Positions 1-36,356 of a stretch of DNA of 36,356 nucleotides are shown here, piece by piece. The notes below the pieces were generated by a model. It saw nothing but the letters and a program-made list of their open reading frames with translations, did not search any database and was not told the origin of the DNA. Made by a program: the position numbers and the translations under genes. Origin of the DNA: Candidatus Nealsonbacteria bacterium CG23_combo_of_CG06-09_8_20_14_all_40_13 (GTDB lineage: Bacteria > Patescibacteriota > UBA1384 > UBA12157_A > GCA-002773005); assembly GCA_002771215.1 (NCBI GenBank), contig PCRM01000034.1, positions 1 to 36,356 on the forward strand. Reading direction: 5' to 3'. The number at the start of each line of letters is the position of its first letter. Positions within the stretch are counted from its first letter, which is position 1.

Positions 1-406
1 CTTCATCACCTGTTTTTTTGCCTAATAGGGCTTTACCCAGAGGGGAGTCGGCCGAGATTTTGCCTTGAGAGGGGTTGCCTTCAGAAGCGCCGACAATTTG
101 GAAGGTGGAATTTTCGCTTTCAATATTTACTGCGACTTTACTGCCGATACAAATCACGCCGTTGTGACAAGCGGCTGTTACAACTTTGGCATGTTTGATG
201 ATATCTTCCAATTCTTGAATTCTGCCTTCAATAAAAGCTTGTTCATTTTTAGCTTCTTCATATTCCGAATTTTCGGAGATATCGCCAAATTCGCGCGATT
301 TTTGGATGCGCTCAATGACTTCTTTTCTTTTATGCTCTTTAAGAAAAGAAAGTTCTTTTTTAATTTTTTCTAAACCTTCAGTAGTGACAATATATTCTTG
401 AACCAT
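1..406 (-). CDS. greA: Transcription elongation factor GreA, C-terminus cut by window edge
   Basis: Minus-strand reading from ATG at 406: MVQEYIVTTEGLEKIKKELSFLKEHKRKEVIERIQKSREFGDISENSEYEEAKNEQAFIEGRIQELEDIIKHAKVV..., the classical GreA coiled coil. Not in the ORF track because it runs off the edge. Confidence 0.93.
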   Translation of the reverse strand, partial: MVQEYIVTTEGLEKIKKELSFLKEHKRKEVIERIQKSREFGDISENSEYEEAKNEQAFIEGRIQELEDIIKHAKVVTAACHNGVICIGSKVAVNIESENSTFQIVGASEGNPSQGKISADSPLGKALLGKKTGDE

Positions 407-445
407 TCTAATCCTTAAAACATCACCGAAAATGTATTTAAATAT

Positions 446-473
446 ATTTTAAAACATTTTCTAATTTTGTCAA
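446..473 (-). promoter_or_regulatory. Sigma70-like promoter for greA (TTGACA-N16-TAAAAT)
   Basis: Minus strand TTGACA (468-473), 16-nt spacer, TAAAAT (446-451), directly upstream of greA. Confidence 0.6.
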
Positions 474-671
474 GCCCCAGCATCAATCACTCGAGTATTT
501 CACTCTGATTATTCATCCGTGTTCCATTTCGAGTGATGATGCGGGGCGCAGACCCCGTACATGACGCTCCTGCGTGATTGAATGTAATTCAATAAGCAGG
601 AAGGAATTGTAGCGGGTCAAGAGGCCAAGATAAAATCTTTTTATAGTGAATGTGGTATCGAAGCATTAAAC

Positions 672-700
672 AAAAAGGGGTGGTTCATCGAACCACCCCC
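672..700 (-). terminator. Rho-independent terminator of the TIM-barrel gene
   Basis: GGGGTGGTTC-atc-GAACCACCCC stem; T-run on the minus strand; 10 nt downstream of the stop at 710. Confidence 0.8.
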
Positions 701-709
701 TGAAAAATT

Positions 710-1594
710 TCAAACCAGTTGCCGGATGAAATCGGCACTTTGATGAATACTTGGTCGGGCTCTTCTCTTGCCCAACCCTAAGAAAATCAGCAAGAATTCT
801 TTTATCGACCAAGGAGCCACTTCAACCGTCAAATCAAGATTAGGAAATTCGGAGAGCAGATAAGGAATAGTGTCTATCAGTTGCATGGAACCTGTTCCCG
901 GGACTAAATGACCCCCTCGTTTTAGACTTTTGACCTTGGGGTCATAATCACAAATATGTGCCTCCGCCACTTCTATGCCGGCTTCGCGTATTTTTTTAAT
1001 CGTTGGCTGGAGAATATTTTGAATAAAGTCTCCTTTTCCTCTCCAACCGAACTCCAAAGCCAGATGCTCACAGTCAATCACGCCCTTAACCAAAAAATTT
1101 GCACTTTTAAGCATTTGGCTAGCATCTATGACTGCCTGCAATCCATCATCACCATGAGGAGTGAGTGGGTGTTTAATGGTATTCATTTCAAGCCGAATTT
1201 CTAAACCTTTCAAAAGTTCCAACCGGCCTAATTCTTTTAATTCGTAAACCACTCCTGGGTGAATGATAATCGGTACGCCAAATCGCCTGGCCAGATTGAA
1301 AACCGGACTATTCTCCACAACCCCAAGAACTCTTTTCCAGATTTTAGTTTCCCTTTTTTCTTCTTTGTTCCCCGAAACCATCCACCATTGATAGCCATAA
1401 CTGGTCCACCAGGGAACATGAAAGGAGCAAACTGGGATATTAAAACGATGGCTTAGTCGCGCTAACAGCTGGTATGTGGTTTTCGCCTTTGGACAAATCT
1501 CCAAACCATCATAATTTAGATCTGCAGCCAGGAAAAAACTTGTTGGGTCGTGAAAACAACAGCTGGCATTACTAAGGATCAGTTTTGTCGGCAA
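710..1594 (-). CDS. Xylose isomerase-like/AP endonuclease family 2-like TIM barrel protein
   Basis: Complete ORF of 294 aa; 'NYDGLEICPKAKTTYQLLARLSHRFNIPVCSFHVPW', 'IIIHPGV', 'LEIRLEMNT' fit the sugar-isomerase-like barrel pattern. Confidence 0.55.
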   Translation of the reverse strand: MPTKLILSNASCCFHDPTSFFLAADLNYDGLEICPKAKTTYQLLARLSHRFNIPVCSFHVPWWTSYGYQWWMVSGNKEEKRETKIWKRVLGVVENSPVFNLARRFGVPIIIHPGVVYELKELGRLELLKGLEIRLEMNTIKHPLTPHGDDGLQAVIDASQMLKSANFLVKGVIDCEHLALEFGWRGKGDFIQNILQPTIKKIREAGIEVAEAHICDYDPKVKSLKRGGHLVPGTGSMQLIDTIPYLLSEFPNLDLTVEVAPWSIKEFLLIFLGLGKRRARPSIHQSADFIRQLV

Positions 1595-1701
1595 TCACCT
1601 CATCTCCTTTTTTCAAAACGTTAAATTGTCAAGTTACGCTCAACAAATAAATCTATCATATCTTGAAAAGAAAGTCAACACTTTGTGCAAGAGTGGGTAG
1701 T

Positions 1702-1841
1702 GGGGACGGTTCTCAAAATATCTTTCAAATCAAAAAAATAGTGATTTAAATGATATTAGTAATCTTGGCGGCCTTGGCGTAGTTTAATTGTAAGTTATTT
1801 ACAGATTTTTTGAAACTAAAGAGTAAAAGAGAACCGTCCCC
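1702..1841. repeat. MITE/REP-like element with 13-bp terminal inverted repeats GGGGACGGTTCTC / GAGAACCGTCCCC
   Basis: Perfect 13-bp inverted repeats at 1702-1714 and 1829-1841; internal imperfect hairpin 1717-1732 / 1742-1757 (14 of 16 positions pair). Confidence 0.7.
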
Positions 1842-1868
1842 TTTGGCTTTGGTCCCCCATTTTATCTT

Positions 1869-3743
1869 TTACCGCGAAAAGTAATATTGCAAAATATCTT
1901 TGGCAATCGGCTGAGCGGTGGAATTGCCTTCGCCGCCGCCTTCAACCAGTACAACTATGGCGATTTGCGGATCTTCAAAAGGTGCAAAGGCGGTTATCCA
2001 AGCATGGGTTTTGCCTTCATTACCGAACTGGGCTGTACCTGTTTTGGCGGCTACGGCAACTGGCAAATTACCCAGTTGCCTGGCTGAACCCTCGGTAGTA
2101 GCTTGATGCATGCCTTCTCTGACCACCTCAATATTTTCCTTAGAAACAAAGTTTTCACGAACTACTTCTCTCTGAAATTCCTGCAAAACTTTACCGTCTT
2201 TGTCTAAAATTTTCCAAACAAAATGCGGTTTTAAAAGTGAGCCGCCGTTGGCGATTGCAGAGACGCCATTGAGCAATTGCAGGGGCGTAACTAAGACATC
2301 ACCCTGCCCGATAGACACATGATAAGTGTCACCAATATACCACGATTCATTTTTAACTTTTTTCTTCCAGTCGGGAGATGGCACCAGGCCTTCCGCGTCT
2401 GACGGAATGTCAATTCCAGTTTTAGAACCAAAACCAAAATATGTCAGATACTGCTTAATTTTATCAATACCTAAACCTTTAATATTCTGCCAGCCGCCGC
2501 CGACAGAATAGAAAAAAACATTACAAGATTCCGCAATGGCTTTATAAACATCAACTGTACCGTGTACCTTCCAGTCGGGGAAAACCCATTGTCCAACGCG
2601 AATTTCGCCCGGGTCTTGAATTGTTGTAGAGGTAGTTATAATTTTTTCCTGCAGACCGGCTGAAGCAATAAATGGTTTAATAGTTGAGCCAAACGGATAA
2701 ACGCCGGAAGTGGCGCGGTTAATTAACGGCTTGTTTTGGTCAGACATTATCTTGGTAATTTGTTCATTATTGCCTGATGTTACAAAAAGGTTGTTGTCAA
2801 AAGCCGGCAATGATACCATGCTCAAAATCTCGCCGGTTTTGGGATTTGCTGCCACCACCACCCCCTGTTGAATGCCAAGCTCGTCCAGCGCCTTTTGCAA
2901 ATCATCAGTAATAAACTTCTGCAAATCCAAATCAACCGATAGCATTAAACTTGAACCGGTTACGGCAGGAATGGTAGTCAAAGTTCGTTTTATCTGCCCT
3001 TTAGCGTTGACCTCAAGTCCCTGTCTGCCATCTGTACCTTTTAATTGGTTTTTATAGCTTTTTTCCAAACCTGTCTGACCCACCACACTTTGAAAATTAT
3101 ATTCGTTATTTTGCTCTAACTGCTCCTCGGTGATTTTGCCAACATAACCAATAAAGTGGGATAACGTTGGCAAATTGTAATAGTAACGCTGGGGAGTTTT
3201 GGTAATGGTGACGGGCAAATTTTTAAGCTGAACTTCCCAAAGCATGGCCGTATCACGGTCAAGATTTTCCCGCAAAATATAGGGCTGAAGTTTCTCTTTT
3301 TCGCTTTCAGCTTTCTTCAAATCATCAATGGGAATTTGGGTAATTTGAGAAATTTCTTGATAAAACTGAAGCCTTTGCTGCTTGTCTGAAGGCAGATCGG
3401 TTGGATAAATTTCCAAATTATAAGCCGGGTGGTTGGAGGCCAAAATTTTACCTTTAGAATCTAATATTTCACCTCTTGGAGCAGATATAATTTTAAAGCG
3501 GATGCGGTTGCCTTCCGCCAAATAACGATTGGCCAAACCTTGAGAAATCTGCAATTGTAAAAGACGTCCTGTTAAAGCCAAAAAAATAACCAAGCAGATA
3601 GCAAAAAAGGGTAAAAGATTTTTCTTGTCTTTCTCTTGCTCCAGCGGCGAAGTTCCTTCCTCCGGCTCTAAGATATACATGTAATCATCACTTTGGGTTT
3701 TAACCTTACCAAAAGAACCGAAATTGCCAAAAATATTTTTCAT
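1869..3743 (-). CDS. mrdA: Penicillin-binding protein 2 (peptidoglycan transpeptidase)
   Basis: 624 aa; PBP dimerisation domain, 'GVYPFGSTIKPFIA' (SxxK), 'ESCNVFFYSVG' (SxN), 'AAKTGTAQ' (KTG); next to mreDCB. Confidence 0.95.
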   Translation of the reverse strand: MKNIFGNFGSFGKVKTQSDDYMYILEPEEGTSPLEQEKDKKNLLPFFAICLVIFLALTGRLLQLQISQGLANRYLAEGNRIRFKIISAPRGEILDSKGKILASNHPAYNLEIYPTDLPSDKQQRLQFYQEISQITQIPIDDLKKAESEKEKLQPYILRENLDRDTAMLWEVQLKNLPVTITKTPQRYYYNLPTLSHFIGYVGKITEEQLEQNNEYNFQSVVGQTGLEKSYKNQLKGTDGRQGLEVNAKGQIKRTLTTIPAVTGSSLMLSVDLDLQKFITDDLQKALDELGIQQGVVVAANPKTGEILSMVSLPAFDNNLFVTSGNNEQITKIMSDQNKPLINRATSGVYPFGSTIKPFIASAGLQEKIITTSTTIQDPGEIRVGQWVFPDWKVHGTVDVYKAIAESCNVFFYSVGGGWQNIKGLGIDKIKQYLTYFGFGSKTGIDIPSDAEGLVPSPDWKKKVKNESWYIGDTYHVSIGQGDVLVTPLQLLNGVSAIANGGSLLKPHFVWKILDKDGKVLQEFQREVVRENFVSKENIEVVREGMHQATTEGSARQLGNLPVAVAAKTGTAQFGNEGKTHAWITAFAPFEDPQIAIVVLVEGGGEGNSTAQPIAKDILQYYFSR

Positions 3744-4216
3744 TTTTCAACTTTAATTTTTTCTTCAGTGGGTAAGTAGCGCCTCAACAGAAAATAAATT
3801 ATCAGCCCAACGGCACCGTTATAAAGAGCATCGGTAAAAAATAGAACGCTAAAAGCATGCTCAGTCAGCAGCCCAAAAGCAATGTCAAAAATAATTGAAA
3901 AAACAAACAAGAAACCGAAGGCGACCAGAAAATTTGGGCGGTGGAAAATTTTAAAAACCAAATAAGCGCTAATTAGAAAAATGAACACCAATTCTATCGT
4001 ATAAAGACCAAAATAGTAAGGGGAAACTAAATCCAAAATTAGGCCAGTAAGCCCAGCCCACAACAAAGCAATGGGGAAATTGGAAACAAAAACGAAGCAA
4101 AGCATCACAATTAAAATTAAATTTAATGAGGCATTGGCAATGGTTAAATGAGACAGCAGCGCTAGCTGTAAAATGACGCAAATTATAATCGCTAAAATAT
4201 TTAAAAAATATTTCAT
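3740..4216 (-). CDS. mreD: Rod shape-determining protein MreD-like membrane protein
   Basis: 158 aa, multi-TM, overlaps mrdA start, syntenic with mreC. Confidence 0.8.
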   Translation of the reverse strand: MKYFLNILAIIICVILQLALLSHLTIANASLNLILIVMLCFVFVSNFPIALLWAGLTGLILDLVSPYYFGLYTIELVFIFLISAYLVFKIFHRPNFLVAFGFLFVFSIIFDIAFGLLTEHAFSVLFFTDALYNGAVGLIIYFLLRRYLPTEEKIKVEK

Positions 4217-4995
4217 TTTTTTACCACAAAAACTATTTCTAAACGCGAAAATGATAGAGCAGTTTCTACTTTGACTTTTTTGAAAATTTCACCCTTGGAA
4301 GGCAGAATATCGGTTACCTTACCCACGGGCAAGCCGGCTGGCAGCTGCCCACCCAAACCGGAAGTCAGCACATCTTCATCTTTCTCCACTGGCGCATCCA
4401 GCGGGATATCATCAATAATCAGCCCTTCTAATCCGCCATGCAGAATACCTGTTCCCCTTGAGCGTGAAAGCACCACTGGAATTTTAGAATTGACATCAGC
4501 CACGATCAAAATGTCGGCGTAGGTCTTGGAGGCGTTCATCACCTGCCCAACTAAAAATCCTGATGACAAAACAGCGCAACCGTCATATACGCCATCAATC
4601 TCACCTCTGTTAATTGTTAAAACGCTGGACGAGCTGTAAGAAGTACGATTGATAATTTGTGAAGGAACCAACTGCAAATTTTGTTTTTTGGCAAAACCCA
4701 GCTCTTCTTTAAGAATTTGATTTTCCCGTTGGACATCCTGCAGATGAGACAGCTGCGATTGGAAATTAAGTTTGTCATCATTTAATTTTTTATTTTCAAT
4801 TGCCAAATTTTTAACATCTAAAATTGATTTAAAAAAATCCCGCACACTGCCAACTGAATTGTCGATGCCCATGGTAAAAGGAGAGATTGCCGACAAGGTC
4901 AAATTTCTTACCGGCGAAAGCCAGCCTTTTAAAGACAGGAAAAAGCCGATAAGCGCTATTAAAAGTATCAAAACTAAATATTGTAATTTAAACAT
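4213..4995 (-). CDS. mreC: Rod shape-determining protein MreC
   Basis: 260 aa; N-terminal TM, coiled coil, 'AIENKKLNDDKLNFQSQLSHLQDVQRENQILKEELGF' and beta-rich C-terminus. Confidence 0.92.
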   Translation of the reverse strand: MFKLQYLVLILLIALIGFFLSLKGWLSPVRNLTLSAISPFTMGIDNSVGSVRDFFKSILDVKNLAIENKKLNDDKLNFQSQLSHLQDVQRENQILKEELGFAKKQNLQLVPSQIINRTSYSSSSVLTINRGEIDGVYDGCAVLSSGFLVGQVMNASKTYADILIVADVNSKIPVVLSRSRGTGILHGGLEGLIIDDIPLDAPVEKDEDVLTSGLGGQLPAGLPVGKVTDILPSKGEIFKKVKVETALSFSRLEIVFVVKK

Positions 4996-5045
4996 TTATT
5001 TTCAAGAGAATAAATACCCTATCGCTTGCTACGGAGTAGTTTATT
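4996..5045 (-). repeat. Short copy (copy 3) of the AAACTACTC-hairpin repeat
   Basis: Minus strand AATAAACTACTCCGTAGCAAGCGATAGGGTATTTATTCTCTTGAAAATAAA; matches both ends of copies at 17922-18030 and 26810-26914. Confidence 0.65.
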
Positions 5046-6084
5046 TGACAAATGAGGTTGGCAGCAGCACTTCCTTCAAAGAATCTAAATCTTCCAAGAC
5101 AATGCCAGCGCCGCGAACCATGCAGGTCAGAGGGTCGTCAGCAATAAAAACCTTGGTTGAAGTGGCCTCGCTTAACAGTTTGTCCAATCCTTTCAAAAGG
5201 GCGCCGCCGCCGGACAGCACTATGCCGCGGTCCAAAATATCAGCCACTAATTCGGGCGGAGTTTCTTCAATAGTAGCTTTCACTGCTTCGATAATATTGC
5301 GCAGTGATTTTGACAAGGCCTGACGGATTTGTTCATCATTAACTTTGATTTCTTTCGGCAGCCCAGTCACTAAATCGCGTCCGCGCATCGGTGTTTCTTT
5401 TCTTTCAGCGAAGGGAATGGCCGAACCAATGGTAATTTTAATTTCTTCGGCAGTGCGCTGGCCTAAAAGCAGATTAAAATTGTCACGAGCGTAATTAATA
5501 ATATCCTGATCCATCTCAGCGCCAGCAATTCGGTTGGAACGGGAAGTAACCACGCCGCCCAGCGAAATGACAGCTACTTCAGTCGTGCCGCCTCCGATGT
5601 CAACAATCATACTGCCGGTCGCTTCTTGAATGGGCAACCGCGCGCCGATGGCCGATGCCAGCGGCTCCTCTATCAAAAATACTTCCCGCGCGCCCGCGTT
5701 GGTGGCGGCCTCCTCCACCGCGCGGCGTTCAACTTCAGTCACACCATATGGTATGCCGATGACCACTCGCGGCCGGGGAATTAATGAAAAACGCTCTTTA
5801 TGGACTTTGCTGATAAAATATTTCAGCATTTGTTCGGTTACTTCAAAATCGGAAACCACGCCATCCACTAAAGGACGCACGGCAACAATATGAGAGGGCG
5901 TGCGGCCGACCATCTTTCTGGCTTCTTCCCCTATCGCCAATATTTGTTTATTTTTCTGATTTATAGCAACAACAGACGGCTCATTAATAACAATACCCTT
6001 GCCTTTGACATACACAAGGCTATTAGCCGTGCCTAAATCAATACCGATATCATGAGACAGTAATCCAAAAATCCGGTCAAACAT
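5041..6084 (-). CDS. mreB: Rod shape-determining protein MreB
   Basis: 347 aa; 'DIGIDLGTANSLVYVKGKGIVINEPSVVAIN', 'VDIGGGTTEVAVISLGG', 'LSGGGALLKGLD'. Confidence 0.97.
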   Translation of the reverse strand: MFDRIFGLLSHDIGIDLGTANSLVYVKGKGIVINEPSVVAINQKNKQILAIGEEARKMVGRTPSHIVAVRPLVDGVVSDFEVTEQMLKYFISKVHKERFSLIPRPRVVIGIPYGVTEVERRAVEEAATNAGAREVFLIEEPLASAIGARLPIQEATGSMIVDIGGGTTEVAVISLGGVVTSRSNRIAGAEMDQDIINYARDNFNLLLGQRTAEEIKITIGSAIPFAERKETPMRGRDLVTGLPKEIKVNDEQIRQALSKSLRNIIEAVKATIEETPPELVADILDRGIVLSGGGALLKGLDKLLSEATSTKVFIADDPLTCMVRGAGIVLEDLDSLKEVLLPTSFVK

Positions 6085-6174
6085 TTTTACTCACATATCC
6101 TACCATTTGAAAGATAGCGCAGCAATTGATTTTAGTCAATACAAAAAGAGATTGAATGTCCGATGTTTTGAAAA

Positions 6175-7110
6175 TTAATTATTGATATCGTCCTGGTGCT
6201 CTTTAAGGCGTAAATTGTGTTCTTCCTTAGTTTGCGAATAAATTGCTGAACCGTCTTTAAGATTGAAAAAATATAAATAGGGCACGTTGGCGGGATTTAA
6301 AGCGGCCTGGATGCTTTTTAAACCCGGATTGCAAATGGGCGTCGGCGGCAAACCCGGATTTTCGTAGGTATTGTATGGAGAATTGATTTTCAAGTCAGCA
6401 GCTGTAATTTTATCCCAACTGCCTTTGGCATATTGAACGGTTGGATCAGCTTCCAGCTTCATATTTTTGGCCAGACGATTTTGAAAAACAGCGGCGATTT
6501 TGGGCCGGTCTTCATCATGTTTAGCTTCCCGCTCAATAATGGAGGCTAAAATTAAACTATCTTTAGTCAAATACAGCCCTTTTGTCTTGTTCTCAAAATT
6601 TTCTTTCATTTTGATAATTATTTCCGATGAGGTTGAATCCGGTTTAAGTTTGTAGGTGTCAGGAAAAAGATAACCCTCCAAATCTTTGGCCTGCGCCATA
6701 AAATCTGCCGCTTTAACAATTTTCTGCTTGGCCAGAAGTTCAGCAATCTGGTTGTTGCTCCATCCTTCGGGAATGGTAATTTGATATTCGGAAACTTTGC
6801 CCGAGACCAAAATATTTAAAATTTCCTTCATATTCTGCGATGGCGAAAATTGATATTCGCCGGCTTTCATTTTGGCATTGTTGCCCTTGACTGCCGCATA
6901 GACCGCAAAAACCCACCAAGAAGAAATAAGGCCGTTTTTCTCCAAATTTTTAGCAATGACTGTTGCGTGCTCTCCGCTTTTTGCTTCAAAATTAACAGCC
7001 GTATAGTTAGCGCTTGAAGGAGCTTTAACTTCCTGTAAAATAAAAAAAGAGAGCCCTACCGCCGCAGAAAAAAATATAATTAAAATTAATATTAATATTT
7101 TTTTAAACAT
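6175..7110 (-). CDS. mltG: Endolytic transglycosylase MltG (YceG-like)
   Basis: 311 aa; 'IPEGWSNNQIAELLA', 'LEGYLFPDTY', 'ASIIEREAK', 'NSPYNTYENPGLPPTPICNPG'. Confidence 0.95.
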   Translation of the reverse strand: MFKKILILILIIFFSAAVGLSFFILQEVKAPSSANYTAVNFEAKSGEHATVIAKNLEKNGLISSWWVFAVYAAVKGNNAKMKAGEYQFSPSQNMKEILNILVSGKVSEYQITIPEGWSNNQIAELLAKQKIVKAADFMAQAKDLEGYLFPDTYKLKPDSTSSEIIIKMKENFENKTKGLYLTKDSLILASIIEREAKHDEDRPKIAAVFQNRLAKNMKLEADPTVQYAKGSWDKITAADLKINSPYNTYENPGLPPTPICNPGLKSIQAALNPANVPYLYFFNLKDGSAIYSQTKEEHNLRLKEHQDDINN

Positions 7111-7117
7111 TAATCGT

Positions 7118-7552
7118 TTAGATTTTTTCCTCTAAATCCCGATTTTTTTGCTCCTGCTGTGATTCTAAAAACTGCTGTAAAATCAGCTTGGCCGACAGTT
7201 GGTCAACTCTTTCTTTGGCTTGCGCGACTGTCAGTCCTTCATCGCATAATATTTGTTCGGCCTCCATAGTAGTTAAAGTTTCATTTTCCAAAATCACCGG
7301 CAGGTCAATCTTGCCTTGCAAATTTTTAGCAAACTGGCGGGTTTTTTTTGCTTGTGCAGAATCCTCACCGGAAGCAGAAATTGGCAGGCCGACAACAATT
7401 TTTTCCATGTTTTCACTCTGACAAATCTTGGAAATTTGCTCAAAAATCTCCGGATTATTTTCCAATGTGGCATATTCATTGGCTAAAACTTCCGAATGAG
7501 AAATAGCAACACCAATTTTTTTATCGCCAACATCTAAGCCTAAAAAACTCAT
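7118..7552 (-). CDS. ruvX: Holliday junction resolvase-like RuvX/YqgF
   Basis: 144 aa; 'FLGLDVGDKKIGVAIS', 'KIVVGLPISASGEDSAQAKKTRQFA', 'ENETLTTMEAE'. Confidence 0.93.
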   Translation of the reverse strand: MSFLGLDVGDKKIGVAISHSEVLANEYATLENNPEIFEQISKICQSENMEKIVVGLPISASGEDSAQAKKTRQFAKNLQGKIDLPVILENETLTTMEAEQILCDEGLTVAQAKERVDQLSAKLILQQFLESQQEQKNRDLEEKI

Positions 7553-9162
7553 TAGTCATACTCCAATTTCACCTTGATATTATATTTTAGCAAAGGCGTT
7601 CTTTTTAGCCAATTTTCGGGCATAGTTTGTATTTTAACATCTTCAACTCCGGCGACCGATTTGATTTGCGGCGCAAGGTTGGAAAATGTTTTATTGACCG
7701 CTTGCGCTCTTATTTTTTCTGTGTCAATTTTGGGTCCAATTTTGCTCAAAAGCTTTCCAGCTACTGTCATCTGACCTGCTTCTATATCTTTGCTTTTTAA
7801 AGTTGTAGTAATTTCATCTTGAGCAGAAACAACCATCATTGAATCAGCTGGAATATCAACTTTGGCTTTTTCCATCACCACTTGGCGGAAATCTTTTTCC
7901 TCAAAAGCTAGCGCTTTGGCCTTGGACTTCATCGTTGCTTTAAAATTATCTGTTTGGGTGCCGCTGGGAACGCTTGACTGAAAACTCTCCACATCTTGAG
8001 AAAAAACATCCTCTAAAATCTGCAAATTAGGATTCTCATTTTTAATCGCATCCTTGAGCGCATTAAAAATATCATTTTGCAAACTCTTTTTAGCATTTTC
8101 AATGTCGTCAGAGCTGACAATGGTTATTTGCTCTGTGGTGCCGCCGGCCAAAGACGCTGATGACTGACCAAAAACATTGGCTTGTTTGGCAGCGGAAATA
8201 TCTAAAATTGTGAAAGAAGTTGGTCCTAAATTGTACTTGGTGCCCGGTTCAGAGGCCTCAACGACAACATCTGCTTTGCCGGCGGTGACACTGACGTTGC
8301 CGGAACTGTCAATTTTTGCCGTGGCGGCGGGCACATTAACTGCTGAAGAAGTTACAAAAATCAAACCGCTGGCCGCCTTGACTTTTGAAGACGAACCCAG
8401 TGAAACGGGCTCGCCGGTTTTATTGCTAATGGTAATTGTGCCTTTGGCTTTCTGCCCCACTTCTTTTTTGCCGGTGGCTTGAAAATCTTTTGATTGCTCA
8501 AGTTCTTTGGCAATTAAGCTGGCAGGCGCTGTGGCACTATCAATGGAGACGCCGGCCGCGTTTTTGTCCAAAGTCACTGCCACTTCTTTCTCAAATGGCT
8601 TGACTGAAACTTTTATATTCAAGACAGTGTATGGCAGAAAAGCAAAGAGACCCAAAGCAATTAAAATTAGGATAACGCCGGTGGCCACTATCTCTATAAT
8701 TAATTTTGACTTGTTTTTAGAAAGAGGTTTTTCACCCGCTTTAGCCGCTGGCATCACTTCGACTACAGGCTTGGGCTCCGGCATTTGTCTTTCCTGGAAA
8801 TGATGAATTTTCACATCTTTGGGCAAAGCTTCCGGCTTGGAATTGTCAATTACAATTTCTTCCTGGGCTGCCGGCTGGGGCCGCTGGGGCAAAATAACCG
8901 GCTCGGCGCTTTTAATATTGTCAAAAACCGGAATATCAATTTGCGTCAGTAGATTGCGGCCGACTTTATCAGAGGTGACAATAGCAATTTCTTTGCTTAA
9001 TTTTTTGGCCTCCATTTTCAAAAGTTTCAGATTGACTAAACCCTGTAAAATAGTGGCTTCTTTCGGCACCACCAATATTACTTGCGCGCTGGCGGCGCTC
9101 GTTAGTTTATCAATGACCGATGTGATTTCTTCGTCTGGTTCAATATAAATGGTATTGGGCAT
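7552..9162 (-). CDS. Baseplate J/gp47-like domain membrane protein
   Basis: 536 aa; cytoplasmic N-domain, one TM, extracytoplasmic repeats 'KAKGTITISNKTGEPVSLGSSSKVKAASGLIFVTSSAVNVPAATA'. Confidence 0.65.
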   Translation of the reverse strand: MPNTIYIEPDEEITSVIDKLTSAASAQVILVVPKEATILQGLVNLKLLKMEAKKLSKEIAIVTSDKVGRNLLTQIDIPVFDNIKSAEPVILPQRPQPAAQEEIVIDNSKPEALPKDVKIHHFQERQMPEPKPVVEVMPAAKAGEKPLSKNKSKLIIEIVATGVILILIALGLFAFLPYTVLNIKVSVKPFEKEVAVTLDKNAAGVSIDSATAPASLIAKELEQSKDFQATGKKEVGQKAKGTITISNKTGEPVSLGSSSKVKAASGLIFVTSSAVNVPAATAKIDSSGNVSVTAGKADVVVEASEPGTKYNLGPTSFTILDISAAKQANVFGQSSASLAGGTTEQITIVSSDDIENAKKSLQNDIFNALKDAIKNENPNLQILEDVFSQDVESFQSSVPSGTQTDNFKATMKSKAKALAFEEKDFRQVVMEKAKVDIPADSMMVVSAQDEITTTLKSKDIEAGQMTVAGKLLSKIGPKIDTEKIRAQAVNKTFSNLAPQIKSVAGVEDVKIQTMPENWLKRTPLLKYNIKVKLEYD

Positions 9163-9170
9163 ATTATTCT

Positions 9171-10427
9171 TTAAGTTTTGACCGAATTAATTAATTTTGA
9201 TAAAATGCTGTCAAAAATTGTTTCCTGTCCGACCAAGGAAATGGCTAAGTTAGCCAGGGCCATGGGCGTGACATCTTGCAATTGTTTAAGTTTTCCCGTT
9301 GTGTCCACAACGCTGGTTACATCTGTCGGCTTGATAAATAATATCTGCGGCTTTTTGGGAAAAGGCAAATTAGCGTACCAGGAGGAATTTTCCAAAACTT
9401 GTGCAATATCGGGCAGGGAGCTTCCGCCGCCGCACAGCAGTATTTTAGTCGGCAAAAGTTCTTCCCCAAATTCTTCCAAAGTTAATTCTACGGCAGAAAG
9501 CCAAACTTGGCAATCTGAAAAAAGTGCTTGCTTGACTTTGGCAATTTTTGCCTGCTCTTGCATTTTGCCAGTTGAATAATCAAGTTTGACTTCTTCAGCT
9601 TCTCCAAAAGACAAATAGAAAACCTCGGCCAGCCGTTTGGTAAAAGCCCGACCGCCGAGGGCAAACATTTTTGTTCCTTCCAGACCGCCTTGGCGCACTA
9701 AAGCAATATCAGATGTGCCGCCCCCCATATCAATAAAAATAGCGGAGAAATCTGAAGTGGTGGCGTTGGCTAAACATCTGGCCACTGCGTATGGTTCGGC
9801 AACGACTGAAAGCAAATCCAAATCCAGCGCTTCCGCAATAGTTTGCAAAGCGCCCAAATGCACAATCGGCGCAAAAGCGCTGTAAACTCCCACCTCAATT
9901 TCTTTGCCTTGAAAACCCAAGGGATTAGTTACTTTATAGCCGTCAATTTTAACATCCACCACAGCCGCGTTAACCAATTTTACATCAATTTCCGACCGGC
10001 CTGTCTCCCAAGCTAGCACCGAGCGCGCCTTGTCAAAGGCGACTTTTTGCACCTTGGAAATTACTTCTTTCAACTCTGGCATAGAAATATTGATTTTGGA
10101 ATTTTCACGAATATATTTTATACGCGTCGTCATACCTTTAACTAGTTCACCCGCGATGCCGACAATCACCTGTCGGGGAATAATTTTTGCCTGTTTGCCG
10201 GCAATTTCAATCGCGGCCTGACAGTTTTGAATTACTCCTGAAATATCTGTTACCATCCCGCCTTGCATATCCGAAAGCTTTTGGCGGTATCTGCCCACGC
10301 CTAAAACTTTGGCTTTATCTTTTTCTACTTCAAAAATTAATGCTTTAACAAATTCAGTGCCAATATCCAAAGAAATGGCAAAACGGTCCTCTATTTTTTT
10401 ACTTTTAAGAAAATCAAAAAAACCCAT
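9171..10427 (-). CDS. FtsA/PilM-like actin-fold ATPase
   Basis: Start reset to ATG at 10427 (MGFFDFLKSKK...); 'AISLDIGTEFVKALIF', 'VVAEPYAVARCL', 'FIDMGGGTSDIALV', 'LLCGGGSSLPDIAQVL'. Confidence 0.85.
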   Translation of the reverse strand: MGFFDFLKSKKIEDRFAISLDIGTEFVKALIFEVEKDKAKVLGVGRYRQKLSDMQGGMVTDISGVIQNCQAAIEIAGKQAKIIPRQVIVGIAGELVKGMTTRIKYIRENSKINISMPELKEVISKVQKVAFDKARSVLAWETGRSEIDVKLVNAAVVDVKIDGYKVTNPLGFQGKEIEVGVYSAFAPIVHLGALQTIAEALDLDLLSVVAEPYAVARCLANATTSDFSAIFIDMGGGTSDIALVRQGGLEGTKMFALGGRAFTKRLAEVFYLSFGEAEEVKLDYSTGKMQEQAKIAKVKQALFSDCQVWLSAVELTLEEFGEELLPTKILLCGGGSSLPDIAQVLENSSWYANLPFPKKPQILFIKPTDVTSVVDTTGKLKQLQDVTPMALANLAISLVGQETIFDSILSKLINSVKT

Positions 10428-10573
10428 AAATGCCTTTGCTTTATTATAACACAGATGAAATCCGATAAAATTAATAATTTTGTCTATTGTAGGCAAATTT
10501 CCCACAGGACTTTTTACCTAAAATTCTGCGCCGGCTAAGATACATTGGTGACGGATAGGATAAATTGACCTCA

Positions 10574-10712
10574 TTTTTAAAATTACAAATTACAAATCAC
10601 AAACAAATTTTCAATCTCAAATTCCAAATTCCAAACTTGTTTCGGTCATTAGAATTTTGGTCATTAGATATTGTTTGTAATTTGGTGCTTGGTGCTTGGG
10701 ATTTTCAGCATG
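10574..10712. repeat. AT-rich imperfect palindromic element (AAATTACAAATCACAAACAAATT ... TTGTTTGTAATTTGG)
   Basis: Left arm AATTACAAATTACAAATCACAAACAAATTTTC...CCAAATTCCAAA is imperfectly complementary to right arm AGAATTTTGGTCATTAGATATTGTTTGTAATTTGGTGCTTGG. Confidence 0.55.
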
Positions 10713-10744
10713 AGGCTGATCCGCCTTTAGCGAATTTTCGGGGC

Positions 10745-10773
10745 TTGACATTTTATTTGGTTTGTGCTATGAT
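10745..10773 (+). promoter_or_regulatory. Promoter TTGACA-N17-TATGAT for the cold-shock-like gene
   Basis: TTGACA 10745-10750, 17-nt spacer, TATGAT 10768-10773. Confidence 0.8.
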
Positions 10774-10843
10774 ATTATGTTTTGAGGATAGGCCGACAAG
10801 CTGATTCCTCAGATAGCACCGCCAAATATAAGGAGATGAAAAA

Positions 10844-11620
10844 ATGGCGGCATTAACAACAGAAACAGAAGTAGTAAGGATTGCCGGGACGGTGCTCTGG
10901 TGGGGGGAACACGGCTTTGGCTACGTTAAGGCCTCACCGGAAGCCCGCGAGTACTTCGACAAACATGGCCACCCCCTTCCTGAAGACAAGGGTGTCTTCA
11001 TCCACTGGAAAATGGCCTGCCGGCCCAAAGGGTTTGTATGTCTTGCGCCCGGACAGTCGGTGGAGTACACTCCCCAACACGTCGATGGCGAAGGTAAGGG
11101 TTGGCAAGCCACAGATTTCGTAGTTTTGCCAAACACTGAAGGCGTCGTCGTCCCAAATAACCAGGTCAGCGAGGAACGGATGGAGGGCGAAAATATCCTC
11201 TTCAACCCTGCAAAGTCCGCACGGCCACGTCGCGGAAACGGCAAAAAGTTGCCAGGCTTCAAACGGCTTCCAGGCACTTTCTTCGGAACTATCATGCCGT
11301 TGTTCAGCAAGTGGGGAGACGCCTATCTCCGGCTTGACGAGCCGGACAAGATCAAGATCATGGAAGCCATGCAGGTCGTCGGGATTGATTGGATTCTTCC
11401 TGACGACCCAGAAGAGAGGCTGGCGGCCGTCCATGAGGCTTTCCTCTTCCGTAACAGAGTAAAGGAAGGCTGGGAGGGCGGAACGAGGCTGCAGGTTAGT
11501 CTCGTCTGGGAATCCAAAGGTCTGGAGGTGGATAAGGCCCAATACATCGGCCAGACGGCCACGTCTGTCGCCTTCAAAGAGGCAGAAAACGGCAAACCCA
11601 AAGCAACATTCGTCGCCTAG
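10844..11620 (+). CDS. Protein with N-terminal cold-shock/OB-like domain and a second divergent OB-like unit
   Basis: 258 aa; RBS AAGGAGAT; 'GTVLWWGEHGFGYVKA...GVFIHWKM...LAPGQSVEYTPQHVDGEGKGWQATDFVVL' resembles CSD; C-terminal 'GTIMPLFSKWGDAYLRL...FLFRNRV...EGGTRLQVSLVWESKGLEVDKAQYI' has the same layout. Confidence 0.65.
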   Translation: MAALTTETEVVRIAGTVLWWGEHGFGYVKASPEAREYFDKHGHPLPEDKGVFIHWKMACRPKGFVCLAPGQSVEYTPQHVDGEGKGWQATDFVVLPNTEGVVVPNNQVSEERMEGENILFNPAKSARPRRGNGKKLPGFKRLPGTFFGTIMPLFSKWGDAYLRLDEPDKIKIMEAMQVVGIDWILPDDPEERLAAVHEAFLFRNRVKEGWEGGTRLQVSLVWESKGLEVDKAQYIGQTATSVAFKEAENGKPKATFVA

Positions 11621-11653
11621 CCCAACTCCTTCAACATCTCCTTCTACCCCAAA

Positions 11654-11690
11654 GGCCCCCCAATGCATTCGCTGCGGGGGGCCATTTTTT
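11654..11690 (+). terminator. Rho-independent terminator
   Basis: GGCCCCCC-aatgcattcgctgc-GGGGGGCC followed by ATTTTTT. Confidence 0.85.
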
Positions 11691-11729
11691 ATCTAAAATT
11701 TAGTCCACTTTGGCTTACCCGCCGTAACT

Positions 11730-13469
11730 TTAGTGAAGGCGGGCTTTAATTCTTCTTACTCCGGAGGCGGCGGATTTTTCAGATAGAATTTTAAAATGAC
11801 CGAGTTCTCCAGTATTTTTGACATGAGGGCCAGCGCAGAGTTCTTTGGAATAGCCGCCGATATCGTATAAAGTCACTTTATCAGCATATTTTTGCTCAAA
11901 CAGCGCTATAGCGCCTTCTTTTTTTGCTTGGCTGACGGTCGTCAATTTGCTTGTGACCGTCAACTTATCCTTAATTTTTTGATTAACTATTTGTTCTATT
12001 TTGCGTAGTTGTTCATCAGTTAGTTCTTGCGGGTGAGTAAAATCAAAACGCAAAACCTCACCAGTAACATCTTGTCCCGCTTGTTTTGCATGCGGCCCTA
12101 AAACTTCGCGTAAAGCTTGATGGAGCAGATGGCAGGCAGTGTGCAGTTTTGGGTTGGCCGAGCCGCTGGAAACTTTTTGGGACTTTCTGGCAACTTCTCG
12201 TTGCATCTCCATTGCTTTTGCAAAATCTTCTCTGGCAACTTTGAAATTATCTTTTTGCGCCAGCTCTTCAGTAAGTTCTATCGGAAAACCAAAAGTATCC
12301 GCAAGTTTGAAAGCAGCGGCGCCAGAAATAATTTTATCTTTTTGCGATTTGTTTTTGATTTTTTCAAATTCTGCCAATCCTCTCTGCAATGTTTTCAAAA
12401 ATCTGTCCTCCTCGCCCGCCAGCACTGATATAATTTGCTCTTTATTTTTAACCAAATTAGGATAAAATTCACCTAATTGCGCAATAACTACTTGCGCTAA
12501 TTCTTTTAAAAAATCTTTCTTAAGTTTCAGTAAGAAACCGTGCAAAATAGCGCGGCGGATGAGGCGACGCAGGACATAACCTTGCTGTTTGTTGGCTGGT
12601 AAAATTCCCTCGGCCGACAAAAAAGTGATACCACGAATGTGGTCAGCTAAAATCAAGGCGCTGCGCGGCAAATCAACATTCTTACTCTCTATTAATAAAT
12701 TGTCAATTTTTGCCAAAATCGGCGAGTAAATATCAGTTTGAAAAACGCTTTTTTCCCCCTGCATCACCGCCGCTAATCTTTCCAAACCCATTCCCGTATC
12801 AACGCCTTTTAAAGCCAGCGGTTTTAATCGGCGATTTTTATCGCAATAGTACTGGTTAAAAACTAAATTCCAAACTTCAATCCCATCAACAAAAATTTCC
12901 AAAGTCGGACCGCATGGGCCTTCATCGCCGGTTGGACCCCAGAAATTATCCTCCGAAGAGCCCATTAAAATTTGCTTATCGTCAAAAATTTGCCTGGCTG
13001 ACGTAAACGATTCGCTGTCTAAAGGCAAATTTTTATTCTTGTCGCCCGGGAAAATGGTCACGGTGATTCTTTGTGCATTAATTTTTAAATCTTTGGTCAG
13101 AAATTCGTAAGTTAAATCAATGGCTTCTTTTTTAAAGTAACTGCCGAAGGATTTATCCTGCCTCGCACCGAGGCTCGGCACAAGGTGAGCATAGCCGAAG
13201 GAAAAATTGCCCATCATTTCAAAAAAAGTCAGATGGCTGTTGTCGCCGACTTCTTCAATATCGCTGGTACGAAAACAGGGTTGAACCGTAACAACTTTAC
13301 CATATTTCGGTTTGACCTCACCGGAAAACCAATCTTTAAACTGCTGCATTCCCGCCGTAGTTAACAAAACTGAAGGGTCTGTAGGAATTAAAGAAGAAGC
13401 GGGCAAAAGTTTATGTCCTTTGCTTTGAAAAAACTTAATAAATTTTTCTCTTAAAATTTTACTTTGCAT
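11730..13469 (-). CDS. alaS: Alanyl-tRNA synthetase, short form lacking the C-terminal C-Ala region
   Basis: Start reset to ATG 13469 (MQSKILREKFIKFFQSKGHKLLPASSLIP); 'GMGLERLAAVMQG', editing-site 'HTACHLLH' and 'CAGPHV'; ends right after the SAD domain. Confidence 0.95.
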   Translation of the reverse strand: MQSKILREKFIKFFQSKGHKLLPASSLIPTDPSVLLTTAGMQQFKDWFSGEVKPKYGKVVTVQPCFRTSDIEEVGDNSHLTFFEMMGNFSFGYAHLVPSLGARQDKSFGSYFKKEAIDLTYEFLTKDLKINAQRITVTIFPGDKNKNLPLDSESFTSARQIFDDKQILMGSSEDNFWGPTGDEGPCGPTLEIFVDGIEVWNLVFNQYYCDKNRRLKPLALKGVDTGMGLERLAAVMQGEKSVFQTDIYSPILAKIDNLLIESKNVDLPRSALILADHIRGITFLSAEGILPANKQQGYVLRRLIRRAILHGFLLKLKKDFLKELAQVVIAQLGEFYPNLVKNKEQIISVLAGEEDRFLKTLQRGLAEFEKIKNKSQKDKIISGAAAFKLADTFGFPIELTEELAQKDNFKVAREDFAKAMEMQREVARKSQKVSSGSANPKLHTACHLLHQALREVLGPHAKQAGQDVTGEVLRFDFTHPQELTDEQLRKIEQIVNQKIKDKLTVTSKLTTVSQAKKEGAIALFEQKYADKVTLYDIGGYSKELCAGPHVKNTGELGHFKILSEKSAASGVRRIKARLH

Positions 13470-13583
13470 AATTGACAATTTTTGGACAATGTGGGCTATA
13501 GCCAAGAAGCGAGCCTGTAGCCCCGAAGGGGCACAGCTGATTCCGTACCAAAGCAAATCTTGTCGCAGATAAAACTCGAAGGA

Positions 13584-13684
13584 GCGAGCCGCTAGCCCAT
13601 AAAGTTGGCTAGCAACCGCACAGGAAGACCGAGCAGCAGCGAGGGCGCTCCTGTAAAGGGGACAACTTTTGGGCGCGGCGAGCG
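13584..13684. repeat. Structured repeat family 1, copy A
   Basis: GCGAGCC...GGCGAGCG ends; stems GCCGC/GCGGC, AAAGTTG/CAACTTT, ACAGGA/TCCTGT; aligns with 27298-27389. Confidence 0.7.
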
Positions 13685-13689
13685 ATATC

Positions 13690-14316
13690 TTATTTATAAA
13701 ACAACAACCCTTTTTTAACTTTTTCCCAAAGCGTCGGCTGGGGAGGCACTACCACCCTTAAGTTAACATCCTGTCCTTCTTGAAGTACCGGATAAAGTGT
13801 AACATACATGCTTTCTGCTTTTTTAACAGAAGCCACAAAACCTTTTGTTTCTCCAGCCGGCGCGCCTCTGGCCGCAAGCCACCTATCCGCCACCGCCGGC
13901 CCGCCGTTGTAGGCGGCTAAAAGATAGTCAGTATTGCCGCCATATTTGTCAGACAAATTTTTCAAATACCAACTGCCATAGCGAATGTTTGTCTCGGGGT
14001 CATAAAGCATATTGATTTGAAAATGCTCGCCCAATTTTCCAGCTATGGAACGGCCGGTGCCAGGCATAATCTGCATCAAGCCGATGGCACCCGCGCGCGA
14101 AACCGAATCGGAATTGTAGCGCGATTCCTGAAAAATAACTGCTGCAATCAAAGTTGCGCGAATATTAAAACGCTTGGAATATTTTAAAATGTATTCGTCG
14201 TATTTCAGTGGATAAACCGCCTCTCCCCAAATTTGCGGAAAATAAAAATAAAAAATTAAACCCGTCACCAGCAGAAAACTAAAAATTATGCTAATTTTAA
14301 CTATTGTTTTTTTCAT
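13690..14316 (-). CDS. Membrane-anchored lytic transglycosylase (Slt-type)
   Basis: 208 aa; 'FQESRYNSDSVSRAGAIGLMQIMPGTGRSIA', 'NIRYGSWYL', 'LLAAYNGG'. Confidence 0.93.
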   Translation of the reverse strand: MKKTIVKISIIFSFLLVTGLIFYFYFPQIWGEAVYPLKYDEYILKYSKRFNIRATLIAAVIFQESRYNSDSVSRAGAIGLMQIMPGTGRSIAGKLGEHFQINMLYDPETNIRYGSWYLKNLSDKYGGNTDYLLAAYNGGPAVADRWLAARGAPAGETKGFVASVKKAESMYVTLYPVLQEGQDVNLRVVVPPQPTLWEKVKKGLLFYK

Positions 14317-14332
14317 AAATTTACTTTAAAAT

Positions 14333-15094
14333 CTACCCTGCTAACCAGCCACCGTCAATAACCACCGTTGAACCAGTCATATAAGAAGAGGAATCCGAAG
14401 CCAAAAACAAGACTAATTCTGATACTTCTTCAGGTTTACCTATTCGATGAAGGGGTACTCTAGCCAATAGCCCCTCCAACGTTTTAGGGTCTTTTTTGAC
14501 TGGTTCAATCATTGGTGTCTCAATCATGCCTGGGGCAATGGCATTAACTCGAATTTTAAAAGGGGCAAGTTCAACCGCCAGCGCTTCAGTTAAAGCGACT
14601 ATTCCACCTTTGGAGGCGCAATAATGGGCAATATTTGGAAAACCAATCCCCTGCTGCCCCATGGCCACTGAAGAAATATTGACAATTACTCCTCCACCTT
14701 TTTCCTTCATTACTAAAGCCGCTGCCTGGGAACAGAAAAATTGACCTTTAAGATTGATATCTAATGTTCTATCCCATTCTTCCTCTGTTAATTGTAAAAA
14801 TGGCTTAAACTGCGCTATCCCAGCGTTGTTGATTAAAATATCCAAACGACCAAATTGTTCAACAATTTTTTTAACGACTTGTTCGACGTCCGTTTTTTTA
14901 GAAACATCTAATTTTAGAGCAAGTGCTTGGCCACCTTGTGATTTAATTTCGTCAGCCACTTTTTGGCAATCAGCCAAATCAATATCAGTGACAATTACCT
15001 TAACTCCTTTTTTGGCTAAAGCTAAAACATGGGTTCTACCCATACCTCTTCTTGCCCCAGTAATTAGAGCCACTTTACCTTTTAAATCTTCCAT
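14333..15094 (-). CDS. Short-chain dehydrogenase/reductase
   Basis: Start likely MEDLKGKVALITG at 15094; 'TGARRGMGRTH', 'NNAG', 'YCASKGG'. Confidence 0.93.
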   Translation of the reverse strand: MEDLKGKVALITGARRGMGRTHVLALAKKGVKVIVTDIDLADCQKVADEIKSQGGQALALKLDVSKKTDVEQVVKKIVEQFGRLDILINNAGIAQFKPFLQLTEEEWDRTLDINLKGQFFCSQAAALVMKEKGGGVIVNISSVAMGQQGIGFPNIAHYCASKGGIVALTEALAVELAPFKIRVNAIAPGMIETPMIEPVKKDPKTLEGLLARVPLHRIGKPEEVSELVLFLASDSSSYMTGSTVVIDGGWLAG

Positions 15095-15198
15095 TTTTAC
15101 CTCCATAGTTTTTAACTTTTACTTTTTAATTTTGACCCATTCGACTTCATCCAGGGTCAATCCTGAGTTTATCGAAGGATTGAGTTTAGCGAAGCGCT

Positions 15199-15245
15199 TG
15201 GTGCCGGGGGCGGGAGTCGAACCCACACGAGGTTTTACCCTCATT
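15199..15245 (-). pseudogene. 3' fragment of a tRNA-Leu (variable arm, T arm, acceptor, CCA)
   Basis: Minus strand ...GAGGGTAAAACCTCGTGTGGGTTCGACTCCCGCCCCCGGCACCA; near-copy of the 3' half of tRNA-Leu(TAA) at 16343-16431; no 5' half. Confidence 0.8.
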
Positions 15246-15306
15246 TGGTAGCTGTTTCTGATTAAATTTTATCAGATTTTTCTTAAGAGAGCAAATATTT
15301 TTGGAT

Positions 15307-15341
15307 AAAAAAAGGGCCCCGGCGCGCAAGCGCTCGGGGCC
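15307..15341 (-). terminator. Rho-independent terminator of the 15398-15868 gene
   Basis: GGGCCCCGGCGCGCAAGCGCTCGGGGCC hairpin with T-run on the minus strand. Confidence 0.85.
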
Positions 15342-15397
15342 TGTACCAGAGGGGGATTTCCGTTTGGAAGTCCCTTTGGGTTTGGAGGGTAAGAGGG

Positions 15398-15868
15398 TTA
15401 GTCGCAGATGGCCTCAATTTCGGCCTTTTCTAGACGGCAGGTAGAGACCCAACGATCGTTCTCCCACTTTTTCTGGTAGTAGAGCTCATGGGTCACTTCA
15501 CCGATCTTAATCTTAGCCATCTCCGGCTCCCACATACATTGGTTGTTATAGAGCCAACATTGACTTTCGATCTTGATGTACTTCCCATCGACTTGACCAA
15601 CCCATGTCTTGATGTGGACGATACGGGCGACCTCGTCGTGGAGAACACACCTATATTCTTCCTCCAACATTTCTTCGTACATCTCGAACATCGAGCGAGC
15701 TTGAAAAACAGGCTCAGCAACAATGTCGGTCTGTGCCCATTGAAGGTCACAACCGAAGATTTGTCGAAGAGCTTCCCGAGTCATCTCCATCGGAAACATG
15801 ACCGAGTAGCCGAGCGAGAACTTCTGCTTGGAATCCCTTTCCTGTTTTGCCTCTAACATAGTTTTCAT
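15398..15868 (-). CDS. Hypothetical protein (orphan cassette)
   Basis: 156 aa; RBS AGGAG, own promoter and terminator; no recognised domain. Confidence 0.75.
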   Translation of the reverse strand: MKTMLEAKQERDSKQKFSLGYSVMFPMEMTREALRQIFGCDLQWAQTDIVAEPVFQARSMFEMYEEMLEEEYRCVLHDEVARIVHIKTWVGQVDGKYIKIESQCWLYNNQCMWEPEMAKIKIGEVTHELYYQKKWENDRWVSTCRLEKAEIEAICD

Positions 15869-15906
15869 CTCCTGTTTCAGGGTTCGCCCAAGGTTATCCT
15901 CGAGCG

Positions 15907-15968
15907 GCTACCGTCTCGGTAGCGATTTAGCAAAGAAAATAGATTTCTCAACCAAGTCGCTACCGAGA
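15907..15968 (-). promoter_or_regulatory. Leader with mutually exclusive hairpins
   Basis: TCTCGGTAGCGA (15914-15925) pairs with TCGCTACCGAGA (15957-15968); alternatively GCTACCG-tct-CGGTAGC (15907-15923). Confidence 0.6.
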
Positions 15969-16062
15969 AAAACATAAAAACGCTACCCACGAAGAGATTA
16001 GGAGGATATTTTAAGGTTCAAACCTGTTTCAAGCGAAAACTATCTTTACTGAAAACTAATTA

Positions 16063-16091
16063 ATTATAGCACAGAAAAGAGGGTTTGTCAA
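16063..16091 (-). promoter_or_regulatory. Perfect-consensus promoter TTGACA-N17-TATAAT
   Basis: Minus strand TTGACA (16086-16091), 17-nt spacer, TATAAT (16063-16068). Confidence 0.88.
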
Positions 16092-16342
16092 TAGTTCGAC
16101 ATCGCTCACTATTGACACTGACCAAAGTCGAAGTGTCAAGTATAAATTGGGTAAATTCAAGAAAAAAAACAGAAATTCCCAAAAATTTCTGCAACAAATG
16201 ATATGAAAAAATTTTCTTTTACTAATTCAAACCGCCAATTGATGCTTCGACTCAACTCAGCATCAATCCTGAGCTTGCCGAATGGATTGATTTTTTGTAG
16301 TTTTTACTTTTTAACTTTTACTTTTTACTTTAGCGAAGCGCT

Positions 16343-16431
16343 TGGTGCCGGGGGTGGGATTCGAACCCACACGGAGTTTTACCTCCAACGGGTTTTAAGC
16401 CCGTATCGTCTACCAATTCCGACACCCCGGC
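16343..16431 (-). tRNA. tRNA-Leu(TAA)
   Basis: GCCGGGG...ACGGG-CTTAAAA-CCCGT, class II variable arm, GTGGGTTCGAATCCCAC, CCCCGGC-A-CCA. Confidence 0.95.
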
Positions 16432-17388
16432 TCAAATTACCTGCCATTTACCTTCTTTATAATTTAACCTTCCCTCAACTGTAAATCCAGCTGCCTTTTT
16501 ATGCCCGCCGCCGCCGAAAATCTTGGCAATTTGCGAAATATCAATATTATCATCCTCAGTCCGCAACGAGGCGCGCACTTTGCCATCGGCAGTTTCTGAA
16601 AAAAATATGGCTATTTTAGTATCGGCAATACTGCCGATTAAATTGACAATACCGGCCATATCAATTTCGCAAGCACGGCAATCTTGCAAATCTTTCCGCG
16701 TTATAACTGAAGTGCACAAACCGTATTGTTGATTTTGCCATATTCGAGATAAAGCGATTCCCCACAATTTCAAGGCAGTAACTGATTTATTCACAGATAT
16801 GTTTTTAGCAATCTGCTTTAAATTGGCGCCATACGACAAAAGTTTACCCGCAATATCTAAAACTTTTTCACTCGTATTGGAATGTTTAAATCCGCCAGTA
16901 TCTGTGTATAATCCGGTTAAAAGGCACGTGGCCAAATTTTTATCAAAGTCAATATTTATTTCTTGAAAAAAATCAAACAGTATTTCTGCCGTTGAAGATG
17001 CTTCCTGACAAACAATATTCAAATTGGCAATTTTGTGAAGGTCATTTTTAGGATGATGGTCAATGTTTAAAAGATGTCTTTTATGTTTGGCGTACTGCAA
17101 AAATCTTTGAGGAAAGCCTGTTCTTTTCAAATCGCCGCAGTCTAAAACAATAACCAAATCATAGTCGCCCTGCAAAAAGTCATTTTGAATTTTGCAAGCG
17201 TTGGGTAGGAAAGAAAAAAGTGCGGGAATCTCGTCTTTGCCAACAATATCAGCGTCTTTGCCCATTTTTTTCAAAACAGCATATAAAGCAAGAGATGAAG
17301 CAATAGTGTCACCATCGGGGCTTTTATGGATGACAAGAAGAATTTTTTCGCCAGAGGTAAGATATTTTAGGATTTTGTCTGCGGGCAT
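16432..17388 (-). CDS. DHH/DHHA1 phosphoesterase (NrnA/RecJ-like)
   Basis: 318 aa; 'SPDGDTIASSLAL', 'VLDCGD', 'NIDHHPKND', 'TGLYTDTGGFKHSNT', 'GGGGHKKAAGF'. Confidence 0.92.
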   Translation of the reverse strand: MPADKILKYLTSGEKILLVIHKSPDGDTIASSLALYAVLKKMGKDADIVGKDEIPALFSFLPNACKIQNDFLQGDYDLVIVLDCGDLKRTGFPQRFLQYAKHKRHLLNIDHHPKNDLHKIANLNIVCQEASSTAEILFDFFQEINIDFDKNLATCLLTGLYTDTGGFKHSNTSEKVLDIAGKLLSYGANLKQIAKNISVNKSVTALKLWGIALSRIWQNQQYGLCTSVITRKDLQDCRACEIDMAGIVNLIGSIADTKIAIFFSETADGKVRASLRTEDDNIDISQIAKIFGGGGHKKAAGFTVEGRLNYKEGKWQVI

Positions 17389-17858
17389 AAAGCAATAACC
17401 TTTCTCTCCTCCTCTTGCGGCAAATCGTTTTTGGCAATTTTAAAAACAGCTTCTTTGGGCAAACTAACACCTTCCATCTTACAAAATTCGTCAAGGGCGC
17501 CCAAATCCATTGGAATAACAATTTTGGGGTCAATTTGGTTAATCACCTCAATCGCCAACTTAGGAGATAAAGCTTTGTCTTTGCCAACTGGCACCATTAA
17601 AATATCCACACCGTTAATCTTGTCAACTTCAGAATCTGTTAAGGTGCGCGAGAGTTGCCCCAAATGTGCCACGGTCACTTCTTCTAAATTAAAAATGTAA
17701 ATACCGTCGTTTAAACCATCAATGAAAATGCCGGCAATCTCATATTCGCCCGGGCCAGCAAGCTCAACATCATTGACACGGGTTGGCTCACCCGTGTAAA
17801 CTGTGGCTTTTTTGTCTTTAATTTCGAAATTATCTTTACCTAAGTATTTAATCTGCAT
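17367..17858 (-). CDS. MBL-fold-like protein without the canonical HxHxDH motif
   Basis: 163 aa; 'GPGEYEIAGIFIDGLNDGIYIFNLEEVTVAHLGQLSRTLTDSEVDKINGVDILMVPVG' resembles the UPF0173-type C-terminal part. Confidence 0.7.
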   Translation of the reverse strand: MQIKYLGKDNFEIKDKKATVYTGEPTRVNDVELAGPGEYEIAGIFIDGLNDGIYIFNLEEVTVAHLGQLSRTLTDSEVDKINGVDILMVPVGKDKALSPKLAIEVINQIDPKIVIPMDLGALDEFCKMEGVSLPKEAVFKIAKNDLPQEEERKVIALCPQTKS

Positions 17859-17879
17859 AACTTTAAGCTTATTTTAGCA

Positions 17880-17911
17880 AAAAAAGAAGGCCGGCGCAAG
17901 TGCGCCGGCCG
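17880..17911 (-). terminator. Rho-independent terminator
   Basis: GGCCGGCGC-AAGT-GCGCCGGCC followed by T-run on minus strand. Confidence 0.85.
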
Positions 17912-17921
17912 GAAAAATGAG

Positions 17922-18030
17922 AATAAACTACTCCGCAGCAAGCTGCGGAGTATCCCCAAAGGGGCGAGTTTGTTTTTAAATAGGCTTCATCCTCGCAGCA
18001 AGCTACAAGGTATTCAGCCTCTTAAAAATA
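17922..18030 (+). repeat. AAACTACTC double-hairpin repeat, copy 1
   Basis: AATAAACTACTCCGCAGC-AA-GCTGCGGAGTATCC...AAATAGGCTTCATCCTCGCAGCAAGCTACAAGGTATTCAGCCTCTTAAAAATAA. Confidence 0.7.
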
Positions 18031-18032
18031 AC

Positions 18033-19661
18033 TCATTTGAAGCCATCGCCGATGTTTTCATAGGTGACTGTTTGAACCAACTCGCCATCAAGCCAAAATT
18101 TAATTCGCCAAGTGCCCGATACCCAGTCAAAATCAAAACCAGATGGTTTGAAGTATATCACTTCCGAAAATTGTTCGTCGTAGGAGTTAATATATTTTGA
18201 ATCATCCGTTGAACAACTCACACTACCGTCAGGACGAATAAAGACGGTTTTCCAAGTGTGAAGCCCGGGAGACAAATTGGCAAAATATAAATAAGCATAA
18301 ACGCAACTTTGCCAATAAAAACGATTAGTGTAATATTTCGGTCTGTCTTTTGGATAACTTTCATCCAGCCATTGATAAGGATCATTTTGCCCAAGAACAA
18401 TATTCACTGATGGTTCATTTGGCGCCCCCTCATTCTCATTCAAGCTTTCCTCCAGCGCTTTCCTCTCTTCCTCTGACATTTCATCAACGTAAATTTGGAT
18501 TGGTGAGGTAATCAGCTGGCCTGGGCTGTAGATGACATAGTTGTAAGCGCCGGGCTTTACTTGATCGGTGAAGGAGTATTCGACCTCACGAGTAACCAAG
18601 GGTATGACTGGAATGGTTCTGCGCGAATCAGGCACTTCAACGCCATCGCGGTACAAAACAATGGTCTTGGAATCATTAATTGGTCGCGGATAGACCAGAC
18701 GGAAATTAAAATCTACCTTTTGGTAGACGGTATTGATGCTTGCCTCATCGGTGCCAATTTGATAGGATAGTCCTTCCAATTGTCCTTCCCAAATTGAGGC
18801 GTAAGTATTTCCGCGAGAAATTGCCCAAGTCAAAAAGCCAGTAGCCAATTTATCTGCGTTAATGAAAGTAAAATAACCATCAGTGTCTACCCCATGACTG
18901 TCGTTGCCGCAGGTTACCCCGACAAGAAGGTTATTTTGGAGAAATTTCATATACAAATCGAGGTCTTTTTGTTCGTCAGAGCTGCCATTGAATGTTTCAA
19001 TAGTAGCGACGGGTGCAAACTCAGGGTAACTCTCGACCAACTCTTCCGGATTAGTCAATATTTTTTCTTTATACTTATCAAAATCAAAAGGCGGATTCCA
19101 CAAGGAAGGATGGGCTAAAACAATCACCGGGATATAATCTTTGGAAAAATCAAAATCCACAGAGGACTCTAAAGCTTTCGCCCGTTTAGCAACTTGATAT
19201 GAAAACATAATCTCATCGTAGCCGGCTTCCGGCAAGTACCAGTATTTACTATTTTCCCCTTGCTCCTTATCCGCAGCCAATACTAAAGCATGACACTTTA
19301 ACGAAGTATCTTTAAGGGGAAATTCGAAACCACCAATCATTAGCGGTGAACCCTTGCCAGAAAGCCAGTAGCAGCGTGAGATATAATCGTCGTAAGGATT
19401 ATTATTGTCATGAAGATGACCTTTGGCCACGCCATGCCAGCCAACCCCTTGCCCAAAACAATCAGCGTGTTCGGTCATAAAAATAAACTTCACATTATGC
19501 TTTTGAGCACCTTGCCAAATCGAATCAAGGTTATAAGTTCCGTCAGAATATTTGGAGTGAAAATGGACGATGCCTTTGAACCACTCCGCCGATGCCGCCT
19601 TTGACAGCACACCCACTAGTACCAATACGCCAAATACAACCAAAACTACTCTTTTCTTCAA
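18033..19661 (-). CDS. Secreted PHP-domain-like protein with C-terminal beta-rich domains
   Basis: 542 aa; TTG start with upstream GGAGG; signal peptide; 'GIVHFHSKYSDGTYNLD', 'FMTEHAD', 'VLAHPSLW', 'TCGNDSHG'. Confidence 0.8.
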   Translation of the reverse strand: MKKRVVLVVFGVLVLVGVLSKAASAEWFKGIVHFHSKYSDGTYNLDSIWQGAQKHNVKFIFMTEHADCFGQGVGWHGVAKGHLHDNNNPYDDYISRCYWLSGKGSPLMIGGFEFPLKDTSLKCHALVLAADKEQGENSKYWYLPEAGYDEIMFSYQVAKRAKALESSVDFDFSKDYIPVIVLAHPSLWNPPFDFDKYKEKILTNPEELVESYPEFAPVATIETFNGSSDEQKDLDLYMKFLQNNLLVGVTCGNDSHGVDTDGYFTFINADKLATGFLTWAISRGNTYASIWEGQLEGLSYQIGTDEASINTVYQKVDFNFRLVYPRPINDSKTIVLYRDGVEVPDSRRTIPVIPLVTREVEYSFTDQVKPGAYNYVIYSPGQLITSPIQIYVDEMSEEERKALEESLNENEGAPNEPSVNIVLGQNDPYQWLDESYPKDRPKYYTNRFYWQSCVYAYLYFANLSPGLHTWKTVFIRPDGSVSCSTDDSKYINSYDEQFSEVIYFKPSGFDFDWVSGTWRIKFWLDGELVQTVTYENIGDGFK

Positions 19662-19703
19662 TGCTCCCTGCCTCCTTTTTTGATTGGAAAGATTGTTAAT
19701 GAA

Positions 19704-20819
19704 CTACTTTGTTTTCTTCACCTTCTTTTTTATTTTAGTTTTAACCTTCGCCTGGGACAGCGTTATTTTATGACTACTTAAGTCAACTGATTCAATTTGG
19801 AAATCATATTGTTCGTCAAGCTGAAAAATTTCGCTTGGTTCTTTAATGCCATTGCCCATTTTTTCCAAAGGACAAAGAGCGTCTAAGCTTTCATCAATTT
19901 TCACAAACACGCCAAAAGATGTTAATTTGGTTACTTCTCCAGAAACCTTATCGCCAATTTTATATTTGGCCATTTTTTTCGCCCAAGGATCGGGCAAAAG
20001 ACGTTTGATTGACAGAAAAACCCTGCCTTTTTCAACTCCGATAATCATCACTTCAATTTCTTGCCCCACTTTGAACATATTTCTCAAATTAGATACTTTT
20101 TCCCAGGCAATTTCCGAAATATGCACTAAACCTTCAAATTCGCCTAAATTGATAAAAAGGCCAAAATCGGCGATGCCAGAAATAATCCCCTTTATGACAG
20201 TGTTAATTTTTAGTTGTTGGACTTTCTCGCTCTGCGTTTGCAAGGTTGCTTCTTTTTCAGAAAAAATCAATTTATTGGAACGTTTGTTATATGACAAAAT
20301 TTTTACTTGCAAGGTTTGGTTAAGCAATCCAGACAGCCGGCTGATAATTTCACCCTCTGAATGGGCGCCGCGCGGAAAGTGGCTGTAGGCAAGTTGGGAA
20401 ACTGGAGTGAATCCTTCCAATCCGCCGTAATCTACCACTAAGCCCCCGCGGGTAATTTTGGTCACATAAACACTAACCGGCTGACCTTCCTTGAATTTTT
20501 CTTCCAAAGTTCTAAAAACTCGTTCTCTATCTGCCCGGCGCAAAGAAAGCACCACATTGCCCTCATTATTTTCCATTGATAAAACGTAAGCCAAAACTTT
20601 ATCACCCTCTTTCATCTCTGGCACTAAAGTTGAAAATTCTCTCTGCGGAATAACCCCCATGGTCAAACCCGCCACATCCACTAAAATTTTGTTTCTGGAA
20701 ATATCCAAAATTTTTACTTCAATAACATCGCCTCCGCGAAAAGGGATTAAAGAAGGACCCATCTCTTCTACCAGTTGGGCCATGGATGTGTTATCTACTT
20801 GTTTGGTTGTTTTTTTCAT
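19704..20819 (-). CDS. rpsA: 30S ribosomal protein S1-like, four S1 repeats
   Basis: 371 aa; 'GFTPVSQL', 'GLVHISEIAWEKVSNL', 'KVSGEVTKLTSFGVFVKIDE'. Confidence 0.92.
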   Translation of the reverse strand: MKKTTKQVDNTSMAQLVEEMGPSLIPFRGGDVIEVKILDISRNKILVDVAGLTMGVIPQREFSTLVPEMKEGDKVLAYVLSMENNEGNVVLSLRRADRERVFRTLEEKFKEGQPVSVYVTKITRGGLVVDYGGLEGFTPVSQLAYSHFPRGAHSEGEIISRLSGLLNQTLQVKILSYNKRSNKLIFSEKEATLQTQSEKVQQLKINTVIKGIISGIADFGLFINLGEFEGLVHISEIAWEKVSNLRNMFKVGQEIEVMIIGVEKGRVFLSIKRLLPDPWAKKMAKYKIGDKVSGEVTKLTSFGVFVKIDESLDALCPLEKMGNGIKEPSEIFQLDEQYDFQIESVDLSSHKITLSQAKVKTKIKKKVKKTK

Positions 20820-20834
20820 TTTTTTTCTTAATTT

Positions 20835-21260
20835 TTACTTTTTAGGTAAACTCCTCGACTGCGCTCGGGGCAGGTATTTTTCAAAACGTTGTCTTTGATT
20901 GAAATCTTGTTTTTCTTTTTTAAAGTTAAAAATCAGATATTTCAAAATGAAAATCAGCCAAACGATAAAAACTAAAAACAAAATCTCAAAAAGGAAACGC
21001 ATGGACAAATAGGGAATTGCCTGCCAGTGAAAAAAGGTCAGCGCCAGACCAAATCCGCCTGTCCATAAAAGCAAGCTAAAAATTGAAGATTTTAATTTTT
21101 CAAGGTAAGGTTTTCCTTGGGTTTTTAAAAAAATTGCGACCGTTACGGCTGACAATACCATCGCAGAAAAAATTATAACTGAATACCAAAAAAAAGTAAA
21201 TGTTTGCGGCTGATAATTGAAAATAAAACTGGGCTGAATAAGCTTTTTAAAATCTATCAT
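20835..21260 (-). CDS. Small multi-TM membrane protein
   Basis: 141 aa with several hydrophobic segments. Confidence 0.65.
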   Translation of the reverse strand: MIDFKKLIQPSFIFNYQPQTFTFFWYSVIIFSAMVLSAVTVAIFLKTQGKPYLEKLKSSIFSLLLWTGGFGLALTFFHWQAIPYLSMRFLFEILFLVFIVWLIFILKYLIFNFKKEKQDFNQRQRFEKYLPRAQSRSLPKK

Positions 21261-21316
21261 TTTTATCTAATGACTAGTGACTGTTGACTAATTGACCCGG
21301 CGCGAAGCGCCGAAGG

Positions 21317-21643
21317 TGCCTAGGGTCAGAATCGAACTGACGACACCATGATTTTCCAATTAATCGTTTCTTCTCTCAATATAAACTTAGTTTACACCGA
21401 GTAAAACGAGGTGGACTATCTCATCTCCGACGTAACGTCGGAGTTGGGCGCTAATATAAGATTATTGTTGGGACTCACTTATTAGTCTCTACACCTTCTC
21501 TGATACCACAGCCCATCAGAGCTTGGCTCGGGATTGTTCGACATTTTGTCGAAGTTTCCCCGAATTCACCCAATTTTCATCCCCGCCTTGCGACGGGACG
21601 GACCGAAAACCAGTCATGTGCTCTACCACTGAGCTACCTAGGC
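21317..21643 (-). tRNA. tRNA-Phe(GAA) interrupted by a group I intron
   Basis: Exon 1 21612-21643 GCCTAGGTAGCTCAGTGGTAGAGCACATGACT; exon 2 21317-21356 GAAAATCATGGTGTCGTCAGTTCGATTCTGACCCTAGGCA. Spliced anticodon arm CATGA-CTGAAAA-TCATG. CCA is not fully encoded (CCT). Confidence 0.93.
21357..21611 (-). ncRNA. Self-splicing group I intron (255 nt) in tRNA-Phe, between U33 and G34
   Basis: Core motifs on minus strand: AATCCCGAGCCAAGC (21521-21535), GGTGTAGAGACTAAT (21481-21495), GAGATAGTCC (21413-21422); P1 GACU:GGUC with U.G at the splice site; P10 GAAAA:UUUUC; terminal G. Confidence 0.93.
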
Positions 21644-21646
21644 ATA

Positions 21647-22327
21647 TTATATTTTTAAAGATAAACCCTTAATCCAACCTTTTAATTTTCTCATCGATTC
21701 TACTTTTTTTATATATATATGTAATGTTCCATATAGTAAAGTGTTATGTTTTCTTTTTTTCTTACTTGATTTACTTATAACAATCTGTGGTCTATAAAAT
21801 TGTTGTTTTTTAGCTTTAAGAATTTTTGCCCAAAATTTTTGCGTTTTTTCTTTTTCAATATTTGGATGTAAATGAATTCGGAATTTGAAAACAGAATTAT
21901 CTATTTTACAAATTTCTATGAAGAACCTCATAATTAACTGAATTATTTTAGGATCTGAATTGCTAAATCTTACAGCACTTTTTTCTTTTTTACCACCTTC
22001 TGCCCAAAATAATCCTAAACCTATCCAAAATAATCTCTCCTTATTTAATTTCGGAATTTCTTTCGCATAACTATTAATTAATTTATTATGTTCAACTTTT
22101 AAAATTTGCGATCTTTTTTTGTTAAAATTCGTAATATTTCTTGCCCAAATAATTTTGGTTTTTAAAATGTTCCGTTTTTTAATAACTCTTGATAAAGGAT
22201 AATTTTTGAACCAAGTTGACAATGTACTCTTCGGAATATTTAAAAGTGTATTTATTTGATTATAACTTTTTCCTTCTTTCCTTAAAAACCAAGCTTGTTT
22301 TCTTTTATTCGAACTGACAATACTCAT
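21647..22327 (-). CDS. HTH + LAGLIDADG-like homing endonuclease candidate
   Basis: 226 aa; N-terminal HTH 'KSYNQINTLLNIPKSTLSTWFK'; 'IGLGLFWAEGGKKEKSAVRFSNSDPKIIQLIMRFF' resembles the LAGLIDADG motif region; very AT-rich. Confidence 0.6.
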   Translation of the reverse strand: MSIVSSNKRKQAWFLRKEGKSYNQINTLLNIPKSTLSTWFKNYPLSRVIKKRNILKTKIIWARNITNFNKKRSQILKVEHNKLINSYAKEIPKLNKERLFWIGLGLFWAEGGKKEKSAVRFSNSDPKIIQLIMRFFIEICKIDNSVFKFRIHLHPNIEKEKTQKFWAKILKAKKQQFYRPQIVISKSSKKKRKHNTLLYGTLHIYIKKVESMRKLKGWIKGLSLKI

Positions 22328-22374
22328 CTTGTTTTAATTATCTCATTGGTTCATATTATTGTCAAAGTTCAGTA

Positions 22375-22449
22375 TGGTGGGCGACGTAGGAGTCGAACCT
22401 ACAACCTACTGGATGTAAACCAGTCGCTCTGCCATTGAGCCAGTCGCCC
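22375..22449 (-). tRNA. tRNA-Val(TAC)
   Basis: GGGCGACTGGCTCAATGGCAGAGCG-ACTGG-TTTACAT-CCAGT-...GTAGGTTCGACTCCTACGTCGCCCACCA. Confidence 0.95.
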
Positions 22450-22519
22450 TTAACGCCGCTTTATCAATACTTTAACACCTTCAGCTAAATTTTTCAATCC
22501 AAAAGTTTAAAGATAACCC

Positions 22520-22600
22520 ACGATCGTAGCGAAAATTGAATCTAAACTAAAAAAATATCAAATTCCCAGGTTTAAATTTTCACATAAATCGGACGATCGT
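22520..22600. promoter_or_regulatory. Palindromic operator-like element with two ACGATCGT boxes
   Basis: ACGATCGT-agc-GAAAATTGAATCTAAAC ... GTTTAAATTTTC-n11-ACGATCGT; related half-element at 35747-35776. Confidence 0.5.
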
Positions 22601-22689
22601 CTAAATTATAGGAAAATCTTAGTAAAAGTAAAGTTTAGCGATTTCTAAGAAACTACCACTGGCTTAGTACTGGTGATAGTTTCTTTTAA

Positions 22690-23391
22690 TAAAAAAGCCC
22701 CAAGTGGTGGAGGTGACTTATATGAAGTCTCACCACTTGGGGCGGCGCCAGAGAAGGTGCAAGGAAAAGTTTGGCCTGGGAAGGGAGAGAGTTTTTAGCA
22801 ATTTTTCGAGAAAGGCGGCTCGGCGGAGGGGGTTCCCCTACTTAACCGGCTTGTCACTTGTGTTTCCACCAGCGTCGACAACCGGTGGCAAGATAGCCTT
22901 TCTGCCGGATTTATCTCCCATGCGTTTAGTGCATAGGCCGGTTCGCGCCATCTGCCCTACTTCCGACAAAAGAGACAGAACCTTCTTACCGACCCTTACC
23001 CAGGCCAAGAAACGCGGGATTGATGAAGTGCAAAAGAAAGGGGGCAGATCGTTTCCAGTCGCGACGTGCGTGATGGGTCTCATCTCCGCATAGAAACGAC
23101 CTTGGTCGGCTTTCGCCACAAACAGAGCCGTTACTTGGGTTATCCCATTGTGGCTTCCCTCTGTCTGCAGCTCCAGCTATAGCCCGTCTTTCTCTACAAA
23201 CGCAAATCACCAATCCCGAAAAATTTGAGAAAGGGGGGAGAAGCGGCTAATTCGGTCACGTGAGACAAACCGTCCCGCAGGGCAATTGCAGGTCAAATTG
23301 ACCCGCGCCCTGGTGACTATAGCTTCTGTACCATCCCCCTTTCTCAAGTTACCATTAGATAAGTTAATGTTCATCAAACTTTTCAGTTTGA
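22690..23391 (-). ncRNA. Candidate large structured noncoding RNA (~700 nt), unidentified class
   Basis: Own consensus promoter (23399-23427) and terminator (22691-22743); GC-richer than flanks; many nested helices including GGC-GAAA-GCC and an 11-bp helix 23227-23237/23335-23345; no ORF with a clear RBS. Confidence 0.7.
22691..22743 (-). terminator. Terminator of the large ncRNA
   Basis: 13-bp perfect stem GCCCCAAGTGGTG/CACCACTTGGGGC followed by TTTTTT on minus strand. Confidence 0.9.
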
Positions 23392-23398
23392 CAAAATG

Positions 23399-23427
23399 AT
23401 TATAGTATATACTTTAATTTTTGTCAA
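23399..23427 (-). promoter_or_regulatory. Perfect promoter TTGACA-N17-TATAAT for the ncRNA
   Basis: Minus strand TTGACA 23422-23427, TATAAT 23399-23404, 17-nt spacer. Confidence 0.9.
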
Positions 23428-23527
23428 GGTTTTTAGACAAATTTAAAAGTTTCATGCTAAAATTAACCTATAATAATCAAATGCAAAATCTGCAGCAAAC
23501 GAGATTCATTACCAAAAAAGCTATTTT

Positions 23528-25252
23528 ATGAATAATCTTCAAATCCGCAATTTTGTCATTATTTCTCATATCGACCACGGCAAATCAACGCTGGCCGACC
23601 GGCTTTTGGAGTTGACCAACACTGTGCCTAAAGACAAAATGCGCGCCCAATATTTAGATATGATGGATTTGGAACGCGAAAGGGGAGTAACAATTAAAAT
23701 GGCGCCAGTGAGAATGATTTGGAAAGATTCAATCCTTAACTTGATTGACACTCCGGGCCACGTTGATTTCGCCTACGAAGTTTCCAGAGCTTTAGCTGCT
23801 GTTGAAGGCGCTTTGCTTTTAGTTGACGCCACGGCCGGCATTCAAGCACAGACGCTTTTCAATTTGGAAAAAGCGCAAAAACAAAATTTAAAAATCATTC
23901 CCATAATCAATAAAATTGACTCGCCGGCCGCGCAAATCGAAAAAACACAAGAAGAACTGGTAAGTTTGGGCTTTCAAAAAGAGGAAATTTTGCAAATTTC
24001 CGCCAAAACAGGACAAAATGTCCAAAATGTTTTAAAAGCCATTATTGAAAGAATTCCTCCTCCAATTGAAAATTTACAAAATCCATTAAAGGCCTTAATT
24101 TTTGACTTGCTGTATGACCAATATAAGGGCGTTATTGCCTACGTGCGGGTATTTGACGGGACAATTGCCAAAAACGAAAAAATTAAATTTTTGATAGGGG
24201 AGACAGAAGGGGAGATTTTAGAACTTGGTTATTTTAAGCCGCAGTTTGCTACAGCTTCTAAAATATCCGCCGGCGAGATCGGCTACCTCAAAACCGGCAT
24301 TAAAGAAATTTCAAAAATAATGGTAGGGGACACTATCACGCTCGCCTCTATCGCCCACCCTGAGCAAGATTTAAAAATTGCCGGCTATCAGCAGCCAAAA
24401 CCAATGGTTTTTGCCAGCATTTACCCCATTGAGGGTGAAAACCATAAAAAATTAGCTGACGCGCTTGGGAAATTAAAATTAAATGATTACTCTCTCTCTT
24501 TTAATTTTGAACGGTCAAAAGCATTAGGGGCTGGCTTTCGCTGCGGTTTTTTGGGCTTGTTTCACTTAGAAATTACCAAAGAAAGATTAGAAAGAGAATC
24601 TGCCTTAGAGCTGATAGTTACTTCTCCGACGGTCGACATTCAAGTAACCGAGCACGGCTATCGCGAACCGTATGTTGATTTGGAAATTATCACCCCTCAA
24701 CAATATTTAGGTCAAGCAATGGAGCTAGCGCAATCTCACCGCGGACAATATAAAGAGATAAAATATCTTGGAGACCGGGTAATTGTGCTATACGAGAACC
24801 CGCTGTCTGAAATTATTATTGGTTTTTACGACCAGCTAAAAAATTTATCCGAGGGCTATGCCTCAATGAATTATCAGTTTTCAGGTTATAGAGATGCCGA
24901 TCTAGTTCAGTTGGATATTTTAATTGCCGGCGAAAAAGTTGAGCCGATGACCCAAATTGTTGCCCGCTCAAAATCAGAATCCACCAGCAGAAATATAGTG
25001 AAGAAATTAAAAGATTTAGTGCCAAGGCAGTTATACAAAGTTTCCCTGCAGGCGGCAATTGGTGCAAAAATCGTCGCCCGTGAAGATATTCCCGCCATGC
25101 GCAAAGATGTTACCGCGCCTTTGTATGGCGGTGATGTAACCAGGAAAAGAAAATTATTAGAAAAACAGAAAAAAGGCAAAAAACGTCTCAAGCACTTGGG
25201 CAAAGTGGACATCCCCAGCGATTTATTTTTAGAGCTTTTGAAAATTGATTAA
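23528..25252 (+). CDS. lepA: Elongation factor 4 (LepA)
   Basis: 574 aa; 'ISHIDHGKSTLADRLLELT', 'DTPGHVDFAYEVSRALAAVEGALLLVDA', 'YGGDVTRKRKLLEKQKKGKKRLK'. Confidence 0.98.
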   Translation: MNNLQIRNFVIISHIDHGKSTLADRLLELTNTVPKDKMRAQYLDMMDLERERGVTIKMAPVRMIWKDSILNLIDTPGHVDFAYEVSRALAAVEGALLLVDATAGIQAQTLFNLEKAQKQNLKIIPIINKIDSPAAQIEKTQEELVSLGFQKEEILQISAKTGQNVQNVLKAIIERIPPPIENLQNPLKALIFDLLYDQYKGVIAYVRVFDGTIAKNEKIKFLIGETEGEILELGYFKPQFATASKISAGEIGYLKTGIKEISKIMVGDTITLASIAHPEQDLKIAGYQQPKPMVFASIYPIEGENHKKLADALGKLKLNDYSLSFNFERSKALGAGFRCGFLGLFHLEITKERLERESALELIVTSPTVDIQVTEHGYREPYVDLEIITPQQYLGQAMELAQSHRGQYKEIKYLGDRVIVLYENPLSEIIIGFYDQLKNLSEGYASMNYQFSGYRDADLVQLDILIAGEKVEPMTQIVARSKSESTSRNIVKKLKDLVPRQLYKVSLQAAIGAKIVAREDIPAMRKDVTAPLYGGDVTRKRKLLEKQKKGKKRLKHLGKVDIPSDLFLELLKID

Positions 25253-25287
25253 AAAAGCTCTAATTTAATCATTTTTCTGCTATTTGC

Positions 25288-25316
25288 TTGACAAAAGTAT
25301 GGAAATATGGTATCAT
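25288..25316 (+). promoter_or_regulatory. Promoter TTGACA-N17-TATCAT
   Basis: TTGACA 25288-25293; TATCAT 25311-25316; 17-nt spacer. Confidence 0.75.
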
Positions 25317-25368
25317 AATCTAGTTCTTGTTCTTTGAGAACATATTCTTATCAAAGGGGGTACCAAAA

Positions 25369-26436
25369 TTGGCAGTACCAGTATCTGTTGTGAAGCTCGT
25401 AACACACGAAAATCCACATCTGGATGAAATCGTGGCCTTCCTTCTCTTACGTCTGTTCGGGGAGAAAATGTTCCCGGGCGTCGCGCAGGCTCCAGTCGAG
25501 TTTTGTAGGACTGGAGGCGAATGCCCAAATGGCAAAACTGCGGATGAATACGAAAAAGAGGGAGTTCTGTTTATTGGCACAGGCCGCGGCCGATTCGACG
25601 AGCATGGCAAGAAGCGAGTAGGCGAAGCTCTGTGTGCTGCAACACTGGTTGCAGAGAAACTGGACATTAGAGAAAATCCTGCCTTACGCCTTTTGCTCAA
25701 AGAAACCCTCGACAACGACGCGTACGCCTCTGCCGGTCTTACCGATCTTGCATCGGTAATAAAAGCGATGTACCTCCAAGGGATAAATCCCTTAGAGGTT
25801 ATAAACTGGGCGACAAGAGGTATTGAAGCTCTATATGCCCAGCAACTGCGCTACCAAGAGGCAGTTGCAGAACTTATTGAGGCAATCGTAGACGAAGTCG
25901 AGGCTGGTGGTAAGATCTACAAAGTTGTCAGTATTGTTTCTGACAACCCTGAGATCCAAAGGGCAGCCAGATCTAAGGATTTAAATTCTGCGGTTGTCAT
26001 CCAACAAAAAAAGACTGGCCACATCCAAATTTTTACCAATCAAGGCCAGATCCCGAATATCAGAGACATTGTCAGAATAGTCCGGATTGCAGAGTCGCAA
26101 GCAAAAGGACGGATGACGCGCCTTCCTTGGAAAGAGCTAGAAGTTACGGAAAGAATTTCCGAGATTCCCGAATGGTACTACATGGTACCAGGGGAAAACC
26201 TACTCAATGGTAGCTTGACAGCGACGGACGTCCCACCCACGAACCTGAGCTTTAATCGGGTAAGAGAGTTGGTCAAATTGGCTCTTTCTCACCAATTCGA
26301 CCCAGACCACGTTGAACAATGTTTATTGGGCAATTGCACACACAAAGACAAACCCTGTGTACTCTTTCTCTGGGGCTTCAGTTGGTGCAGAAAGATCCGC
26401 TACCAACAAGCACAACAACCTTCAGAGGAGACCTAA
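25369..26436 (+). CDS. Distant MYG1/DHH-like putative metal-dependent hydrolase
   Basis: TTG start at 25369 with AAGGGGG RBS preferred over 25327; 'LVTHENPHLDEIVAFLLLRLFG', 'GVLFIGTGRGRFDEHG', 'LKETLDNDA'. Confidence 0.55.
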   Translation: MAVPVSVVKLVTHENPHLDEIVAFLLLRLFGEKMFPGVAQAPVEFCRTGGECPNGKTADEYEKEGVLFIGTGRGRFDEHGKKRVGEALCAATLVAEKLDIRENPALRLLLKETLDNDAYASAGLTDLASVIKAMYLQGINPLEVINWATRGIEALYAQQLRYQEAVAELIEAIVDEVEAGGKIYKVVSIVSDNPEIQRAARSKDLNSAVVIQQKKTGHIQIFTNQGQIPNIRDIVRIVRIAESQAKGRMTRLPWKELEVTERISEIPEWYYMVPGENLLNGSLTATDVPPTNLSFNRVRELVKLALSHQFDPDHVEQCLLGNCTHKDKPCVLFLWGFSWCRKIRYQQAQQPSEET

Positions 26437-26445
26437 CTTAACACT

Positions 26446-26482
26446 GAGTCATTCCGTCGCCTGACGGGGTGGCTCTTTTTTT
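26446..26482 (+). terminator. Rho-independent terminator
   Basis: GAGTCATTCCGTC-gcct-GACGGGGTGGCTC followed by T-run. Confidence 0.8.
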
Positions 26483-26507
26483 ATCTAGAAATCTAATTTT
26501 TTCCGGT

Positions 26508-26789
26508 TTAGCTCGCAAGTTCGTCGACTTCTTTTTTGCCGGCGGCCAGTTCCTTAATCTGCTCCATATCGCTCTTTAGAAGCATTGCTTCAAATTCACC
26601 CACATGAGTTTTTTCTTCTTTGGCAATATCTGAAAGCAATTTTTTGATATTGCCATTGTCTGTCATCGCCGCCATCTGTTCGTATTGGTTAACCGCGTCC
26701 AGCTCAGCAATCATCCCCGCCCGCAAAATCTCGTTATCAACGTCGTCTTTTTTCACTTTTGATAAATCAATGGGGGTTTGTGACGCCAT
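26508..26789 (-). CDS. Half-ferritin/rubrerythrin-like protein
   Basis: 93 aa; 'AGMIAELDAVNQYEQMAAMTDNGNIKKLLSDIAKEEKTHVGEFEAML' with ExxY and EExxH-type residues. Confidence 0.75.
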   Translation of the reverse strand: MASQTPIDLSKVKKDDVDNEILRAGMIAELDAVNQYEQMAAMTDNGNIKKLLSDIAKEEKTHVGEFEAMLLKSDMEQIKELAAGKKEVDELAS

Positions 26790-26809
26790 ATCGACCTCCT
26801 AAAATAATT

Positions 26810-26914
26810 ATAAACTACTCTGCGGCTTGCCGCAGAGTATCCTACGAAAAGTTTTTTTCCAAATAGGCCTTCGTCCCTGTGGCAAGCCACAGGGTATTCG
26901 GCCTCTTGAAAATA
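26810..26914 (+). repeat. AAACTACTC double-hairpin repeat, copy 2
   Basis: TAAACTACTCTGCGGC-TT-GCCGCAGAGTATCC...AAATAGGCCTTCGTCCCTGTGGC-AA-GCCACAGGGTATTCGGCCTCTTGAAAATAA. Confidence 0.75.
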
Positions 26915-27021
26915 AATGATAAATGATGAATTATAAATGTGAAATCTCAAAAAATCCTATTTCTGAATTTTTACTAATGACTGAAGATCAATGACTAATG
27001 ACTATCCACCAGCTGGCGGAT

Positions 27022-27108
27022 TGGTGCCGGGAAGAGGACTCGAACCTCCACGCCCTTTCGGGCACGTGCACCTCAAGCACGTCTGTATACCAATTCCAGC
27101 ACCCCGGC
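27022..27108 (-). tRNA. tRNA-Leu(GAG)
   Basis: CGTGC-TTGAGGT-GCACG anticodon arm, class II variable arm GCCCGAAAGGGC, encoded CCA. Confidence 0.94.
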
Positions 27109-27297
27109 GCGTATACTCCACCTTCATTAAAATTACGGCGGATTTTGTATTTACTTAAGGAATTTAATACTCAACAATTCCGCCACCTGCCCACAACACC
27201 TAAGCAAATTCCTCCTGCTTGCGATGGCAGGCGGGCCTGCCCGCTATCAAAATTATACCTTAAAATAGAACTTTTATCAACTTTAATTTCAGAGAAA

Positions 27298-27389
27298 GCG
27301 AGCCGCTAGACAATAAAATTTATTTGCAAACGCCACAGGAAGGCCTTGACCGCTCCTGTAGAGCGAGAAATTTTTTGGCGCGGCGAGCG
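27298..27389. repeat. Structured repeat family 1, copy B
   Basis: GCGAGCCGCTAG...GGCGCGGCGAGCG; stems GCCGC/GCGGC, AAAATTT/AAATTTT, ACAGGA/TCCTGT. Confidence 0.7.
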
Positions 27390-27430
27390 AATATTTTAAC
27401 TTTTGCGTTTTGCGTTTTTAGTTTTAACTT

Positions 27431-28267
27431 TTATTTCCCCCACTCCTTCACCGCCTCCGCATAAATTTCCGGCGTACCGACATCATACCAACGTCCTTCA
27501 AAAAGATAGCCGTAAAGTTGGCCGCTTTTGGCCAATTTTGGCAATAGATCATTTTCCAACATCGAAAAACCCTTTTTCGGCACCATCTCAATTACTTTAG
27601 GTGAGAGTATTTGAATGCCGGAAAAAACCACGTGAGAAAGAGTATGAGCTTTATGCGGTTTTTCGGTAAAATCAACCACTTTGTCGCCGTGCAGACACAC
27701 CACGCCATACTCTGATGGTTTAGCCACTGAGGTCAAGGCGATTGAGGTTAAACCGCCGTGCGCGCTGTGAAAATCAATAAAATCTGTCAAGTTAATATCG
27801 GCCAAAACATCACCATAAAGCAGCAAAAATGGCTCGTTGCCCAATAAATTTTTAGCCAGTCGCAACGGCGCGGCCGTGCCTTCCTCTTTCAGCTCTTCAA
27901 TATAAACAATGGAAATGCCAAATTTTGCCCCATCGCCAAAATGATTTTTTATTTTGTCGCCCAGCGCACCGACTAAAATGATTATCTCTCGGATATTGTG
28001 TTCGCGCAGTTTATCAATAATATGCTCTAAAATCGGTTTACCTTTGACCGGCAGCATTGTTTTGGGCATTTCATAGGTGAACGGACGCATTTTTACGCCG
28101 GCGCCGCCGGCTAAAATAAAGGCCTTTTTGATTTTCGGCGCTAAAGTTTTTGACAGTAAATATTCAATCGCGTGAGAACGGTTGCGAATTCTATCGCCGT
28201 CAATAGTTTGATCCAACGCACGGATTACATCTTTTTTTAACGTAATTGTTAGTCGTTGTCTGGTCAT
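27431..28267 (-). CDS. Ribbon-helix-helix domain fused to NDP-sugar nucleotidyltransferase
   Basis: 278 aa; N-term 'RLTITLKKDVIRALDQTIDGDRIRNRSHAIEYLLSKTL' (RHH); 'AFILAGGAGVKMRPFTYEMPKTMLPVKGKPILEHIID' (nucleotidyltransferase). Confidence 0.9.
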   Translation of the reverse strand: MTRQRLTITLKKDVIRALDQTIDGDRIRNRSHAIEYLLSKTLAPKIKKAFILAGGAGVKMRPFTYEMPKTMLPVKGKPILEHIIDKLREHNIREIIILVGALGDKIKNHFGDGAKFGISIVYIEELKEEGTAAPLRLAKNLLGNEPFLLLYGDVLADINLTDFIDFHSAHGGLTSIALTSVAKPSEYGVVCLHGDKVVDFTEKPHKAHTLSHVVFSGIQILSPKVIEMVPKKGFSMLENDLLPKLAKSGQLYGYLFEGRWYDVGTPEIYAEAVKEWGK

Positions 28268-28292
28268 AATTACCTTTTAATCTGTCAAACAG

Positions 28293-28321
28293 AGTATAAG
28301 TCCAAATTAACAGGTTGTCAA
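28293..28321 (-). promoter_or_regulatory. Promoter TTGACA-N17-TATACT for the RHH-nucleotidyltransferase
   Basis: Minus strand TTGACA 28316-28321, TATACT 28293-28298; overlaps palindrome TTGTCAAGCT-c-AGCTTGACAA (28315-28335). Confidence 0.7.
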
Positions 28322-28375
28322 GCTCAGCTTGACAATTATCCCGCTTAGCGTGATGTCAATATTTTTACAATTATC

Positions 28376-28404
28376 TTGACAGATTTATCTTTATATGTTA
28401 TTAT
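28376..28404 (+). promoter_or_regulatory. Promoter TTGACA-N17-TATTAT for the small Cys protein
   Basis: TTGACA 28376-28381; TATTAT 28399-28404. Confidence 0.75.
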
Positions 28405-28473
28405 AAATTTCGTCAATAAAGAATTTCTTTATTGAAATTACCCGCTCATTCACAATTTAATAGGAGGATAAAA

Positions 28474-28722
28474 ATGTTTACCGTACAACATCTTCGGCGA
28501 ATAAGCGCCGCCGCCCAAAGATGTTCTGGTGGCGCCGCAAGAGTTGAAGTTTGTCGGCTACCGGTCAGAGATGACCAATGTGAGTTTTGCGAAGGACCAT
28601 TGGCCAAAATTACACTTTTTTATCTTTCTTCAGACGAACATCAACATCATTATGATGATGTTGATGAAAGAATCACTTGCGCCGACACTAGCTGCCTCGC
28701 CTTTATGAATGACAATGTCTAA
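28474..28722 (+). CDS. Small Cys/His-rich (zinc-ribbon-like) protein
   Basis: RBS AGGAGG at 28463-28468; MFTVQHLRR...CEFCEGPLAKITLFY...EHQHHYDDVDERITCADTSC. Confidence 0.7.
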   Translation: MFTVQHLRRISAAAQRCSGGAARVEVCRLPVRDDQCEFCEGPLAKITLFYLSSDEHQHHYDDVDERITCADTSCLAFMNDNV

Positions 28723-28735
28723 CTCTCCCCCTCGC

Positions 28736-28763
28736 CGCCCAAATAACTTGGGCGGTTTTTTTA
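28736..28763 (+). terminator. Rho-independent terminator
   Basis: CCGCCCAA-ataa-CTTGGGCGG followed by TTTTTTT. Confidence 0.85.
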
Positions 28764-28814
28764 AATAAAAAAGAGCAGTTTTATGACATGCTCGGGTCGA
28801 AGGATGAAACACTT

Positions 28815-29126
28815 TTAGTCCTCTACTATTTCGCAAACCCCCTGTGCAAACAATAACCAATCACTATCAGCAATAATTCGGTTTCTCTTCCACCAATCGG
28901 CGGCTTCCGGGCTGTTTTTGCCTAAGATACCGATTGCCTCTTCTTTTTTTATCCTATAAACTTCAATGTCGAGGTTTGCACGCTTACCACTCACCACTTC
29001 GATTACGGTGCAAAATGTGGTAATAGGAGTCTCATCTACAGGAAGAACTAATCCCACCCATTCTTCTCGCACCCATTCTGGCGCTTCCCCTGGCGGAACA
29101 GCAACAATCTTGATCTTCATTGCCAT
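28815..29126 (-). CDS. Hypothetical protein
   Basis: 103 aa; start preceded by AAAGGAGACAAG; downstream of the Gam-like gene. Confidence 0.65.
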   Translation of the reverse strand: MAMKIKIVAVPPGEAPEWVREEWVGLVLPVDETPITTFCTVIEVVSGKRANLDIEVYRIKKEEAIGILGKNSPEAADWWKRNRIIADSDWLLFAQGVCEIVED

Positions 29127-29154
29127 CTTGTCTCCTTTCAGCTTGTAAAATCAA

Positions 29155-29712
29155 TTATTCGCCGCTTGGCGTTTTTTTCAGTTTGTCGGTGTTCTTGGAG
29201 ATAGTGACGCGAAGATCGGCGGGCCGAACTTCAAAGAATTCATCCTGCTTGATCTTGAAACCAGCTACCCCTATTGCCACCTCTTGCTCTCTCAGGATTG
29301 CTTGTTTGTCAACTTCTTCCTTGGTCCTGACAAAACGCTCCAATCCCATCTGTTTCAAGGCGGCAATCACTAATTTTTCAGCCTTGGTGAGTACCACCGA
29401 GGCCGGTTTTAGCCGCCACCGAAACCAGCCGGTCGGCAACTCAACAGTTTTTTTCTTTCCTCTGTCGGTCAGCTCATCACGGTGACTTGCGGCGAAAGCA
29501 TAAAGTACTTCAACCAGTCGCGAAAGCTCCTGTTCGTGCGGTAATGACTGACCTGTCGCTTGCGCCTTTAGCTGTTCAACTTGGTTATTAAAAACAAGTT
29601 GAATTTCATCAATTTCCCTTTTCTTCTCGCCAATTTGCCGCACAACTTTGGTAGCCTGCTCAAGTGTCTGCGGTATCTCGATAACTTCCCGCTTAAATGT
29701 CGGTTTCTGCAC
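29155..29712 (-). CDS. Mu Gam-like DNA-end-binding/host-nuclease inhibitor family protein
   Basis: 185 aa; coiled coil, 'KKKTVELPTGWFRWRLKPASVVLTKAEKLVIAALKQMGLERFVRTKEEVDKQAILREQEVAIGVAGFKIKQDEFFEVRP' matches the Gam layout. Confidence 0.85.
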   Translation of the reverse strand: MQKPTFKREVIEIPQTLEQATKVVRQIGEKKREIDEIQLVFNNQVEQLKAQATGQSLPHEQELSRLVEVLYAFAASHRDELTDRGKKKTVELPTGWFRWRLKPASVVLTKAEKLVIAALKQMGLERFVRTKEEVDKQAILREQEVAIGVAGFKIKQDEFFEVRPADLRVTISKNTDKLKKTPSGE

Positions 29713-29920
29713 TTTTACTCATCTCCTCTAAGTTATTCGGAGACGCAGAAGTTCTGCTCTCCACATGAAACATTGGGCTCTGATAACCACATCCTTCCTT
29801 ACGGCAGTTCATGACAAAGAGATTGGAAGTACTTGACACTCCCTTATATTCCATCATCAAACCGCATTGTGGGCACTTCATCTCAGGAACCCGCCCCTCC
29901 GGAAAGTTGATTTTGCTCAT
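29693..29920 (-). CDS. Small zinc-ribbon protein, first gene of the Gam-like operon
   Basis: Start reset to ATG 29920 (MSKINFPEGRVPEMKCPQCGLMMEYKG...NCRKEGCGYQ); the ORF-track extension reads through a tRNA. Confidence 0.75.
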   Translation of the reverse strand: MSKINFPEGRVPEMKCPQCGLMMEYKGVSSTSNLFVMNCRKEGCGYQSPMFHVESRTSASPNNLEEMSKSAETDI

Positions 29921-29957
29921 CTTCGCTAGTCTCCTTTTCAAGGTGCTTTTTGCCAAT

Positions 29958-29999
29958 TCTGTGGCATTTGTATCATAGATGAAGTTTATGAAAGAGTCA
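29958..29999 (-). promoter_or_regulatory. Promoter TTGACT-N17-TATGAT for the zinc-ribbon/Gam operon (approximate bounds)
   Basis: Minus strand TTGACTCTTTCATAAACTTCATCTATGAT. Confidence 0.7.
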
Positions 30000-30031
30000 A
30001 GAAAAAAGAGCATTATGTTGCGTTTGAAGTT

Positions 30032-30118
30032 TGGTGCCGAAGGTGGGAGTCGAACCCACAAGCCCTTATGGGCATCAGCTCCTGGGGCTGACGTGTTTAC
30101 CAATTTCACCACTCCGGC
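30032..30118 (-). tRNA. tRNA-Leu(CAG) with C at position 33
   Basis: GCCGGAG...TCAGC-CCCAGGA-GCTGA...GTGGGTTCGACTCCCAC-CTTCGGC-A-CCA. Confidence 0.9.
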
Positions 30119-30259
30119 AAATTACTTTTTCACCTTCTTTTCTTTAATATAACAAATATCTTTTATAATATTTCGACAAAAAGTTAGCGAGGCGCTAGCC
30201 AAAATTCTAATTTAAGTGAGGTTTTTGGCTAAGAAAAGTGTCTCGGAGCATGTTAAAAA

Positions 30260-30423
30260 GCGAGCCTGCAGCCGAAGCAAACCGTGTCGCAGACTAGCCC
30301 AGGATTATCTTTTAGGATGGAGAATAGCTTTTAATGGCTAGCCGAGACACGAGCAACACCCGACGAAAACCAATTTTTTTCATACATTACGGCGATTGCG
30401 TGTTTGCGTGGCGCAGGCGAGCG
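30260..30423. repeat. Structured repeat family 1, divergent copy C
   Basis: GCGAGCCTGCAGCC...GGCGCAGGCGAGCG; outer stem GCCTGC/GCAGGC; a wider helix GTGTCTCGG (30238-30246)/CCGAGACAC (30342-30350). Confidence 0.55.
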
Positions 30424-30441
30424 TTAAAGATGGAAAAATTA

Positions 30442-31866
30442 TTACTTTTTCACTCTCTTTTCTTTAATATACCACTGCCAGATATTTAAGTACCGCCCGG
30501 CGGCAGACATTCTGGGACCCTCAATAATGCCCTTAACTTTTGCGGAAACAGTCCAATTGTAAGTTTCTTTATTTAAAACTATTGTCGGGGCTTCCTGATC
30601 TAAAATCTTTTGCACCTTGGCGTAGTCGGCAGCTCTAACATTTTCATCCAGTGTAGTTCTGGCTTCTTCAAGCATTTTATCAACAACCGGCATTGAAAAA
30701 GAGGATAAATTCATTCCCTGCTCGGAAATCTGCGAAGAGTGGTAAAGCGGATATAAATCCGGGTCAGAACCCAAATTAACTTCGTAAAGCAAAATGTCAA
30801 AATTTCTGGTGGGGATATCAACCTTTTGCAAAATTAAATTGTCTTTACTGATAATATTTAATTTAATCCGTAATTTAGCCAAGTCCTCTTTTGATTTTTC
30901 TGCCTGCGCCACATTGGCATCTTTATCGTTAGTTAAAAGTGTTAATTCAATATCTTTGTCCAATGGCGTATTTTGGGCAATGGCTTGGCGGATTGTCCGG
31001 TCCTGCAGAATCTCTCTTTTTAAGTTGAAAAAAAGCATTTGAGAGTAGGGAAGAGGAAATTGATAAGTTTTATAATTTCTTTTGCTATCTACATCAGCCG
31101 CGGTTGTCAGCCGGCCCAGCTTAAAATCGATATTTAAATCGGCGTCAGTGGGATAAAATTTGAGGGTAACTTTGTTAAGGTAGGGCTTACCCTGATAGAA
31201 ATTATCGTTGCGCTTCAAAGTTATTTCTGTCTTGGTTGATTTTTCAATTTGAAAGGGTCCGTAGGGCAAAATCAGCTGCGTGGTATAGGACAAAAACGGT
31301 GCGTAAGGTTGCGCAAGGGTTAATTGGATATTTTGGCCGTCTATTTTGGTTTCCACCCCTTGCCACTTGGCCTTGTCAATGGCATTTTTGATTTCTTCCA
31401 GATTGAAGCCCTGACGAATTTTGAAGGTATAAACTTTGCCATCCGGCGAAATTTGCCAGCTTTCAGCAATAGCGGGAATGATTTTGCCATCGGTTGAGTA
31501 AGCGGTCAAGCCGCAGTTGGTTAAATTTTTGGCCTCCTCCATCGCCAAAGTCGGATTTTTAATGACAATTCCTTCTATAAAAGTGCCGCCGGCTACTGGC
31601 ACATATTGTTTGGGAATTTTGTAAAAATCCCAAATCAACTTTCCGTTGGCCGCCAATATTACTAATAATAAAATAGCGATAATATATTTTTCCAAAACGC
31701 AAAACGCCTGCCAAGCGAATTTAAATTTCCGCAACGGCGTCCAATTTCCCAAACTGCGAAGGACAAATTTGAAGGGTTTGATGAGATAGGAGAATAACTT
31801 TTTGATGATTTGAAAAACGTTGCTTAAGGTTAACTTAAGTTTTAAAATGAGTCCTCCTAAACCCAA
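30442..31866 (-). CDS. Peptide ABC transporter-type substrate-binding protein (SBP family 5), TM-anchored
   Basis: 474 aa; 'GTFIEGIVIKNPTLAMEEAKNLTNCGLTAYSTDGKIIPAIAESWQISPDGKVYTFKIRQGF'. Confidence 0.88.
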   Translation of the reverse strand: MGLGGLILKLKLTLSNVFQIIKKLFSYLIKPFKFVLRSLGNWTPLRKFKFAWQAFCVLEKYIIAILLLVILAANGKLIWDFYKIPKQYVPVAGGTFIEGIVIKNPTLAMEEAKNLTNCGLTAYSTDGKIIPAIAESWQISPDGKVYTFKIRQGFNLEEIKNAIDKAKWQGVETKIDGQNIQLTLAQPYAPFLSYTTQLILPYGPFQIEKSTKTEITLKRNDNFYQGKPYLNKVTLKFYPTDADLNIDFKLGRLTTAADVDSKRNYKTYQFPLPYSQMLFFNLKREILQDRTIRQAIAQNTPLDKDIELTLLTNDKDANVAQAEKSKEDLAKLRIKLNIISKDNLILQKVDIPTRNFDILLYEVNLGSDPDLYPLYHSSQISEQGMNLSSFSMPVVDKMLEEARTTLDENVRAADYAKVQKILDQEAPTIVLNKETYNWTVSAKVKGIIEGPRMSAAGRYLNIWQWYIKEKRVKK

Positions 31867-32090
31867 CCAAACTTATCTTTGAGCAAACTAAGCAGGGCAA
31901 GTATCACAAAACAAACGGCGAAAACTATGGTTGAGATAAATAGTATTCTTTCTGGGCCGCGGCGCGAGCGGAAAATAGCAGATTCGGCGCCGAAGGCGCC
32001 GCCTAATGTCGTGCCGCGTTGCTGAAGCAAAATGGATGCCATCAGCAAAAAGGAAATAATAATCTGCAAAACCAACAAAATTTTTCCCAT
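31857..32090 (-). CDS. secG: Preprotein translocase subunit SecG
   Basis: 77 aa; 'SILLQQRGTTLGGAFGAESAIFRSRRGPERILF'. Confidence 0.92.
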   Translation of the reverse strand: MGKILLVLQIIISFLLMASILLQQRGTTLGGAFGAESAIFRSRRGPERILFISTIVFAVCFVILALLSLLKDKFGWV

Positions 32091-32098
32091 ACACCAAG

Positions 32099-32127
32099 AT
32101 AATAACCTCTTGAAAATCGTTTGTCAA
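32099..32127 (-). promoter_or_regulatory. Promoter TTGACA-N17-TATTAT for secG
   Basis: Minus strand TTGACA 32122-32127; TATTAT 32099-32104. Confidence 0.75.
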
Positions 32128-32269
32128 GGTTGTAAAATGTAAAAGGGATAGGCGGGCCTGCCCGACGGAATGAAATCTATTTGGCGAAGAGAAATAATCA
32201 TCTATTTTGAGCGAAACGAAAACAAAGATTCTCGAAGAGATTCTTATTTCGTCAAGAGATTGAATGCAG

Positions 32270-32343
32270 GCGGGTGTAGCACAATGGTAGTGCACTTGGT
32301 TGCCAATCAAGGTACGAGGGTTCGATTCCCTTCACCCGCTCCA
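32270..32343 (+). tRNA. tRNA-Gly(GCC)
   Basis: GCGGGTGTAGCACAATGGTAGTGCA-CTTGG-TTGCCAA-TCAAG...CACCCGC-T-CCA. Confidence 0.96.
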
Positions 32344-32367
32344 CTTCAATACATTCAGTGTAAACGA

Positions 32368-32441
32368 GGCGACGTGACCGAGTGGTTAGGTAGAGGTCTG
32401 CAAAACCTCGTACGGCGGTTCGAGTCCGCCCGTCGCCTCCA
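32368..32441 (+). tRNA. tRNA-Cys(GCA)
   Basis: GGCGACGTGACCGAGTGGTTAGGTA-GAGGT-CTGCAAA-ACCTC...CGTCGCC-T-CCA. Confidence 0.96.
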
Positions 32442-32550
32442 CCTCGCTCAAAAAGACAAGAAAGTGGAGATAGAGATAAGAGAAAATGAAAAGTGGTGAT
32501 AAGTAGCGACACATTGTGACAAGTCGTGTAAAAAATAATTAAGGAATAAA

Positions 32551-32883
32551 ATGTCCAAAAAAAAGAAGAAATTTAAAAGGGATGTCCGTTCTGAAGTTTT
32601 GAAACAAATTGCCCAAAGCCAGCCGTCCGCGCCGAAACAAGTCATCCAGCAGCCGGTAAAAACTGTTCAAAACAAACCGGCTACTTTTCCAGCGCCGGCT
32701 AAAGTTGAAATGCCAGCACCGCTCATCGGCGACCGCGCCTTAATTGCTAAAGACCTAAGAAAAACCGCCTACATTATGGGATTGATAATCGCAATTTTAA
32801 TTACCGCCAGTATTTTGTCATATAAAACCACCATTTTGCTTGAACTTTCGGCAAAAGTTTTCCACTGGCTTCATTTGGGATAA
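32551..32883 (+). CDS. Hypothetical single-TM protein
   Basis: 110 aa; basic Lys-rich N-terminus, Pro/Ala linker, C-terminal TM. Confidence 0.7.
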   Translation: MSKKKKKFKRDVRSEVLKQIAQSQPSAPKQVIQQPVKTVQNKPATFPAPAKVEMPAPLIGDRALIAKDLRKTAYIMGLIIAILITASILSYKTTILLELSAKVFHWLHLG

Positions 32884-32893
32884 TTTAAGAGCT

Positions 32894-34423
32894 CTAAAAA
32901 GCGTTTTCTTTCGGCCGATATTGCAAAGCTTCGGCAATGTGGGCAATTTGAATATTTGGCTGATTTTGCAAATCGGCGATTGTTCTGCCTAATTTCAAAA
33001 TTCGGTGGTAGGCGCGCGCGGACAAAGCCAGTTTATCGACGGCGCTTTTGAGTAAATTTTGTGATTTTTCATCCAAGAAGCAGTATTGTTTAATATCCCT
33101 TAAACCCATCTCGGAATTAGTTCTAATTTCATTTTCTTGAACAAAACGATGCTTTTGAATATCTCTTGCCCCCTGTACGCGAGCTTGCACTTTGGCTGAT
33201 TCCTCCGCCACTTTTTCGCTGGCTAATTTTTCGTACTGGATGCGCGGCACATCAATATGGATATCAATCCTATCCAATATCGGCCCGGAAATTTTCTTTT
33301 GATAACGAATAATTTGGCTTGGTGTACAAATGCAGTTTTTAACCGGGTCGTTTAGATAGCCGCAGGGACAGGGATTTTGGGCGGCCACCAGAATAAATTG
33401 GGCTGGAAAATTAAATGTGCCCGACGCGCGAGAGACAGCGATAACGCCGTCTTCCAGCGGCTGACGTAACGATTCTAAAACAAATCTCGGAAATTCGGCA
33501 AATTCGTCCAAAAATAGCACGCCGCGGTGAGCCAGCGTGATTTCGCCCGGTTTGGGAATTTGTCCGCCGCCAACCAAAGCAACATCAGAAGCGGTGTGAT
33601 GCGGACTGCGAAATGGCCTTACTTTGATGACGGACGTCTTTGTAGTAGTCAAGCCGGCCACAGAATAAATTTTGGTTACTTCCAGCATTTCTTCTTTGGT
33701 AAGCTTGGGCAAAATTGTCGGCAATGCCCTTGCCAGCAATGTTTTACCTGTTCCCGGCGGACCAGACATCAGTACATTATGTCCGCCGGCGGCGGCAATT
33801 TCCAACGCCCTTTTGACATTTTCCTGACCCTTGATGTAAGCAAAATCATAATCAAACAGTTCATTTTGTTTAACTTCCTGTTCTTTCTGCCTTTGGAAAA
33901 TGGGCAATTTTTTCTCGCCTTTCAAAGAAAAAATTAATTCTTTCAAATTTTTCACAGGAAAAATATCAATTTGTTCGGCCAAAGCCGCTTCGCCGCAATC
34001 GGCTGCGGGCAAAAATATTTTGGCAAATTTTAGATTTTCTGCCATCAAGGAAATTGGCAAAACGCCGTTGATGTGGCGCAAATTGCCATTTAAAGACAGT
34101 TCGCCTAAAAATAAAGAATTATCCAAACTCTCTTGGTTAATTTGTCCGGCAGCCGCCAAAATTCCCAAAGCAATCGCCAGATCAAAACCCGGTCCTTCTT
34201 TTTTCAAATCCGCTGGCGCCAAATTAACTGTAAGGCGTTTGTTGGGAAAAATTGCGCCGGAATTTTTGATGGCGGCACGCACCCGCTCCCGGCTTTCCTC
34301 CACAGCCTTATCGGGCAGGCCGACAATTAAAAATGACGGCAGCCCATTGGAAATATCAACTTCTACATCAATAGGGTAACACTCCAGTCCAAGTGTCGCG
34401 CCAGATTTAACTTTGGCTAGCAC
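32894..34423 (-). CDS. comM: YifB/ComM family Mg-chelatase-like AAA+ ATPase
   Basis: 509 aa; 'MLAKVKSGATLGLECYPIDVEVDISNGLPSFLIVGLPDKAV', Walker A 'GPPGTGKTLLARALP', 'FRSPHHTASD'. Confidence 0.96.
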   Translation of the reverse strand: MLAKVKSGATLGLECYPIDVEVDISNGLPSFLIVGLPDKAVEESRERVRAAIKNSGAIFPNKRLTVNLAPADLKKEGPGFDLAIALGILAAAGQINQESLDNSLFLGELSLNGNLRHINGVLPISLMAENLKFAKIFLPAADCGEAALAEQIDIFPVKNLKELIFSLKGEKKLPIFQRQKEQEVKQNELFDYDFAYIKGQENVKRALEIAAAGGHNVLMSGPPGTGKTLLARALPTILPKLTKEEMLEVTKIYSVAGLTTTKTSVIKVRPFRSPHHTASDVALVGGGQIPKPGEITLAHRGVLFLDEFAEFPRFVLESLRQPLEDGVIAVSRASGTFNFPAQFILVAAQNPCPCGYLNDPVKNCICTPSQIIRYQKKISGPILDRIDIHIDVPRIQYEKLASEKVAEESAKVQARVQGARDIQKHRFVQENEIRTNSEMGLRDIKQYCFLDEKSQNLLKSAVDKLALSARAYHRILKLGRTIADLQNQPNIQIAHIAEALQYRPKENAF

Positions 34424-34469
34424 AACAAATCTCCTTTGTTTTTAATCTAACAGAAAATTGAAGAAAAAG

Positions 34470-34502
34470 AAAAACCCTCCTTCGTGTGGAAATAAGGAGG
34501 GT
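34470..34502 (-). terminator. Rho-independent terminator
   Basis: CCCTCCTT...AAGGAGGG hairpin with TTTTTC on the minus strand, downstream of the 34528 gene. Confidence 0.8.
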
Positions 34503-34527
34503 CAAAAACAAAAGAGAGGGGATACCC

Positions 34528-34749
34528 TTAGTGCCAATCGGGGCGATCTTTGTTTGGGTTGGAACAATGTACTTCCTGCTGTTTAAAGCAATCTTTTCGT
34601 TCGCAGCTCTCCTTGTGTACACCATAGACAACCGTCTTGCAGCCACACGACCAGAGAATCATAATTGCTATTTCCCCGCACGAGGGACACTTGGGTGATA
34701 GCATGTCGACAGCTTTTGCCAATTTTGCATCTTCCTCCTTGTTGTTCAT
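34528..34749 (-). CDS. Small Cys-rich zinc-ribbon-like protein
   Basis: 73 aa; CPSC, SCGC, ESCERKDC, HC; directly downstream of rsmA with terminator after it. Confidence 0.7.
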   Translation of the reverse strand: MNNKEEDAKLAKAVDMLSPKCPSCGEIAIMILWSCGCKTVVYGVHKESCERKDCFKQQEVHCSNPNKDRPDWH

Positions 34750-34755
34750 GAAAGG

Positions 34756-35589
34756 CTACCCCTTGGGCAGATTTTCATAAAGCCGCAGCCAGTCATCAAG
34801 AGTTAAATCCTCGCTGCGCAGGACTGGCGAAATGCCGGCTTTGGCCAAAATTTCGCCGGTTTTACCAGCATCTAACCGCAATCCCGATGAAAGTGAATTG
34901 TGAATTTGGCGTCTTTTTTGCTGAAAACTTAATTTCACCAGCCGGAAAAAAATTTCTTCGTTTATATTTTGCGGCCGTTTTACATTTGTGTCAATCTTTA
35001 TTATGGCAGAATCAACTTTAGGAATAGGGAAGAAGGCGGTGGAGGGGACTGACCTGACGATTTCTGCGCGGGCATAGAACTCAAGCATGACAGTCAAAAT
35101 GCCCCGGTTGGAGTCACCGGGCTTGGCAGTCAAACGTTGTGCGACCTCTTTCTGAAGTAAAAGCACGAGCATTTGCGGTTTGTTTGGTTTTTCTAAAAAA
35201 AATCGCAGGGTAGGGGAGGAGATATTGTAGGGCAAGTTGGCAACGACTTTGTATCTTTTAAAATGAATTTTGGCAATGGCAAACAGCGCGTTGTCCACCA
35301 GTATTTTTAAATTATCATCTTTACAGCTTTTGGCTAAAATGGCCGCTAGTCCCCTATCCTTCTCTATCGCCAAAACCTCTCCTGCATTTTTGCACAATTC
35401 TTGCGTCAAAGTTCCCACCCCCGGTCCAATTTCAACCACCGTATCGTCTTTGGAAAGCTGCGATGTTTTGACAATATCTGCCAACACTTCTCTGTCAATT
35501 AAAAAATTTTGACCTAATTTCTTGTTGAGCCAGAGATGGCTGTCGTGCAAAAATTGTTTTAATTGTGATAAATTGGTTAAATCCAACAT
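34756..35589 (-). CDS. rsmA: 16S rRNA dimethyladenosine transferase RsmA/KsgA
   Basis: 277 aa; 'KKLGQNFLIDREVLADIV', 'VVEIGPGVGTLTQEL', 'VVANLPYNISSPTLRFFL'. Confidence 0.96.
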   Translation of the reverse strand: MLDLTNLSQLKQFLHDSHLWLNKKLGQNFLIDREVLADIVKTSQLSKDDTVVEIGPGVGTLTQELCKNAGEVLAIEKDRGLAAILAKSCKDDNLKILVDNALFAIAKIHFKRYKVVANLPYNISSPTLRFFLEKPNKPQMLVLLLQKEVAQRLTAKPGDSNRGILTVMLEFYARAEIVRSVPSTAFFPIPKVDSAIIKIDTNVKRPQNINEEIFFRLVKLSFQQKRRQIHNSLSSGLRLDAGKTGEILAKAGISPVLRSEDLTLDDWLRLYENLPKG

Positions 35590-35823
35590 AATAATTCAAA
35601 TTGATAATTGACAATGCAAAATTTACAATTGACTTTGATTCCTTTTTTCATTATATTTGATTTTTTGTCTAAAACCTATCTTTGCCCGTTATTTCTCCAA
35701 ATCTAGCTATTTATCCAAGCTGGGAAAATTAACCATCATTTTTCAGGTTTAAATTTTCAAACGTCCAACGATCGTTTTTCGTTTCTTGACGTTATTTCTG
35801 TTATTTGATAGTTTTGAATTAGA

Positions 35824-36356
35824 ATGGCTATTTTCAAACAAGAAAAATTTAAAAAGTTTCGCTGGAGTCCCCAACAAAAAGAATTGACCTACCAAATACT
35901 TAAAACTTTAGGCATGGGAGCGGTCTTGACCTTGGCTGTTGTGGCTCCTAATGCCGTTCAAGTTCTTAAATATTTTACTAATATGAAAAAACCGGTTCCA
36001 CGGAGAAGTTTTGATCCTCAAAAAGTCTATTCCGTCTTGAAAAAAATTAACCAAAAGGGCTGGGTTGAGATTAATGAAGTAAAAGATAAAATGATGGTCA
36101 CTTTGACCAAAGAAGGCAAAAGAGAAATTTTAAAATATGATCTAGACCAAATGAAAATTAAACCTTTAAAGAAATGGGATGGGTATTGGCGAATAGTTAT
36201 CTTTGATATCCCGGAGCGATTTAAAAAGGGAAGAAATGCCTTCCGAGCATTACTTAGAAGATTAGGCTTTTATCGTCTTCAAAAAAGTGTTTTTATTTTA
36301 CCTTGGCAATGTGAGAGAGAAATCGAATTTATTAGCCATGTCTATCAAATTTCGTC
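35824..36356 (+). CDS. PaaX-like/Cas2-fold transcriptional regulator, truncated at window edge
   Basis: ATG at 35824: MAIFKQEKFKKFRWSPQQKELTYQILKTLGMGAVLTLAVVAPNAVQVLKYF...WDGYWRIVIFDIPERFKKGRNAFRALLRRLGFYRLQKSVFILPW. Not in ORF track (open at edge). Confidence 0.75.
   Translation, partial: MAIFKQEKFKKFRWSPQQKELTYQILKTLGMGAVLTLAVVAPNAVQVLKYFTNMKKPVPRRSFDPQKVYSVLKKINQKGWVEINEVKDKMMVTLTKEGKREILKYDLDQMKIKPLKKWDGYWRIVIFDIPERFKKGRNAFRALLRRLGFYRLQKSVFILPWQCEREIEFISHVYQIS

Follow-up and report, generated by a model that had tools for sequence, protein, structure and literature searches.

Hairpin repeats at the locus

The window, that is, the whole 36,356-nt stretch of DNA analysed here, corresponds to contig C11 in a genome of 654 kb and 46 contigs, which by its size and gene content is probably patescibacterial. 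It carries three repeats, A, B and C, which all start with GCGAGCC and finish with GGCGAGCG, and each of which lies close to a minus-strand stop codon (5, 41 and 19 nt, respectively, from the 3' end of the element to the stop). The elements and their parts are as follows.

13584..13684, plus strand: element A (family 1), matched by covariance model R1 at 93.6 bits and part of the eight-copy alignment
13588..13592, plus strand: GCCGC, left arm of stem 1 of A; partner GCGGC at 13675-13679, with GA/GA mismatches outside
13601..13607, plus strand: AAAGTTG, stem 2 of A; partner CAACTTT at 13663-13669
13620..13654, plus strand: inner hairpin of A, ACAGGA..TCCTGT, the best conserved section of family 1
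27298..27389, plus strand: element B (family 1), R1 match of 99.3 bits; inner hairpin 27335-27340 / 27354-27359
30260..30423, plus strand: element C, with GCGAGC arms as in A and B and an apparently decayed copy of the cross-phylum core
13507..13569, plus strand: left part of a C-type element, adjoining A; 14-nt identity with the C9 element and a 22-nt match with C
30187..30259, plus strand: orphan left part of a further GCGAGC-armed element, adjoining C; 15-nt identity with the C18 element

The elements are non-coding with paired ends, and are about 94-104 nt (A/B type) or 164 nt (C) long. Their common termini, their position beside stop codons and their stems are as a sequence-only reading of this DNA had described them: stem 1 is GCCGC/GCGGC in A and B and GCCTGC/GCAGGC in C, and stem 2 is AAAGTTG/CAACTTT in A and AAAATTT/AAATTTT in B. 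The inner hairpin ACAGGA/TCCTGT is present in both A and B. A half motif reported near A does exist, but it starts one base off, at 13507, and represents the left portion of a C-type element. That reading had also grouped the three repeats as one family, and here we disagree, as A/B and C have different cores under common arms. The end word alone is within chance expectation (GCGAGCC occurs 5 times, 2.9 expected); the paired-end architecture gave 14 matches in 165 kb compared to 0-4 in shuffled controls.

Family 1 and its paired changes

A aligns with B at E=6e-8 and with the copy on contig C45 at E=6e-39. Collection of copies genome-wide with a covariance model, an approach the same reading had put forward, yielded eight A/B-type copies in the window's genome (E 6e-23 to 1e-5), which are dispersed, intergenic and 70-92% alike. 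Nearly all of them fold as GC-GA-GCCGC-(TA)-GCC..stem..core, and the 3' side mirrors this order to close the structure. In the eight-copy alignment two-sided changes occur in 12 of 33 pairs, a level reached in none of 500 shuffles, so the compensatory changes noticed in the stems are genuine. Pairing was found in 93.9% of cells compared to 37-44% in slid structures, although this percentage leans to structure because R1 was made from six of these eight copies; the two-sided changes depend less on that derivation. In the copy on C37 the outer stem is rewritten (GTCACCAAAAG/CTTTTGGTGAC) and the core is unchanged. Wobble counts in family 1 (G-T 6 against A-C 5, with two columns set aside) are weak evidence for which strand folds. 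We also found nesting in both directions: a family-1 element lies within another GTGAG-armed hairpin (C10:1910-2045), and a core element lies within family-1 arms (C45:15579-15812).

Outside the window's genome, R1 found no family-1 match, either among 55 genomes of the class or among 383 of the phylum, with stricter filters in the large searches. Phage and plasmid records gave no match. The exact type-1 inner pattern was absent from GTDB r220 and IMG/VR, from which the window's own record was possibly excluded, and A and B had no match to the cross-phylum core covariance model up to E=10. On these searches the A/B core appears to be confined to the window's genome. A further palindromic pair in the window, at 17914-17955 and 26801-26842, has common flanks and compensatory differences (CTCCGCAGC/GCTGCGGAG and CTCTGCGGC/GCCGCAGAG).

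Element C and a core found in other phyla

C is a separate element that has the arms of A and B and appears to carry a decayed copy of a core found in other phyla. Its match to covariance model R3 (30270-30412, 20.8 bits, E=0.004 in 168 kb) is weak alone, but membership is backed by a chain of relatives: the nearest is the C9 element (86% over 83 nt, 93% over 28 nt), which is in turn 87% identical over 53 nt to the C18 element. Intact versions of the core are present elsewhere in the window's genome.

We searched GTDB genomes with a pattern made of motifs from the C18, C38 and C46 elements, and 114 stretches matched. Of these, 80 were listed: 71 core elements from Candidatus Aminicenantes, in at least 13 MAGs, four in one Actinomycetota MAG and five unrelated chance matches. 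The core elements have in common long blocks that were absent from the pattern, namely AAAACCGT, AGGC-GAGCGGGCA-GG and GAGCGA-GCC. Three unpaired blocks are kept across three phyla, GAGCGGGCA-GG, GAGCGA-GCC and CGCTGGG, the last of which was imposed by the search pattern whereas the other two were not. Within the window's phylum, 19 of 384 genomes contain the core according to model R2, with up to at least nine copies per genome (scoring was limited to nine candidates in each). An alignment of 48 core copies shows two-sided changes in 23 of 29 pairs and a G-U pair kept in 43 copies, and wobbles in the core family number 30 G-T against 16 A-C. None of 4227 Rfam models matched A/B, C or the core.

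Arms and cores occur in different combinations: different cores sit under common arms within the window's genome, and different arms surround one core between genomes. Some elements occupy matching loci in different species, and there conservation of the core exceeds that of the flanking genes (92% against 78% for L131/L145, and 95% against 73-78% for L124/L162), which suggests a retained function. Comparison of L094 (1-330) with L138 (4890-5220) shows the core flipped in place between its arms, with 94% flanking identity. In three Aminicenantes loci (L104, L115 and L118) the variable hairpin of the element contains hairpins of the GGGGACAGTCCC type that recall RAYT repeats, and in another (L139) the right half of the element is, by eye, seemingly translated as the C-terminal end of an ORF.

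Strand and placement

In the window's genome the GCGAGCC-first strand of all 14 elements coincides with the C-rich strand, and almost every element closely follows a stop codon; C-rich strand and gene direction are confounded there except at contig C34. A cleaner test is provided by genome G349, a single contig (C1) of 998 kb, in which 9 of 9 elements are on the C-rich strand while neighbouring gene directions are mixed. GC skew along this whole contig was negative in 15 of 15 sampled stretches, with no sign change. G043 (5/5) and the Actinomycetota MAG (4/4) bring the tally for the four genomes to 32 of 32 copies, all on the C-rich strand. Three genomes with weak skew (G004, G190 and G363) have no clear strand bias, and strands in Aminicenantes are mixed (34 versus 42, four Actinomycetota loci included). 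The Aminicenantes elements are mostly upstream of genes, the gene on the right being on the plus strand in 46 cases and the minus strand in 20, with 15 divergent and 3 convergent arrangements. Thus in one clean test, G349, element strand tracks replication-strand asymmetry and not gene direction. We considered the strand bias as proof of single-stranded DNA transposition and rejected it, because the bias in the window's genome is entangled with gene direction and no bias is seen in Aminicenantes.

Evidence for mobility

Marks of movement come from the Aminicenantes MAG BS750m-G29, where the element is 400-413 bp long with ends GGTTCTCTTCCATTTTGTGTGGG..CCCACACAAAATGGAAGAGAACC and is flanked by near-identical 8-bp sequences (CTTAAAGT/CTTAAAGT, GATTTATT/GATTTATC, GGTTTATC/GATTTATC and ATCTTGTT/ATCTTATT). 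We tested the prediction of an ISL3 gene with the ends of the element. This MAG has one ISL3 transposase gene, and the sequence directly 3' of it is identical to the element end at 26 of 26 positions; the other end of the gene is off the contig. An ISL3 gene is present as well in JAOUKO, the second MAG with that end type, with no matching end seen nearby. Among seven non-CPR genomes the ISL3 gene is found only in these two and is absent from the five with other ends; it is also absent from the window's genome and four other element-bearing CPR genomes. An element-less site was found in L097, from a sister MAG, where L106 carries the element; their flanks are 95-97% identical, and a 14-nt direct repeat surrounds the element. 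The event at L106 was not simple, because the inserted 239 bp also include a second hairpin. Target-site duplications were not seen at the copies in the window's genome, where shared words measured 3.8 nt compared to 3.4 in mismatched pairs. The transposase search in that genome covered Y1 and ISL3 genes.

Interpretation

We think that A, B and C are probably, though far from certainly, non-autonomous, non-coding, MITE-like mobile hairpin elements. Each has outer inverted arms, of a kind that varies from genome to genome, and a structured core at the tip; a transposase encoded elsewhere would recognise the arms and move the element in trans, and the core would be a passenger of the moving element and be kept. 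The core itself might serve in protein binding or as an RNA or ssDNA structure. That A, B and C move in the same way is inferred from the Aminicenantes elements. A mobile hairpin would explain the copies, the nesting, the unoccupied site, the duplications and the transposon ends. Against it speak the missing duplications at the copies in the window's genome, the missing ISL3 gene in that genome and in four other CPR genomes with the element, the retention of some elements at matching loci and the complexity of the L106 insertion. Like the RPE of Rickettsia, NEMIS/Correia, RUP and ERIC (PMC2229807), these are non-coding, intergenic, dispersed repeats of ~100-170 bp whose terminal inverted repeats form one long hairpin. 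They differ in that the window copies have no target duplications or known transposase, several cores occur under one arm set, and one core occurs across phyla with different arms. The ISL3-family IS of BS750m-G29 and its MITE, the cross-phylum core between 26-nt ISL3-identical ends with 8-bp duplications, is a second relative, but the window's genome has different arms and no ISL3 gene.

A serious minority possibility is that these are old palindromic repeats in which template switching during replication preserves arm complementarity, with no selection on structure. Template switching is known to homogenise palindrome arms and invert spacers (PMC8604942, PMC8794818), so it could account for arm complementarity and the in-place inversion of the core between L094 and L138, and block changes of the expected kind are seen (e.g. 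CCCATAAAGTTG to CTTGAAAAGTTG, with loss of a bulge). It explains less well the unpaired core blocks kept across three phyla, the persistence of one-sided bulges and GA/GA mismatches, and the conserved G-U pair of the core. The sequence-only reading had taken the compensatory changes as a sign of selection for structure. These changes do go well beyond shuffles and slid controls and selection is plausible, but paired changes alone do not prove it, because template switching homogenises palindrome arms. We conclude that the stems probably stay paired through the combined effect of selection and template switching. The unpaired blocks kept across phyla, and a core that outdoes flanking genes in conservation at matching loci, argue for selection on the core as well.

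Three further explanations start from placement or fold. The elements might act as RNA, as a 3'-UTR stabiliser, processing site, terminator or small RNA gene, consistent with strong folding, a conserved core, the position of nearly all own-genome copies directly after stop codons and, after some copies, a T-run in the direction of the gene. We consider this rather unlikely, as the G349 genes point both ways with all elements on one strand, the Aminicenantes elements are mostly upstream of genes, the core can flip in place, and Rfam offers no match. The terminator scan flagged a short stem in C and none in A or B on the minus strand. The earlier suggestion of RNA derived from gene 3' ends is not supported, since placement tracks strand asymmetry in the clean test genome and most Aminicenantes elements are upstream of genes. 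REP/REPIN-type elements, moved on single-stranded DNA by a Y1 (RAYT/IS200) transposase, are also intergenic imperfect palindromes with strand-specific bulges (PMC3116915, PMC6006769). The imperfect hairpins here have one-sided bulges and a short direct GYGAG at both ends, the strand bias goes with replication asymmetry, and the window's genome has two Y1 genes. The linkage to Y1/RAYT that the sequence-only reading had raised was checked, and neither gene is flanked by an element. There is no co-occurrence either (Y1 in 8 of 19 element-bearing versus 166 of 365 other genomes, Fisher p=0.8), and G349, a single contig with at least nine copies, has no Y1 match. The bias to the C-rich strand is opposite to lagging-template insertion, if G-rich means leading, and the elements are longer and few in copies, with a GCGAG or GTGAG foot and no GTRG (GTAG/GTGG). 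This makes a Y1-driven element quite improbable. Least probable is a DNA site tied to replication, or a single-strand recombination site resembling attC, with its folded strand kept on the leading template. The 32 of 32 copies on the C-rich strand would fit, and integron attC bottom strands have the same leading-template placement (PMC11023631) and are likewise strand-specific imperfect hairpins of variable sequence. However, the copies adjoin core genes and not cassettes, no attC R boxes were seen by eye, Aminicenantes have no bias, and in the window's genome the bias is in large part inseparable from gene direction.

Returning to mobile hairpin elements, C appears, by sequence comparison, to hold a decayed form of the cross-phylum core. 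We offer as a tentative and less probable extension that this core has a function of its own as folded RNA or single-stranded DNA, and has survived in Patescibacteria, Aminicenantes and Actinomycetota by being carried on one unrelated set of transposon arms after another; it would then represent a new, modular class of mobile structured element. Most known bacterial palindromic repeats are restricted to one lineage, whereas here a single folded core is found under different outer arms in three or more phyla, stays in place at some matching loci and can invert between its arms. Its recurrence, partial retention and flipping make it possible to test whether it serves as cargo, as a structure to be recognised or as an active RNA. 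The results also urge caution, as compensatory changes in palindromic repeats can come from template switching. We found no description of these elements in the open-access literature, which is weak evidence of novelty.

Other features observed

A Group I intron match on the minus strand at 21388-21596 (RF00028, 41.4 bits, E=1.4e-7, below the gathering score of 50) apparently lies within a tRNA gene that ARAGORN does not report, and is adjoined by a 226-aa homing endonuclease-like ORF (21647-22327). A TTTAGCGAAGCGCTTGGTGCCGG repeat occurs at tRNA-like 3' ends at 15180-15239 and 16324-16383, of which ARAGORN calls only the second a tRNA. Near position 30505 of G000:C9 (L070) we noted a reverse transcriptase reading frame whose IPIGNLTSQ and CYCDDF motifs, identified by eye, resemble those found in diversity-generating retroelements.

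Follow-up and report, generated by a model that had tools for sequence, protein, structure and literature searches.

A tRNA-linked family of putative LAGLIDADG-type homing endonucleases in Patescibacteria and its association with a group I intron in tRNA-Phe

Why should an ORF with a helix–turn–helix (HTH) be lodged between two tRNA genes, the second of which is interrupted by an intron? The question is raised by a 36 356-nt stretch of DNA, referred to here as the window, from Candidatus Nealsonbacteria bacterium CG23_combo_of_CG06-09_8_20_14_all_40_13 (contig PCRM01000034.1), whose phylum consists of tiny, mostly uncultured bacteria. The initial annotation of this locus had placed a putative homing endonuclease between tRNA-Val and tRNA-Phe, outside the intron that it may mobilize. 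The coordinates are borne out, as on the minus strand tRNA-Val(TAC) is followed after 47 nt by the ORF and, after a further 3 nt, by tRNA-Phe(GAA) (Table 1). The region of the ORF is also AT-rich, as had been remarked (GC 0.258 at 21601–22200 versus approximately 0.36–0.45 around it), although the recent acquisition suggested on that ground does not follow from base composition alone. The Val–Phe gap, which measures 1–25 nt in seven ORF-less relatives, is occupied in the window by the ORF and its promoter-like element, which matches 11 of 12 positions and ends so close to the ATG that the predicted mRNA would be leaderless or nearly so. This upstream element, together with dN values among relatives that are far below dS (e.g. 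0.07/0.80 and 0.26/1.54), indicates that this reading frame has not arisen by chance.

Table 1. Features of the tRNA-Val to tRNA-Phe region (positions in the window)
Feature	Position	Strand	Remarks
tRNA-Val(TAC)	22375..22449	minus	upstream neighbour of the ORF
Promoter-like TTGACA-17-GATAAT	22337..22365	minus	second hexamer preceded by TG; element ends 9 nt upstream of the ATG
ORF with HTH and single LAGLIDADG-like motif, 226 aa	21647..22327	minus	ATG start; putative free-standing homing endonuclease of tRNA-Phe genes
tRNA-Phe(GAA), both exons and intron	21315..21643	minus	
tRNA-Phe 5' exon	21612..21643	minus	last base U33; exon joint identical to the continuous gene of relatives lacking the intron
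Group I intron, 255 nt, ORF-less	21357..21611	minus	interrupts the anticodon loop after U33 and before G34
Catalytic core of the intron	21411..21574	minus	match to covariance model R1, 158 bits; the window copy is itself among the model's sequences
tRNA-Phe 3' exon	21315..21356	minus	first base G34 (GAAAAUCAUGG...)

As a rough yardstick, only one other gene of the window lies 5'-adjacent to a tRNA gene on the same strand. It is a DHH phosphoesterase-like ORF (within window 16343–17388; its end is at 16432) that stops exactly at the 5' end of tRNA-Leu(UAA), which means that a tRNA directly after a stop codon is possible for ordinary genes too. On the other side of tRNA-Val, between it and a LepA-like GTPase ORF at 23528, there is a GC-rich stretch (0.51, window 22650–23380). 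It contains neither a convincing ORF nor, even at E≤1, a match to Rfam, and a divergent structured RNA, for example RNase P RNA, is a possibility.

The window tRNA-Phe is missed by ARAGORN at default settings; once introns are allowed, the program reports it, with 255 nt inserted into its anticodon loop. Read by hand, the exon joint is ...ACATGACU joined to GAAAAUCAUGG.... A search of the window against Rfam gave no group I match to the insertion even at E≤1, after which our own covariance model of the intron core was used. In the core of 13 introns, comprising that of the window and 12 similar tRNA introns, 96.8 % of cells are paired and 13 pairs show double changes, with none of 500 shuffles performing as well. 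Segments of the group I P7 type (GUGUAGAGACUA / GAGAUAGUCC) are present, and P1 (GACU/GGUC, closing on U.G) and P10 (UUUUC/GAAAA) can be read from the sequence. Both marks of group I introns, a conserved core with covarying helices and a U.G at the 5' splice site, are fulfilled. On this sequence evidence the insertion, which contains no ORF of its own, is a group I intron; that it is self-splicing is inferred only.

The identity of the protein is less straightforward to establish. The family to which it belongs combines an N-terminal HTH with one LAGLIDADG-like motif and has neither a Pfam nor an NCBIfam name. The stretch 'IGLGLFWAEGG', singled out in the initial annotation, does represent a single LAGLIDADG-like motif: the family pattern is G-x-x-L-Y-W-G/A-E-G-x-K, the position of E110 is acidic in 107 of 108 members, and the family therefore possesses the catalytic acidic residue and the G at the motif end by which such motifs are recognized. 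A profile of the 108 homologues matched I-DmoI in a PDB set (E 1.5e-4), with the family 'LYWGEGsK' aligned over 'LYVAEGDK', and hhalign of the family against the LAGLIDADG_3 repeats of the same phylum scored 22.3 (P 0.0014), compared with a maximum of 15.2 in 60 column shuffles. Sequence profiles thus favour the LAGLIDADG identity. At the Pfam level the HTH is the sole signal in the family; no member had a LAGLIDADG match at E≤0.01 among the Pfam and NCBIfam families listed, and searches of Pfam, NCBIfam and PHROGs with the protein returned only weak HTH or transposase-HTH matches. AlphaFold monomer models are confident (pLDDT 94) and predict an HTH (6–39), a long helix (47–89), the motif helix (96–110) and an alpha/beta domain with, relative to the textbook LAGLIDADG fold (alpha-beta-beta-alpha-beta-beta-alpha), an additional helix between the last strands. 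Foldseek found no significant match for the whole model or the C-terminal domain in the PDB, nor in a viral library, and in its non-significant ranking OmpA-like domains stood above I-Tsp061I (probability 0.84, TM 0.40) and I-DmoI. The assignment consequently rests on profile, motif and genomic context rather than on a fold match, and, with a confident model that finds no significant structural counterpart of any kind, a non-LAGLIDADG fold is not excluded.

Homologues were detected in 30 of the 55 host-class genomes and, across the host phylum, in 119 of 381 genomes sampled, with up to 7 per genome; the named relatives are Patescibacteria/Berkelbacteria MAGs, and a search of genome contigs with a five-row alignment recovered the four nearest relatives only. 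Sequence-level searches, which reach close relatives only, detected no homologues of the protein P0001 in phage records, plasmids or viral contigs, nor of two other clades in viral contigs. Decayed copies were observed at L025, L058/L195, L134 and L140. The position of the family is strikingly constant, with 118 of 132 distinct members lying on the same strand directly 5' of a tRNA gene, which ties the ORF to tRNA sites. The remainder comprise four members located divergently 5' of a tRNA, two convergent with one, one antisense in a group I intron of tRNA-fMet and seven, one of them at the end of its contig, beside no recognized tRNA. The stop codon of same-strand members mostly falls between −23 and +40 nt from the tRNA 5' end, and many family stop codons are the tRNA's own U8-A9-G10 'TAG'. 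In 19 members the second hexamer of the promoter-like element is separated from the start codon by the identical distance of 6 nt, a spacing pointing to putative leaderless transcripts that would run into the tRNA.

The protein tree sorts by tRNA isoacceptor, requiring 26 changes among 22 states over 125 rows, where shuffles required 91 or more, and even Gly-GCC and Gly-TCC, Ile-UAU and Ile-GAU, and Thr-UGU and Thr-GGU members are separated. Before the final count, ARAGORN mistypings were mended by hand: 'Ile(gat)' at L007 and L058 is tRNA-Phe(GAA), 'Leu' at L144 and L149 is tRNA-fMet, and 'Ser' at L092 is tRNA-Tyr. In general, intron-containing tRNA genes were frequently mistyped or missed by default annotation. 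At L144 and L149 the tRNA-fMet genes contain group I introns and a divergent family ORF lies about 100 nt upstream, while at L024 (1425–2214) the initiator tRNA-fMet is interrupted by a 718-nt group I intron that holds the antisense member, the only intron-encoded one seen. The genome of the window (G000) has a second member, L002 (contig C25:4919–5524), which precedes its only matched tRNA-Ile(UAU) and stops at tRNA position 10.

The same niche was found to be occupied by ORFs of a different family. Among standalone LAGLIDADG_3 ORFs (PF14528), used as controls, 10 of 25 lie directly 5' of a tRNA on the same strand (L168, L171, L174, L177, L178, L181, L183, L186, L188 and L189), preceding tRNA-Asp, -Ser, -Cys, -Gln and -Leu, and several end at tRNA position 10. 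Several endonuclease families of the phylum seem to exploit the position 5' of tRNAs and, since LAGLIDADG_3 belongs to an accepted endonuclease superfamily, this lends support by analogy to an endonuclease reading of the window ORF. The tRNA-Asp at L168 carries a 204-nt insertion. The 0.65-Mb G000 genome contains nine LAGLIDADG_3 matches (contigs C20, C27, C38, C14 and C9), some of which, within 807- and 893-aa frames, may be inteins.

The relation between ORF and intron was examined in the 55 genomes of the host class, which were searched with the covariance model. Eleven tRNA-Phe introns were found, eight with a family ORF directly upstream (one decayed, L195) and three without (L199, L201 and L203), while tRNA-Phe is intron-less in 39 genomes. 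No family ORF lies near the intron-less tRNA-Phe at any of 30 loci examined, and none of the family ORF positions listed for the class falls at the other nine. The resulting table (8 both, 3 intron only, 0 ORF only, 39 neither) gives a Fisher p of 3e-7, uncorrected for relatedness; at tRNA-Phe in the host class, the ORF was in no case observed without the intron. In each of the families f5, f9, f15 and f18, ORF-bearing and empty genomes were observed side by side. The sequence ACATGACTGAAAATCATGG, split by the intron in G000, G004, G013, G021 and G025, is uninterrupted in G018 (of the genus of ORF-bearing G004) and G008 (of the family of ORF-bearing G021), among other intron-less relatives. 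Co-occurrence and tRNA adjacency thus support the proposal, made at the outset, of a free-standing endonuclease that acts in trans with an ORF-less intron, although cleavage is only inferred. Introns at other tRNAs (Asn, Thr, fMet and Ser) are mostly without a family ORF, and introns can therefore persist or move without it.

Conversely, most relatives of the ORF are found at intron-less tRNAs, and the ORF is accordingly to be seen as an autonomous mobile element, not as an accessory of the intron. A homing endonuclease beside an intact, intron-less target would need another form of protection, and the anticodon stems of the adjoining tRNAs were compared in this respect. In ORF-linked tRNA-Gly(GCC) the common C30-G40/C31-G39 pairs are kept in 7 of 16 genes versus 77 of 96 elsewhere (p=0.004), and the diversity of pair 31 exceeds that of all 2000 subsamples. 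The anticodon stems of ORF-linked tRNA-Ile(UAU) are likewise atypical (p=9e-4, 14 versus 109), whereas no such deviation is seen in their T-stem (p=0.74). Within one genus, three ORF-less sisters have TCAAG/CTTGA and two ORF-bearing ones TCTTG/CAAGA and CGGCT/AGCCG. The altered stems are still paired and, where genomes are readable, the ORF-linked tRNA is the sole match to its isoacceptor pattern and hence presumably essential. These statistics used sequences unweighted for relatedness and were examined after the fact. Truncated duplicates of a tRNA-Ile 5' half, broken off close to the anticodon loop, stand beside an intact tRNA at L030 (2146–2327) and L018 (about 90 nt upstream of the ORF) and are possible scars of repair after anticodon-loop cutting. 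Together these are three independent pointers to the anticodon arm, in which the introns also lie, but all come from small samples, carry no weighting for relatedness and were examined post hoc. We also considered whether a tRNA 5' half remains after each insertion and rejected this, as remnants upstream of the ORF (score at least 13) were clear at only 3 of 118 loci versus none in reversed controls. The idea of recoded D-arms in ORF-linked tRNAs was also discarded, unusual D-arms being common in unlinked tRNA-Gly too.

Several described systems resemble parts of this arrangement. A free-standing endonuclease gene beside an intron-bearing gene is likewise found in cyanophage S-PM2, where F-CphI and the psbA group I intron were described as 'collaborative homing', and where, according to PMC6083498 (citing Zeng, Bonocora and Shub 2009), F-CphI cuts the intron-less allele and the intron blocks self-cleavage. 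Two characteristics of collaborative homing are fulfilled at the window locus: the ORF adjoins the intron but lies outside it, and the two co-occur, with intron-less alleles keeping an intact site; a third, selective cutting of the intron-less allele, is inferred only. However, F-CphI is an Endo VII-type phage nuclease with a protein-coding target, unlike the present case of a bacterial chromosome, a tRNA target, an HTH and LAGLIDADG-like protein and a family that extends across isoacceptors, for which cleavage is inferred. SegB of phages T4 and T6 (Brok-Volchanskaya 2008, cited in PMC13096335) is a free-standing homing endonuclease linked to tRNA genes, which cuts within them and promotes their inheritance; it is a different protein that acts in phage tRNA arrays on a wide range of isotypes, unlike the single isoacceptor per clade and the fixed 5' placement at single essential tRNA genes seen here. 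Specificity for the anticodon region is indicated for an endonuclease encoded by a cyanobacterial tRNA-fMet group I intron (Bonocora and Shub 2001, listed in PMC3984707). That endonuclease lies inside its intron, whereas the window ORF lies outside. It also belongs to another nuclease family. With I-DmoI, I-Tsp061I and Pfam LAGLIDADG_3 the present family shares one LAGLIDADG-type motif, a conserved acidic residue and detectable profile similarity, and with some LAGLIDADG_3 ORFs of the phylum the placement 5' of tRNAs. It differs from LAGLIDADG enzymes in being below Pfam detection, in its extra N-terminal HTH and long helix, in the inserted domain helix and in lacking a significant structural match. 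LAGLIDADG homing endonucleases also occur in rRNA insertions of Patescibacteria (PMC11270868). Group I introns in tRNAs of CPR/Patescibacteria, and the difficulty of detecting them, have been described (PMC8172020), and the passages retrieved contain no report of an endonuclease family, per-isoacceptor specificity or intron/ORF pairing. No report of the ORF family, its per-isoacceptor clades or the altered stems was found in the open literature.

Taken together, the product of the ORF is probably a LAGLIDADG-type homing endonuclease, free-standing and directed at the anticodon arm of a tRNA gene, which it would cut here in collaborative homing with an intron; the cleavage itself is an inference. 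From sequence, the window ORF appears to help a self-splicing intron to invade the neighbouring tRNA-Phe gene. Expressed from the promoter directly before the ATG, on a transcript that would run into tRNA-Phe, the HTH-containing protein, whose dimer formation is also inferred, would recognize the anticodon arm around ACATGACT^GAAAATCATGG, and uninterrupted tRNA-Phe copies would be cut, the exact cut site being likewise inferred. Repair templated by the donor, again an inferred step, would then copy in both the ORF, between tRNA-Val and tRNA-Phe, and the intron. Insertion of the intron would destroy the target and preclude self-cleavage, making the intron both shield and passenger, and splicing would remove it from the pre-tRNA. 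Relatives would do likewise at about 20 other isoacceptors and, in the absence of an intron, the resident tRNA seems to be protected by changed, still paired base pairs of the anticodon stem. Two inferred reasons may account for the constant 5' placement: the ORF is expressed there, being situated between promoter and tRNA, and its proximity to the cut would favour co-conversion. Against this explanation count the absence of any experiment, of a LAGLIDADG match at E≤0.01 among the Pfam and NCBIfam families listed and of a significant structural match, the additional helix of the predicted domain, the three genomes with the intron and no ORF, the lack of an intron beside most family members, and the unweighted, post hoc nature of the stem statistics.

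The protein might instead be a host factor linked to tRNAs, devoid of nuclease activity and serving as an HTH DNA- or RNA-binding regulator or as a processing aid of the adjacent tRNA (a maturase where an intron exists). WhiA is an example of an HTH and LAGLIDADG-like protein type without nuclease activity, and such a role would suit the strict per-isoacceptor pairing, the strong purifying selection and the HTH as the only Pfam-level signal. It is difficult to reconcile, however, with patchy presence (119 of 381 genomes), decayed copies and empty siblings within a genus or family, with retention of the acidic motif residue in 107 of 108 members, and with a member antisense inside a tRNA-fMet intron when most members have no intron to splice; we regard it as unlikely, without dismissing it. 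It is highly improbable that the ORF belongs to a transposase- or integrase-like element with insertion sites at the 5' ends of tRNAs and with a tRNA, or the 5' half of one, as its own cargo. The resemblance of the N-terminal HTH to those of transposases and resolvases and the few upstream remnants (3 of 118 loci versus none in reversed controls) would be in keeping with it, but family searches revealed no transposase catalytic motif, and the sole conserved motif is LAGLIDADG-like.

Alternatively, the ORF may encode a mobile tRNA-targeting endonuclease that is indifferent to the intron, the two being independent occupants of one hot spot that co-occur by shared ancestry. The intron-less surroundings of most relatives, the intron-only genomes and the many introns of tRNA-Asn, -Thr, -fMet and -Ser without a family ORF are compatible with this explanation. 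Nevertheless, it is quite unlikely given that the ORF is present in none of the 39 genomes with intron-less tRNA-Phe and in eight of the 11 with the intron, with contrasts inside four families, and that an intact exon–exon site would expose the resident gene to cutting. Collaborative homing of endonuclease and intron remains our preferred reading.

Collaborative homing has so far been known from a handful of phage loci. If the reading is true, Patescibacteria would offer a chromosomal system that is naturally replicated many times over, with a separate clade for each tRNA and with occupied and empty alleles within genera, in which endonuclease–intron pairing and the escape of the resident gene would be testable by lineage comparison and simple cleavage assays. 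The family would also supply a set of sequence-specific nucleases, each with a natural target that is evident from the adjoining gene, and its activity would explain why Patescibacteria tRNA genes are frequently missed in annotation and would provide a selective cause for their variable anticodon stems and tRNA introns. In the broadest interpretation, for which we see even chances, about 20 lineages have arisen from a single endonuclease family, each specialized on one isoacceptor and located directly before its tRNA throughout the phylum. Under pressure from cutting at the anticodon arm, essential tRNAs would have either taken up a group I intron or changed the base pairs of their anticodon stem, so that selfish endonucleases shaped tRNA evolution.
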